This document shows, in pieces, positions 1 to 47,664 of a stretch of DNA of 47,664 nucleotides. The notes beneath the pieces were generated by a model. That model was not told where the DNA came from. It searched no databases and saw only the letters and a program-made list of their open reading frames with translations. The stretch comes from a virus: IMG/VR virus record IMGVR_UViG_3300037247_000186, positions 1-47,664 of that record; one strand, 5' to 3'. Made by a program: the position numbers and the translations under genes. Each line of letters begins with the position of its first letter. The first letter of the stretch is position 1.

Positions 1-127
1 AGCCTGGATGCATCCAGCACAGAAACAGGCTTATGAGGAAATTGGACAATTAGTTACCCAGATTTATAAGAAGCCGACAGAAGAGAGACTTGATCTCTAC
101 TTCGATGGTATGAGCATGGCCGGTGCT
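1..127. repeat. terminal direct repeat, left copy
   Basis: Bases 1-127 are identical to 47538-47664 at the other end of the window. Both copies lie inside the same reading frame of the major capsid gene, so joining the ends through one copy restores one open frame. An exact odd length of 127 is typical of a de Bruijn assembly overlap of a circular contig, so it is more likely an assembly signature than a biological terminal repeat. It shows that the genome is complete and 47,537 bp long. Confidence 0.97.
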
Positions 128-379
128 CCAGTAAAAGAATCTTATAACTGGGATAAGACTCGTATCGACTTCGTTGTAGACTCTGTTTGGGGTAGGGGAG
201 AAATTCTACCTATTGGTTTCTACACTACAGATGGACGACGTATCTTCGAGCTTCGTGGTCCGTCAGGTGGTGTGGCTACCGCAGATATCTTCTACATGGT
301 TGTTGGTATGCAGACCTTCGTTAACAATCCTGCTGCTACGGCATACATTGATGCTTTGGCAGTTCCAGCGGGATATTAG
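2..379 (+). CDS. major capsid protein, C-terminal part (gene split by the contig ends)
   Basis: This is the 3' part of the capsid gene that starts at 46666. The frame is open from base 2 and ends with TAG at 377-379; joined through the 127-bp overlap the full protein is 416 residues. The C-terminal part carries a long helix (around QKQAYEEIGQLVTQIYKK) and ends in a beta-rich domain, fitting an HK97-fold capsid. The portal and the acidic scaffold lie directly upstream across the junction, the usual head-gene order. The apparent ATG at base 8 is internal and must not be taken as the start. The capsid call rests on position and size; I could not compare folds. Confidence 0.85.
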   Translation, partial: AWMHPAQKQAYEEIGQLVTQIYKKPTEERLDLYFDGMSMAGAPVKESYNWDKTRIDFVVDSVWGRGEILPIGFYTTDGRRIFELRGPSGGVATADIFYMVVGMQTFVNNPAATAYIDALAVPAGY

Positions 380-396
380 GGAAAGGAATAAACATT

Positions 397-732
397 ATGA
401 CTGACCTTAATTTCCAGGATTTATCGACGGTCCAAAGTGAACAACAGCAGGGAGTGAGAACTATTGCTTCTGCTGCTACTATTGCACCAACTACATTTCT
501 GACCCTTTTATCAGGAACGAATGATTTGGCAACTGTTACGCCTCCAGTAACGGGGGTGCATATGCTGCTTCTTACATTCACTAATGCTAATCCGGGTCAG
601 ATTGTAGAGACAGGTAATATTCTACTCGGGGGTGCTGATGCTTCATGGGATCCTGGAGTGAATGAATCTGTTATCTTGGTGTATAATCCTGATACAGCTA
701 AGTATGCAGCATTGTTATTGGCAAGAACTTAA
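397..732 (+). CDS. small virion protein after the capsid gene (possible head decoration protein)
   Basis: A 111-residue protein starting 17 nt after the capsid stop, with a GGAAAGGAA ribosome site 8 nt upstream. The sequence is rich in T, V, L, G and A with alternating hydrophobics and no Cys, predicting a compact beta-sandwich. A small beta protein immediately 3' of the capsid gene is often a head decoration or stabilising protein, but no family motif was recognised. The gene is followed by a GC hairpin (735-753) that may limit read-through from the capsid pair into the genes behind it. Confidence 0.6.
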   Translation: MTDLNFQDLSTVQSEQQQGVRTIASAATIAPTTFLTLLSGTNDLATVTPPVTGVHMLLLTFTNANPGQIVETGNILLGGADASWDPGVNESVILVYNPDTAKYAALLLART

Positions 733-734
733 AT

Positions 735-753
735 AATCCCCTGCCGGGGGATT
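735..753 (+). terminator. GC-rich hairpin after the capsid/decoration pair (no U-run)
   Basis: AATCCCC (735-741) pairs perfectly with GGGGATT (747-753) across a 5-nt loop, starting 2 nt after the stop of the preceding gene. No T-run follows, so a classical intrinsic terminator is doubtful. It could be an attenuator or an RNA 3'-end stabiliser that raises capsid expression relative to downstream genes. Confidence 0.45.
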
Positions 754-800
754 CAAAGTGGGGCGTCGCATACTTTACCACGCGCATTTTAAGGAGTTTC

Positions 801-1055
801 ATGGTTTTAGATATACTGGCTGCGATTAGAGAAGTCCCTAATGAAAGGGAAATAGAAAAGAAACCACAACCAGAATCAGTTCCGTTAGCAACTAAGATTA
901 AGAGGGCGATCTTTCCATCCGAGAAAAGAGAATGTCTAAGAAGAATTGGAAATATTCTAGCAGATCATAAGGGACTAGAATCTAATATTCCTATTAATCA
1001 CTCTTACTGGGAACTTATGAATCATTATAGGTCTTTGCCAAATGATGAAAAGTGA
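801..1055 (+). CDS. hypothetical protein in the head region
   Basis: An 84-residue charged protein with a strong ribosome site (AAGGAG, 6 nt before the ATG). Residues 30-60 are Lys/Arg-rich and probably helical; no Cys-pair motif or membrane segment is present. Its 3' end overlaps the next gene by 14 nt, so the two are probably translationally coupled. It lies between capsid and adaptor genes. No family recognised. Confidence 0.7.
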   Translation: MVLDILAAIREVPNEREIEKKPQPESVPLATKIKRAIFPSEKRECLRRIGNILADHKGLESNIPINHSYWELMNHYRSLPNDEK

Positions 1056-1452
1056 ATTTCCTCATTTGATGAACGGTGCGAAAGCTATTATTAAAGATGA
1101 TAAGATTACTTTCACTTATATTGATTCATATGGTTCAGTTATAACTGATACCAAGAAATTACTTTCTTCAAAAGAAATTAAGGAGAAAGTAATGGACAGG
1201 ATGCACAGATTCAGAAGTGCTGGTCCAGGAGTTAGAGAATCAGAAATATCTAGAGCTGAGAGAAAGTGTATTTCGGGGCATCCAGAAGATAGATTAAAGG
1301 AAGCATGGGAACTTCTTGATGAACACGGTCAGATGGAAATGGCTATGATGCTGAGTATGGATTCACATTATGGTATCTCTGATCCTGAATGGGCCAAGAA
1401 GCATGTTGAAGAACGTCCTGAAATTATTGGGGATAACTTATCTCCTCTCTAG
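1042..1452 (+). CDS. hypothetical protein in the head region
   Basis: 136 residues, starting inside the preceding gene (ATG at 1042 or 1045; stop of the upstream gene at 1053-1055). The N-terminal 40 residues look like a small beta-hairpin domain, followed by a mostly helical charged segment (around DRLKEAWELLDEHGQ). No membrane segment or signal peptide. It lies in the stretch between capsid and adaptor where head-completion or connector proteins are expected. Function unknown. Confidence 0.65.
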   Translation: MMKSEFPHLMNGAKAIIKDDKITFTYIDSYGSVITDTKKLLSSKEIKEKVMDRMHRFRSAGPGVRESEISRAERKCISGHPEDRLKEAWELLDEHGQMEMAMMLSMDSHYGISDPEWAKKHVEERPEIIGDNLSPL

Positions 1453-1551
1453 TTACGGATTATTCCGTGCTTATGAGAATGGAGTTTTTAAATCAATTTT
1501 TAAGGCTCTTATTTTAGGGAACCGAAAGAGAGTTCACATATATCCTGAGTA

Positions 1552-2181
1552 TTGGCTGTAGAAATGAGAGATATTCCAGTAGAAGTAGATACTCTCAATA
1601 GGAACTTAATCAACCATTATGGTAGAGATAATAGTACTAATCTACCTAATTGGAGAGTAGTGTGGTCTGAAGATCAGTTTGAACAAAGATACGGCGAGTA
1701 TGAGGATAGAACTCCAGAAGGATTACTCATTCGTCGATTCTCTGGAGTAAGAGAGGCTCCTAAGTATAGACAATGGGTAGAGGAGAAATGGTGTTTGGAA
1801 GCTTTAATTCCAATACCCTCTATTAATACCCAAGAGTTACCAGAAACTAAACTTTCATATGAACTCATTTATCCCTTTCCCCATCATAATAGAATTCCTT
1901 TAATTCCTATTTGGTCTGCTGTTAGATTAGTGATTGAGGAAGTTCATAGAAAAACTGGAGCCCAGGGACAGGGACCATTTTATAAAGATCCTATGTCTGA
2001 TCCCAAAATTGCATCGGAATTGAAAGAAGCAAAGTTGAAAGAACTAGAAGAAGATTTATATGGTAATGAAACAGATATTGGTGATGCTCTTGCATATAGA
2101 CAAGGTACTGGATTTACAACTAGTAAATTAAAGGGTAATACTGGCCCCTCAAAAATTGCCAGTCCAGAAAGTGAGAATTAG
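1552..2181 (+). CDS. hypothetical protein with TTG start, head-to-tail region
   Basis: 209 residues from a TTG at 1552; an in-frame TGA at 1546-1548 rules out a longer form, and the only near alternative is ATG at 1564. Neither start has a good ribosome site. The N-terminal 140 residues look globular with many aromatic residues (Trp-rich around NWRVVWSEDQF and KYRQWVEEKW), and a charged helix follows (residues about 160-175). The neighbours are a zinc-ribbon protein and an adaptor-like protein, so a structural or assembly role in the neck is plausible but unproven. Confidence 0.7.
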   Translation: MAVEMRDIPVEVDTLNRNLINHYGRDNSTNLPNWRVVWSEDQFEQRYGEYEDRTPEGLLIRRFSGVREAPKYRQWVEEKWCLEALIPIPSINTQELPETKLSYELIYPFPHHNRIPLIPIWSAVRLVIEEVHRKTGAQGQGPFYKDPMSDPKIASELKEAKLKELEEDLYGNETDIGDALAYRQGTGFTTSKLKGNTGPSKIASPESEN

Positions 2182-2184
2182 ATC

Positions 2185-2877
2185 ATGGCTGTAGGTAATT
2201 TTCCGGGATTAGGAACTCATGATCGTAGAACTATTAAAGCTCCTGTAAATCCTTTGGATAAGTCTACTGTAGTTTCCATACTTCCAAAGGAAATTATTGA
2301 AGTTAAACCTACTCTCCAACCAGGAAAATTTGTAATTCCTGCTGGAAGATATGATAATCCTGCTATCTTAGTTGTTACTCCTAGTAGTTGGTGGAAGGAT
2401 ATAGATCCAGATCAACCGTTACTTGAAATTCCTCACTCATCTATTGTAGTGGCGAATTCTATTGTAATAGATTATTGTAATGGATTATTTTGTTGCAATA
2501 TGGGTGATGTAATGCCAGGTCTTTTCTATATTCCTGGTGAACGTACTCAAGCTGAAGTTCTGAGTGATTATCAGCCTCAGTTAGATGCAGCAGTTGACAA
2601 GCAAACTAAATGGTTTAAGGCTCTTGTAAAAGCTGGTGATATTTTGTGGGCTAGAAGCTCAGGGAATCCGTTATCTATTGATGATAACACTAGAATCGCG
2701 GCAGGAGAATTGAATTTAAGTGATAAACCTTGGTTAAAGGATTTCGCTACGATGCAATTGAATAACTGCCCTGCATGTGGTCAGTTACGGGATGAGAATT
2801 ATCCTGTCTGTCAGCATTGTAAGACTGTTATTGACAAAGCAGCATATGAGAGATTAGAATTTACTTCTGCGAGTTAG
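2185..2877 (+). CDS. virion-region protein with C-terminal zinc ribbon
   Basis: 230 residues. The body is beta-rich with several Pro and Gly; the C-terminus holds a treble-clef or rubredoxin-like knuckle pair, CPAC at residues 195-198 and CQHC at 209-212, followed by a short helix. The start ATG lies 3 nt after the previous stop and the next gene starts 2 nt after this stop, so it is part of a tight head/neck gene run. Zinc ribbons of this kind bind nucleic acid or only stabilise a fold; which applies here cannot be told. Confidence 0.7.
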   Translation: MAVGNFPGLGTHDRRTIKAPVNPLDKSTVVSILPKEIIEVKPTLQPGKFVIPAGRYDNPAILVVTPSSWWKDIDPDQPLLEIPHSSIVVANSIVIDYCNGLFCCNMGDVMPGLFYIPGERTQAEVLSDYQPQLDAAVDKQTKWFKALVKAGDILWARSSGNPLSIDDNTRIAAGELNLSDKPWLKDFATMQLNNCPACGQLRDENYPVCQHCKTVIDKAAYERLEFTSAS

Positions 2878-2879
2878 AT

Positions 2880-3569
2880 ATGCCTACTCCTGCTGAAATC
2901 ATGGATATGTCTGCGTCGTTGATGAATGATACTGCTCAGACAACATATACTGATGAGGCGCAACTTCCATACTTAAATATGGCGTTGAATGAATTGCAGG
3001 AATTATTTGAATTAAATAACATTCCTGTAACTAATGAAGAATCGGCACAGATTACTCTAGCTGCTGGAATTACAGTAGTATCATTTACTTCTACTCCAGC
3101 ATTACCAGCTAATCTTGTTGAGATTCAGCGTTTATGGGAGCGTTTTTCAGGAGTTATACCATATATTCCTATGACTAGGAAAGAGTTTATTCCTAAATCA
3201 CAGGAAGATCAGCAGATTACTCAGTTTTTAATCTGGGCATGGATAGATCAAGAGATAAGGTTAATTGCAGCTACAGCAGCTATTGATATAAAAATTGACT
3301 ATATCAAATCCATCTTTGCAACTCCTATTGTTATAGGTGGAATTAATACTAATCTCACCACTATTAATATTAAGCAATTCCTGGGATTTAGAACTGCTGC
3401 TCTATGTTCATTGTTTATTGGAGAGAATGAAGTTCGCGCGGATACACTAGATGCTAGAGCAGAGAGAGCATTAGATCGTACACTAGGAATACCAATTAAA
3501 GGGAGGCAAGCTATTACTACACGTCGTCAACCGTTTATGGCAAGATGGAAGCGTAGGGGTTACGTATAG
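2880..3569 (+). CDS. putative head-to-tail adaptor protein
   Basis: 229 residues. The N-terminal half is helical (LMNDTAQTTYTDEAQLPYLN, then ALNELQELFE), followed by a beta region and a C-terminal helical bundle with Arg-rich tail ending RRGYV. Size, helical N-terminus and position between capsid and nozzle fit the podovirus adaptor class (P22 gp4 / T7 gp11 type), which plugs onto the portal. This is a family-level inference. The last 17 bases before the stop (3552-3568) are copied again 243 nt downstream on the far side of the next small gene. Confidence 0.6.
   Translation: MPTPAEIMDMSASLMNDTAQTTYTDEAQLPYLNMALNELQELFELNNIPVTNEESAQITLAAGITVVSFTSTPALPANLVEIQRLWERFSGVIPYIPMTRKEFIPKSQEDQQITQFLIWAWIDQEIRLIAATAAIDIKIDYIKSIFATPIVIGGINTNLTTINIKQFLGFRTAALCSLFIGENEVRADTLDARAERALDRTLGIPIKGRQAITTRRQPFMARWKRRGYV
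3552..3568 (+). repeat. direct repeat, copy 1 (3' end of adaptor gene)
   Basis: CGTAGGGGTTACGTATA encodes the last residues of the adaptor. It recurs with one mismatch at 3795-3811, and the two copies bracket the small gene 3581-3799. Confidence 0.85.
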
Positions 3570-3580
3570 TGAGATCAGTT

Positions 3581-3799
3581 ATGACTAAGGTTTATAACGT
3601 GTTCGTAGAATTTAGTAGAGATGATCGTCAAAGAATTATGCAGGAGGAAAAGAATAAAATTGAAAGTATATTTGTCAATTTAATATCAGAATTGAAGGAA
3701 AATGAGTTCATCGAAAAAGTAGAAGTTGCTCCGTTTGAAACATCTAACGAAGATATTGTAACAAGTTTGTCGAGCGAAACTTCTGGTGATAAATCGTAG
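3581..3799 (+). CDS. small hypothetical protein, possible inserted gene
   Basis: 72 residues from ATG 3581 (a GTG at 3569 would add 4 residues). The motif pattern VYNVFVEFS, then FVNLISELKENEFIEKVEV, matches a second small protein at 4868-5080 (AYNMFIYFS, then IMNMIKHKFIDKVEIGP), so the two are paralogues. The predicted fold is a beta strand, a charged helix and a C-terminal strand. The gene sits between two near-identical 17-bp repeats and interrupts the adaptor-to-tail gene run, as expected for a small late insertion. Function unknown. Confidence 0.6.
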   Translation: MTKVYNVFVEFSRDDRQRIMQEEKNKIESIFVNLISELKENEFIEKVEVAPFETSNEDIVTSLSSETSGDKS

Positions 3800-3811
3800 G
3801 GGTTATGTATA
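3795..3811 (+). repeat. direct repeat, copy 2
   Basis: CGTAGGGGTTATGTATA differs from 3552-3568 only at one position. Translated in the adaptor frame it would again give RGYV-stop, so it is a relic or copy of the adaptor 3' end. The copy also contains TATAAT-like bases (3807-3812), but no good -35 element is seen. Confidence 0.8.
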
Positions 3812-3869
3812 ATACCTTGTGACTGGCAATGATGTTGGTCACGCTCAGTAAGAAGGGTGAGGTGTTACA

Positions 3870-4772
3870 ATGGGAAGCAATCTTTGGACAGAAGTTCATC
3901 GTGCTAGCGAGTCAGGAATTCTGTCAGGAACAACTACTCCATATGGATTTACTAGAAACTTCTATTGGATAGGAGCTAATGCACCAAGAAGTGCTAAGAG
4001 AATTGATACTATTGCCGCAGCTTTAGCTAGACTCATTAGTGGTGATGTGGTTATGTGTGCTCCTCAAACACATAGCGAGGCTAGTTTGGTTATTCCTGCA
4101 TTAGAACCTGATGGAATTACACCGCTCAAGGAGGTTACTCTTATTGGTGCTGGTGCTCGTGGTGATATGTGGCTCAATACTGGTGTAGCTAGTGATAATG
4201 GACTGCAAGTAAGAGCAAATTATACTACACTGATCAATTTTGGTATTGGTGGTGGTTCATCTGCTGATTATGCTTTGAATGTATGGGGTGTTGAAGGATT
4301 CAGAGCACAGGGATGTGCTTTTGAAGGTCCAGATGGAACTTGTGTTTTGATAGATGATGAAGCAGCAGGCGCAACTTTAGCAGAATCTAGCTCATTCTTG
4401 AAGATACGTGATTGTGAGTTTAAGTTCTGTGGTTCTGCTCTCCTGTTTGGTCGTTCTTTAGGTGGTTTCTGCACGCAGATGGAAGTTAAGGATTGTTTAT
4501 CCCATAACTTTACAGTTGTCGGTGTAGGCGATTCAGCTAATGGTGGTGGGGTTCTGAATCTTGAATTGACAGATAGTGTATTTGACAATGTGGAAGGAGC
4601 AACAAATCCTACTGATTATATCAAGGTAGATAGAGTAGGTGATGATGGTATTATTTCTGGATGCCGATTCGCCCTTGCTACTAATGCTTCTGCTGATCTC
4701 AAAATTGCTGCTGGTATTCGTTGGGTAGCAAATGCTACTGAAGCAGGATGGAGTACCGCGAGACCTAGTTAG
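3870..4772 (+). CDS. beta-helix (pectate-lyase-like) virion protein
   Basis: 300 residues. The middle (about residues 85-270) is a run of short strands broken by Gly, Asn and Asp with stacked hydrophobics (VTLIGAGARGD, LINFGIGGGSS, FRAQGCAFEG, LKIRDCEFKFCG, LNLELTDSVFDN, ISGCRFALA), the classic look of a right-handed parallel beta-helix. In phages this fold serves as tailspike or other trimeric tail component, sometimes with glycan-lyase activity. No catalytic residues can be assigned by eye. A leader of 57 nt before the start holds a weak GAGG ribosome site. Confidence 0.65.
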   Translation: MGSNLWTEVHRASESGILSGTTTPYGFTRNFYWIGANAPRSAKRIDTIAAALARLISGDVVMCAPQTHSEASLVIPALEPDGITPLKEVTLIGAGARGDMWLNTGVASDNGLQVRANYTTLINFGIGGGSSADYALNVWGVEGFRAQGCAFEGPDGTCVLIDDEAAGATLAESSSFLKIRDCEFKFCGSALLFGRSLGGFCTQMEVKDCLSHNFTVVGVGDSANGGGVLNLELTDSVFDNVEGATNPTDYIKVDRVGDDGIISGCRFALATNASADLKIAAGIRWVANATEAGWSTARPS

Positions 4773-4786
4773 AAGGAAACTTCCTT
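4773..4786 (+). other. small palindrome after the beta-helix gene
   Basis: AAGGAA-AC-TTCCTT directly follows the stop codon. No T-run follows. It lies in a 95-bp spacer that also contains a distant GCGCC/GGCGC pair. Confidence 0.35.
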
Positions 4787-4867
4787 AGTTGAGAAACGCG
4801 CCGGGGTCGTAGAGTTCCTGGGGAGAGGCGCAATTAATATCTCCCATAATTGCAAGGAAAAAGATTT

Positions 4868-5080
4868 ATGCTAACATTTGATGAAGAAGTAAAGAGTCGT
4901 AAGGGTGCTGTAAAAGCATACAATATGTTTATATACTTTTCGGATAGTGTAGATTTTAATAAATTAAAGCAATTGGAAGAGGAAGGTGAATTTGACGATG
5001 CATTTTCGGAACTTATAATGAATATGATAAAACATAAATTTATTGATAAAGTCGAAATTGGTCCAATTTCAGCAAAATGA
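4868..5080 (+). CDS. small hypothetical protein, paralogue of 3581-3799
   Basis: 70 residues from ATG 4868, chosen because AAGGAAAAA lies 6-8 nt upstream; a TTG at 4850 lacks a ribosome site. It shares with 3581-3799 the order YNxFxxFS, helix, then [EK]FI[ED]KVE[VI]. Its stop overlaps the next start (ATGA), so it is coupled to the nozzle gene. Two copies of one small family around the beta-helix gene suggest duplication or repeated acquisition. Function unknown. Confidence 0.65.
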   Translation: MLTFDEEVKSRKGAVKAYNMFIYFSDSVDFNKLKQLEEEGEFDDAFSELIMNMIKHKFIDKVEIGPISAK

Positions 5081-6606
5081 CTATCCAAAATAGGACTCTT
5101 CGGGATCATCCTCCTATAGTGATAGAGGAGTTTAATGGTCTATGGGATCGCGGTGGAGAAGAGGCCGTGCCCATAGATCATTTTGATGATTGTGATAATG
5201 TTCAATATATTGAAAGTGGATTCAAAACTCGGGATGGACTTGATACTTTTATTCCCGGTGTAGGTGATATCGTTCGTATGTATAATTATAAGATGCAAGA
5301 TGCGGAATCCTTAATCATTTTAAACAAGAATGGACAAATTTTTCATGCTCTGTTGGATGGTTCTCAAACAGTATTTGGTCCCATTCTAACTATTCCTGCT
5401 ATGGACGATTTCGGATTTGTAGCAATAGCAGGTAGAGCTTATATTAATCCATTCGAGAATTTCCTGGATTCTGATAATAAGACTAGACAAAGAGGTATAT
5501 CTGGCGAAGCTTTATATGTCTATCTAGGTGCTGGGGTTGTGGCTAGAAAAGCTGCTGGTAGTCCCCCTACTGGTGCATCAATAGGAGTCGCGCAAGGTGG
5601 AGCAGGATTTTATGAGTTAGGCTTCCACTTATTTGCAGTTATATTTGAAACTGATACAGGATTTTTAACTGCTCCTGGTCCAGAAACTTTTACCGGATTT
5701 ACAGTTCTGAGCACTACAAATGAACTTGATTTAACAGGTATTCTAACTGGTGGTTCCACAGTAGTCGCGCGTCACATTATAGCTACTAAAGCAATCATTG
5801 ATTATAATGGGGACCAAGATGGATTTCAATTCTTCTTTGTTCCCAACGGTAAAATTAATGATAATACGACTACTACTATTTCCATTAGTGCTTATGATAT
5901 TGATCTTCTAACAGATGCGTCACATCTCATTGATAATTTTACTGAGATTCCTGCGGGTGTTGGGTTAACAACTTACAATAGTAGATTAGTTACATCCTGC
6001 TTCTTTACTGATATATCATTAGTTCGCATCAGCCATCCAGGTGAACCAGAAGCTATATCACAAGTAGATGGATTAATCATAGTTCCTCTTGATGGATTAC
6101 CAGTTACAGAAGTTCAAGAATATCGTGATGTTCTCTATATGTTCAAACAAACGCGCACATGGGCATCTGTAGATAATGGTGATGCTCCTGCTACTTGGGC
6201 TGGTCCTACTGTAATTGATCAAGGTGTTGGCGCACCCGTTCATGGAATTGGTGAGGTATTAGATTCAGGTGGTGTCAACATAGAGATGCTCCTTATCGCA
6301 GATTTTTCGGGTATAATGATGTTCAATGGAGCTTATAGTAGACCGGAATTGTCATATAAGATTCAAGATCGTTGGCTGGCATTGGATAGGGATAAATTTA
6401 ATCTAATTCAAATAATGAATGATACTATCGATCAGGTTTTTTATCTCACATTACCTGATAAGACTATGTTGACTGCTAATTATTCACGCGGCCTAAATCC
6501 TAAAGATGTTCGATGGGGTCCGTGGAGATTCGATACAGAAGTTTCTACTATTGCATTGATTGAGACTAATAGACTTGTTATTGGATCGGAGAAGTTGTTC
6601 ACATAG
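5077..6606 (+). CDS. putative tail nozzle / hub protein (beta-propeller-like)
   Basis: 509 residues, almost entirely beta with repeated strand-turn units; the N-terminus has the pattern FNGLWDRGGEEAVP followed by CDNVQYIESGFKTRDGL, typical of phage nozzle or packaged-DNA stabilisation proteins that begin with a G-x-x-x-R-x-G strand pair. In P22 (gp10) and T7 (gp12) such proteins close the tail below the adaptor. Start overlaps the upstream stop (ATGA). The family assignment is from pattern and position, not alignment. Confidence 0.6.
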   Translation: MTIQNRTLRDHPPIVIEEFNGLWDRGGEEAVPIDHFDDCDNVQYIESGFKTRDGLDTFIPGVGDIVRMYNYKMQDAESLIILNKNGQIFHALLDGSQTVFGPILTIPAMDDFGFVAIAGRAYINPFENFLDSDNKTRQRGISGEALYVYLGAGVVARKAAGSPPTGASIGVAQGGAGFYELGFHLFAVIFETDTGFLTAPGPETFTGFTVLSTTNELDLTGILTGGSTVVARHIIATKAIIDYNGDQDGFQFFFVPNGKINDNTTTTISISAYDIDLLTDASHLIDNFTEIPAGVGLTTYNSRLVTSCFFTDISLVRISHPGEPEAISQVDGLIIVPLDGLPVTEVQEYRDVLYMFKQTRTWASVDNGDAPATWAGPTVIDQGVGAPVHGIGEVLDSGGVNIEMLLIADFSGIMMFNGAYSRPELSYKIQDRWLALDRDKFNLIQIMNDTIDQVFYLTLPDKTMLTANYSRGLNPKDVRWGPWRFDTEVSTIALIETNRLVIGSEKLFT

Positions 6607-6614
6607 GAGTAAGA

Positions 6615-7700
6615 ATGTCTATCATTTTCAGTGAGTCTTTTGATAAGTATGGAACTGATGTTTCACTTCTAGCTCAAGGTGTATGGACTGATGAAGGCCC
6701 AGCAGGTGCATCTTTAGTAGCAGGAGGTGGAAGATGCGGTACTACTGCTTATCGTAATACCACAATTACAGGTCGTGGACCAGCAGTAGGATTAGTTACT
6801 GCTGATCAATTTACTTGGGGTCATGTAGCTATTCGTATTGATTCTAGTCCTATTCAAGATGGTAATGATGATATTGCTTTTCGTGAAGCTGGTGGAATCA
6901 ACCAAACTTTCTTCGTATTCAAAATGGATGGTTCTATTGAGATATGGAGTGGACCAAATGAAGTTCTAGGAATTAGGTTAGGACAATCCGCAGCCGGAGT
7001 ATTTTCATCTGGTCAATGGTTTTCGTTTGAGTGGGAAGTTTTAATAGATCCCTCTGCTGGAACTTTTCAGGCATGGGTGGATGGAGTTGAAGTTATTGCA
7101 AAACAAACTGGACAGGATACACGTGCCAATCCCTCTTTCGGTACAAGTGGCCCCTATACTCAGATTATCATTCAACACAATGGAGATTCTCGAATTGATG
7201 ATGTAGTTTTTGGTAATGGAATAGATTCTGGAGTTGCCGGTAAACCTAACAATACTCGATTAGGACCATTACATGTCTCAGCACAATTAGCCGAGTTAGA
7301 TTCTGTATCTGGAGGAGGTTTCCATAAAGATTTTACACCCCTATCAGGAGCAGATCATGGAGCAATGGTAGATGAAAATCCTCCTGATGATGATACAACT
7401 TATAATTCATCATCTGCTCCTACTAAGGAAGATACATATTCATTTCCTGATATTGCCCTAGCTTCAGGAGATGTTTTTGCTGTTAATATTCTTCCAATGG
7501 TAAAGAAATCTGATAATTCGAATACTCGTCAGATTAAACCTATGTTACGATCTGCTGGTGCTGATACACTTGGAACAGCTCAAGCAGTTCCGGCTTCACA
7601 ATATGAGTATCGTTGGGAGGTGTTTAACGGAATAGGAGCTACTGCTTGGACTGTAGGACTAGTTAATGCTGCTGAGTTCGGACTTCAGGATTTTGCGTAA
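6615..7700 (+). CDS. tail protein with LamG/concanavalin-like domain
   Basis: 361 residues. The N-terminal 205 residues have the features of a phage LamG-type jelly roll: opening IIFSESFDKY, a G-rich AGGGRCGTT strand, WFSFEWEVLIDPSAGTFQAWVDG, and the closing RIDDVVFG. The C-terminal 150 residues form a second beta domain, common in tail tips. Such lectin-like domains bind glycans or other virion parts. RBS GGAG lies 6 nt before the ATG. It probably belongs to the receptor-binding end of the tail. Confidence 0.65.
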   Translation: MSIIFSESFDKYGTDVSLLAQGVWTDEGPAGASLVAGGGRCGTTAYRNTTITGRGPAVGLVTADQFTWGHVAIRIDSSPIQDGNDDIAFREAGGINQTFFVFKMDGSIEIWSGPNEVLGIRLGQSAAGVFSSGQWFSFEWEVLIDPSAGTFQAWVDGVEVIAKQTGQDTRANPSFGTSGPYTQIIIQHNGDSRIDDVVFGNGIDSGVAGKPNNTRLGPLHVSAQLAELDSVSGGGFHKDFTPLSGADHGAMVDENPPDDDTTYNSSSAPTKEDTYSFPDIALASGDVFAVNILPMVKKSDNSNTRQIKPMLRSAGADTLGTAQAVPASQYEYRWEVFNGIGATAWTVGLVNAAEFGLQDFA

Positions 7701-7994
7701 ATGACTGATGTTCGTGTTACTCAGGATGTATTTGAAGCTATTCAACAGAATAGTGATGTAGATGTAAGAGTTACACAATTAGTAACGGAGGCAATACAGC
7801 AAAATGATAGTGTAGATGTTCGCGTATCACAAATGGTAATTGAGTTTATTACTACTGGTGATTGTCCAACATTTACACCATCTAATCCTCTTAACTTTGG
7901 AGGCGGCCTATATATCGTTGAGCCTAACAAAACTAATGATACTCTTTGGGTATCCTTTGATCCTGAAGTTACGGTAGATGTAAAGATTCCTTAA
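7701..7994 (+). CDS. small tail protein with DVRVTQ tandem repeats
   Basis: 97 residues, starting directly on the base after the previous stop. Residues 3-50 hold three repeats of about 20 residues, each beginning DVRV[TS]Q and ending around EAIQQN. VRV-T/S-Q-V strands of this type occur in many phage tail proteins as short beta units. The C-terminal half (TGDCPTFTPSNPLNFGG) is a Gly/Pro-rich tail. Gene order suggests a tail-fibre accessory. Confidence 0.6.
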   Translation: MTDVRVTQDVFEAIQQNSDVDVRVTQLVTEAIQQNDSVDVRVSQMVIEFITTGDCPTFTPSNPLNFGGGLYIVEPNKTNDTLWVSFDPEVTVDVKIP

Positions 7995-8005
7995 GGGAGG
8001 AAATT

Positions 8006-8152
8006 ATGGATTTATTTAGTCTAGTAGGAATATTGAATCAGATAAAAGTTTTACCTCCTGAACTTAGGAGTAAAAAAGCAGCTGAAATTCTGTTAGTCTA
8101 TATAAATAATGCAGATGTTAGTAATGCCTATAATGAATTAATGTGTGAATAA
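8006..8152 (+). CDS. 48-residue hypothetical protein
   Basis: A short ORF with a near-perfect ribosome site (AAGGGAGGA, 5 nt before the ATG) that fills the space between two tail genes and whose TAA overlaps the next ATG (TAATG). The protein is helical with Leu and Ile spaced for a small bundle and a run RSKKAAEIL. No motif recognised. The ribosome site and the stop-start overlap are the evidence that it is expressed. Confidence 0.65.
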   Translation: MDLFSLVGILNQIKVLPPELRSKKAAEILLVYINNADVSNAYNELMCE

Positions 8153-8487
8153 TGCCTTTTATTAGAACGGCTTTAATTGGTGAAAGTGGCACGGCCAGAC
8201 CTAAAAAGGGTGCAGATGAAACTCAAATTCATTTCACTGGTACTAGAATACGTGTAGTTGGATCTGGTAGTCTATTACTATCACTAATAAGTCCAGATAG
8301 TGTCAATACTCAGGTTTTAGTTCCCTTTACACTGGCAGCTACTAATCGTCTTAGTCCATTTAGATTGGCAAATTTTATTGAGCAACGCGCTCATCTTCAA
8401 ATTAGTACTAATGCAATAGATGAAATATTCAGAGTTAATAGAATTACACTCTATGCTAAGCCTGTCTTTACTATGGTGCCAGCGTAA
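8152..8487 (+). CDS. small beta-rich tail-region protein
   Basis: 111 residues with regularly alternating hydrophobic strands, no Cys and no membrane segment. Both ends overlap neighbours by one base (TAATG), marking a tightly coupled run of four small virion genes (8006-9055). Likely a structural component; no family recognised. Confidence 0.6.
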   Translation: MPFIRTALIGESGTARPKKGADETQIHFTGTRIRVVGSGSLLLSLISPDSVNTQVLVPFTLAATNRLSPFRLANFIEQRAHLQISTNAIDEIFRVNRITLYAKPVFTMVPA

Positions 8488-8726
8488 TGCCATTTCAACC
8501 ATCTGAGAATTTACCGGATTTTGCACGATTAAAAGCTACCTTTACAGGTGCGCGTAAGCAAATTGAAAGCTATCTCTTATACCAAACTATCATTGATTTC
8601 TTAGATGGAACTGGAAAACTCAAGAAGATATTCAGTAAACAGATCGCTGATTTAGAAGATACTGTAATTATTAACACAGAAACAATTAATGAACAAATTC
8701 ATGTTTTCTTGCTTATGGGTGGATAA
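8487..8726 (+). CDS. small helical hypothetical protein, tail region
   Basis: 79 residues, coupled at both ends by one-base TAATG overlaps. The centre (QIESYLLYQTIIDFLDGTGKLKK) is helical and amphipathic; the C-terminus is a short helix ending LLMGG. No family recognised. Confidence 0.55.
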   Translation: MPFQPSENLPDFARLKATFTGARKQIESYLLYQTIIDFLDGTGKLKKIFSKQIADLEDTVIINTETINEQIHVFLLMGG

Positions 8727-9055
8727 TGTCCTCAACACATAAGGTATTGGGACAATCTAATCCGTCTGCTGCAACTTTAACAGATGCTTATACTGTTCCG
8801 TCTGTAACAGAAGCTATTGTTAGTTCGGTTACGGTAACAAATCGAAGTGCAGCAGCTACTTCATTTCGTTTGTCAATTGCTGTAGCAGGTGCCGCTGATA
8901 GTAATGAACAGTATATTTCGTATGACGTTCCCATTGCAGGTAATGAAACCAAAAGCTTTACTCTTGGCGTGACAATGGCAACGACAGATGTATTTCGTGT
9001 TTTTGCAACTTTGGCTACACTAAGTTTCAATATCTTTGGAGTAGAAATTACATGA
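8726..9055 (+). CDS. small virion beta protein
   Basis: 109 residues. The opening KVLGQSNPSAATLTDAYTVP and the following V-rich strands with TVTNRS match a recurrent small phage structural protein type whose exact place in the virion is unsettled. Beta-sandwich predicted. Stop overlaps the next start by 4 nt (ATGA). Confidence 0.65.
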   Translation: MSSTHKVLGQSNPSAATLTDAYTVPSVTEAIVSSVTVTNRSAAATSFRLSIAVAGAADSNEQYISYDVPIAGNETKSFTLGVTMATTDVFRVFATLATLSFNIFGVEIT

Positions 9056-10314
9056 GTATTGATTCTACTCTACCTCCTGATAAAGTTAGTATTAAGGCTC
9101 AGAATTCATTCAGTATTGATGCCTTTGGTCGGTGGAGAGTATCAAATCCCTTTACTGAATTTGAGTCTAAATTATTAGGAGCCGATGATGCTCCTTTATT
9201 CTGGGATGAGGAATTAGAGACTGGAGCAGGGATTACAGCAACTACACCGACTGCTGATAAACCTTATATTGATTTAGTTAGCTCTAATACTATAGCCGGT
9301 AAATTCACTCGCCAAACATTTCGTAGATTTCATTATCAAGCAGGAAAATCACAACTAATATTAATGACAGGTATTCTTGAGCTTGCAAGTGGAACTAAAA
9401 CAGGATGCGAACGCCGTGTTGGTTGTTTTGATGATGACAATGGAGCATTTTTTGAATCTAACGCAGGGACATTTGGTGTCACAACTAGGACTAGTGACTC
9501 TGGTTCAGTAGTAGATACTACAGTAACTAAAGCAAATTGGGATGATCCTATGAATGGAACTGGTCCTAGTGGAGAAACTGTTGACTTCACTAAGGCCCAG
9601 ATATTTGTTATTGATTTCCAATGGCTCTCGGCTGGTCGTGTAAGATTTGGATTAGAAATTGGTGGAATTCTTCACTATATTCACGAAGTTAATGTCGCTA
9701 ATTTATTAACGATTCCTTGGTCTAGCACACCTAATCTGCCATTACGTTATCAGATTATAACAACCGCTTCTTCAGGTGTATGCTCCATGCGTATTATCTG
9801 TGTAGCAGTTGTCAGTGAAGGAGGTTCAGAAGATGTTGGCATTATTCATTATCGAAGCACAGCAGGAGCAGCAGTAGTATCAGGAGCTGAGAATACATTA
9901 TATGCAATTGTTGGAATTAGATTGAAAACAACTCATTTGGGAGCTACTGTTAGAATACTAAGGACAGCAATTCAAATCCAAACTGCGAGTGAATTTATTG
10001 AATGGGTTTTATTATTCAACCCAACTGTAGCTGATACATTTACTTATGCTGATCTTACTAATAGTGCTGTCCAAACTGCTTTAGGTGCGACTGCTAATAC
10101 CGTAACGGGTGGAACACAAATGGCAGGGGGATATGCTGAGACAGGTGGTGGTAATAGTGGGGGTAGCGGTGATTCTCAAACTCTGAAAACTATTCAAGCA
10201 TTAGGCGCAGCTATTGATGGAGCACGAGATGAAGTAGTATTAGCATTCAGACCTATTGGTGGGGTAGATGTTGCTGATGTAGAAGGTTCATTGAGTTGGT
10301 TGGAGCAGTTCTAA
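9052..10314 (+). CDS. tail structural protein (DAFGRWRVSNP family)
   Basis: 420 residues. The N-terminal signature DAFGRWRVSNPFTEFESK, followed by a Trp-containing strand and RQTFRRFHYQAGKSQLILMTG, is shared by a widespread family of phage tail or fibre-associated proteins. Two beta domains are separated around residue 250; a Gly/Ser-rich linker (GGGNSGGSGDS) lies near residue 365 before a C-terminal helix. It may form a trimeric fibre or baseplate-like component. Family recognised from the motif; function of the family is not firmly known. Confidence 0.65.
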   Translation: MSIDSTLPPDKVSIKAQNSFSIDAFGRWRVSNPFTEFESKLLGADDAPLFWDEELETGAGITATTPTADKPYIDLVSSNTIAGKFTRQTFRRFHYQAGKSQLILMTGILELASGTKTGCERRVGCFDDDNGAFFESNAGTFGVTTRTSDSGSVVDTTVTKANWDDPMNGTGPSGETVDFTKAQIFVIDFQWLSAGRVRFGLEIGGILHYIHEVNVANLLTIPWSSTPNLPLRYQIITTASSGVCSMRIICVAVVSEGGSEDVGIIHYRSTAGAAVVSGAENTLYAIVGIRLKTTHLGATVRILRTAIQIQTASEFIEWVLLFNPTVADTFTYADLTNSAVQTALGATANTVTGGTQMAGGYAETGGGNSGGSGDSQTLKTIQALGAAIDGARDEVVLAFRPIGGVDVADVEGSLSWLEQF

Positions 10315-11072
10315 TGATAAGTTTAGGTGATGATCTTATCGAAGTTCAAAAAGGTAATATTGCAAAGCATTCTCTTATACATAAATTTGGTAGAAATGCG
10401 AGTGTGCCTGATGGTTCTTGGGAATTTATTAATCTTCTAGGATTCACTGGATGGCCTTTATCTGCTGCAACTACTGTTAGGATTAAAGCTGGTGGAAATG
10501 CTGCTGATGATGCGGCTGGTGCTGGAGCCAGAGAGATAACTGTTCAGGGAATTGATGATAGTTTCAATGAAGTAACAGAAACAATTGCCACGGCTGGAGC
10601 ATCTGCCAGTTCAAATACTACTACATTATTCTGGAGAGTTCATCGAGCATGGGTATCAGCAGTAGGAACATATGGAGTTGCTAATACTGCTGCTATAGAT
10701 ATTGAAAATAGTGGCGGTGGTACAGACTTAATTAGAATTGGAGCAGATGAGGGACAGACTTTATTTACAGGTTGGACAGTTCCTATTGGTAAAACTGCTT
10801 ATCTTCTCAGTACTGATGCATACGTAAATACTACGACATCTGTAAGAATACGTTTACTGACTAGAGCAAATATAGATGATACATCAGCACCTATGAGTTC
10901 AAAAAGAATTAGAGCAGTTTTTAATGGTGCTAATGGTAAGGCTGTTATCTATGTTCCGAGAGCACCCGTTATTTCAATAGCTGCTAAATCTGATGTTTGG
11001 CTTGAAGCTCAAGGAGTAGGTGCAACTGCTTCAGTAACTTCTAATTTTGAATTACTGGTAGTGGATGATTAG
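10314..11072 (+). CDS. conserved tail structural protein
   Basis: 252 residues from ATG 10314, chosen because it overlaps the upstream TAA (TAATG); a TTG at 10296 is less likely. The order IHKFGRNASVPDGSWEFIN, GGNAADDAAGAGAREI, IGIDD-type strand and TTTLFWRVHRAWV is that of a conserved phage structural family often encoded beside fibre or whisker genes. All-beta. It follows the DAFGRW protein directly, so they may act in the same tail appendage. Confidence 0.6.
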   Translation: MISLGDDLIEVQKGNIAKHSLIHKFGRNASVPDGSWEFINLLGFTGWPLSAATTVRIKAGGNAADDAAGAGAREITVQGIDDSFNEVTETIATAGASASSNTTTLFWRVHRAWVSAVGTYGVANTAAIDIENSGGGTDLIRIGADEGQTLFTGWTVPIGKTAYLLSTDAYVNTTTSVRIRLLTRANIDDTSAPMSSKRIRAVFNGANGKAVIYVPRAPVISIAAKSDVWLEAQGVGATASVTSNFELLVVDD

Positions 11073-11421
11073 AATGGCTAAGAAATTAACTCTGCGGCAG
11101 AAGCAGTCTATCTTTGCGCAACTTGTAGGTGAGCTTATTATTGAGGCTTATGCAAGAGGCTATGAACTTACTCTTGGACAAACACAAAGATCAATTCAGG
11201 AAGCTGCTAGATTGGGTATGAAAACCTCGTTACACACTCTCAAACTAGCTATCGATCTTAATCTCTTCAAAGATGGGCGATATTTATCATCTACTAAATC
11301 TCATCTTCCATTGGGATTATGGTGGGAAGGTCAATCTATTGATGGTGAATATGAATGTTGTTGGGGTGGTCGCTTCGGTGATGGCAATCATTATAGCATT
11401 AAGCATGGTAATAGGAAATGA
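11065..11421 (+). CDS. M15-type peptidase, endolysin
   Basis: 118 residues (ATG 11065; ATG 11074 is an alternative). The zinc motif of the M15 family is complete: S55-x-H57, then A62-x-D64 within SLHTLKLAIDL, and the distal His in GDGNHY (H109), with the conserved WWE/WGG surroundings. M15 enzymes (VanY/phage L-Ala-D-Glu peptidase group) cut peptide bridges in peptidoglycan. No signal peptide, so release needs a holin or it acts as a virion-borne enzyme. It sits between tail genes and internal virion genes; several tiny membrane proteins elsewhere are holin candidates. Confidence 0.85.
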   Translation: MIRMAKKLTLRQKQSIFAQLVGELIIEAYARGYELTLGQTQRSIQEAARLGMKTSLHTLKLAIDLNLFKDGRYLSSTKSHLPLGLWWEGQSIDGEYECCWGGRFGDGNHYSIKHGNRK

Positions 11422-11795
11422 AGGTTAGGCAATTAAGATATGATGATCTTGAGGAGGTTTCAAAGATACATCATGATTTCTATACTAAAGATGCGCCCCC
11501 CAAATTCAATAAAGATTTTGTTGTTATAGCTGATGACGAGGATCGTATTATTACTTGTGGTGGAATAGAACTAATGGCAGAGGCTATTATTCTTACTAAT
11601 AAACATTTTTCTTCTCATGTGAGAACATCAGCATTATTGGAATTATTAAGATCGCTCATGCTTATTTGTGATAGAAACAATTACGATTTTCTCCACGCTA
11701 CCATAGCAGATGATCCTGATGAAACTTGGATTAGGACTCTTGGACTAGTTGGATTTAAGCCACTTACAGGAAAGGTATTAATTAAAGAGGTATAG
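11418..11795 (+). CDS. GNAT-like protein (T7 gp13-type position)
   Basis: 125 residues. The opening MKVRQLRYDDLEEVSKIHHDFY is the beta1-alpha1 pattern of the GNAT acyltransferase fold; the later TCGGIEL strand and GLVGFKPL end also fit. The acetyl-CoA P-loop (Q/RxxGxG/A) is not evident, so activity is doubtful. In T7-like phages a GNAT-fold protein (gp13) precedes the internal virion proteins, and here the same order is seen. Overlaps the endolysin by 4 nt (ATGA). Confidence 0.6.
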   Translation: MKVRQLRYDDLEEVSKIHHDFYTKDAPPKFNKDFVVIADDEDRIITCGGIELMAEAIILTNKHFSSHVRTSALLELLRSLMLICDRNNYDFLHATIADDPDETWIRTLGLVGFKPLTGKVLIKEV

Positions 11796-11797
11796 TT

Positions 11798-12424
11798 ATG
11801 GGTAAATCTAACCGGGGCAAGATGGAAGAAGCAATGAGGACGTATGGTGATCCTGCGTTTGAAGATACTACTGGTCTTAGTAAGTTCTTTAGGGATCTTA
11901 TTCCTGGAATAACAGAACAGACAATAGATGATTTCAGGAATATATTTGGTAGATTTGAAGAGTTTGCTGAGACTGGTGGTTATACTCCTGAAGGCTTAGA
12001 TGCCATTCGTAGTCGTGCATTGTCGCCTGTCAGAGCAGTATATTCTGATGTGAATCGTGATATTGATCGTAGTCGTTCATTACAGGGAGATTATGCTCCA
12101 GGTTATGCTGCTACAAAGGCAAAAGTTGGTAGAGAACAAGCTTATACTACTGCTGATGCAACTACTAATGTTGAAGCCAATCTTGCTCAATTAGTTCAAT
12201 CTGGTAGATTAGCCGGTATCAGTGGTATGGGCAGTGTATATGGGACTACACCTGGTCTGGCAAGTACATTTGGTAGACAAGCATTACAAGGTCAGAGTTT
12301 GCAGAATCAGATGGGACTAGGTATGATAGGTGCTAGAGAAGCTTCTCTGGCTCAACCTGGTATGTTTGATACTATTGTAAGTGGAGCAGGTAAGATTGGT
12401 GGAGCAATATATCCCTGGTTATAA
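11798..12424 (+). CDS. putative small internal virion / ejection protein
   Basis: 208 residues, rich in Gly, Ala, Ser and Gln in the C-terminal half (residues about 100-208) with a helical N-terminal half. The composition and the place between a GNAT-like protein and two larger internal proteins match T7 gp14-class ejection proteins, which enter the cell envelope with the DNA. The C-terminal IGGAIYPWL end is hydrophobic. Inference from position and composition only. Confidence 0.55.
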   Translation: MGKSNRGKMEEAMRTYGDPAFEDTTGLSKFFRDLIPGITEQTIDDFRNIFGRFEEFAETGGYTPEGLDAIRSRALSPVRAVYSDVNRDIDRSRSLQGDYAPGYAATKAKVGREQAYTTADATTNVEANLAQLVQSGRLAGISGMGSVYGTTPGLASTFGRQALQGQSLQNQMGLGMIGAREASLAQPGMFDTIVSGAGKIGGAIYPWL

Positions 12425-12426
12425 TT

Positions 12427-13551
12427 ATGCCTAATGGACAATTTACTTCTCCCTATACACCTCCATTTAATCCTCAAGATCCGAATATATTTAGTAATCT
12501 AAGATTCGGAAATATATTTAGACCTGATCCAGAGGGAGTTTCATCTGCTGGAAGAGTTGATCCTTTATATGGTCCGCCTGAGGAACAACTTGAGACTTCT
12601 GCTAGTGATAAGTTTGCGGAACTATTAGCTAATTATCCTGAAGCTCAAGCTCCAGGTATGTTGAAGAAGATTGCTCTTAGTATGATAGGAATGAGTGATC
12701 CTGCTCTTGCTAGTAAATTAGGTAGCCAACCTGGTCAAGAAGAAATTGATTGGCTTAATCAAATGGAGCTTGCTAAGCTTGCTGCTGAGTTAGAACAGGA
12801 TTTAGCAGGGCTGGATATTGAAAGAGGGAGATTGGGCTTAGGTAAGGAAAGATTAGCTTTTGATGTGGAGAAACTTGAACGAGAATCAACTCCAGCAGAG
12901 AAACAAGCCTTAGAAATTGAGAGAATTGACTTACGTGCAGAAAATGCATTAGAACTAATGAGACAAAGAGCAGAAGCAGCTAGAGAAACTAATAGAGTGG
13001 AACATGCTAATACATTGGATGGTATTATTAAGAGAGCTGAAGTATCTAGTCAAGCTGAAACACAAAGACAGGCAGGTAGGACTGGCTTAGAAAGAGAGAG
13101 ACAAACTGGTAGAAGAGAAATGGAAACTGAAAGACAAAGAGGTAGAAGAGAATTAGAAGAACAAAGACAAACAGGCAGAACAGAAAGAGGAAGAACACCA
13201 GGACAATCTAAGACTGCATTAGAATCTAAGGCTCGTAGAATCATTAGTGAGAATCCTGATCTAGCAGATGTAATTGAGTTTACTGATGAGGGACCACAAG
13301 TTAAAGAAGCGAAACAACCCTTTGATTGGTGGCCTTTTGGTGGTAGAACTGAAGAAGAATTAGCTACTCCTTTTGAAGATAAGCGTCAAAAAGCTTTACG
13401 ACTACTCTATGGTGATGAATCAGGACAAGGATTGGTTCCTGAAGCTGAAACGGGACAAATCGAAGTGATAGATCCTAATGGTGATGAGGGATTTATACCA
13501 GCTAATCAACTAGAGGAGGCATTGAGACAGGGATATACTAGGGTGAGATAA
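12427..13551 (+). CDS. putative internal virion protein with coiled coil and RQxGR repeats
   Basis: 374 residues. N-terminal 60 residues are Pro-rich and disordered, residues about 110-215 form a long charged helix, and residues about 213-256 are an imperfect tandem repeat built on ERQxGRxE units (QTGRREMETERQRGRRELEE, then EQRQTGRTERGR). The C-terminus returns to a mixed domain containing DWWPFGG. Lies between two other putative ejection proteins. Possibly part of the DNA-ejection channel; the basic repeat could contact packaged DNA. Confidence 0.6.
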   Translation: MPNGQFTSPYTPPFNPQDPNIFSNLRFGNIFRPDPEGVSSAGRVDPLYGPPEEQLETSASDKFAELLANYPEAQAPGMLKKIALSMIGMSDPALASKLGSQPGQEEIDWLNQMELAKLAAELEQDLAGLDIERGRLGLGKERLAFDVEKLERESTPAEKQALEIERIDLRAENALELMRQRAEAARETNRVEHANTLDGIIKRAEVSSQAETQRQAGRTGLERERQTGRREMETERQRGRRELEEQRQTGRTERGRTPGQSKTALESKARRIISENPDLADVIEFTDEGPQVKEAKQPFDWWPFGGRTEEELATPFEDKRQKALRLLYGDESGQGLVPEAETGQIEVIDPNGDEGFIPANQLEEALRQGYTRVR

Positions 13552-13736
13552 TGTATTTTATTGACAATGAGAATTATTCTTTAATGTTAAGTATTTGTAG
13601 GAATTATTACACGTCAGGAAAATCGAGAGTAAAAAGAAATAAATTTTATCTTAGAACTAGAGCAGAATATCCAGAGAATTTCTACAATTTAGAAGTTTGG
13701 TGGCTTTGGTTTGTATTCAAAATCAAGTTTAATTGA
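13551..13736 (+). CDS. small hypothetical protein between internal virion genes
   Basis: 61 residues, start overlapping the upstream TAA (TAATG), stop 8 nt before the next ATG. Basic and aromatic (Tyr/Arg-rich, then YNLEVWWLWFVFKIKFN, a hydrophobic C-terminal segment of about 12 residues that is short for a membrane span). No family recognised. The one-base overlap supports expression. Confidence 0.5.
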   Translation: MYFIDNENYSLMLSICRNYYTSGKSRVKRNKFYLRTRAEYPENFYNLEVWWLWFVFKIKFN

Positions 13737-13744
13737 GATTTGAA

Positions 13745-16429
13745 ATGGCTCAGCAGATTGATTTCACTCCTAAAGAGCAGGAAACTAAAATAGATTTCAC
13801 TCCTAAATCTGTTCAGATTGATTTCACTCCTAAATCTGAATCTAAGCAGGAAGAGTCTAGTTTTCTGACTAGTATGTATGAAAAAGCATTTACTCCATCC
13901 GAATTTATGTCAAGAGGATATGATTGGTTAAGAGAACATCCCGAAATTGCTAGGAATATTTCTCCACTAGCTGCTATTGAAATTCCTTGGGGTGGAGAAA
14001 CATATAAACCTGGTTTAGCTATGGCTGAAGCTATGTCTACTCCTGGTGATCTAGCACTAATACTTGGAACTGGTGGAGCCGGTTGGATTCCTAAAATCGG
14101 TAGAGGGTTACAGAAGGGAGCATCAGGATTATTAGCTACTCGTGGTGGTGAGAGAATGATTACCGCTGAATCTCCTACTGAATTAGGTGTAGGTGCATTA
14201 GAAACTGCTGGTGGTATATTTGGTTTGAGAGGGCCTCGTGTTAGAGGAAAAACACCACAAGTTATTCCTGATGAACTACCAAAAGGCGAAGTATTTCAAC
14301 GATTTGATAAACCAGGAGCAGCACCCTCCGTAGATAAACCTCATGGATTATATGTATCTCCTAAAGATATTCAATCACCCCATGCAGAGCCGGGTGATGT
14401 TAAAACTTTGTGGACAAGGGATCTAGACGCTAACATTCTCGATCTTTCTGATTCCTCACCTATTCCCCTTCGTGCCATGTCTATAGATTCAGGAGCAGGT
14501 GTTCATGCTCTTAGAAGAACAGTAGGGGAGAAAGAATTTAATAGACTTAGAAATTTAAGTAAAAACGAATTAGCATCAGAATTGAAGAAATATGGTGTAA
14601 GTACAGAATATTATGATATTCAAGAACAGCTTGAGGCTTTAGGAGCTATACATGCGCGTAAGGCAGGATATGATGGTATACATTTTCCAGATGTGAATGA
14701 TCCTCGGTTCACTGAATATGTGGGATTAACCAAAAAAGGATTGAAGCAAGTAACTACTGAACCAGGAGAAGTATTAGTTGATGCATTGAAGAGACAAACG
14801 GTACTAAATAAGCAACAGCAGCAGATAGCTGCATCAGAAATAGCAAGGAGATTTGGTGAGGCTGGTGAAGTTACAACTAGAGGAACTGCTGGTGCTAAAG
14901 AATTTATGAGTAAGTTGGCTGGTAAACATCCAAGACTTGTGACAACTCCTCTTGATTTAAATACGAATCAAATGAATAAGTTGCACACAGTCATTTTAGA
15001 TGCCCCACTACCAGAAACTTCCAAAGCAAAGGCAATTGCTGGTCTTTCCACGATAAGAGAAGGGGGACAGGCAATGCCTAGCGAAGTGGCTGTGCTAGAT
15101 GGTTTATTTGGTTCAGGAGTAGGGAAGGCTATCAGAGATAAGGGTATAGGTAGGACAAGAAATAGAATTCTAGAAACTCTGGGTTTAGCTAAAGCATTAA
15201 AGTCTACTGCTGACGTTAGTTGGATGCTTCGCCAGGGTGCCTTACACTTTATGCGTCCCTATTGGCGTAGAGCGTTTATTCCTCAACTAAGGGCACTTGC
15301 AGATAATGGATACTTCGAGAAGGTTAACCAAGGTATACTTAGATCGGCTAGAAACATTGATTACAAAAAAAAGGTAGGACTTAATTATACTGACCTGAAA
15401 ACTTTTGAGGGACGTGGAGAAGAGATAATGAACACATGGGTTGAAAATATCCCTTCTATTCCTTCTTTATTTAAAGCTGGTATATTTAGAGACCCTAGTA
15501 AATTAAAGCCCGGATTGGTTAGTAAGGTTGCCCGCGCATCTAATAGATCGTTTACTCTTGCTGGAAATTTGGTGCGTGATGGCTCCTTTGATTCTATATA
15601 TGATGACTATGCGAGGTATTATAAATCCTCAAAGAAAATAGCTGAGGCAATACCTAATGAAAAACTAAGAATAAGAGCATTAAGAGAGGCTGAGCTTTTT
15701 AATCCTGATAACCCTTATAGGGGTAAGATAATAGCTGATGAGGCTAATGTTTCGACAGCCCGCGGAGGATTAGGTAAGGCTGAGGCATTTGCAACTGAAC
15801 TTAACACAGGACTTTGGTCTGTTCGTTTGTTAACTTCAAGAGTAAGATCCATTAATCGAGTATTGAATCCCATTAGTTATATTAGACAAGATCCTGTGAT
15901 GAGAAAGGAACATCTAAAGCAATTATTTTCTCTTATTGGCTTGACTACTACAACTGCTAGTCTTGCTGAAATAATGGGAGGAGAGATAAGTTTTGATCCC
16001 CGCAGTTCTGATTTCTTAAAGGGAAGAGTAGGAAGGGTTCGCTTTGATTTGCTAGGGGGAATTCCACAGTATATTGTCCCTGTTATTAAGGCTGCTTTAA
16101 ATCAAGGGGTAAGTACACGGACAGGAAGACCATATACACTTGGAGAGGGATTGTCTGATGATGCAATTATAACTCTAGTGAAGGCACTTATGTATAAAGA
16201 AGCTCCTTTACTTGGGTTCTTTACTTCTTTAATCAGACGTGAAGATCCCATAGGTAGGCCCCTCAATTTGACTTCTCCTAATCCTTATGAGAACAAAGCT
16301 TTGAACACTTTTGTTCCTATGATATCTGAGGATCTTTCTGAATTAATAAAGGAAGATCCTGGTTTGATTCCTATACTTATGCCGTTGGCTGCATTAGGGG
16401 CTAGCATTCAGGTACATGAAGAACGGTAG
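13745..16429 (+). CDS. large internal virion protein with ART-like domain
   Basis: 894 residues from ATG 13745 (TTG 13733 would add four). The N-terminus has three IDFTPK repeats (13754-13834), a pattern seen at the start of phage polyvalent proteins. Residues about 197-332 resemble an ADP-ribosyltransferase fold: HGLYVS (H200, Y203), a central R-rich region, HARKAGYDGIHF, and FTEYVG with E324 as candidate catalytic Glu (H-Y-E order). The C-terminal 250 residues (NPISYIRQDP, DPRSSDFLKGRVGRVRFD) look like the domain that ends many large polyvalent phage proteins. Last rightward gene; probably ejected into the cell with DNA. Enzyme activity is a hypothesis. Confidence 0.6.
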   Translation: MAQQIDFTPKEQETKIDFTPKSVQIDFTPKSESKQEESSFLTSMYEKAFTPSEFMSRGYDWLREHPEIARNISPLAAIEIPWGGETYKPGLAMAEAMSTPGDLALILGTGGAGWIPKIGRGLQKGASGLLATRGGERMITAESPTELGVGALETAGGIFGLRGPRVRGKTPQVIPDELPKGEVFQRFDKPGAAPSVDKPHGLYVSPKDIQSPHAEPGDVKTLWTRDLDANILDLSDSSPIPLRAMSIDSGAGVHALRRTVGEKEFNRLRNLSKNELASELKKYGVSTEYYDIQEQLEALGAIHARKAGYDGIHFPDVNDPRFTEYVGLTKKGLKQVTTEPGEVLVDALKRQTVLNKQQQQIAASEIARRFGEAGEVTTRGTAGAKEFMSKLAGKHPRLVTTPLDLNTNQMNKLHTVILDAPLPETSKAKAIAGLSTIREGGQAMPSEVAVLDGLFGSGVGKAIRDKGIGRTRNRILETLGLAKALKSTADVSWMLRQGALHFMRPYWRRAFIPQLRALADNGYFEKVNQGILRSARNIDYKKKVGLNYTDLKTFEGRGEEIMNTWVENIPSIPSLFKAGIFRDPSKLKPGLVSKVARASNRSFTLAGNLVRDGSFDSIYDDYARYYKSSKKIAEAIPNEKLRIRALREAELFNPDNPYRGKIIADEANVSTARGGLGKAEAFATELNTGLWSVRLLTSRVRSINRVLNPISYIRQDPVMRKEHLKQLFSLIGLTTTTASLAEIMGGEISFDPRSSDFLKGRVGRVRFDLLGGIPQYIVPVIKAALNQGVSTRTGRPYTLGEGLSDDAIITLVKALMYKEAPLLGFFTSLIRREDPIGRPLNLTSPNPYENKALNTFVPMISEDLSELIKEDPGLIPILMPLAALGASIQVHEER

Positions 16430-16442
16430 TTTATGGCTGTGT

Positions 16443-16661
16443 TCAGTTATTCCTCGCATTTGCAGCCTTTTCGATACGCCAAAGTAATTCCTTCGCTACC
16501 CTTTCAGTATCTTCAAGAACTGATTCCTTCTTTCTACAATCTTCACATAATCCATAGCTAAGTCTGTATCTCCTATTATAAGGTAGATACATAGACATAG
16601 CTACTATAGTTTCATTAGTACACAAGAGACAACTTTCAAGATACTCTATGGAATGAGTCAT
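16443..16661 (-). CDS. small zinc-binding hypothetical protein
   Basis: 72 residues from the ATG at 16661, chosen because it overlaps the upstream TAA (TAATG); a longer in-frame extension to 16706 lies inside the upstream gene. Two CxxC pairs (CLLC and CEDC) about 40 residues apart suggest a zinc knuckle, followed by a charged C-terminal helix. It is the last leftward gene, ending 13 bp from the last rightward gene. Confidence 0.6.
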   Translation of the reverse strand: MTHSIEYLESCLLCTNETIVAMSMYLPYNRRYRLSYGLCEDCRKKESVLEDTERVAKELLWRIEKAANARNN

Positions 16662-16867
16662 TACGCCATAAATACAGAGCCATCTGGAAAGTTTACAATC
16701 CAACACCAGTTACATTTCTTACAACGATATAAAGATTGCGCGTTCTTTATACCTCCGTTCTCTTTATCTTCCTCTCCATAATTTAGAACAGAAACTTTTA
16801 TTTGTGAACCTTTTCCCACAATAAAAAGAGGATGATCACATTTGGAACAGTTTCCTTTACTCATCAT
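16661..16867 (-). CDS. zinc-ribbon protein
   Basis: 68 residues (ATG 16867, with ATG 16864 just behind). CSKC near the N-terminus and CKKC plus a third Cys near residue 50 make a zinc ribbon with beta strands between. Start overlaps the upstream stop (ATGA) and GGGAGAG lies just upstream. Small zinc-ribbon proteins are common early phage genes; role unknown. Confidence 0.65.
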   Translation of the reverse strand: MMSKGNCSKCDHPLFIVGKGSQIKVSVLNYGEEDKENGGIKNAQSLYRCKKCNWCWIVNFPDGSVFMA

Positions 16868-17046
16868 CTCTCTCCCAACAACAATCTATTAAGCTTATCC
16901 ATAGCATCTTTCGCACCAGCATTAGCAATAAGATTTAATTCGTCTGATGATATAACTCCGGCTAGTTTGGAATGTCCTGTTTCTGTAGTTGCGATTTGAA
17001 CTCGTACATGGAAATCTTCATTTTGTAATATAATTTCTTTGAACAT
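16864..17046 (-). CDS. small hypothetical protein
   Basis: 60 residues, coupled to both neighbours by overlap (stop of the DUF3987-like gene shares its first base). Predicted N-terminal strands followed by a helix (residues 33-58). No motif recognised. Confidence 0.55.
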   Translation of the reverse strand: MFKEIILQNEDFHVRVQIATTETGHSKLAGVISSDELNLIANAGAKDAMDKLNRLLLGER

Positions 17047-18314
17047 TAATTCTTCCCCGCTAAAAAGTCCCTAATTTCCTGAACTTGTCTTTCAGGCATT
17101 TCATAAACTACCTGGTTTCCTTCACTACGCATCTTAATTATTCCTGCTGCATCAAATCCTACCATTATTTGATCTAAACTGTCAGCATCAAAATTCATCC
17201 AATACTTCTTGAGTAGAATAGCTCTCGTTACTTTGTGAGTTCCTCTATCTAGCAATTCATTAATGATTAAAGCCTTTTGATTTTTGTTAGGACTCATACC
17301 TTTCTTGCCATGAGTAGTCTTTCTGACATTACCTATTAATTTCTCGCATACTATAATAGCCTCTTGCATTTGGAGTAGACTAATTATTAAATTAGGTTCC
17401 GCACTTAATGAAAGAAGCATAGCTACCTTCTTAACTGAATCACCAATCCTTTGTATAGTTCCTGTCTTATCTTCAATTCTATGAGCTTCTATTGTTCCGT
17501 ATAGAGTCATATACCAATCGTGATATAAAACGCCTACTTCGTTAAACCATTTGGAACCATCTTCAGTAATTCTTTCTATGGGATATTTACCACTTTCTTC
17601 AAGCGTGCCCGTTGGTTCAAATTCCCCTGTTACTGTTGATAACTTTTTGAGATATTCAGCTAATTTCTCTTTATCAGGCTTGTGCCTCAAAGGAGCCATT
17701 AACGGATTTAATCTACTAACTTTAGATTCAGCTATCAGGAATGTTCTACCAATGAATCCACCATGAACATCTTTAGCCTCTATAAAATCATCAAAGTGTG
17801 CTTCATTAATTCCAGTGAGTAATGATATGGTAGGATCTTTTAACTTGAATTCCTCCATCTTGAGGAGTGATTCCCATTCCTCTTCGTTCCAATGTCTATC
17901 ATATAAATCAGTTAAGATAGTCATGGCAGCAGGATCATTGACTAATGAAGAAGAGAATTCACTAGAAACAATGAATCCACATGATCGATTCATTATCTTC
18001 TGACCTGGTGCCGTTTGGGATGTAGATAGTTTTCTTAGTATGCCTTGTATAGAACTTCGTCCTGATATAACTCGTGTATTATTAACTCTTTTGACTAGAT
18101 TCTTAACTAAAGCTATTGGCGCACCTTTCCTTAATCCTGAATCTGCGTATAACATCACGTAGATATTAGGATAGAGAGGCCAAGCTCCCCCACAATCTAG
18201 CCAAACATTATCTTTAACTACTGCACTAATGGCACATAACCCACTCCAATACCAGAATGATTTGGGTGACTCTAATTCGGAATGTTGTTCTATTAACTCA
18301 TTTAGCCATGTCAT
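17046..18314 (-). CDS. DUF3987-like phage ATPase / helicase-type protein
   Basis: 422 residues. The N-terminal SPKSFWYWSGLCAISAVVKD and the strand-loop NIYVMLYADSGLRKGAP (loop at residues 57-66) match phage DUF3987-type proteins, whose RecA-like domain is often linked to primase-helicase functions. The P-loop ends K-G rather than K-S/T, a variant that may weaken ATP binding. A Walker-B-like strand FIVSSEF lies at residues 114-120. The C-terminus looks like a winged-helix region. It overlaps the methyltransferase by 4 nt. No separate DnaB-type helicase was found, so it is the best candidate for the replicative helicase. Confidence 0.65.
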   Translation of the reverse strand: MTWLNELIEQHSELESPKSFWYWSGLCAISAVVKDNVWLDCGGAWPLYPNIYVMLYADSGLRKGAPIALVKNLVKRVNNTRVISGRSSIQGILRKLSTSQTAPGQKIMNRSCGFIVSSEFSSSLVNDPAAMTILTDLYDRHWNEEEWESLLKMEEFKLKDPTISLLTGINEAHFDDFIEAKDVHGGFIGRTFLIAESKVSRLNPLMAPLRHKPDKEKLAEYLKKLSTVTGEFEPTGTLEESGKYPIERITEDGSKWFNEVGVLYHDWYMTLYGTIEAHRIEDKTGTIQRIGDSVKKVAMLLSLSAEPNLIISLLQMQEAIIVCEKLIGNVRKTTHGKKGMSPNKNQKALIINELLDRGTHKVTRAILLKKYWMNFDADSLDQIMVGFDAAGIIKMRSEGNQVVYEMPERQVQEIRDFLAGKN

Positions 18315-18760
18315 CTGAGGACAGCTATGATAGTTGCAAACTTAGGTGAGGTAGTATACTTACCGAACTTATATCTGCCTTGAGGGAATCTTAGTTGGAC
18401 TCCTGGTTTAGTTGTATGAGTAACCTTGTCCCATAGAAAATCGTGGAACCATCTAGTAGATGTATCACATGGTAGGATACAAACTACTACTTTACAATCA
18501 AACTTGCATTTGTGGCTAGTATGAGGATATGTTTCTCGACGAGCTTTAGAAAGCCACATCCAAATATTAGAATAGGGCGGATTCATAAAGCATATGTGAT
18601 CTTGCCAGCTAGCTATTAGTCCATTAGTTTCCTTATCTAGAAAGGCTGTGCACTTAGCATTCTCAGCAGTAGCAGCCACATCTAATGAGAAATGAAACTC
18701 TGCATTGAGTTCATCAAACAATTCTTGAGGCGTCGTTCTTTCATCTGTTTTCTTGCTCAT
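18311..18760 (-). CDS. dam: phage DNA N6-adenine methyltransferase (Dam family)
   Basis: 149 residues. Starts with the conserved TPQELFDELNAEF and FSLDVAATAENAKC segments and carries the catalytic NPPY at residues 60-63, as in the short phage N6-adenine methyltransferase family (Dam, PF05869). It transfers a methyl group from S-adenosylmethionine to adenine, probably to protect phage DNA from restriction or mark it. Target sequence cannot be told. Overlaps both neighbours by 4 nt. Length is close to the family's. Confidence 0.85.
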   Translation of the reverse strand: MSKKTDERTTPQELFDELNAEFHFSLDVAATAENAKCTAFLDKETNGLIASWQDHICFMNPPYSNIWMWLSKARRETYPHTSHKCKFDCKVVVCILPCDTSTRWFHDFLWDKVTHTTKPGVQLRFPQGRYKFGKYTTSPKFATIIAVLR

Positions 18761-18981
18761 TCTAAAAACTCTCTAATAAACTTTGCCATTCTTCTTATGG
18801 TAGGATCTATATGTGCCATGTAAAAGACTGCATCTTCTCTTAGTCCCGCTCTGGATTTTGATAGTTTCTCTAGTCTTTCATCATCTTGGGCTATCCAGTA
18901 ACTATGTTCAGGATCACCTGGAGCGTAAGGACATCTCTGTATGTCTCCAACAAATGTATTTTTACGGTAGTTAGCTTGCAT
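18757..18981 (-). CDS. small hypothetical protein
   Basis: 74 residues; overlaps the upstream gene by 11 nt and the methyltransferase by 4 nt. Charged, helical C-terminal half (HIDPTIRRMAKFIREFLE). No motif recognised. Its place upstream of dam in an overlapping chain supports expression. Confidence 0.55.
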   Translation of the reverse strand: MQANYRKNTFVGDIQRCPYAPGDPEHSYWIAQDDERLEKLSKSRAGLREDAVFYMAHIDPTIRRMAKFIREFLE

Positions 18982-19423
18982 CTAATGGCTCCGCAAGACT
19001 GCGATACTCAATTGGAATTCCTAAATTACCGTAGTGATCTATACCAAGATTCATTCCTACACTTATACCTAAATCAGTGTAAACTGCTATTTTATCTGCT
19101 TGCTGACCCCATAAGAATCCCATTGAAATTCCTGATGTTCTATCATGAGGATCAAGATCATTAAGTAAACCTCTAATAGTATATAACAAATGAGAAGCGA
19201 AGGGAGCCTCATCACGAGAGATAGAATCGCGCATACATGAGACAGCATACTCTTTGTTTCGTTGATACTGTCCTGCTTCTTTAGATGCTAAGGGACTCTC
19301 TATTATTACTCTTATCATATTATCATCTCGTATAGAATCTCCTGCTAATTTCCTATCCCAGTAGTCTATACCTCTCTTCAAATCTTCTTTTACTAGTTCG
19401 AAGGGAGTCTTGTCCTCCATCAT
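18971..19423 (-). CDS. conserved phage protein, DUF7768-like
   Basis: 150 residues. IIESPLASKE, MRDSISRDEAPFASHLLYT, GISMGFLWGQQADKIAVYTDLGIS and GIPIEYRSL follow the pattern of a conserved phage family I recall as DUF7768, with a Rossmann-like layout resembling small nucleotide-processing enzymes. No catalytic residues can be named with confidence. GGGGG lies upstream of the ATG pair (19423 and 19420). Role possibly in nucleotide metabolism; this is inference. Confidence 0.6.
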   Translation of the reverse strand: MMEDKTPFELVKEDLKRGIDYWDRKLAGDSIRDDNMIRVIIESPLASKEAGQYQRNKEYAVSCMRDSISRDEAPFASHLLYTIRGLLNDLDPHDRTSGISMGFLWGQQADKIAVYTDLGISVGMNLGIDHYGNLGIPIEYRSLAEPLDAS

Positions 19424-19424
19424 A

Positions 19425-19598
19425 CTAACCCCCTATATTAATGATTCTAGGTAAGTCCTTTTCTAGATAGCCATGATAAACAATACGATACTCAACTCTA
19501 ATAAAAAATTGATGATATTTCTTTCCTATTCTGTACCAAATGTTGAATGTGAATGTGGGATAGAGACTGAACTCACACCATTCCCAAATTAATTTCAT
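19425..19598 (-). CDS. 57-residue hypothetical protein
   Basis: A short ORF that fills the gap between the polymerase and the DUF7768-like gene. Its ATG overlaps the polymerase TGA (TGATG), giving translational coupling. Aromatic and basic (many Trp, Tyr, Phe); no membrane span and no Cys pair. No family recognised. Confidence 0.55.
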   Translation of the reverse strand: MKLIWEWCEFSLYPTFTFNIWYRIGKKYHQFFIRVEYRIVYHGYLEKDLPRIINIGG

Positions 19599-22066
19599 CA
19601 CACAGCCTTCAGTTGAAGCTTCTTCAGTTCCATGTAATTAGAACCAATCTCAATATCACATGGTATACTCAGTACTCTTCTAGACAAACTGCATCGACTA
19701 AAGTCTATCCCTCTCTCCATTTCTTCTGTGATGATAGAAGCATATTCTCTAACTCTTCCTGTTTCAACAGAGAATAATAAACAATCATGTGATTCCAGAA
19801 CAATTTTGATGCCTGGTATCCTGTCTTTAATACGAAGGCCAGCAGCTTTAGTGTTATCCGTAACTGCCCTCTGAGGGATATATGCGAATGCTTGTCTGAA
19901 TAAGTCATCGTTCCATCTTTCAAAGAATGTTCTTACTCCTCCATGTGGGGCATCTATCCCATAAGGTAATGGGGCTACTAAACGACGCTTATCTCTTTCT
20001 AAACATTCAATAATACCGTTGTGAAATACTCCTTTTATCTTAGGTGCTTTTTGATGAAGTATTTCTAATGCTTTTTCTGCTGTGTCTTCTGTGATGTTGA
20101 TGTCTATTTTATACTTTCTAGCGTCTGTATTAACTGTGAGCGCCGCCCTTCTCTTTTTCGCGCCAAGGTGACATGCATGTCTAAGAGTTTTACCGACGAA
20201 TCTAGTTGGGACTTCATAGCCCAGTATTTTCTTAGAGTAATCAGATTCAGTACCACCAAAGAACCAGCTAGCAGTAAGAGCGTGTATATCATGTTCATCA
20301 TACAACCTCAACATATCTTCATCATCTGCTAGTAATGCAACGACGCGGGCTTCGGCTTGACTACTATCAGCTTGCAGAAATACATAGCCCTCATCTGCTA
20401 TATACATTGAGCGAACATCATTACCAATATCACCATGTTTAGTCATGGTTTGGAATGCTGTTCCTAAACTCTTTTTCTTTTTCTTGTTATTCTCATCTCT
20501 TACTTCTATTTCCGGTCTGATTGGGGGATCTTGCTGGCTAGTAGAACTACGTCCAGTCTCCAAGCAAGGAAAATAGCTAGTACGCATACGCCCATCAAAA
20601 TCAGGAAGGGCCATGAGGTAAGTTCCGATAGTTTTTCTAACACGTCTATCCTCTAATATGACTGAGATTAAATGCTTGTGATCATCTTTAACTTTAGATG
20701 ACGTGATTAATCGTGTAAGAACTTCTTCTCCTGTTCCAGTCTTAGAACCCATTCTCTTATCAGGTTTGGGTAATTTAAGATTCTCATACAGGAGTATAGA
20801 TACTTGTTTGGGAGAGGCAACATTAATATTAGTTCCTGTCATCTGGAATAATTCGTAACGTAGCCGCTCATCCCATTTGATGTATTTCTCTAGTAATTTA
20901 TCTCTAACTTCAATATCCTGTCTGAATCCTACATTCTCTATGTCTCCGTAGAGACCAGGAAGCTTCATTAAGAAGTTTTCATAGAAGGGACGCATACCTA
21001 ATTCGTCTAGGTCTGGGTCCATCTTCTGATCTACTTCTAAGGTAACGCAGGCATCTCGTGAACAACCAAGTAAAAGATTATCGAACGAACCTTCATACAT
21101 ACCTTCATCTTTGTAGAAAGGTTCTTCTGTATAAATTGATGTATTAAAGGAGAGTCTTTTGGGCAGCTCAGGATTGATAGCGAAAGCCTTGAGCATGGTA
21201 TCGGAAACAAGATTTCGTATGATGAACCCCAAACGTCTAATCTTATCCCTGTCGTAGTTGAAATTCTGTCCAACAATTCCTTTATCATAAAGCAACTCCG
21301 CTAACATAATCCATACCTGAACCATATCAGCATCAGGTATAATTTCCCATAATGGTATAGTTAATCCCTCATGCGGAGTAAATGCGAGTCCCACACAGAC
21401 AGGAATGCAATGTCCTCTGGCTTCAATATCGACTGACAATCTGTCATATTCTTTGTGCCTGTCAATGAAGTCCTGGAATTGAGCAGAGCTTCTACATACT
21501 GCAAGATTTCTATAGGGCAAGTTAATATCGGGAAATTCTGATTGGGCATGTGCTCTTTTAAAATCAAAGATCATTAATTGTCTATTCCAGTAACCCTTGA
21601 TTTCACCTCCGGCTGTATGTAATAAATGCGCAGGATGATAAGTAGGGATTGTTTTATATCCCATACCTGTCATAATGGAACCGCGATAATTTCTAATAGA
21701 TTTCTTACCTGTTAATGCCCATAAAGCTGTGCCCCCTAAAGCTAATATACAGTTTGGTTTGATTTGGTTAATCTCTTCTTGTAATTCTCTAAACTGTTCT
21801 TCTAGATCGATTCCGATGTTCTTAGCTCTGGTAGTAAAAGGTATCTTTGCATCTTTAGGTGCTGGGGGAACATAATACTTGCAAACATTAGTAAGCCAAC
21901 ATTCACTACGGCGCATTCCCGCGTCTTTGAGTAGTCGATCTAATTCCTGTCCTGATGGTCCTACGAATGGTTTACCTAACTCTACTTCTTTGTATGAGGG
22001 AGCCTCACCTATTATCATTAAGTTAGTAGTGAATGTTCCGGTGCCTGGGACATAGGTGTTATTCAT
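19598..22066 (-). CDS. polA: DNA polymerase I (family A) fused to an N-terminal uracil-DNA glycosylase-like domain
   Basis: 822 residues. Residues 1-175: family-4-type UDG with GEAPSYKE (20-27), GKPFVGPSG (31-39), TNVCK (59-63) and HP (144-145). Residues about 205-345: 3'-5' exonuclease with D213-x-E215, N268 region and D338. Residues about 375-822: polymerase with TGRSSTSQQD, motif A DSSQAEAR (D567), motif B R622-x3-K626-x3-H630, motif C HD (760-761). Motif B has His where E. coli has Phe762 and Leu near Tyr766, an uncommon pair that may alter nucleotide selection. Replicates the phage genome; the UDG part may excise or sense uracil. No 5' nuclease domain. Confidence 0.9.
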   Translation of the reverse strand: MNNTYVPGTGTFTTNLMIIGEAPSYKEVELGKPFVGPSGQELDRLLKDAGMRRSECWLTNVCKYYVPPAPKDAKIPFTTRAKNIGIDLEEQFRELQEEINQIKPNCILALGGTALWALTGKKSIRNYRGSIMTGMGYKTIPTYHPAHLLHTAGGEIKGYWNRQLMIFDFKRAHAQSEFPDINLPYRNLAVCRSSAQFQDFIDRHKEYDRLSVDIEARGHCIPVCVGLAFTPHEGLTIPLWEIIPDADMVQVWIMLAELLYDKGIVGQNFNYDRDKIRRLGFIIRNLVSDTMLKAFAINPELPKRLSFNTSIYTEEPFYKDEGMYEGSFDNLLLGCSRDACVTLEVDQKMDPDLDELGMRPFYENFLMKLPGLYGDIENVGFRQDIEVRDKLLEKYIKWDERLRYELFQMTGTNINVASPKQVSILLYENLKLPKPDKRMGSKTGTGEEVLTRLITSSKVKDDHKHLISVILEDRRVRKTIGTYLMALPDFDGRMRTSYFPCLETGRSSTSQQDPPIRPEIEVRDENNKKKKKSLGTAFQTMTKHGDIGNDVRSMYIADEGYVFLQADSSQAEARVVALLADDEDMLRLYDEHDIHALTASWFFGGTESDYSKKILGYEVPTRFVGKTLRHACHLGAKKRRAALTVNTDARKYKIDINITEDTAEKALEILHQKAPKIKGVFHNGIIECLERDKRRLVAPLPYGIDAPHGGVRTFFERWNDDLFRQAFAYIPQRAVTDNTKAAGLRIKDRIPGIKIVLESHDCLLFSVETGRVREYASIITEEMERGIDFSRCSLSRRVLSIPCDIEIGSNYMELKKLQLKAV

Positions 22067-22268
22067 TATTCATCTGGGGGGCAAGTTTTTCTAATCTCTT
22101 TAATTCTTCTAAAAAGTAACTTAATGCTTCATCAATAGAATTAGTCCACATTACATCATCTATTCCGTGAACTAGATATCGTCTTTGTGCCCATACGCCT
22201 TTACCATGACGCGAATAAATTTCGATATCTATTCGGAAACCATCATATCCGTTTCTATTTATATTCAT
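22059..22268 (-). CDS. small hypothetical protein upstream of the polymerase
   Basis: 69 residues, overlapping the polymerase start by 8 nt. N-terminal strands (GFRIDIEIYSRHG, QRRYLVHG) then an acidic/basic C-terminal helix. No family recognised; overlap supports co-translation with the polymerase. Confidence 0.6.
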   Translation of the reverse strand: MNINRNGYDGFRIDIEIYSRHGKGVWAQRRYLVHGIDDVMWTNSIDEALSYFLEELKRLEKLAPQMNNE

Positions 22269-22274
22269 TGAAAA

Positions 22275-22475
22275 TCATCTCGTTTTCTCCGCATATATTC
22301 TTTCCAATATCTCTTCCTGTTTCTCACTCAAACGTCCATACCTATTTAATTGCTCTTGGATATTATCTATGAAGCTTATTTCCCAATTAGTTAATTCATC
22401 TGATGCTTCACTTACTATAGCATCTATCCATTCTTGCAAAGTAATCCGATCAATAGGCTGTTTAATTTCTGACAT
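22275..22475 (-). CDS. small conserved phage protein (LTNWEISFIDNIQEQL type)
   Basis: 66 residues, all helical. ELTNWEISFIDNIQEQLNRYGRLSEKQEEILERIYAEKT matches a helical motif found in many short phage early proteins and also at the ends of some replication proteins. A DNA- or replisome-binding role is possible but unproven. No clear ribosome site before the ATG at 22475. Confidence 0.6.
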   Translation of the reverse strand: MSEIKQPIDRITLQEWIDAIVSEASDELTNWEISFIDNIQEQLNRYGRLSEKQEEILERIYAEKTR

Positions 22476-22649
22476 AATAAAACCATTGATGGCTGCCGCT
22501 TATCCCCCACGGCTCCACTCCCTATCTGTTTAAGGTTAGTTAATTATGATAGAGTCTCAACCACACTGAAGAATTAGGGTTCTGATAAGTTTATCCACGG
22601 CTTCTTTGGGATAAACTACCTACGATTCTTAGTGCAACCACCAATCTCT
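22476..22649 (-). other. 174-bp intergenic spacer with inverted repeat
   Basis: No convincing ORF on either strand. It contains a perfect 9-bp inverted repeat (22588-22596 and 22609-22617) and, closer to the polymerase-side gene, a related GCCGTGGGGGATAA word on the minus strand. It is the largest break in the replication operon, so it may hold a regulatory site for the polymerase group. Confidence 0.5.
22588..22617. promoter_or_regulatory. inverted repeat AGTTTATCC-N12-GGATAAACT
   Basis: Nine-base arms match perfectly around a 12-nt centre. It could be a protein operator or an RNA hairpin in the leader of the leftward polymerase genes. No T-run follows on either strand, which argues against an intrinsic terminator. 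Confidence 0.5.
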
Positions 22650-22991
22650 TTACTTTACTGGATTTGTAGGCTTTCGGAAACTAGATTCGTGTCTGATTCC
22701 TTCTAATCTACCCACTTTTTCTGATTCTTCTTCGAGAGTCATTGTGGTTTCCTTAATCCAACCACGAGTTACAAATATATTTACTAAATCATTTGCGATA
22801 TCTGCTGATCTCATAGCTACATCGCAAGCATCCATTAATGCTATCTTTGCACGTCCTCCTGAATCTTCTCCATCTGGATAACCAGTTACTAAAGCACAAT
22901 ACTTTACGATTTCTAACGCTACATTTGCTTTCAAAGAAAGAATGTAGCCTCGTGATATATTTCCCATATCGCTTGAAAAGAGATCTACCAT
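22650..22991 (-). CDS. hypothetical protein
   Basis: 113 residues, mainly helical. The central part (GGRAKIALMDACDVAMRSADIANDLVN, then FVTRGWI) resembles small helical phage early proteins of unknown role. Ends in a charged disordered tail. It begins 2 nt after the stop of the upstream gene. Confidence 0.6.
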   Translation of the reverse strand: MVDLFSSDMGNISRGYILSLKANVALEIVKYCALVTGYPDGEDSGGRAKIALMDACDVAMRSADIANDLVNIFVTRGWIKETTMTLEEESEKVGRLEGIRHESSFRKPTNPVK

Positions 22992-22992
22992 A

Positions 22993-23190
22993 TTATTCTC
23001 CCTCTCTAGTTTTCTTGGCTTTTCTATGAGCTTTAGCTAATTTGGCTTTAGCACCAGGAAGTTGTGTCCAGTGCTTTTTCTTTCTTTTTACTGCGGCTTC
23101 TGCTAAGTCTACGTCTGCCTCATCAATACCATATTTCTTAGCAAGTCCTACAAGAATTTCAAAGTCTCTCATGAATTCAATGAGTTTCAT
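22993..23190 (-). CDS. small basic hypothetical protein
   Basis: 65 residues from ATG 23190, chosen for the AGAAGGG ribosome site just upstream; an in-frame ATG at 23235 lacks one. The C-terminal half is very Lys/Arg-rich (KRKKKHW, KAHRKAKKTREGE), consistent with nucleic-acid binding. It follows the recombination genes. Confidence 0.6.
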   Translation of the reverse strand: MKLIEFMRDFEILVGLAKKYGIDEADVDLAEAAVKRKKKHWTQLPGAKAKLAKAHRKAKKTREGE

Positions 23191-23250
23191 TGTATCCCTT
23201 CTGGAGTGATTTTTATTGTATAGAGCTTCACTCATTAGCTCGTTGCATGG

Positions 23251-23649
23251 TTATGCTACTTCTCTGCTAGCCCTATACTTATGGTTGACCTGGTTTTTCA
23301 TACGACCATCATACAGATCATTCTCTACAAATACGTCAAGTTCCTTACCAGCAGCACTAGCTAGATCGAATCTCTTTCCTGGTACTACTTCCACACCAAA
23401 TGCTGATAGAAATCCAACAGCAAATCCAATAGCCTTGCTGTTAAAATTCCAATCTAGAGGAACATCAGCGAATTCTGTATCTCCATTGTCTGCATTGTGT
23501 AGAACAGTTCCCTCTACAGGGTAATTAGTTGAACCTTTGTCCTTACTCAGTTTTTCTCCTATAGATTCAATCTTTACTCTATACCATACTCCAGGAGTAA
23601 GAAGTTTACCACGTAGAATATCTCTTTGACTGAATTCAATAACAGGCAT
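23251..23649 (-). CDS. putative single-stranded DNA-binding protein (DUF669-like)
   Basis: 132 residues. N-terminal VWYRVKIESIGEKLSKDKGSTNYPVE followed by regular beta strands and KRFDLASAAGKELDVFVENDLYDGR matches the OB-like pattern of short phage SSB-type proteins that accompany Sak4 recombinases. It starts 38 nt downstream of the Sak4-like gene. The C-terminal tail is basic rather than the acidic tail of bacterial SSB. Function inferred from fold pattern and neighbour. Confidence 0.55.
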   Translation of the reverse strand: MPVIEFSQRDILRGKLLTPGVWYRVKIESIGEKLSKDKGSTNYPVEGTVLHNADNGDTEFADVPLDWNFNSKAIGFAVGFLSAFGVEVVPGKRFDLASAAGKELDVFVENDLYDGRMKNQVNHKYRASREVA

Positions 23650-23686
23650 TTGTTTTGATTTCCTTTATCGTTAGTTAGTTTACAAA

Positions 23687-24475
23687 TTAGAACTTCGTTA
23701 CTGGTGCAGTATCCTCCATCTTATCTATTGCTGGTTTGATATACTTCTCATAGAGTGGTTGGTTCTTGAAGTTAATTCTACGAGGAAGTGGTAAGCAAGT
23801 CCGCGCATAATCTTCTCCAGTATGAACTGTTAATAGGCCATAGTCTCCTTCCTTATCAACATCGAAAGCTGATTTGATATCGAAATGATATATTTCATCA
23901 CAGTAAGAAGCTATCTTTCCACTGATAGTTTTGCCTCCTGTAATAATAATTCTACTCTGGTGTGTTGAACCTACTTCTTCAAGACTGCGTTGTCCAACAA
24001 CATGAGCAATTAGAATGATATTGACTTTGTGGTAACTTTTAATATCCTTGAGCAAAGCAATCATTTCTCTAAATGCGCTTGCTTCCGCTTTGTAATCCTC
24101 AAGGCTGTTTACAGGAATGCCACCTACTTTAGCTCCCTTACCTTCGCTTCCCTTAACCTTGATAGTCTGACTGTTTATTGTGTCTCCAGTAGAAGTAACA
24201 GAATCTACGATAACTGTTTTGTATGGGCAATTTACCTGTAGCTCCTCTAACTTCTTTTTGATAGAATCCCAATTAGTATAGTCATCAAAATGAACTTCTT
24301 TGAAGTCTACTCCCCATTCCTTACCAGGGAGAATAGTAGCTCCCATCTTTTGATCTGTGCTAATCCAATATTGCGGTGTTGGGAATGAGAGAGCCTGTGT
24401 TGACTTTCTAGTTCCTGGCTCGCCCTTAAACATAAAAAAGAAAACTTCTGGATGGACTTCTGCTAGTGTAGGCAT
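23687..24475 (-). CDS. Sak4-like RecA-type recombinase / AAA ATPase
   Basis: 262 residues. Walker A GEPGTRKST at residues 18-26, Walker B KTVIVDS at 86-92, and IILIAHV as the following sensor strand give a minimal RecA core, typical of phage Sak4 (AAA_24) proteins that pair single strands with help from SSB. No N- or C-terminal DNA-binding extension is visible, as expected for this class. Overlaps the zinc-finger gene upstream by one base and precedes the SSB-like gene. Confidence 0.8.
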   Translation of the reverse strand: MPTLAEVHPEVFFFMFKGEPGTRKSTQALSFPTPQYWISTDQKMGATILPGKEWGVDFKEVHFDDYTNWDSIKKKLEELQVNCPYKTVIVDSVTSTGDTINSQTIKVKGSEGKGAKVGGIPVNSLEDYKAEASAFREMIALLKDIKSYHKVNIILIAHVVGQRSLEEVGSTHQSRIIITGGKTISGKIASYCDEIYHFDIKSAFDVDKEGDYGLLTVHTGEDYARTCLPLPRRINFKNQPLYEKYIKPAIDKMEDTAPVTKF

Positions 24476-24726
24476 TATGTAAACATCTGCTCTAATTTAC
24501 TAACTTTCTTTTTCCTTCCTGCACAATCATCGCAGTAAGGCTTAGCTAATCTAATAGCTCTTTTATCCATTACCATGCGCTCACCACAACGATTGCACTC
24601 ACATACTCTACCTTCGGCTAGGGAGCTACCTATATAATGCGCGCATCCTGCTTTCACGCACTTGAATACTATATACCCCTTTCTCCCTAATTCTTGTCTT
24701 TTATACTTATGTAGATGCTTAGCCAT
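24475..24726 (-). CDS. zinc-finger protein, conserved small phage family
   Basis: 83 residues from ATG 24726 (TTG 24738 lies inside the upstream gene). Contains a Cys pair in FKCVKAGC, CECNRCG and CDDC, six or more Cys that can hold two zinc ions, with Lys/Arg in between. The pattern HKYKR, LGRKGYIVFKC, CNRCGE and DKRAIRLAKP is recurrent in phage genomes. Probably nucleic-acid binding; immediately upstream of the recombinase. Confidence 0.7.
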   Translation of the reverse strand: MAKHLHKYKRQELGRKGYIVFKCVKAGCAHYIGSSLAEGRVCECNRCGERMVMDKRAIRLAKPYCDDCAGRKKKVSKLEQMFT

Positions 24727-24730
24727 ATTG

Positions 24731-24931
24731 TTACTCAAAAAAACTTCTTCTTGCTACTGTTGTTACAATGATTTTACTGATTAAGTCCGTTGGTATATTA
24801 TAGTAACTATCTGGCTTTCCAAACCATAAAGATAAAAATGGCTCTTCTAAATAGAATATGCGTACACAATAGTATATTGTTGGTTGTTCACCTGTGTTTG
24901 GAATTACTACTACGTGCTTGTACTTTATCAT
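24731..24931 (-). CDS. small hypothetical protein
   Basis: 66 residues, beta-rich with several Tyr/Phe (PTIYYCVRIFYLEEPFLSLWF). Start overlaps the upstream stop by 4 nt. No family recognised. Confidence 0.5.
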   Translation of the reverse strand: MIKYKHVVVIPNTGEQPTIYYCVRIFYLEEPFLSLWFGKPDSYYNIPTDLISKIIVTTVARRSFFE

Positions 24932-25104
24932 AACTCACTCGCCAAGCTTATTAGTGCATAGGCTAATTTGAAGGCTTCATCTTTACTTATCTCAACTATT
25001 CCACGTTCTTCTGTATCACCTGATATAATAATAAACTTCTTACCACAATAATCTTCAGAATATACGCTAATGAACTCAGCTATTTTAATTTCTCTCTGAT
25101 GCAT
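24928..25104 (-). CDS. small hypothetical protein
   Basis: 58 residues from ATG 25104, 2 nt after the nuclease stop; a TTG at 25119 is possible. Three strands then a C-terminal helix (ISKDEAFKLAYALISLASEL). No family recognised. Confidence 0.5.
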   Translation of the reverse strand: MHQREIKIAEFISVYSEDYCGKKFIIISGDTEERGIVEISKDEAFKLAYALISLASEL

Positions 25105-25106
25105 AA

Positions 25107-26063
25107 TTATATATCCCAAGGCTCCCCAACAATAAAGTTCTTCTTTAATTCTTCTTCGCGCATGTTTCTATCAGCTTCACAGATATCTTTGAACTGACAC
25201 CAACCAAACTTACTATTACAATGAGTGAATCTAGGAGGATAATAACCTGTTTCTTGATAACTAACTAGAAGGTTAGCCCAATAAGGTAGTATCTCTGATT
25301 GCCATTCTAGTAATCTATCTGCTGAGTATGAAATAACTGCACGAGTGAACTTCTCTGCTGGTTTCAGAGAGATTTGAAAACCAATCTTATTGATGATAAC
25401 TGTTCGTGATTCCATTAATAGGCACTGACCAATGAACTGATTATTCAATGATAATTGGCTTCTATTCTGCTGCATTGTTTTATGATCAACAGGATAGATA
25501 CCATTGTTAGTATCAACTCCTAAGTCTAATTTGGCTTTCCATAGAATACGAATATCATCATCTTCGTATAAAAGCTTGCGCTTTACTTCTTCTACAAATA
25601 GAGGAACCCAACTATCTACTTGGTAAAGATCAAAGTACTGTTCACAAGTTTCTAATACCCAACGGTATCCAGTTCTTTTGGGTTTAGTTGTGCTATCTGC
25701 TGGGGTATTCTTAACTCCGGGGTATTCATTAACTTCATGTCCACAAGCAGGAATATGTCCACTAACTTGATCATGAAGGGGAACAAAGTCAGTACAATAT
25801 TTACACCCCTGAATATACATGTTACCTGCTGTTAGTGCCGCACCTACAGCATTAGCATGATTAAATCCTTTGATTCTTTCTCTGTAATATACTTCTAATA
25901 CTTTATGAGTTATACTTCCACACTCTATGGAATTAGACTTACCATCAATAGGCTGAAAATGATAATTAAATCTGAAATCAGCCAGACGCGCACATGACAT
26001 AAGGGTAGTTAGAACTGTGGCATCTAGGACGATGTTCTTCTTTGGTTGTGCTAGGAGTTCCAT
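25107..26063 (-). CDS. Cas4/RecB-like PD-(D/E)xK exonuclease with Fe-S cluster cysteines
   Basis: 318 residues. C24 near the N-terminus and C282, C289 and C295 near the C-terminus (CNSKFGWC, then C) are placed as in the four-Cys Fe-S nucleases (Cas4, AddB, RecB family). Nuclease motifs: H53 in [13 protein letters not shown]180 in WKAKLDLG, and D193-x-K195 in PVDHKTM. A Cys/His-rich insertion lies at residues 87-110. Expected role: end resection of DNA for Sak4-driven annealing. No CRISPR array or other cas gene is present, so a CRISPR role is unlikely. Confidence 0.8.
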
Positions 26064-26362
26064 TACTTCTTGTCCACCCTAGTTTTTTCTAAAATGGAGG
26101 AAATGATTCCTTCCCAAATATCATAATGAGAAACTCCAGCAGTTCCTTTGCGAGCATTGTCGAGAAATTCATGTAGGATAGTAGCTTCTCTTATAGTTAG
26201 GGTTAGTTTAATAGGTTCAGGCGTATAATCTATTCTGCTAAGTACAGAAGTAATGAGAACTTGGGCTTGAAGTTTAAGACCTGCAAATGATTCCTTCCTA
26301 ATAGCTTCACCAATATTATATAAAGTGCTAGCAAGTAATTCTATCTTCTCTTCATTAGTCAT
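26063..26362 (-). CDS. hypothetical protein upstream of the nuclease
   Basis: 99 residues, helical (residues 1-45) followed by a short strand and a second helical part. Overlaps both neighbours (1 and 4 nt). No family recognised. Confidence 0.6.
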
Positions 26363-26655
26363 GCTGTATGCTCAAATTTAGGAACTATAAAAGTTTCCTT
26401 AACTTCCTTCAATTCTCTCTGCTGTTCACTACAAAGCTTGCATCCTTCTAGTGAATCATTTCCATGTTCTTTGTATCGCTTGCATCCATTTGCACGAATT
26501 ACAGGATGTAAATGTTTGAATAGCCAATCTAGTGCTTCTTCTCTTGTCATAATTGTCTTTCTAATTGGTACTGTGAAATCCTTTCGCCCTTGCTCCCAAC
26601 CCTCGTGATAGCCAGCAAACCAGTACTTTGAATATGGACCTAATTCTACTCCCAT
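26359..26655 (-). CDS. hypothetical protein
   Basis: 98 residues. Helical N-terminus (YWFAGYHEGWEQGRKDF) and a Cys set (NGCKRY, EGCKLC) in the C-terminal half that could hold a metal. Overlaps the next gene by 4 nt. Confidence 0.55.
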   Translation of the reverse strand: MGVELGPYSKYWFAGYHEGWEQGRKDFTVPIRKTIMTREEALDWLFKHLHPVIRANGCKRYKEHGNDSLEGCKLCSEQQRELKEVKETFIVPKFEHTA

Positions 26656-26664
26656 ACTTCCTTT

Positions 26665-26940
26665 TCAGTCATCTATCTCGGTCCATTTCTTCACTTTTTC
26701 AGGAGAACCCCAGCAATTTCCTGGAGTATAGTTGTATATCAAGATAATCCAGTTGTGTAATGCTTCCAAATTTTCGGTATCTGCTCTTGACACGGCTTCA
26801 AACAAATCATTCTTCAAAACTGCCTGTAAAAAATGACCTGGAAGTTTGTGCCGATTTACATATGCACGAATAGCAAGATGCATGTATTCTGGAATATCTA
26901 TCTCGTCCAGTCCCTTTTCTAACTCTTTCTCTTTAAACAT
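26665..26940 (-). CDS. conserved small phage protein (NDLFEAVSRADxEN family)
   Basis: 91 residues. IPEYMHLAIRAYVNRHKLPGHFLQAVLKNDLFEAVSRADTENLEALHNWI and the closing NCWGSPEKVKKW follow a pattern found in very many phage genomes. The family is helical and of unknown function. Start overlaps the upstream stop by one base (TAATG). Confidence 0.7.
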   Translation of the reverse strand: MFKEKELEKGLDEIDIPEYMHLAIRAYVNRHKLPGHFLQAVLKNDLFEAVSRADTENLEALHNWIILIYNYTPGNCWGSPEKVKKWTEIDD

Positions 26941-27080
26941 TATACTTCTTCCTCAAATACAATAGTCTTAACTATACGAATGATACGAAATGGATGATCA
27001 TGAGACTTTCTAGTTTTTAGATAATCATATGCATTAATGAGAGTTCTTTCTTTTCTAAGAGTCTCCCATTTCTTGCCCAT
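26940..27080 (-). CDS. 46-residue hypothetical protein
   Basis: Opens WETLRKERTLINAYDYLKTR (preceded by MGKK) and ends in strands (FRIIRIVKTIVFEEEV). Its TAA overlaps the next ATG (TAATG). Ribosome site weak. Helix-then-strand pattern fits a real small protein rather than random ORF. Confidence 0.5.
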   Translation of the reverse strand: MGKKWETLRKERTLINAYDYLKTRKSHDHPFRIIRIVKTIVFEEEV

Positions 27081-27115
27081 GAGAGTCTGGATTAGGAACC
27101 TTTTACTTGACAAGG

Positions 27116-27274
27116 TTATAATCCATGTTTCTTGTCATGAGTCATGTTCTTGATAATCTTGCTTAAACTAATGAAGTTTGTTCCCCTTGCTCTAGCAGTC
27201 TTACAGGTATCACATTCACAATCACAGTCAGACACCCAACATACTTTACAATCTTTATTAGGATCACGTTTCAT
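27116..27274 (-). CDS. 52-residue Cys-rich protein
   Basis: Six Cys within residues 9-24 (C9, C12, C17, C19, C21, C24) around VCWVSDCDCECDTCK, a likely zinc-cluster or knuckle, followed by a basic helix. Its start lies in the third copy of a repeat derived from the helicase 3' end (27271-27300), which supplies the leader. Function unknown. Confidence 0.5.
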   Translation of the reverse strand: MKRDPNKDCKVCWVSDCDCECDTCKTARARGTNFISLSKIIKNMTHDKKHGL

Positions 27275-27300
27275 ATACTAGCCATTCTTTGTAACTTACT
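27271..27300 (-). repeat. helicase-end repeat, copy 3
   Basis: Thirty bases match 27663-27692 with two mismatches. Read leftward they give the words of the helicase C-terminus followed by ATATGA, and here they act as leader and start codon region of the 52-residue protein. Confidence 0.85.
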
Positions 27301-27481
27301 ATATGATTTCTGTTCTAAATTCTATAAATTCATAATCCTTACTTATTAACTCTTTATCAAGTGTTTCTCTAGCTAATTTAATGCAATCTTCTAGTGAATT
27401 CTTATCTCCCTTGACCATGTCCACTCTAACTGTAATAAAACTGTTGCTTGATTTTGCTATGAATATGTATTTTTTAATCAT
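27299..27481 (-). CDS. small hypothetical protein
   Basis: 60 residues, strand-helix-strand with a charged helix (NSLEDCIKLARETLDKELI). Its start lies in repeat copy 2 (27478-27499). The leader GGATGGCTAGTAT before the ATG is the copied helicase end, giving a usable GGAT/GAGG ribosome site. No family recognised. Confidence 0.5.
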   Translation of the reverse strand: MIKKYIFIAKSSNSFITVRVDMVKGDKNSLEDCIKLARETLDKELISKDYEFIEFRTEII

Positions 27482-27499
27482 ATACTAGCCATCCTCTGT
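27478..27499 (-). repeat. helicase-end repeat, copy 2
   Basis: Twenty-two bases identical to 27663-27684. It overlaps the stop of the 55-residue membrane protein and the start of the 60-residue gene. Confidence 0.9.
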
Positions 27500-27666
27500 T
27501 AACCCCTCCACTCTTTACCAATCCATAAGAGTAGAATACAGATCCATGAAAATAGAGATTCTATACTGCTTTCAACATCAGCTAACTTAATTACTATAAT
27601 TAGACCAATACAAATGCTTATAATACTGTGCCAAATTAATCTCCACATATCTACGGATTCCATCAT
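27499..27666 (-). CDS. 55-residue two-span membrane protein (holin candidate)
   Basis: ATG 27666 overlaps the helicase TGA (ATGA). Two hydrophobic segments, IWHSIISICIGLIIVI and LFSWICILLLWIG, are joined by a short acidic loop (ADVESSIES), and the C-terminus is charged (KEWRG). This is the topology of small class-II-like holins, but it is encoded on the early strand away from the endolysin, so another membrane role is equally possible. Confidence 0.5.
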   Translation of the reverse strand: MMESVDMWRLIWHSIISICIGLIIVIKLADVESSIESLFSWICILLLWIGKEWRG

Positions 27667-27692
27667 ATACTAGCCATCCTCTGTAACTTACT
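27663..27692 (-). repeat. helicase-end repeat, copy 1 (source)
   Basis: The 3' end of the SNF2-type helicase, coding for SKLQRMASI-stop. Copies at 27478-27499 and 27271-27300 head two small genes downstream. Confidence 0.9.
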
Positions 27693-29348
27693 GGCTTGTC
27701 GTGCTATATTATCTGCTAACTCTGCAATGATATCACCCTGTTTCCATACAGGTGCTTCGCCTTGATTCATTGCTGCATGGAAGTTTGCCCTTTTTTCTTC
27801 GACGATACTCGCAAGGAATTCATCAACCGTTCCCGCTGCCGTGATATATGTTCCATTGACTTGGCTTGCAGTCTGCCCTATTCTAATGAAACGACCTTCC
27901 GCTTGTTCTTCATTAGCTGGATTCCATTGCCTTTCATGCATTACACAATCTGCACAAGTCTGTAGATTTAATCCTTCTCCGCTAGCTTGTGTGGATGCTA
28001 TGAGAACACAGGTCTCACGCGCATTAAATTGTTCTTGAACTACAAATCTATCTTCTGAGCTTAGTGAGGCTGTGAGTTTCATTACTTCCATACCTTGCTT
28101 CTCAAACTCACTAGCCAGTAATACACCTACATCCTTATGATGGACAAATACAACTATCTTCCGTCCAGTTTCATTAATGTGATCTGTTACAAACTCTACA
28201 GTAGCAGGTATCTTAGCTAATCCAGTGATATGTCTCATTCGCGCAAGTCTAGCTAACATGCTACTTTGAGTCTCGAAACTTTCTTCTTCTCCACCGATAA
28301 CCTTTTCATTATACCATTTGACAAACTCACTAACTTCTTCATTATAAGCTGCTTGTTCTACTTTATCTAGTTCAGTATAATGAATGACTCGATTTATGAG
28401 TGGAAGCTCTGCCATTACTTCTGTTCGTTCACGCCTAATAACTATATCAGATACATACTCTTTGAATTTCTCTGGTTTGCGGATTCCACCTACTTTAGTT
28501 CTTGCACCATAATTGTATGTATCTACCCATTCATCAAAGAATCCCTGATAGGAGTAGAATCTTTTGGGGTCAATCATATTCAGAACAGGATAAAACTCAC
28601 TCCCTCTATTCTTCCAAGGAGTGCCAGATAGGGGAATAACATTCTCTGTTACTTCTACTAGCTGCCTAACTTCTTGTGTTCTAGCTGAATCAGGATTCTT
28701 AATCTGTTGACATTCATCCAGGATGATAGTCTTAATTCCTGCTGCTATTATCTTTTCCCTATCGAACCGACGCAGCAGATCATAAGATACTATATAGACA
28801 TTTAGTCCTGGTAGTAAAGGGTCTTTACTAGTCTTGATAGCTTGGGCTATATACATTGGGCCAAGCCACCTAATAAATTCTTTGAACCATTGAAACTTGA
28901 TACCAGACTTAACGATGGTTAGAACTGGAAACGCTTCTGGATGATATGCTAGATATGCTAGAACTTGGATAGTTTTACCTAATCCCATTTCATCAAATAC
29001 ACCTGCACCCTTATGGGTCGCAAGTGCCATTTCAATGAATCGCGCACCTTCTATCTGGAAGTCAAACAACTTGTATGCATTGCATAGAACACAGTGGTTC
29101 CTATCCCATTCATGATCACATCCACTATCCTGATGATCATAAGTAGTGAACAAATGGAATGGCGTATCTTTTGGAATGACAACTGTAATGATATGGAAAC
29201 AGTCTAGTGTGATTAGTTTGACTGTCTCACCTTTATCATTTTTAGTTTCGAGAGTGAATCTCTCTTTAGCTACTTTGCCACATTCAGGACACTTTTCCTG
29301 TAATCTTGTGACTCTGCGTTTGGATGATTCTGGGGGTGCGGTTATCAT
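27663..29348 (-). CDS. SNF2-family helicase/translocase
   Basis: 561 residues. N-terminal Cys pairs (C20, C23; C77, C86, C89) suggest a zinc-binding module. Helicase motifs: I DEMGLGKTIQ (119-128), II DECQ (211-214, the usual DEAH box variant), III SGTPWKNR (241 on), V SGEGLNLQ and VI AEGRFIRIGQ. SF2 Swi2/Snf2 proteins of this length are common in phages and translocate on double-stranded DNA, helping replication or recombination. It is followed at once by three small genes that carry copies of its 3' end. Confidence 0.85.
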   Translation of the reverse strand: MITAPPESSKRRVTRLQEKCPECGKVAKERFTLETKNDKGETVKLITLDCFHIITVVIPKDTPFHLFTTYDHQDSGCDHEWDRNHCVLCNAYKLFDFQIEGARFIEMALATHKGAGVFDEMGLGKTIQVLAYLAYHPEAFPVLTIVKSGIKFQWFKEFIRWLGPMYIAQAIKTSKDPLLPGLNVYIVSYDLLRRFDREKIIAAGIKTIILDECQQIKNPDSARTQEVRQLVEVTENVIPLSGTPWKNRGSEFYPVLNMIDPKRFYSYQGFFDEWVDTYNYGARTKVGGIRKPEKFKEYVSDIVIRRERTEVMAELPLINRVIHYTELDKVEQAAYNEEVSEFVKWYNEKVIGGEEESFETQSSMLARLARMRHITGLAKIPATVEFVTDHINETGRKIVVFVHHKDVGVLLASEFEKQGMEVMKLTASLSSEDRFVVQEQFNARETCVLIASTQASGEGLNLQTCADCVMHERQWNPANEEQAEGRFIRIGQTASQVNGTYITAAGTVDEFLASIVEEKRANFHAAMNQGEAPVWKQGDIIAELADNIARQASKLQRMASI

Positions 29349-29708
29349 TTATTCATCCAACGCGCGTAGAAGGGGTAGACACTCCCACTCGACAATGTCT
29401 TCTATGACTGTCTCTGTTTCGCTTGTCTGGACAGGGCGCGTGACTTCCTGCTGACCGACGACGTGGCGTGTGCAAACGGTTTCACGGGACACATACACAT
29501 CCAATGTCACGCTGCCAAAGTTGCGAGTCAGATAAAAGTACGACCCACTGCCGTTCTTCTTGGCATTCCCTAACTGTTTCGCACAGTCCAAGAGTTCCGC
29601 CTTTGTGTCAAGCAGAATTGTCAGAGATGGGACGCACGGTTCTGGAAAATCTGGACGTGCATCATAGAACTCCGCCAATGACCGCAGTCCGTTCGTGAAG
29701 TCGCTCAT
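29349..29708 (-). CDS. hypothetical protein, GC-rich and probably acquired
   Basis: 119 residues, ending one base before the helicase start. Base composition is visibly above the neighbours (about half G+C over 360 bases). The layout, with a beta strand region YFYLTRNFGSVTLDVYVSRETVC and an ending VEDIVEWECLPLLRAL (from EDIVEWECLP), recalls small proteins of GC-rich actinobacterial phages. Two Cys in the C-terminal half. Function unknown; transfer from a GC-rich phage is likely. Confidence 0.65.
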   Translation of the reverse strand: MSDFTNGLRSLAEFYDARPDFPEPCVPSLTILLDTKAELLDCAKQLGNAKKNGSGSYFYLTRNFGSVTLDVYVSRETVCTRHVVGQQEVTRPVQTSETETVIEDIVEWECLPLLRALDE

Positions 29709-29729
29709 GACTCATCCTCCTGTGAGGTT

Positions 29730-30458
29730 TCAACTGCCATTTGGTGATTCACCCTTCAACCTCTTTAACTCCTCCGCTGCTTGAACAGGAGTAAGGTTCT
29801 TAGCTACACATAACATCTGTAATGTAAACTCACTTACATCTAGTTCATTTGCAACCCGTCTCAATTCTTTCTTGTCAAATAACTTAGGCTTAGGTGTCTT
29901 TGGCTTACGCTTTGGTTTAGATGGCGCCACAGGCTTATAATTGATGTCACTAAGTCTAAGTTCTTCTCTTTTATCTTCTCTGATCTTGTTAGCTAGATCA
30001 TTTAAGTATTGCTGGATACTCCTTTGTTCACTAGTAATGCCGATCTTCTGTTCATCTAATTCAAATAGAACTGATCTAAGATGAAGAAATCTATCTTTTA
30101 ATTTTTTGGCTAATTCATAATGTTTATCAGTTACATTATCATCAGCTTCAATAGATTGCTTCATATCTATGATAGAAACGGTATTAGCATTGAATAAGTC
30201 TGCTCTTACTTGAATAGTTTGGTCTATTTCTAATTGTTCGACTAGCTCATCACTTATAGGCTCTCCTCTATATTGGTCTATAACAGCCTGATTAACTCTT
30301 TCAAGTGAAGCAGTATTAGCTTCTGCTACTCTATCATCTGCTGTAGCTTCTAACTCTTTCTCTAATTCATCTTCTTTATCCATGCAATCAGGACACATCT
30401 TGAGAAGAGGATCTACAGAGACAACTAACTGTTCGCATCCTTCGCAGATTTCAGGCAT
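29730..30458 (-). CDS. hypothetical protein with zinc knuckle and coiled coil
   Basis: 242 residues. CEGC and CPDC in the first 25 residues make a zinc knuckle. Residues about 28-165 form long charged helices (coiled coil), a Lys/Pro-rich linker follows (KPKRKPKTPKPK), and the C-terminus (LRRVANELDVSEFTLQMLCVAKNLTPVQAAEEL) looks like a helix-turn-helix or UBA-like helical domain. DNA- or protein-bridging role possible. Overlaps the 39-residue zinc gene upstream by 8 nt. Confidence 0.6.
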   Translation of the reverse strand: MPEICEGCEQLVVSVDPLLKMCPDCMDKEDELEKELEATADDRVAEANTASLERVNQAVIDQYRGEPISDELVEQLEIDQTIQVRADLFNANTVSIIDMKQSIEADDNVTDKHYELAKKLKDRFLHLRSVLFELDEQKIGITSEQRSIQQYLNDLANKIREDKREELRLSDINYKPVAPSKPKRKPKTPKPKLFDKKELRRVANELDVSEFTLQMLCVAKNLTPVQAAEELKRLKGESPNGS

Positions 30459-30570
30459 TAGCGTGGGTTTTAATTTTTCTTTCTAGATTATTTATCCAAG
30501 TTAGACAATCATCACAGTAACCGCATTTTGGATCGGCTATGGCTCCGCATTTGCACATTATAGGCTTCAT
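30451..30570 (-). CDS. 39-residue zinc-binding microprotein
   Basis: Good ribosome site (AGGGGGATAG, ATG at 30570). Cys at 6, 8, 16, 19 and 22 (MCKCG, then CGYCDDC) followed by a helix LTWINNLERKIK. Ends inside the next gene with an 8-nt overlap, suggesting translational coupling. Function unknown. Confidence 0.55.
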   Translation of the reverse strand: MKPIMCKCGAIADPKCGYCDDCLTWINNLERKIKTHANA

Positions 30571-30591
30571 CTATCCCCCTTTCAGATGATA

Positions 30592-30693
30592 TTACTCCGG
30601 TGCCAATAAACTCATGACAATGATAACTTCTAGAAACAATACTAGGATTAGAATACTACCTCCTAATATCTCTAATTTCTCTTTGAATGCCAT
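30592..30693 (-). CDS. 33-residue single-span membrane microprotein
   Basis: ATG 30693 with GGAGAAG just upstream. A charged N-terminus (MAFKEKLE) is followed by about 20 hydrophobic residues (ILGGSILILVLFLEVIIVMS). No partner is obvious. The ribosome site and the tight packing between neighbours are the main support. Confidence 0.5.
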   Translation of the reverse strand: MAFKEKLEILGGSILILVLFLEVIIVMSLLAPE

Positions 30694-30706
30694 TCTTCTC
30701 CAATAC

Positions 30707-30919
30707 TTATACTGGTAGTATAATTGGTTCATATACCCAGCAGGGATTTGCCAGTTTATGAGTCCCTAGAATATGTTTTACCAATTCAACTTTACTACCA
30801 TCTTGGGCAGTCCATGAAATCTTCCAGATAGTAGAATCTTCTTTAGCTTTAGTAAAGGCTAGAGATATAGAGCTATGCATGAGTAAACCAGTTTCTTCGG
30901 ACCTAGTTTGGACTTCCAT
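30707..30919 (-). CDS. small hypothetical protein
   Basis: 70 residues, beta-rich (SSISLAFTKAKEDSTIWKISW). Two nt after the preceding gene stop. No family recognised. Confidence 0.5.
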   Translation of the reverse strand: MEVQTRSEETGLLMHSSISLAFTKAKEDSTIWKISWTAQDGSKVELVKHILGTHKLANPCWVYEPIILPV

Positions 30920-30921
30920 AA

Positions 30922-31254
30922 TTACCCCTCAGACTGAATCGGATTAACTTCTCTGTAACTAGCAGCAAACTCATATATCTCACGCGGTTTCAAGTCAGGC
31001 TGTTCACGTTTAATACGCGCAACTAAATTCATATCAGTTCCACATATCACAATCGAGAGCGCATCGGGGTTATCACTAATTGGATTACGCTTATCTCCCC
31101 AATTAATAACTTTCTTCTTTACGCCAAATCCGTATTGCTTAATTGGAACTGTGCTACGCTTGCAGATATCACAAGCACCGATTACGGTTCCCGCATCATT
31201 TAGTGAAGCCTGAGAGATATTTGATAAACTTTGTGTTAGTGTTTCCATATTCAT
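30922..31254 (-). CDS. hypothetical protein, first gene of the replication operon
   Basis: 110 residues with one CDIC pair near residue 28, a beta-rich middle (VIGACDIC, KKKVINWGDK) and a charged helical end (VARIKREQPDLKPREIYEFAASYREV). It is the first gene after the leftward promoter at 31530-31558, with a leader of about 270 nt. Role unknown; possibly an early regulator. Confidence 0.6.
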   Translation of the reverse strand: MNMETLTQSLSNISQASLNDAGTVIGACDICKRSTVPIKQYGFGVKKKVINWGDKRNPISDNPDALSIVICGTDMNLVARIKREQPDLKPREIYEFAASYREVNPIQSEG

Positions 31255-31383
31255 TCAGATTGAAAAAAGGCCCAACCATCTACGTCTAGATGTGTTAGGA
31301 ACTGGCGATATTGGCACATAGTCGATTTACACATATGCCCCGCACCAACGTCTGGACCTAATAAATATCTTTGGCATAACTAT

Positions 31384-31395
31384 TCAAATATTTGA
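31384..31395. promoter_or_regulatory. 12-bp palindrome TCAAATATTTGA
   Basis: Perfectly self-complementary in the gene-free region, 135 nt downstream of the leftward start site. Possible operator in the early leader. Confidence 0.4.
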
Positions 31396-31529
31396 GACTC
31401 GAACCCATTCAGTTACCGACCCCGAGCCAACCCAAACCCAGGCCGAACACTCTTCGATTACTGGCCGAACCTGAATCGCAACTGCCTTAGAATCAATCAC
31501 TTAGCTGTTAGACTCCCTCTGTCCCCTAT

Positions 31530-31558
31530 ACTCTACCACACTCTCGGACCCTTGTCAA
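31530..31558 (-). promoter_or_regulatory. leftward sigma70-type promoter for the replication operon
   Basis: On the minus strand: TTGACA at 31558-31553, 17-bp spacer, TAGAGT at 31535-31530, with TGTGG as extended -10. It shares TTGACAAG, TCCG and TGTGnTAGA with the other two leftward promoters. Would drive genes from 31254 leftward. Confidence 0.7.
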
Positions 31559-31566
31559 TGTCCTTA

Positions 31567-31580
31567 ATAGTGGACACTAT
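31567..31580. promoter_or_regulatory. 14-bp palindrome ATAGTG-GA-CACTAT
   Basis: Lies 9 bp upstream of the -35 box of the leftward promoter (31553-31558), a position suited to an activator or repressor site. Confidence 0.45.
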
Positions 31581-31681
31581 AGGGGGGTAGTTCTATATAG
31601 TATATATTATATATATATATAAAACAAGGCACTACACCGGACAGGGGCACCGCGTGATGGGTAAGGGTGCCGGTTAGAAGT

Positions 31682-31701
31682 GGGTAGAGGGGGAGGGTGG
31701 G
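31682..31701 (+). other. G-quadruplex motif
   Basis: Four G-runs (31682-31684, 31689-31693, 31695-31697, 31699-31701) with loops of 4, 1 and 1 nt satisfy the canonical G4 pattern. Notable in an AT-rich genome and placed about 60 bp from a pure A+T tract. Confidence 0.6.
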
Positions 31702-31836
31702 AGCTAACTGACTCAAACCAACCGAGTTACGGGCTACTCAACGTAAAGTAATTGGTTTGGGAACGGCTAGTAAACGGGGTGGGTGCCTGTAGTAACCGAC
31801 TTGGTAACTGATTACAGATTTTTCTTACTCTATAGT

Positions 31837-32046
31837 TCATTGAATCTCGTATTCTTTTACAGCTCTCCAGTCACACTCGTTTGTCTCAAAGGTGAGATAT
31901 TCGGGATGATTGCCTTGGCACCATCCACCGTCAAAGTTAGCTTCTTGAGAATGCATGTCAGCGATAGCCTTTTCGAGAGTATTAAAGACTCCACCGATAT
32001 GACTGCCATATCCTAATTCGCCGCCGAGCGAGATGTAGACTTTCAT
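31837..32046 (-). CDS. small hypothetical protein (DUF7336-like pattern)
   Basis: 69 residues. MKVYISLGGELGYGSHIGGVFNTLEKAIADMH has the strand, G-x-H turn, strand, helix order of small phage proteins in which VF-x-T/S-x-E-K-A is conserved. Weak ribosome site (AGGAG 12 nt upstream). Located between two gene-free stretches. Confidence 0.5.
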   Translation of the reverse strand: MKVYISLGGELGYGSHIGGVFNTLEKAIADMHSQEANFDGGWCQGNHPEYLTFETNECDWRAVKEYEIQ

Positions 32047-32409
32047 GGTATTGGAGTCTCCTGATTGGGTTAGGATAGTGCCTGTAGCTTGTTAGGATCG
32101 GCTGTGAGCGGTCTTAGTGATAGCTGGCGCGGTTCAGGTCAATCCGGGCTGTTGGAGGTGCTTAGATGGGCTGCTGTGGACACCTTTGCTTTACTTTCGC
32201 CTTTTGGAATAAATTCACTATTCTATGTTCTGTCACGTTCCCATGATTGAGTGCTTACAAGAACTTCTCTCACGAAGCAAAAAGCGAATAGCCTAGAAAC
32301 TCTAGAATCTCTAGGCTATTCTAACTCAGTAGCCTTTAAGTATGGTTTGATACCTGAGCTACGTATCTCCCCGTCTTAGCTCTGGGCGTTTACAGAGCCA
32401 GACTATTGT
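32047..32409. other. 363-bp non-coding stretch containing a leftward terminator
   Basis: No credible ORF. It contains a 6-bp hairpin just after the stop of the gene at 32410 (GCTCTG 32379-32384 with CAGAGC 32393-32398), and the strong terminator at 32279-32321. The remaining 230 bp before 32046 hold no convincing promoter; a small RNA is possible. Confidence 0.5.
32279..32321 (-). terminator. intrinsic terminator, leftward
   Basis: GAATAGCCTAGA (32286-32297) pairs perfectly with TCTAGGCTATTC (32310-32321), a 12-bp stem with a 12-nt loop. Reading leftward the stem is followed after two bases by a T5 run (complement of 32279-32283). It would end transcripts from the early leader cluster. Confidence 0.75.
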
Positions 32410-32766
32410 TTACGCCGCAGGCACAGCCTTCCTAGCAGCTAGCAAAGCATCGATCTGTTCTCTAGCCACCTTTTCTGGAATCTCCATTCTGATATAGTCA
32501 CGAATCATACGAGCCCTAATATCATCTTGCGAAACTTCCGACGGACGATAAGGAGCCAATGCATTCTGATAAGCGTTGCTACGTGCAGTCTGTCTCAGCT
32601 TATCATTGACTAGTTTTACTAGTCCCCATTCACGATCCTTTAGAGCCTGCACCGCTTCCTTCTCATCATCGCACTGTTGAAACGCGAATGATCCTTTCTT
32701 TTCTTCTCCCGCTTCTGTATGTCCCTCTGGAACGTCAAACTTGAAGTGTCCTTCACCTACTTGCAT
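32410..32766 (-). CDS. early-leader protein with RMxRDxxRxxIPE motif
   Basis: 118 residues, good ribosome site (AAAGGAAA). Acidic N-terminal half, then a basic helical C-terminus with RARMIRDYIRMEIPEKVARE (residues 84-103) that is clearly similar to the C-terminus of the 56-residue protein at 32984-33154. GC content above the genome average, as in the other genes of this cluster. Last gene before the terminator. Candidate host-takeover protein. Confidence 0.65.
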   Translation of the reverse strand: MQVGEGHFKFDVPEGHTEAGEEKKGSFAFQQCDDEKEAVQALKDREWGLVKLVNDKLRQTARSNAYQNALAPYRPSEVSQDDIRARMIRDYIRMEIPEKVAREQIDALLAARKAVPAA

Positions 32767-32825
32767 GATTATTTCCTTTGGTTAAGGTTGATGTTCAATT
32801 GTCAAACAGCCTGACGCCAAGTTTA

Positions 32826-32972
32826 TTACGCTTTGTAGAGTTTTGCGAATCCATCACAGAACAATACTAAGTATCCTTTCTTCTCTGCGCTCTGTGCGAA
32901 ACTTCTCACATTGATCCCGTTTCCGTAAGTGATTACGCCGACCTGTTTCATCTTCTCTGTGATTTCCCGCAT
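32826..32972 (-). CDS. 48-residue early-leader protein
   Basis: ATG 32972 preceded by GGGGGAAAA. Small alpha/beta layout (EKMKQVGVITYGNG, then EKKGYLVLFCDGFAKLY) of the kind seen in very small phage early proteins. Starts 11 nt after the stop of 32984-33154. Confidence 0.6.
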   Translation of the reverse strand: MREITEKMKQVGVITYGNGINVRSFAQSAEKKGYLVLFCDGFAKLYKA

Positions 32973-32983
32973 TTTTCCCCCAA

Positions 32984-33154
32984 TCACTCAGCCTTGCGTA
33001 AGCTCTCAATAGCCTCTCTAGCCCTACTTTCAGGTATCCCAAGCCTTACAAAATCCCGAAGCATTCTATGCTCGATTCGACTCCTCACCCAAGGCCGGTT
33101 GTATTGTGGCTCGTCCACCAGCCTTTTAATCCAGTTTCGTAAAGTAACTAGCAT
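32984..33154 (-). CDS. 56-residue early-leader protein, shares motif with 32410-32766
   Basis: MLVTLRNWIKRLVDEP, then HRMLRDFVRLGIPESRAREA (residues 29-48). The second part matches RMIRDYIRMEIPEKVARE of the 118-residue neighbour, so both carry one small helical domain. Start overlaps the upstream stop by 7 nt. Basic and helical; DNA- or protein-binding possible. Confidence 0.6.
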   Translation of the reverse strand: MLVTLRNWIKRLVDEPQYNRPWVRSRIEHRMLRDFVRLGIPESRAREAIESLRKAE

Positions 33155-33327
33155 TTCGCGTGTTTCACCTCTATTTTACAGTGGCTTGGATTAAGGTAAA
33201 GATTCCCATCCATAATTCCCTCAACGGCTTCTCCAATTCCAATTGTGGTCAGTATGACTGTTTCCCCTTTCTTGAAGAGTTGGTCGCATTTCGGGCATTT
33301 GTCGCCTTGAAGCGTGGCTAGGAGCAT
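33148..33327 (-). CDS. small zinc-binding early protein
   Basis: 59 residues from ATG 33327, chosen for GGGAAGGAAAA directly upstream; ATG 33369 is in frame with a weaker site. CPKC near residue 11, and single Cys near the C-terminus (PSHCKIEV, HAKC) form a possible zinc site around short strands. Preceded by its own promoter at 33391-33419. Confidence 0.55.
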   Translation of the reverse strand: MLLATLQGDKCPKCDQLFKKGETVILTTIGIGEAVEGIMDGNLYLNPSHCKIEVKHAKC

Positions 33328-33390
33328 TTTTCCTTCCCGATTCTTGATTAGAGAGGCCGAGTGATCCATATTGTTCTCATTCTACAATCT

Positions 33391-33419
33391 AGTCTATCAC
33401 AACTCCGGGGACTTGTCAA
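33391..33419 (-). promoter_or_regulatory. leftward early promoter
   Basis: TTGACA (33419-33414), 17-bp spacer, TAGACT (33396-33391), with TGTGA before the -10. The -35 box overlaps the stop codon of the gene at 33416-33622. Same last 11 bases (TGTGATAGACT) as the promoter at 33646-33674. Confidence 0.75.
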
Positions 33420-33622
33420 GTCTTTTTTGGAAGCCTCAAGACCTCGATTTCTGCCTTGTATTCGCTACTCGAAAGAAATGCAAAGTCGCATGGGTCATTA
33501 GTCTCGATAGTGATAATGTTATCTCCAGGGTTTGTCCTGATTGATATTTCTATTCCCATCTTTAGGACGGGATTAGTTTCCACGTCGTTCTTACGGTTAG
33601 CTGCCTTGAAGTTGAATCCCAT
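33416..33622 (-). CDS. small early hypothetical protein
   Basis: 68 residues with an excellent ribosome site (AGGAGG, 7 nt before the ATG) and a promoter 24 nt upstream. Beta-rich (MGIEISIRTNPGDNIITIE, then YKAEIEVLRL). Likely strongly expressed early. No family recognised. Confidence 0.65.
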   Translation of the reverse strand: MGFNFKAANRKNDVETNPVLKMGIEISIRTNPGDNIITIETNDPCDFAFLSSSEYKAEIEVLRLPKKT

Positions 33623-33645
33623 GGTGTTACCTCCTATAGTGAATC

Positions 33646-33674
33646 AGTCTATCACAAATCGGATCGGTTGTCAA
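33646..33674 (-). promoter_or_regulatory. leftward early promoter
   Basis: TTGACA (33674-33669), 17-bp spacer, TAGACT (33651-33646), TGTGA extended -10. It overlaps the 3' end of the gene at 33652-33843 and lies just upstream of an AGGAGG-started gene. Confidence 0.75.
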
Positions 33675-33843
33675 GGTAAAAATGGATCTGATTCACCACC
33701 ACGTAAAACAGGGACCGATTCTCCCCATGCCAAGTAACTGTCTTGTATTCGACTAGATATTTGTCCATTCCATTGAGAGTCGCGCACCACACTTTTGCAT
33801 CCCGGAGACTGTGGCAGGTTTTCACTACATCTCCAATGTCCAT
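33652..33843 (-). CDS. small early hypothetical protein
   Basis: 63 residues from ATG 33843, chosen for AGGAGG 6 nt upstream; the in-frame extension to 33942 runs through the upstream gene. Strands (GDVVKTCHSLRDAKVWCATL, YLVEYKTVTWHG, FYVVVNQIHFYL) predict a small beta protein. The ribosome site is partly held in a hairpin (33853-33869). Confidence 0.65.
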   Translation of the reverse strand: MDIGDVVKTCHSLRDAKVWCATLNGMDKYLVEYKTVTWHGENRSLFYVVVNQIHFYLDNRSDL

Positions 33844-33852
33844 AGTTTCCTC

Positions 33853-33869
33853 CTGACAATTTTTGTCAG
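33853..33869 (-). promoter_or_regulatory. hairpin overlapping a ribosome binding site
   Basis: On the minus strand CTGACAA-AAA-TTGTCAG, a 7-bp stem with a 3-nt loop, lies 2 nt after one stop codon and its last bases run into AGGAGG of the next gene. It may control translation or mark an RNA processing site. Confidence 0.5.
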
Positions 33870-33871
33870 TT

Positions 33872-34072
33872 TCAGAATCCACATGCCTTGGTGAATTTGT
33901 CACGGTTGAAATGTGGATTATCTGCTTTGAATACATCAGCAATCCTTTTGTGTAGACTATAGATTGCGCGGTTCCTTATTTCATCATGGGGGTAACAGGA
34001 TACCTCAAGATATCTGCTGTCCCACTCAGCCTTGATACACGCTGCGATGGCGATGTAATCTTTCTTTGTCAT
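33872..34072 (-). CDS. conserved small phage protein
   Basis: 66 residues. MTKKDYIAIAACIKAEW and the ending DVFKADNPHFNRDKFTKACG follow a helical motif frequent in phage genomes (xDYxxIA ... FxxDNPxFDRxxFxxACG). Unknown function. Near the head of the leftward unit, so among the first genes expressed. Confidence 0.65.
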   Translation of the reverse strand: MTKKDYIAIAACIKAEWDSRYLEVSCYPHDEIRNRAIYSLHKRIADVFKADNPHFNRDKFTKACGF

Positions 34073-34076
34073 TCCT

Positions 34077-34235
34077 TTACCTCATTCTGGGATATATCAG
34101 AATAGCGATACCAGACAGTGTTATCTTCCATTCTGACCATACTACATGCAGATCCCATGCCACCATAGAAACCCAATGTTTATGGGATGTCAATACATTG
34201 GCGATCCAATCCATTGATATGACTCTATATGACAT
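34077..34235 (-). CDS. doubtful small ORF at the head of the leftward unit
   Basis: 52 residues from ATG 34235 (67 from 34280). Several Trp and hydrophobic residues (SMDWIANVLTSHKHWVSMVAWD). Its stop lies 2 nt before the AGG of the next ribosome site, but no ribosome site or promoter of its own is seen and it overlaps repeated regulatory words. Kept as a possibility only. Confidence 0.3.
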   Translation of the reverse strand: MSYRVISMDWIANVLTSHKHWVSMVAWDLHVVWSEWKITLSGIAILIYPRMR

Positions 34236-34306
34236 GTCTCTTAACCTATTGATACGTAATGAGTTATGTGATCCAATCATATGATGCGTGGTTCATTTGA
34301 TTGGAT
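34203..34306. repeat. ATCCAAT repeats in the divergent regulatory region
   Basis: GATCCAATC occurs at 34203-34211 and 34270-34278, and the inverse TGATTGGAT at 34298-34306. The last two form a 9-bp inverted repeat (34271-34279 with 34298-34306) around 18 nt. They could be operator sites of an early regulator or iterons. Confidence 0.45.
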
Positions 34307-34443
34307 GATACATGGTCTAGCGAATGACCCCCATACACCCCCTGAAAGAGTCTCATAACAGGAGATCCGGCGGGGAACATTGACCACACCCTATTTTTAC
34401 TACCCCATGAAAGACTATTACTATGTTTATCTATAGAATAGAG

Positions 34444-34462
34444 TCTCATAATCTCTATGAGA
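34444..34462. promoter_or_regulatory. hairpin TCTCATA-N5-TATGAGA
   Basis: Perfect 7-bp arms around ATCTC, about 70 bp upstream of the rightward -35 box. The left arm belongs to a word repeated at 34347-34357. Possible regulator site. Confidence 0.4.
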
Positions 34463-34464
34463 TT

Positions 34465-34483
34465 AATGATAAGGAATGATAAG
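34465..34483. repeat. tandem AATGATAAG repeat
   Basis: AATGATAAG at 34465-34473 and again at 34475-34483, 10 bp apart, one helical turn, and 47 bp upstream of the rightward -35 box. The spacing suits a dimeric activator on one DNA face. Confidence 0.45.
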
Positions 34484-34530
34484 TAATATATAATTAATAA
34501 TGGAAAGTGTCACTTACGCCGTTTCTTCTC

Positions 34531-34559
34531 TTGACAAACCGGAAAGACTGTGTTATAAT
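34531..34559 (+). promoter_or_regulatory. consensus rightward promoter for the late genes
   Basis: TTGACA (34531-34536), 17-bp spacer, TATAAT (34554-34559), with TGTGT as extended -10: a perfect consensus sigma70 promoter. Expected start near 34566. It is the only strong rightward promoter seen for about 29 kb of structural genes. Confidence 0.85.
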
Positions 34560-34640
34560 GGGTTTGGCGGCGGTCTGCGCCCATTTAGGTCATCCGGCCG
34601 AATTTTCAATTCTCTGATTCAATGGTTGGGGTATACTATT

Positions 34641-34796
34641 ATGACATTGTTAGGGATTCAGGCTCGATTCAAGGGGTTGTGGCACATTGCTCGACGACAC
34701 GATGTTCATTGGAGAATCAATGCTGATGAAGTATGTTCGGGAGATATTACCTGTAAAACATGTAATCTTATCATTTGGTGTCGAGGAGTAGATTAG
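34641..34796 (+). CDS. 51-residue protein, first gene of the rightward unit
   Basis: ATG 34641 with GGGG 10 nt upstream; the frame is open back to 34500 but that start lies before the promoter. Basic middle (RFKGLWHIARRHDVHWRIN) and a Cys group (VCSGDITCKTC, then C) suggest a small zinc-binding protein. As the leader gene of the late transcript it could be regulatory. Confidence 0.45.
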   Translation: MTLLGIQARFKGLWHIARRHDVHWRINADEVCSGDITCKTCNLIIWCRGVD

Positions 34797-34810
34797 ACTG
34801 GTAACGAATC

Positions 34811-35365
34811 ATGGCTCTAGGTATAGTTTCAAATGAAGAGTTAGAAGAAGAACTAGCTCGAATGAATGGTGATGAGTCTAGAGCCGAGATAGTAGATCTA
34901 CCAGGTAAAGGACGCGGATCTAAGACTAATACTCCTAATTCCTTGCGTAAAGTTATCGGTGACGAAGCATTAGAAAGTAATAACTCCGAAGCTAAAGATT
35001 TAGTTAAAGCTATTGGTGGAGAGATTAGTGATAGTTCAATATCAGCATATAAGCAAGGCGCGACTTCTACAGCTACTTATAATGAGCGTGATGAAGGATT
35101 AGCAGTCCATGTAGATGAAACGCGCGTTCGCATAGCAAGTAAAGCTAGGGAGAAGCTCCTCTCCGCACTAGATCATATTACAGAAGAAAAACTAGGCAAC
35201 GCTAAACTCCGAGAAGCTTCTGGAGTAGCTAGAGATATGTCTGGGATCGTTAAGGATATGGAGCCTCCTAGTGAAAGAGGGACTGAGAGTGGAGTTAAAT
35301 TCGTATTTTTCACACCGCCTATGCGTAAGGAAGAGAGTTTCGAGATTATTGATGTGGTTGAATAG
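34811..35365 (+). CDS. putative terminase small subunit
   Basis: 184 residues. SLRKVIGDEALESNNSEAKD, then LVKAIGGEISDSSISAYKQG (helix-turn-helix) and STATYN followed by a C-terminal helix (ARSKAREKLLSALDHITEEKL-like, residues about 105-130, then REASGVARDMSGIVKDMEP) match a phage protein type found at the small terminase position. The C-terminal helix would support ring assembly. The large subunit lies 5 kb downstream, an unusually wide separation. DNA recognition for packaging is the inferred role. Confidence 0.6.
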   Translation: MALGIVSNEELEEELARMNGDESRAEIVDLPGKGRGSKTNTPNSLRKVIGDEALESNNSEAKDLVKAIGGEISDSSISAYKQGATSTATYNERDEGLAVHVDETRVRIASKAREKLLSALDHITEEKLGNAKLREASGVARDMSGIVKDMEPPSERGTESGVKFVFFTPPMRKEESFEIIDVVE

Positions 35366-35376
35366 GAGATGAAATA

Positions 35377-35601
35377 ATGTCAGTAGGAAACATGGTTCTT
35401 ACCTCAGCAGATATTGGTCCTGGTAATTCTGTTGCTTCTCTAAGTCTTAATGGAGTTAGAGAGCTTCGTTATAATTTCCCTGATGATAGATTACAGATTA
35501 TTTTAGCAAATGGTAAGACTAGAGACTTTGACTATTCTACTATAGCTACAATCACGCATGTCATCTCTTCTGGTGTGGCTACTGTTACTTTTGCTAAGTA
35601 A
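35377..35601 (+). CDS. small beta protein, paralogue of 35804-36031
   Basis: 74 residues with AGGAG upstream. Shares with 35804-36031 the order VRELRYNFPDDRLQIILANGKTRDFDYSTIATIT, then SGVATVTF. Fold predicted as a small beta barrel. Probably structural. The pair brackets an unrelated helical gene. Confidence 0.6.
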   Translation: MSVGNMVLTSADIGPGNSVASLSLNGVRELRYNFPDDRLQIILANGKTRDFDYSTIATITHVISSGVATVTFAK

Positions 35602-35607
35602 TTATTT

Positions 35608-35799
35608 ATGAATAAGAAATTTGAATCAATTCCAGAGATTGATAGACTAATAAGAGTATTAGAGATGATGATAATTAATTTTGGATTATCAGGGGGTCCA
35701 AAATTAGATGATTCTAGTGCAAGTAGATTAGACATAATTAGTCTACTTGAAGTATTATGTGAATCAAGGCGGTTTATCTTAGATAAGCAAGGAGAATAG
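35608..35799 (+). CDS. small helical protein between two paralogues
   Basis: 63 residues, all helical (EIDRLIRVLEMMIINFG, then RLDIISLLEVLCESRRFIL). It separates two related beta genes with gaps of 6 and 4 nt, so it was probably inserted between them. Function unknown. Confidence 0.5.
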   Translation: MNKKFESIPEIDRLIRVLEMMIINFGLSGGPKLDDSSASRLDIISLLEVLCESRRFILDKQGE

Positions 35800-35803
35800 A
35801 CTA

Positions 35804-36031
35804 ATGGGTGCATCATCAGGTTCCGCAACAGTCACAGCTCCAGTAGGTGCGGGTTTAACTGCAACTGCTATAATTCTTTCTAATATCAGGAGGATTGAAT
35901 TTGATATTCTGAAAGAAATGCTATATGTAACTCAATCAGATGGTAGAGTAGTTGAATTCGCGTATGATACTATCGCTACAGTTACATATACTATTGCAGG
36001 TCAGGTAGCTACTATTACAGTTTCTACGTAA
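35804..36031 (+). CDS. small beta protein, paralogue of 35377-35601
   Basis: 75 residues. A Ser/Thr/Ala-rich N-terminus, then IRRIEFDILKEMLYVTQSDG and VVEFAYDTIATVTYTI aligned with its paralogue's YSTIATITHVI. Last base overlaps the next ATG (TAATG). Confidence 0.6.
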   Translation: MGASSGSATVTAPVGAGLTATAIILSNIRRIEFDILKEMLYVTQSDGRVVEFAYDTIATVTYTIAGQVATITVST

Positions 36032-37167
36032 TGGCTATTGAAGTCATCATCGGGATGGAAGTTGGTGATCTGAGCGAGTTCAACGCTACGGCCGGTACGA
36101 TTGCCATTGAGACTACGACTATTAACACTGGCGCATATAGCGTCCGTGTGAATCCGACGACAACAGGTATTGGGTCCGTACGAGCAGATCCAGGTACACA
36201 AGCTAAGTGGTCAGCCGTCAGATTCTATTTTCGTGCCGCTACACTACCCTCGGCTGACAGTGAGGAGATATTTGCATCCTCAAATCTCAGATTGCGTGTG
36301 CATTCTGACGGAACGATTCAGTTTTTCAATACCACGACTGCGCTAGGGACTGCCGGGGGATCGATTTCTACAGGGATATGGTATCTCATAGATATAGTAG
36401 CAGGATTTGACACAAGTGGGTCTAACGACGAGGCCGAGGCGTTTATTGATGGCGTCTCCGCGACTTCGTTTAGTGGGGTTGACGTTATTCCTGGAAATCT
36501 CCTTAATTTTTTCTTTGGTAAGGCTGCTGACCGTAATGGTGAAACGGTAGACTTTTTCTACGATGACATCCGAATTGATACAGAAGCGGCTGATCCTGGT
36601 CCTATCGGTGCAGGTCAGATTATTGCTCGTTCACCTATCACTGGCGGAACACCTACTTATGATGCTTGGACTAAATCGAGCGGATCTGATGCCGGGGCAT
36701 TGTGGAATGATACTCCCGCCGTTATCACGGACAACTGTGAATCGGCTGGTGGCACCACGGCACAAACGGCAGACATCGCTGATTTTAGTGCTACACAATC
36801 AGGACATGGTAGTGAAACCATTGCATCAGGAGACACTATAAATGGTGTGGTTGCTAAGGTCTTTGCTGATAGAGGTGGTGGTGCAGGTGGCTTGACAATG
36901 ATAGTTCGTCTTCGTCTTAATGGTGTTGATGATGATCTAGACATAGGTGTCCTAGTAACGGCAGACCGTATATATCAGGGAAATATTATCTCATCCACAC
37001 CGGCTAATATTGATATTGCACAAGCAGGTGGAGTGCGACAGGGCGGAGGAGGCCAAGAAGCTACTATTTTTGATGAATGGGTCATGGTAGATTATACTCC
37101 TTTTGCTGGACCATTTGATCAGCCCTACCAGCCCTGGATGCAAAGAGCCCCAATTTTAGCCCAGTAG
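36031..37167 (+). CDS. LamG-like virion protein, partly GC-rich
   Basis: 378 residues. The first 185 have a jelly-roll pattern (EVIIGMEVGDLSEFNATAG, SVRVNPTTTG, IRFYFRAATLP-like strand, GIWYLIDIVAGFD, EAFIDGVSATSF, FFYDDIRID), followed by a second beta domain of about 170 residues ending QPYQPWMQRAPIL. The DNA of the first two thirds (to about 36780) is visibly GC-richer than the rest of the gene and its neighbours, suggesting acquisition of a domain. Possibly a capsid or tail surface lectin-like protein. Confidence 0.6.
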   Translation: MAIEVIIGMEVGDLSEFNATAGTIAIETTTINTGAYSVRVNPTTTGIGSVRADPGTQAKWSAVRFYFRAATLPSADSEEIFASSNLRLRVHSDGTIQFFNTTTALGTAGGSISTGIWYLIDIVAGFDTSGSNDEAEAFIDGVSATSFSGVDVIPGNLLNFFFGKAADRNGETVDFFYDDIRIDTEAADPGPIGAGQIIARSPITGGTPTYDAWTKSSGSDAGALWNDTPAVITDNCESAGGTTAQTADIADFSATQSGHGSETIASGDTINGVVAKVFADRGGGAGGLTMIVRLRLNGVDDDLDIGVLVTADRIYQGNIISSTPANIDIAQAGGVRQGGGGQEATIFDEWVMVDYTPFAGPFDQPYQPWMQRAPILAQ

Positions 37168-37171
37168 TATA

Positions 37172-37471
37172 ATGTCAATAATCTTACCCTATATGGTTCG
37201 CTCAGGTGAACAGCAACATATTACGGAATCCTACGTTTCAGTACCACCTGCGCTTACGATTACTGATGAGACTGGTGCAATATGGACACTTGGCTTTAGG
37301 CCGGGGGAGGCTCCACGCGGAGAATTTGCATTTAATGTCTTACGTAATGGAATTGAGATTGGTGAAATAGCTAGTAGAATAGAACGTATAAAAGGAAGGA
37401 TACGAATTTTTACAAGACAAGGGTGGAAGTGGATGCGGACATACGTTCCATCCCCATTTATAACTCAGTAA
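37172..37471 (+). CDS. small virion-region protein
   Basis: 99 residues, beta-rich then basic (IASRIERIKGRIRIFTRQGWKWMRTY). Starts 4 nt after the preceding stop. No family recognised. Confidence 0.55.
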   Translation: MSIILPYMVRSGEQQHITESYVSVPPALTITDETGAIWTLGFRPGEAPRGEFAFNVLRNGIEIGEIASRIERIKGRIRIFTRQGWKWMRTYVPSPFITQ

Positions 37472-37489
37472 CATAAAGGAGTAGTAATT

Positions 37490-37981
37490 ATGGCACGTCA
37501 ATTTGCTGTTTCAGATGCAGGGGTCACTATCGAGAGTGGGGATATAACTCTGGTCTTTATTAACAATGACGCAGCCCCGGCACAAACGTTAGAATTCCTG
37601 CGTGCGTGGGTAGGTCAGAGTGCTAATGCTACATCTGCACAACAACGTGTAGAGTTGGCGACACAGGTAACTGCATTTCCCACGTTAACATCTGCTACGC
37701 CACAAGCGTTGAACTTTGGAGAAGCTGTTTCAAATATTGTAGGTGGCACAGCAGGTGCAGCGGGAACAGCAGGAACAGATGCATCAGCAGAAGGTGGTGG
37801 ATCTGTTGTTAGTATGTGGGAAGATGCTTTTAATGTATTAAATGGATGGCTGTGGGTTCCTACACCTAATGAGGTTATAAGAATCCGGGCTGGAGAGTCA
37901 TCTGGTTTCGGACTACGTATGCCTGTTGCAGCAGGAACATTGACAAATTGGGCCTTTGGACTAGTTTTCGGCGAAGTATAA
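37490..37981 (+). CDS. virion protein with Gly/Ala-rich insert
   Basis: 163 residues with a strong ribosome site (AAGGAG, 8 nt). Beta-strand pairs (VTIESGDITLVFINND, TLEFLRAWVGQSANATSAQQ) flank a flexible GGTAGAAGTAGTDASAEGGG segment (about residues 89-108). Resembles a recurrent small phage structural type; position in the virion unknown. Confidence 0.6.
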   Translation: MARQFAVSDAGVTIESGDITLVFINNDAAPAQTLEFLRAWVGQSANATSAQQRVELATQVTAFPTLTSATPQALNFGEAVSNIVGGTAGAAGTAGTDASAEGGGSVVSMWEDAFNVLNGWLWVPTPNEVIRIRAGESSGFGLRMPVAAGTLTNWAFGLVFGEV

Positions 37982-38001
37982 AGTTAGTAGGCGATTAGAT
38001 T

Positions 38002-38646
38002 GTGAAGTATATTTATCGTCCACCTCCCCCTCCGTTTATTGGTGGAAGTGGACCGCTTTTACCTCGTCGTTTACCGCCATCTGAATTGGCTGTACCTGTA
38101 AACGATCCACCATTCTCTCGTCTACGTGGTATTGCTACTCTTGCAGTTATAATCGGAATATGGCAGCCCTCACTTTTGGGTTTGCCACAGAGTACTCGTT
38201 TCGTAGTTCAGCCAGGTCCAGTAGTTGCCGATAATCCTCCATTCACATCACGTACAGTACTTCCTACTATTCTAGCAACGTGGGAACCTCCACCTCCTAA
38301 ACCACAGGTTACAAAGAAGCTTCCACCTTCGGTTATTGCAGTTCCAGAGAATAATCCACCATTTAGTTCACGCACGAATCTACCAACGATTCTCGCGTCT
38401 TGGCAACCAAGGGTACCATACAGTATTCGGCAGAGACATCTAGTTCCTATAGAAGTAGCTGTAGTAAATGATCCTCCATTTGGTCAACGTATATGGTTAT
38501 CAACTATATTGCGTGCATGGGAACCTGCACCACCTCTACCCTGGCTAGTTAGTTACTTTACAGAGGAGGGTGTCGCACCAGTTGGACAGAATGTGCCAGG
38601 AACCAGATATAGAAGGCGACATAGAAGTAGGACTATCTACTCATGA
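38002..38646 (+). CDS. proline-rich four-repeat protein (GTG start)
   Basis: 214 residues from GTG 38002. Four units of about 40 residues carry N-[DN]-PPF (at 34-38, 77-81, 117-121 and 156-160), each followed after about 12 residues by T-I-L-x-x-W-[EQ]-P. The N-terminus is polyproline (RPPPPPF) and the C-terminus Arg-rich (RYRRRHRSRTIYS). Such proteins may be extended virion linkers or host-factor mimics. Overlaps the next gene by 4 nt. Function unknown. Confidence 0.6.
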   Translation: MKYIYRPPPPPFIGGSGPLLPRRLPPSELAVPVNDPPFSRLRGIATLAVIIGIWQPSLLGLPQSTRFVVQPGPVVADNPPFTSRTVLPTILATWEPPPPKPQVTKKLPPSVIAVPENNPPFSSRTNLPTILASWQPRVPYSIRQRHLVPIEVAVVNDPPFGQRIWLSTILRAWEPAPPLPWLVSYFTEEGVAPVGQNVPGTRYRRRHRSRTIYS

Positions 38647-38969
38647 GTGTTAGAGATTATACTCTCACGTTAGATGGAACAGTTCAGAACTTGAATTCTG
38701 TTCTACCTGCTGGTGAAGGTGATCTTCTCAAGTATGTAGCATTATCAGCTCATACAACTAACTTTAATTTAATCTTTGTTGGTAGTACAGAGAGAGGAAC
38801 TGAAGGAGCATTGAGTAGTACTAAATATGGATGGCGTATTGAGATACCTGTAAGTGGTATTCCAACCGCGCCAGATATTATTGAATTGGGACAGAATGGT
38901 TTTAGTCTTGCTGAACTATCAGTAATTGGAACTAATCCAGAGATACTTCATATCTTGGCTGTAAGATGA
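38643..38969 (+). CDS. small beta virion protein
   Basis: 108 residues, strands throughout with few charged residues; layout (TLDGTVQNLNSVLPAG, FNLIFVGSTERG, YGWRIEIPVSG) matches small phage decoration or tail proteins. Coupled to both neighbours by ATGA overlaps. Confidence 0.55.
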   Translation: MSVRDYTLTLDGTVQNLNSVLPAGEGDLLKYVALSAHTTNFNLIFVGSTERGTEGALSSTKYGWRIEIPVSGIPTAPDIIELGQNGFSLAELSVIGTNPEILHILAVR

Positions 38970-39523
38970 GCGTAAAATTCGGTCCTAGAATTCAACCGGC
39001 GTTTGTTGTAAAGACTGATAGTAAAGATGCTATACTATTTCTTGAATATCTCAAAGAACAGAGAGAATCAGAAGATATAAGATATGAGGCTCATATTCAA
39101 TTCATAGAAAAGCTCGTTAAAAGTTTTAAAGAAGAAGCAGGAATACGTATAGTTTCGGAACATAGACGAGATTATGAACAAAAAGCTGAATATACAAAAG
39201 GAATCAAGTCTATTATAGATAATTTTCAAACTGAATCAAGAGTGCGTCAAGGTGAAATGATCGCGCATCTTGGTACAAATACAAAAGTTATTAATGATAA
39301 TTCAAAAGCTTTAGTAACGATGAGTGAGACTGTAAAATCTTTAGAAGAAGCTAAAGATGATTTAACGATGGTTGTTGAAAGTAATACAAAAGCTCTAGAT
39401 ATAGTAGTACAAATTTTCGAGCAAAAGAAACGAATCCAATTTGTTCTTGCTCCACTTGCCATAGTAATAGGAGTTATCTTGGGATTTTTGGTAGCAGTAA
39501 TAGCACTAAAGGGATGGCAATGA
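38966..39523 (+). CDS. coiled-coil protein with C-terminal membrane span
   Basis: 185 residues. Long charged helix (residues about 18-155) with heptad-like spacing, then a single hydrophobic span (158-181, FVLAPLAIVIGVILGFLVAV) and a tiny tail LKGWQ. No signal peptide. A tail-anchored coiled coil next to three tiny membrane proteins suggests an envelope-related step such as lysis, ejection or superinfection exclusion. Confidence 0.6.
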   Translation: MSVKFGPRIQPAFVVKTDSKDAILFLEYLKEQRESEDIRYEAHIQFIEKLVKSFKEEAGIRIVSEHRRDYEQKAEYTKGIKSIIDNFQTESRVRQGEMIAHLGTNTKVINDNSKALVTMSETVKSLEEAKDDLTMVVESNTKALDIVVQIFEQKKRIQFVLAPLAIVIGVILGFLVAVIALKGWQ

Positions 39524-39873
39524 TTAATACTTCCACAGGCCAATCAATCAGCCCTGCCAGCGCAGAAATTAATGATGCTACAGCAGGAGCAAATACCATT
39601 GTAACTATTACATTGGCAGCACTTGATGGTCATAGACGCATCGCGCATCATATTCAGTGGTCATATAGTGCTGCACCTACTGGTGGTAGACTATTCGTTG
39701 AAGATGGTGTAGGCACCACTATACTAGACGTGGATATCATAGCAGGTGGTCAAGGTAGTATGGATCTGTTTCTACCAGGTAGTATAAATACTGCTCTAGT
39801 ATTCAATTTGGCCGCTGGTAGTGGAGCAATAGTCGGTAAATTAAATTGCCAAACGACTAGGTATTCAGAGTAA
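39520..39873 (+). CDS. small virion beta protein
   Basis: 117 residues from ATG 39520, which overlaps the upstream stop (ATGA); ATG 39514 is an alternative. Strand pattern (NTIVTITLAALDGHRRIAHH, WSYSAAPTGGRLFVEDG, LVFNLAAGSGAIVGKL) of a small beta-sandwich common among phage structural proteins. Stop-start overlap with the next gene is one base. Confidence 0.6.
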   Translation: MINTSTGQSISPASAEINDATAGANTIVTITLAALDGHRRIAHHIQWSYSAAPTGGRLFVEDGVGTTILDVDIIAGGQGSMDLFLPGSINTALVFNLAAGSGAIVGKLNCQTTRYSE

Positions 39874-40100
39874 TGACAACACTAAATAATGGAATGCCTT
39901 TATGGATGAAGTTTATCTCCGCTGTAGGAGTTCCAAGTGCAGGACTTATCTATCTAGTATATTTCTTATCTACTAGTCTCATGGGAACTATTAATAGCCA
40001 TAATGACGATCATGAACATGAAATGGACACATTAATGGTTATCATGAGGCAAGTTTGTGTTAATACTGCTGAAACTTCAGAAATAATAGGGAGAAAATAA
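39873..40100 (+). CDS. small membrane protein with one span and His/Asp/Glu tail
   Basis: 75 residues. Span at about residues 12-32 (MKFISAVGVPSAGLIYLVYFL), then SHNDDHEHEMD, then a helix with one Cys (RQVCVNTAETSEII). The order short N-terminus, span, amphipathic helix is shared with small phage membrane proteins of unsettled role (holin- or spanin-like). First of three consecutive tiny membrane genes. Confidence 0.6.
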   Translation: MTTLNNGMPLWMKFISAVGVPSAGLIYLVYFLSTSLMGTINSHNDDHEHEMDTLMVIMRQVCVNTAETSEIIGRK

Positions 40101-40106
40101 GGTGCT

Positions 40107-40193
40107 ATGAACAGAACTGATTGGTTATGGTTAGCTATAGGGTTTTCGATAGGTCTGGGTGTGGCTACCTTCGTTGTGATCATTTTCAGTTGA
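40107..40193 (+). CDS. 28-residue single-span membrane microprotein
   Basis: ATG 40107 with AAGG 7 nt upstream. MNRTDWLWLAIGFSIGLGVA then TFVVIIFS: almost entirely hydrophobic after a short polar start. Size is that of the smallest phage lysis or toxin-like membrane peptides. Found only by reading the gap between larger genes. Confidence 0.5.
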   Translation: MNRTDWLWLAIGFSIGLGVATFVVIIFS

Positions 40194-40200
40194 GGTTCAA

Positions 40201-40284
40201 ATGAGGGAGTTAATAATCACAGTATCATTACTCTCATTGGGTGGAGGGCTCTTTTATTTAGTAGGGTTCTTTGGATTGTTATAA
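40201..40284 (+). CDS. 27-residue single-span membrane microprotein
   Basis: ATG 40201 with GAGG 6 nt upstream. MRELIITVSLLSLGGGLFYL then VGFFGLL. Gly-rich hydrophobic span, 7 nt after the preceding microprotein. Two tiny membrane genes in tandem, each with its own ribosome site, argue against chance. Confidence 0.5.
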   Translation: MRELIITVSLLSLGGGLFYLVGFFGLL

Positions 40285-40285
40285 T

Positions 40286-40471
40286 ATGTCTAAGCCAGAA
40301 TATATAGTAGAGATTCTTATTTGTAATTACGAAGATGATCAGAATTGGAAGGCAAATGGAAGGGTGTTATCTAGTTTCTATACTAAAGAAGAAGCAGATG
40401 AACTTGCTGATCGTCTTGTCATTGAAGCTAGTAATATTTTAGTAGAGAAATATGGCAACACGCACAAATGA
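40286..40471 (+). CDS. small hypothetical protein before terL
   Basis: 61 residues from ATG 40286 (TTG 40271 would run into the microprotein). Strand, acidic turn and helix (ILICNYEDDQNWKANGRVLS, then EEADELADRLVIEASNIL). Overlaps the terminase start by 20 nt. Confidence 0.55.
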   Translation: MSKPEYIVEILICNYEDDQNWKANGRVLSSFYTKEEADELADRLVIEASNILVEKYGNTHK

Positions 40472-42119
40472 CAACGAATGGAAACCTACTCCTAAACAGA
40501 GTTTATTTCTATCCATACCAAACTCTATTAAGGAAGCTTTCTATGCTGGTGCTCTTGGAGCAGGTAAAACAGACGTTCTATTAGTATGTCCGATACTAAA
40601 TAAATGGCATGAGGACAGAGATTTTAAAGGTATATTCTTACGGCGAACATTTCCAGAGTTGAAGAATGAGGTTATACCTAGATCCAAGAAATTATTTCCC
40701 CTAGTTGGTGGTAAGTATAATACTACTGATAAGATTTGGGACTTTTCTAGGGCATCGGGATTAAATAGATCGAAGAGTCCACAGGGAGCAGGAGCACTAT
40801 TCTTTTTCGCGCATTGTGAGAATGAAGATGATGTCCACATGTATGATTCTATGCAGCCTAATTACGCTGCATTTGACGAATTAACATCGTTTACTGAATG
40901 GCAGTATCTTTACATAGTATTAGAGAGGGTTAGAAAAAAGAAGTATTCCAATCTGCCAATGATTTCCAGGAGTGCTTCTAATCCTGGTAATACTGGACAT
41001 AATTGGGTTAGAAAACGCTTCATCGACCCTCACCCTGAAGGTGGAGTAAGATTAAGGGGTCCATCTGGTATTCAGAGAATATTTATTCCAGCGAATATTT
41101 ATGATAATCCTCATATAGATCCTGAATATATAAAATCATTGGAGGCTCTACCTGAAGCAGAGAAACAAGCTAAACTCTATGGACGTTGGGATGCATATGA
41201 AGGATCAGTCTTTGAGGAATTTAGAGATAAACATTATCCAGATGAGCCAGATAATGCTTTGCATGTTATTGACTCATTTGATATTCCAGATTGGTGGCCT
41301 CGTATTGTTGTAGGAGATTGGGGTTATGCAGCTATGACATGGATAGGTCATGCTGCGATATCTCCTGAAAGAAGAGTTATTCTTTATAGGGAACAGACTT
41401 TTGGTGATGGAAAAAGTAAGAGAGTTAAAATTGAAGAATGGGCACCTTATGTTAAGCAATATATAGATAAGGAGCATCCCAGGGTTGTTAAATTCTGTAA
41501 GAGTGCTGGACAAGATAGAGGACAGGAATTAACGATTCAACAACAATTATCAAATGCATTAGGTGTTCCTATTGAGCTAACTAGTAATTCACCTGGATCG
41601 CGTGTTGCGGGCAAAGCTTTATTACATGAATATCTTAGATGGAGGCCAAAGCATATTCCTGAAGTTGATGTTGGAACTTATGATGACGAATATGCCATGT
41701 GGATTCTCCGTAATCGTCCACCAAGAGAATATAAGGCTTATATAGCTACATTTAATGAATCTGAACCTGAGAAGAATTTACCTAAGCTGCTTATATTCAA
41801 AGATTGTAATGAGGAAAAAGATAAGCCTGAAGTTGTCAATGCTATTAAGGCATGTGTGTATGACAAGGTTAAGGTTGAAGATGTTGCAGAATTCAATGGT
41901 GATGATCCTTACGATGGAATTCGATACCTTATAGATAGTGTTGAAAGATACTTTGATGAAGCTAAGGAAGAATTTACTAAAGTTCAGAAGCAAGAAGAGT
42001 TAGTCCAAACTTTGGAAAAGAATAGTGACTGGACGGCTTTCTACAGAGAAATGCGTAAGACAGAATCTGGTGAGAATGCTATTCGGCCTGTAAGTAGGTA
42101 TCATCATGGAGCTAGGTGA
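40452..42119 (+). CDS. terL: terminase large subunit
   Basis: 555 residues. Walker A AGALGAGKT at 32-40, Walker B YAAFDE at 138-143, coupling-type SNPGNTGHNW near 176-185, and the nuclease domain opening VVGDWG with D289. ATPase plus RNase-H-fold nuclease is the full architecture of a packaging motor. It cuts concatemers and pumps DNA through the portal encoded 1.1 kb downstream. Length fits the large-subunit class. Confidence 0.92.
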   Translation: MATRTNDNEWKPTPKQSLFLSIPNSIKEAFYAGALGAGKTDVLLVCPILNKWHEDRDFKGIFLRRTFPELKNEVIPRSKKLFPLVGGKYNTTDKIWDFSRASGLNRSKSPQGAGALFFFAHCENEDDVHMYDSMQPNYAAFDELTSFTEWQYLYIVLERVRKKKYSNLPMISRSASNPGNTGHNWVRKRFIDPHPEGGVRLRGPSGIQRIFIPANIYDNPHIDPEYIKSLEALPEAEKQAKLYGRWDAYEGSVFEEFRDKHYPDEPDNALHVIDSFDIPDWWPRIVVGDWGYAAMTWIGHAAISPERRVILYREQTFGDGKSKRVKIEEWAPYVKQYIDKEHPRVVKFCKSAGQDRGQELTIQQQLSNALGVPIELTSNSPGSRVAGKALLHEYLRWRPKHIPEVDVGTYDDEYAMWILRNRPPREYKAYIATFNESEPEKNLPKLLIFKDCNEEKDKPEVVNAIKACVYDKVKVEDVAEFNGDDPYDGIRYLIDSVERYFDEAKEEFTKVQKQEELVQTLEKNSDWTAFYREMRKTESGENAIRPVSRYHHGAR

Positions 42120-42122
42120 TTT

Positions 42123-42497
42123 ATGTTTCATTGGTTACATAGAATTCTTCGGCCTCACTGCGATCGCTGTCTAGAAGAGAAGCGTGAGAAGGATAAGTGT
42201 TCTACTTGTGAAGTTTTACAGAGTCAGTTAGAATTAGCTAATTCTGAAAAGAAACTTCTCCTCACTACTATTAAGGAGATGAATAGTCCTACTCCCATAG
42301 TCAGACCAGAAATTCCTGCTGATATTAAGCCTATTATCACTAATGTTTCTTGGCAGATAAGAAAGAGAGAATTAGAAGCTGAAAGTAGGGAGGAAGCTAG
42401 ATTGCTTAGAGCTAAAGCTAAGGAGTTGGGTGGGAAAGATGATGGAGAAGTATCTAAATTAGAAAAAGAATTAGGGGTTGCTGATGGGTCAAAGTGA
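42123..42497 (+). CDS. conserved protein between terminase and portal, zinc knuckle plus helix
   Basis: 124 residues. CDRC and CSTC within the first 30 residues, then a coiled helix (LQSQLELANSEKKLLLTTIK) and a charged helical tail. Small proteins of this kind often lie between terL and portal in phages of this type. Role unknown; overlaps the next gene by 14 nt. Confidence 0.6.
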   Translation: MFHWLHRILRPHCDRCLEEKREKDKCSTCEVLQSQLELANSEKKLLLTTIKEMNSPTPIVRPEIPADIKPIITNVSWQIRKRELEAESREEARLLRAKAKELGGKDDGEVSKLEKELGVADGSK

Positions 42498-42816
42498 TAG
42501 AGCTGAAGATTTTATCCGGGCAGGGGGGCCTAGTTTCACCAGTATTAGAGATCCTGTTTTTGCGAAATGGCTTGCAAATATAGGTGGTGGGGCTATACCG
42601 GGTGGTAGGACTGCGCAGTCAATAAGTGGAGGAGCCCCTCGTAGTAAGACTTCACAAGTACAAGATTTAGCTAGCAGAGGTTCTGGTAAAGCTCGTAAAG
42701 GTCAAGGTGGGGGAACTGGTAGGACCGATTTTCAGGGAACTAAGCGTTCTCCCACTTTTAGAATCGGTGGTTCACCAGGTTTATCACCTAATCGTTATGG
42801 TGGTGGGGTTGGATAA
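42484..42816 (+). CDS. Gly/Ser-rich low-complexity protein
   Basis: 110 residues from ATG 42484, with AGGGG 7 nt upstream. Residues about 35-110 are Gly/Ser/Arg/Lys-rich and probably disordered (RGSGKARKGQGGGTGRTDF). Basic overall. May be an assembly or DNA-interacting factor near the portal. One-base overlap with the next ATG. Confidence 0.55.
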   Translation: MGQSDRAEDFIRAGGPSFTSIRDPVFAKWLANIGGGAIPGGRTAQSISGGAPRSKTSQVQDLASRGSGKARKGQGGGTGRTDFQGTKRSPTFRIGGSPGLSPNRYGGGVG

Positions 42817-42989
42817 TGCCAGCAGAATCAGGTAAACAGTATCGTTTTATGCAATTGATGGTGCATGGTAAAAAGAAGAAAGGTAAGGGTGTTGGTCCAT
42901 CTCCAGAAGTAGCTAAGGAGATGATAGAAAAGACTCCAGCACATAAACGATCTAAATGGTCTAAGAAGTCTCATAATCCTGGTTACTAA
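42816..42989 (+). CDS. 57-residue Lys-rich protein (DUF3008-like)
   Basis: MPAESGKQYRFMQLMVHGKK, then KKGKGVGPSPEVAKEMIEKT and HKRSKWSKKSHNPGY. The start MPA-x-SxKQ-x-R/K-FM with a Lys-rich middle and SPEVAKEM is the pattern of a small phage protein family often found near portal genes. Start overlaps the upstream TAA (TAATG); the next ATG is one nt behind its stop. Too short for the usual gene-length filters. Confidence 0.7.
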   Translation: MPAESGKQYRFMQLMVHGKKKKGKGVGPSPEVAKEMIEKTPAHKRSKWSKKSHNPGY

Positions 42990-42990
42990 A

Positions 42991-43227
42991 ATGAAACATG
43001 CTATTTTACGAGTTAGTTCCTACATACTTCTAGAGCTATGTAAGAATGGTGCAGAGAAAACCAGAATAGTTAAAAATGAATTGCCTCAAGATGCCAAGTT
43101 CATTAGAGCAGGACATGACCAATCTGGTGACATGTTTTTGGTAATTGAATCAGAGTCATTTAGGGAACTGAAAGATGGAGATGAGATTCCTATTTTAGAA
43201 AATCCTCTCTTCGAGCGTGTTTACTGA
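42991..43227 (+). CDS. small hypothetical protein before the portal
   Basis: 78 residues, strands and a helix (LPQDAKFIRAGHDQSGDMFL, VIESESFRELKDGDEIPI). Last base overlaps the portal ATG. No family recognised. Confidence 0.6.
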   Translation: MKHAILRVSSYILLELCKNGAEKTRIVKNELPQDAKFIRAGHDQSGDMFLVIESESFRELKDGDEIPILENPLFERVY

Positions 43228-45446
43228 TGCCTCATAAAGTAGACGAAGAAATTCGTATTGATTTGAAGGCAGTTGTTGATCACTTTGATCAAGAGGATAG
43301 GGCTGTCCGTGATAGACAGATACGTCTCTGGCGTCGATTAAAGTTATATTGGGATGGTTTTGATAATGTATGGTGGAGTGAAGTCGCGCATGATTGGCGA
43401 ATATTTGATAATGTTAATACAGAGGGTGAATACAATAATGATTACTATGATAAACCAGTAAATGTATTCCGCGCGTATCTAGAGTCTATTATTGCTGCGC
43501 TTTCAATTATTATTCCACCAATAAAGTGTATTCCTGATGATGCCAAGAATCCCAATGACTTGTCTACAGCTAAAGCAGGGGATAGAATTGCAGAACTCGT
43601 TTATAAGCATAATGATGTTTCTCTACTTTGGCTTCATGCTCTTTATGTATACGTTACCGAAGGTTTAATTGCTTGTTATAATTATACTAAGAAAGATGAA
43701 GAGTTTGGAACATATAAGAAGCATAATTATGAGGAAGTAGATGAGGAACATTATAACTGCCCTACCTGTAATTTAGAACTAGATGAACTCTTCGCTGGTA
43801 TTAATCCAGACGAATATGATCCACAGCCCTTAAATTGCCCTGGATGTGAAAATGAAATAGATCCTTCATTACAGAAAACCCCACTAACTGTTACAAGACT
43901 TGCTGGCATAATAGATGAGCCTAAATCTCGCCAAATAATGGAAGTATATGGCGGGCTATATGTGAAGGTTCCTAACTATGCTATAACACAAAAACAGTGC
44001 CCCTATCTATTCTTTTCATATGAGGAACATTACTCCATCGTAATGCAGAGATTTCCTGATCTGAGAGAGGGTTGGGATTGGCAGTCCAAAACAGGTTATG
44101 ATGCTGGTGGAATATATGATCCTTATGAAAGATGGGGAAGGTTAAATCCTCAATATCAGAATGAGTATCCCACTGAAGTAACTACTGTTAGATGTTGTTG
44201 GTTACGTCCTGCTTCCTTCAATGTTCTGGATGAAGAAAAAGCAGATAGACTGAAAAAAGAATTTCCTAATGGTGCAAGGATAATACTAGCTAATGAAGAG
44301 ATTGCAGAAGATCCAGTCGGTGAGTGTCTTGACGATCATTGGACTCTTACGAAGAATCCTCTTTCGGATCATTTGCATCATGATCCGCTTGGCCTCTTGC
44401 TCACGTCTATCCAAGATATTACCAATGAGTTGGTATCGCTTGTCTTACAAACTATCGAGCATGGTATATCTCAAACTTTTGCAGATCCCTCGGTCCTAAA
44501 CTTCGATCAATACAGACAGACTGAAGTATCACCCGGTTCTATATATCCTGTAAGACCCCAAGGTGGAAAGAATGTTGGTGAAGCATTTTTTGAGACTAAA
44601 ACAGCTACTCTATCACGAGAAGTAATGCCCTTTGGTAGAGAAATACAGAACTATGGTCAGTTAGTTTCAGGTGCGCTTCCAAGTTTATTTGGTGGTTCAA
44701 TGCCGGGTAGTGGTGAAACTGCCGCACAATATTCAATGAGTCGCGCACAGGCTCAACAGAGATTAGGCACTACCTGGAAGATGTTGATTATTTGGTGGAA
44801 AACAATATTCAGTAAAGTTATACCTGCTTATATAAAGAGTGTTGAGGAGGATGAAGTATTTGTTAAAGAAAATTCAGTAGGTAATTTTATAAACGTAGTT
44901 ATTCGTAAGGCAGAATTACAGGGTAAGATAGGTAGAATTGAATTAGAAGCCGATGAAAATCTACCTACTACATGGACGCAGATGAAGGACGTTATAATGC
45001 GTCTTATGGAACTTAATAATCCTACAATTCTAGAAGCTTTAACTTCTCCTGAGAATTTACCCTTTATTTCTCAAGCTATTGGGTTAAATCAATTCGTCAT
45101 TCCAGGTGAGGCAGATAGATTAAAGCAGTATGAAGAAATCAATCTGCTAATTAATTCAGAACCACTACCTACTGAGATTCCTGATCCGGTAACTGGACAG
45201 GCTATACCTATAGAAATTCCATCTGTTGAGATTGATCCAGATGTGGATAATAATGCCGTTCAAGCAGAAATTTGTAGATCGTGGTTAATTTCTGAGGAGG
45301 GACAATTAGCTAAGCAAGAAAGTCCTTTGGGATATAAGAATGTTCTGTTACACATGAAAATGCATATGCAAATTGTAATACAACAACAAATGGCGCAACT
45401 CCCACAACCTGGAAGTGAAGGGGCGCCCACAGAGGAGACAGTATAA
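43227..45446 (+). CDS. portal protein (large podovirus type) with zinc-ribbon insert
   Basis: 739 residues, the size of P22-type portals. Follows terminase and precedes an acidic scaffold. N-terminal helices with Trp clusters (RLKLYWDGFDNVWWSEVAHDW), a long central helix region (SIQDITNELVSLVLQTIEHG) and the patch SGALPSLFGGSMPGSGETAA match podovirus portals; the C-terminus is helical and Gln/Pro-rich. An insert with CPTC (178-181) and CPGC (204-207) forms a zinc ribbon, not part of the basic portal fold. The dodecameric portal is the DNA channel of the head. Confidence 0.85.
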   Translation: MPHKVDEEIRIDLKAVVDHFDQEDRAVRDRQIRLWRRLKLYWDGFDNVWWSEVAHDWRIFDNVNTEGEYNNDYYDKPVNVFRAYLESIIAALSIIIPPIKCIPDDAKNPNDLSTAKAGDRIAELVYKHNDVSLLWLHALYVYVTEGLIACYNYTKKDEEFGTYKKHNYEEVDEEHYNCPTCNLELDELFAGINPDEYDPQPLNCPGCENEIDPSLQKTPLTVTRLAGIIDEPKSRQIMEVYGGLYVKVPNYAITQKQCPYLFFSYEEHYSIVMQRFPDLREGWDWQSKTGYDAGGIYDPYERWGRLNPQYQNEYPTEVTTVRCCWLRPASFNVLDEEKADRLKKEFPNGARIILANEEIAEDPVGECLDDHWTLTKNPLSDHLHHDPLGLLLTSIQDITNELVSLVLQTIEHGISQTFADPSVLNFDQYRQTEVSPGSIYPVRPQGGKNVGEAFFETKTATLSREVMPFGREIQNYGQLVSGALPSLFGGSMPGSGETAAQYSMSRAQAQQRLGTTWKMLIIWWKTIFSKVIPAYIKSVEEDEVFVKENSVGNFINVVIRKAELQGKIGRIELEADENLPTTWTQMKDVIMRLMELNNPTILEALTSPENLPFISQAIGLNQFVIPGEADRLKQYEEINLLINSEPLPTEIPDPVTGQAIPIEIPSVEIDPDVDNNAVQAEICRSWLISEEGQLAKQESPLGYKNVLLHMKMHMQIVIQQQMAQLPQPGSEGAPTEETV

Positions 45447-46657
45447 TGGCAGAAGAATTATCGTCTGGTACTATTCAAGATGGAGAACTTACTAAAGATC
45501 AGATTCTCGATCTTTTAGGAGATGATGATCCTGGTAAGGAAGATGAGGAAAAGGAAGTAGAGAAAGAGGAGGAAAAGAAGGAGGAAAAAGAAGTAAAGGA
45601 AGAGAAAGATGAAGAGAAGGATGAGAAAGAAATTGAGTTAAAGGATGAGGAGGATGATGAGGATAAGGAGCCAAAAGATGATGATCTCATCACTCCTGTT
45701 AGGCGACAAGAAATATTAGCTAAGTATCCTAAAGTATTTAAAGATTTTCCTTATCTTGAAAAGGCATTTTATAGGGATAAAGATTATACAGAATTATTTG
45801 GAACGGTAGATGATGCAAAAGAAGCTTCTGAGAAGGCAGGAACATTAGATAATTATGAGCAGGAGTTAATGGATGGTAGTACAGTATCCATTCTTACTGC
45901 TGTTAAAGAAAGTGATCCAGAAGCTTTCAATAAAATTGCGGACACCTATCTTGAAACTTTAAGTAGGATTGACACTAAAGCCTACCAGCATGTTGTTAGT
46001 GGGATGGTCAACAAGCTCATTACGGGTATGGCAGGTGAAGCCAAAAGAGTTGATAACAAGCAACTACAAGCTGCGGCTCAATTAGTCAATCAATTTGTGT
46101 TTGGAACTTCTGATTTCAAGGCTACAGAACGACTAACTAGAGATCCTGATGAGGGAGATAGTAAGTTAGCTAGAGAAAGAAGAGAGTTTAATGCACAAAG
46201 ATTTGAAACTGTTCGTGATGATTTGTCAACTCGAATAGGTAATCAACTAAAGTCCACTATTTCGGGATATATTGATCCCAAAGAGGTAATGACTTCTTAT
46301 GTGAGGAGAAATGCTATCAGGGATTCAATGGAACAGGTAGAAAGTGCAATCGATCAAGATGATAGGTTTGGTAAGATTCTTGATGGATTATGGAAAAAAG
46401 CTGCTGCGGCTAATTATTCTCCAGCCACAGTAAGTAAGATTCGTTCAACATACTTGTCTAAAGCTAAGACTCTATTACCATCTGTGATTAGAAAATCCCG
46501 AGACGAAGCCCTAAAGGGATTGGGGAAAAGATCAAGTGGTGATAAATCTCGAAGCTCAGAAACTGGGGAGAGACGGCTCCCAGGCGATAGACCGTCCACA
46601 AAAGGAAACTCAAAAGATGGAAGGGGAATGTCAACCTTAGACTTTTTTAATGAATAG
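45446..46657 (+). CDS. scaffolding protein
   Basis: 403 residues. Residues about 28-85 are an extreme Glu/Lys/Asp run (EEKKEEKEVKEEKDEEKDEK and similar), then helical body and a basic C-terminal end (RKSRDEALKGLGKRSSGD). Between portal and capsid this composition and place define a scaffold, which guides procapsid assembly and leaves the head. ORFs on the other strand within this stretch are mirror artefacts of the repeat-like coding. Confidence 0.8.
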   Translation: MAEELSSGTIQDGELTKDQILDLLGDDDPGKEDEEKEVEKEEEKKEEKEVKEEKDEEKDEKEIELKDEEDDEDKEPKDDDLITPVRRQEILAKYPKVFKDFPYLEKAFYRDKDYTELFGTVDDAKEASEKAGTLDNYEQELMDGSTVSILTAVKESDPEAFNKIADTYLETLSRIDTKAYQHVVSGMVNKLITGMAGEAKRVDNKQLQAAAQLVNQFVFGTSDFKATERLTRDPDEGDSKLARERREFNAQRFETVRDDLSTRIGNQLKSTISGYIDPKEVMTSYVRRNAIRDSMEQVESAIDQDDRFGKILDGLWKKAAAANYSPATVSKIRSTYLSKAKTLLPSVIRKSRDEALKGLGKRSSGDKSRSSETGERRLPGDRPSTKGNSKDGRGMSTLDFFNE

Positions 46658-46665
46658 GATCTAAA

Positions 46666-47664
46666 TTGGCTGCATTAACAGAAGCACAAGTAGAAGCTTT
46701 GGAATTAGAAAGAGTTATTCCAAAGATTCGTGTAGTGTTTGAGAGGGACGATAAGTTCTACTCAAGCATTAAGAAAAGGGACGTGCAACGTATCTCTAAT
46801 AGACAAATGCGCGTTCCTCTTGAGCTACGTCCGGGTGGAAGCTTTCAGTATTTTAATGCTGACGGTGGAGACTTAGGACGTGGTGGAGCGCAGCAATTCG
46901 ACAAAGCTGTGCTTACTTCTGTATTCGTGTCAGAAAACATTGAGTATACGAAGTTAGCACAGTGGTCAACTGATGATGCTCGTAAGGCTGTCGTCAGTAC
47001 TGTCCGTCGATTGACTGCTACTGCATTAGATGAGCTAAGGCGTCAGCTCGATTCTCAGATGATGCAAGCTGGTGATGGTGTCATTGGAACTGTTACCACT
47101 GATACCCCTGCTGCGGGTGCAAATGTAATTACACTTACTACTGATGGTTTTGGTGCTCGTTTGATGAGATTTGGACAACCAGTTCAAGTCTTTGATTCGA
47201 CACTAGCTACTAATCGTGGTAGTGGTGAACTTACACAGTGGGATGTAGAGAATAAGACTATCAGTATTACTCCACAGATTGCTGGTGTTGTTGCTGGTGA
47301 TCTAATTGTAACTGCTGGTATTACTTCTCCTACATCCTTACCGGCGTTGTTTGGTGTTCCGTATCATCACTCTAATGCTTCTACTGGAACATGGCTTGGG
47401 TTCAGCCGCGCAACTACCCCTGAAATTAGAAGCAATAGAGTTAATGCTGCTTCGGCAGCACTTACTCTACCATTACCGAGACTAGCAGTAAACAAGATTG
47501 GTAACAGAGTAGGTATTGATAATAATTTCCAACCTAAAGCCTGGATGCATCCAGCACAGAAACAGGCTTATGAGGAAATTGGACAATTAGTTACCCAGAT
47601 TTATAAGAAGCCGACAGAAGAGAGACTTGATCTCTACTTCGATGGTATGAGCATGGCCGGTGCT
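46666..47664 (+). CDS. major capsid protein, N-terminal part (runs off the window, continues at base 2)
   Basis: Starts at TTG 46666, with AGGAT about 6 nt upstream; no ATG fits before the conserved-looking N-terminus AALTEAQVEALELERVIPKI. The first 333 codons are here; through the overlap the product is 416 residues. The long N-terminal helix, a beta-rich middle (GELTQWDVENKTISITPQIAG) and the preceding scaffold gene identify it as the shell protein. A TTG start for the most abundant virion protein is unusual. Confidence 0.85.
   Translation, partial: MAALTEAQVEALELERVIPKIRVVFERDDKFYSSIKKRDVQRISNRQMRVPLELRPGGSFQYFNADGGDLGRGGAQQFDKAVLTSVFVSENIEYTKLAQWSTDDARKAVVSTVRRLTATALDELRRQLDSQMMQAGDGVIGTVTTDTPAAGANVITLTTDGFGARLMRFGQPVQVFDSTLATNRGSGELTQWDVENKTISITPQIAGVVAGDLIVTAGITSPTSLPALFGVPYHHSNASTGTWLGFSRATTPEIRSNRVNAASAALTLPLPRLAVNKIGNRVGIDNNFQPKAWMHPAQKQAYEEIGQLVTQIYKKPTEERLDLYFDGMSMAGA
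47538..47664. repeat. terminal direct repeat, right copy
   Basis: Identical to bases 1-127. See the left copy; together they close the genome. Confidence 0.97.

Follow-up and report, generated by a model that had tools for sequence, protein, structure and literature searches.

Copies of a helicase gene end at the starts of successive small phage genes as probable scars of short-homology recombination

How phages gain and lose tiny genes between core genes is a long-standing question. Arbiol et al. 2010 reportedly described mobile regulatory cassettes of T4-type phages (PeSL), in which repeated non-coding elements between small genes, said to carry a promoter and a stem-loop, were proposed to aid modular shuffling. 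Pope et al. 2011 (PMC3029335) reported that gene 68 of the mycobacteriophage Island3, an ORF that has no homologues, ends in a 60-bp duplicate of the 3' end of gene 67. The sister phage Brujita has a single recombinant copy, and the difference, called the first such event in mycobacteriophages, was explained by recombination between short repeats; according to the same paper, most mosaic joints have no identifiable boundary repeats (PMC3029335). The start-associated sequence (SAS) of Cluster K mycobacteriophages is a 13-bp element with 11–19 dispersed copies per genome, located upstream of start codons (PMC3203893).

Here we describe an array of helicase-end repeats in a window that comprises all 47,664 nt of IMG/VR record IMGVR_UViG_3300037247_000186, a complete circular phage genome with a 127-nt terminal repeat and 39% GC. 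The order on the minus strand is 29730–30458, a 119-aa gene, an SNF2-type helicase (27663–29348, 561 aa; Pfam PF00176 and PF00271, phrog_62), ORFs of 55, 60, 52, 57, 91, 98 and 99 aa, and a PD-(D/E)XK exonuclease (25107–26063; PF12705, phrog_1218), which is conserved in relatives and forms the far border of a variable slot. Beyond the exonuclease, on the same strand, lie three small genes, a gene for a Sak4-like single-strand annealing protein (23687–24475; phrog_124, E = 8.8e-17) and a gene with weak SSB similarity (23251–23649), so that the Sak4-like and exonuclease genes share a gene cluster with the array. Among cultured phages, the array region had no close DNA relatives, the nuclease had no matches and all helicase matches were below 60% identity. 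A host search in GTDB returned a single 36% helicase match on a Pacearchaeota MAG contig, which is uninformative on the host. Elsewhere in the genome, three related repeats of ~30 nt (31530–31559, 33391–33420 and 33646–33675; AGTCTATCACAA...TTGTCAAG) lie upstream of early genes and are possibly promoters or operators.

The original prediction held that the last 22–30 bases of the helicase gene recur twice, each time at the start of a small gene, and both points were confirmed. The helicase 3' end, AGTAAGTTACAGAGGATGGCTAGTATATGA, recurs in both downstream copies, and the repeat, (AGTAAGTT)ACARAGRATGGCTAGTATATGA, is present in three minus-strand copies and nowhere else in the genome. Copy 1 (27663–27692) is the native helicase end and reads AGT AAG TTA CAG AGG ATG GCT AGT ATA TGA, encoding the terminal SKLQRMASI*. 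Copy 2 (27477–27499) is identical to it over 23 of 23 nt, rather than the 22 first proposed, and copy 3 (27271–27300) over 28 of 30; its two differences (CAG/CAA and AGG/AGA) are both synonymous in the helicase frame. The repeat is real and not a product of chance: three sites were found at up to three mismatches compared to 0.02 expected in shuffled sequence, and when the leaders of 84 gene starts in the window were compared, the three repeat pairs had ungapped match scores of 24, 23 and 16, with no other pair scoring above 12. When searched in IMG/VR, the exact repeat matched only the same phage, including a second record (L066, sample 3300043256) whose array is 100% identical; the array is therefore not a quirk of a single assembly, and an assembly artifact is unlikely. 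In that sample the phage is split into two nearly abutting records, whose ends lie at 27725 (L004) and 27727 (L066). The break lies 33–35 nt outside repeat copy 1, and we rejected it as a read-out of recombinants, since recombination between the repeats does not account for these positions. The only other record of the phage showed no recombinant.

The array has the order helicase-R1-ORF55-R2-ORF60-R3-ORF52, in which the repeats are stop-to-start linkers and the ORFs differ. At its end, each copy includes the start codon of a small ORF (ATG at 27666, 27481 and 27274 for the ORFs of 55, 60 and 52 aa). Copy 1 is in the helicase frame and the helicase TGA overlaps the ATG of the 55-aa ORF (ATGA); copy 1 doubles as the leader of this ORF, so that the three leaders involve just two additional copies. 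The hydrophobic 55-aa ORF (minus strand, 27499–27666) stops directly before copy 2, its TAA adjoining the start of the copy in frame with the QRMASI* codons. The TAG of the 60-aa ORF (minus strand, 27299–27481) overlaps the first bases of copy 3, which leads the Cys-rich 52-aa ORF (minus strand, 27116–27274); the 57-aa gene that follows (minus strand, 26940–27113) belongs to a conserved family usually found downstream of the nuclease in relatives. That there are three small genes here, as first claimed, holds best for the 60-aa ORF, whose codon score exceeds that of 95% of spurious ORFs; the 55-aa and 52-aa ORFs are present, with marginal coding support by the same score. The inserts encode only the 55- and 60-aa ORFs, which gave no significant Pfam or PHROG matches, and carry no recombinase or transposase of the kind expected in an integron-like or transposon insertion.

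Could the leaders and genes have been duplicated together? A leader and its gene duplicated in tandem as a unit, with the genes later diverging or being replaced, would be consistent with the similar spacing of the copies (185 and 207 bp), and one relative, L126, may be an example (its ORFs, perhaps paralogues, begin with MT[LI]D.L.L and align over 64 columns). However, the three ORFs in the window have no detectable similarity to each other although their leaders are 93–100% identical, which rules out divergent paralogues as their origin and makes tandem duplication very unlikely.

We compared the array with related loci to identify the source of the repeat. It was absent from all 62 helicase relatives of a first scan; a nuclease-based scan then brought L076, the closest relative found (helicase 69% identical), and further scans yielded none closer. 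The L076 helicase ends in ASKLKKMASF* and that of the window in ASKLQRMASI*. Because the tail ASKL(K/Q)(K/R)MAS(F/I)* is common to the L076 helicase, the helicase end is likely to be the source and the direction of copying to run from helicase to copies, as had been suggested. With L076 (AAG AAG) as outgroup, the two G-to-A changes in copy 3 are derived. L076, known from a single metagenome contig, also has an exact 41-nt copy of its own helicase end. This copy lies 86 bp downstream, past the start codon of the next ORF and in its reading frame (MTNSKLRDLLAEKLVQDASKLKKDEYF...), inside the coding region. Among 108 distinct helicase ends, those of L076 and the window alone have a downstream copy (scores of 41 and 25, respectively, compared to a maximum of 16 among 1620 control stretches). 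The borders of the two duplications differ and both are much younger than the helicase split, indicating that they were probably separate events. A 16-nt match between the helicase end and a downstream gene in L062 is out of frame and possibly due to chance, and was not counted as a helicase-end copy.

These data also bear on whether the repeat is instead a functional start-associated leader, a ribosome-site or regulator-binding element of the SAS kind kept by selection, with the helicase end merely overlapping one copy. The placement of all three copies exactly at start codons, each containing AGAGG or AAAGA, fits such a role; leaders of the SAS type exist (PMC3203893), and relatives have a multi-copy leader of their own. 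Against it, the three copies are all adjacent and no other gene start in the window carries the repeat, ruling out a dispersed motif; the repeat has no stable RNA fold (z-scores of 0.12, 1.10 and −1.94); and the helicase-end copy of L076 lies within a coding region. We therefore consider a selected leader unlikely. Promoter-like matches numbered 7 compared to 4.3 ± 2.1 by shuffling, which is no clear enrichment. The relatives' leader was found directly upstream of starts in GC-richer genomes (for example, L039:5457, L021:5443, L037:3713, and L062:4240 and 4725; core CCGAAAGGA) and forms a GAAA-tetraloop hairpin holding the Shine-Dalgarno bases. Its outer stem of at least 3 bp was present in 50 of 72 distinct instances compared to 16 expected after shuffling, with compensatory changes. 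It had no Rfam match in the loci scanned, was absent from the window and looks like an undescribed translation-control element.

To place the array in a wider setting, we surveyed 117 dereplicated loci of relatives (1.18 Mb) for short direct repeats 60–4000 bp apart. Among 35 such repeats, both copies covered gene starts in 11, compared to 0.27 expected, although these counts are approximate, gene calling having relied on a crude choice of ORFs. Two of the 11 are from the window itself, two involve the hairpin leader and one (L191) appears promoter-like; the other six still exceed expectation. No junction repeats were found in the control phages T4 (50 kb), T7 and RM378; the start mask missed the known SAS repeats of TM4 and thus undercounts in GC-rich genomes. 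Inspection revealed, in several relatives, a single unrelated small ORF between repeats at stop/start junctions: RKDIQS*/ATGA in L062, where the flanked ORF is similar to relatives only as far as the start of the repeat; [VI]R*/MPTL in L074, ahead of the Sak4 gene; KLKR[IT]KELE*/MTI in L123; NEDE*/TAATG at the nuclease end in L130; and a repeat at the helicase start in L116. In L065 the repeat around such an ORF is leader-only, and L126 is perhaps a further case. Several other kinds of repeat were seen in these loci, including dense low-complexity repeats of the TAATTGTAGTTATTGT type (L109:1817–2100), several spaced, operator-like copies of TGTCAATA[CT]CCAAATA... (L027:1344–2660) and tRNA-T-arm-like sequences (GGTTCAAGTCC, GGTTCGAGTCC; L074:7168 and 7266, L194:1906 and 2244) that are probably tRNA genes or fragments.

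Flanked ORFs in L123, L062, L074, L130 and L116 share their first codons with the next gene and their last with the previous one. This is what would be expected if new genes arose from non-coding DNA, a stretch between junction copies gaining its start from one and its stop from the other, and the weak coding signal of the 55-aa and 52-aa ORFs points the same way. Yet the flanked ORFs also include conserved phage genes of an ordinary kind (70 and 83 aa in L062) and the codon score of the 60-aa ORF is normal, so that we regard gene birth as quite unlikely to explain the array.

Judging from the sequences of sister loci, small genes turn over in the slot between helicase and nuclease. What directly follows the same helicase stop varies among the sisters L039/L040/L042, L041 and L053: a gene of 52 aa, nothing at all, or a short Cys-rich segment sharing the frame of the next gene. 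The joints in L039, L041 and L053 have only a few shared bases, with no repeat left. Repeat-linked insertion is therefore one route and not the sole one, and the suggestion that duplicating gene ends is a general way to add small genes stands only in part: junction repeats around single small ORFs do recur in relatives, but 106 of 108 helicase ends have no copy, and in sisters a small gene comes and goes in this slot with only a few shared bases at the joint. The proposed link to an adaptor locus found no support: no comparable leader repeat was found there. Relatives keeping the same three genes behind unrelated leaders were not seen. Instead, relatives have no counterparts of the extra ORFs, including no homologue of the 55-aa ORF among their loci, save one weak match to the 52-aa ORF upstream of the helicase in L136/L137; homologues of the 57-aa gene, like this weak one, are located elsewhere in relatives.

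We favor, with somewhat better than even confidence, the reading that staggered recombination through short homology left the repeats as scars where genes overlap, with the helicase-end copies stemming from the insertion of small ORFs. Because the two genes overlap (ATGA), the final ~25 nt of the helicase gene contain the ribosome site of its neighbor. A molecule from a donor or sister would bring an intact helicase end and a small ORF, and a few homologous bases would serve to join the end of the donor's small gene to a site within the helicase end of the recipient. What is left of that helicase end would persist as leader and start of the old neighbor, and surviving joins would be those preserving both the helicase C-terminus and the neighbor's start. 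Such scars would be kept because the ribosome site of the next gene lies within the end of the upstream gene: an insertion can leave both genes functional only by duplicating the overlap, and losing the leftover piece would cost one of them. Copy 2, identical and next to the helicase, would be the younger scar and copy 3 the older, an order that rests on two substitutions. Recombination between copies would remove one or both small genes cleanly, the predicted products of 1×2 or 1×3 exchange keeping the helicase ...SKLQRMASI*.

The Sak4-like protein, a candidate agent of short-homology recombination, and the exonuclease could plausibly have carried out these joins. The Sak4 protein of HK620 acts as an annealase with the help of an SSB, usually the product of an adjacent gene (PMC5928155), and Red-type systems recombine diverged DNA (PMC2327257). 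We infer the crossover type, the agent and the order of events; our scans, in which the closest helicase is only 69% identical, found no near-identical sister that has a single copy and lacks the insert, so the events in the array are read from one genome. A passive recombination scar suffices to explain the data and an active copying process is not needed. It is rather doubtful, though conceivable, that junction duplication is a common family route of small-gene gain, even of gene birth, making the accessory region a self-maintaining cassette array with no dedicated recombinase. If so, a duplicated junction would give start and stop to DNA caught between its copies, and the same repeats would permit clean later loss.

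Compared with known systems, the array resembles PeSL in having repeated elements between small genes but differs in that its repeats have neither a stable fold nor clear promoter enrichment. As with SAS, which precedes small non-structural genes, a short repeat lies within a few bases of start codons; unlike the dispersed 13-bp SAS, however, the three copies here are adjacent, 22–30 nt long and encode a helicase tail. The closest likeness is to Island3 and Brujita, where a small gene without homologues also stands behind a gene with a duplicated 3' end. In Island3 the inserted gene ends in the copy, and the single recombinant copy occurs in a near-identical sister, whereas here two extra copies form the leaders and starts of successive ORFs and no such sister is known. 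The array thus belongs to the kind of gene-end duplication described by Pope et al. 2011, with two consecutive scars and a broader recurrence across one phage family, which shows several boundary repeats exactly at overlapping gene junctions.
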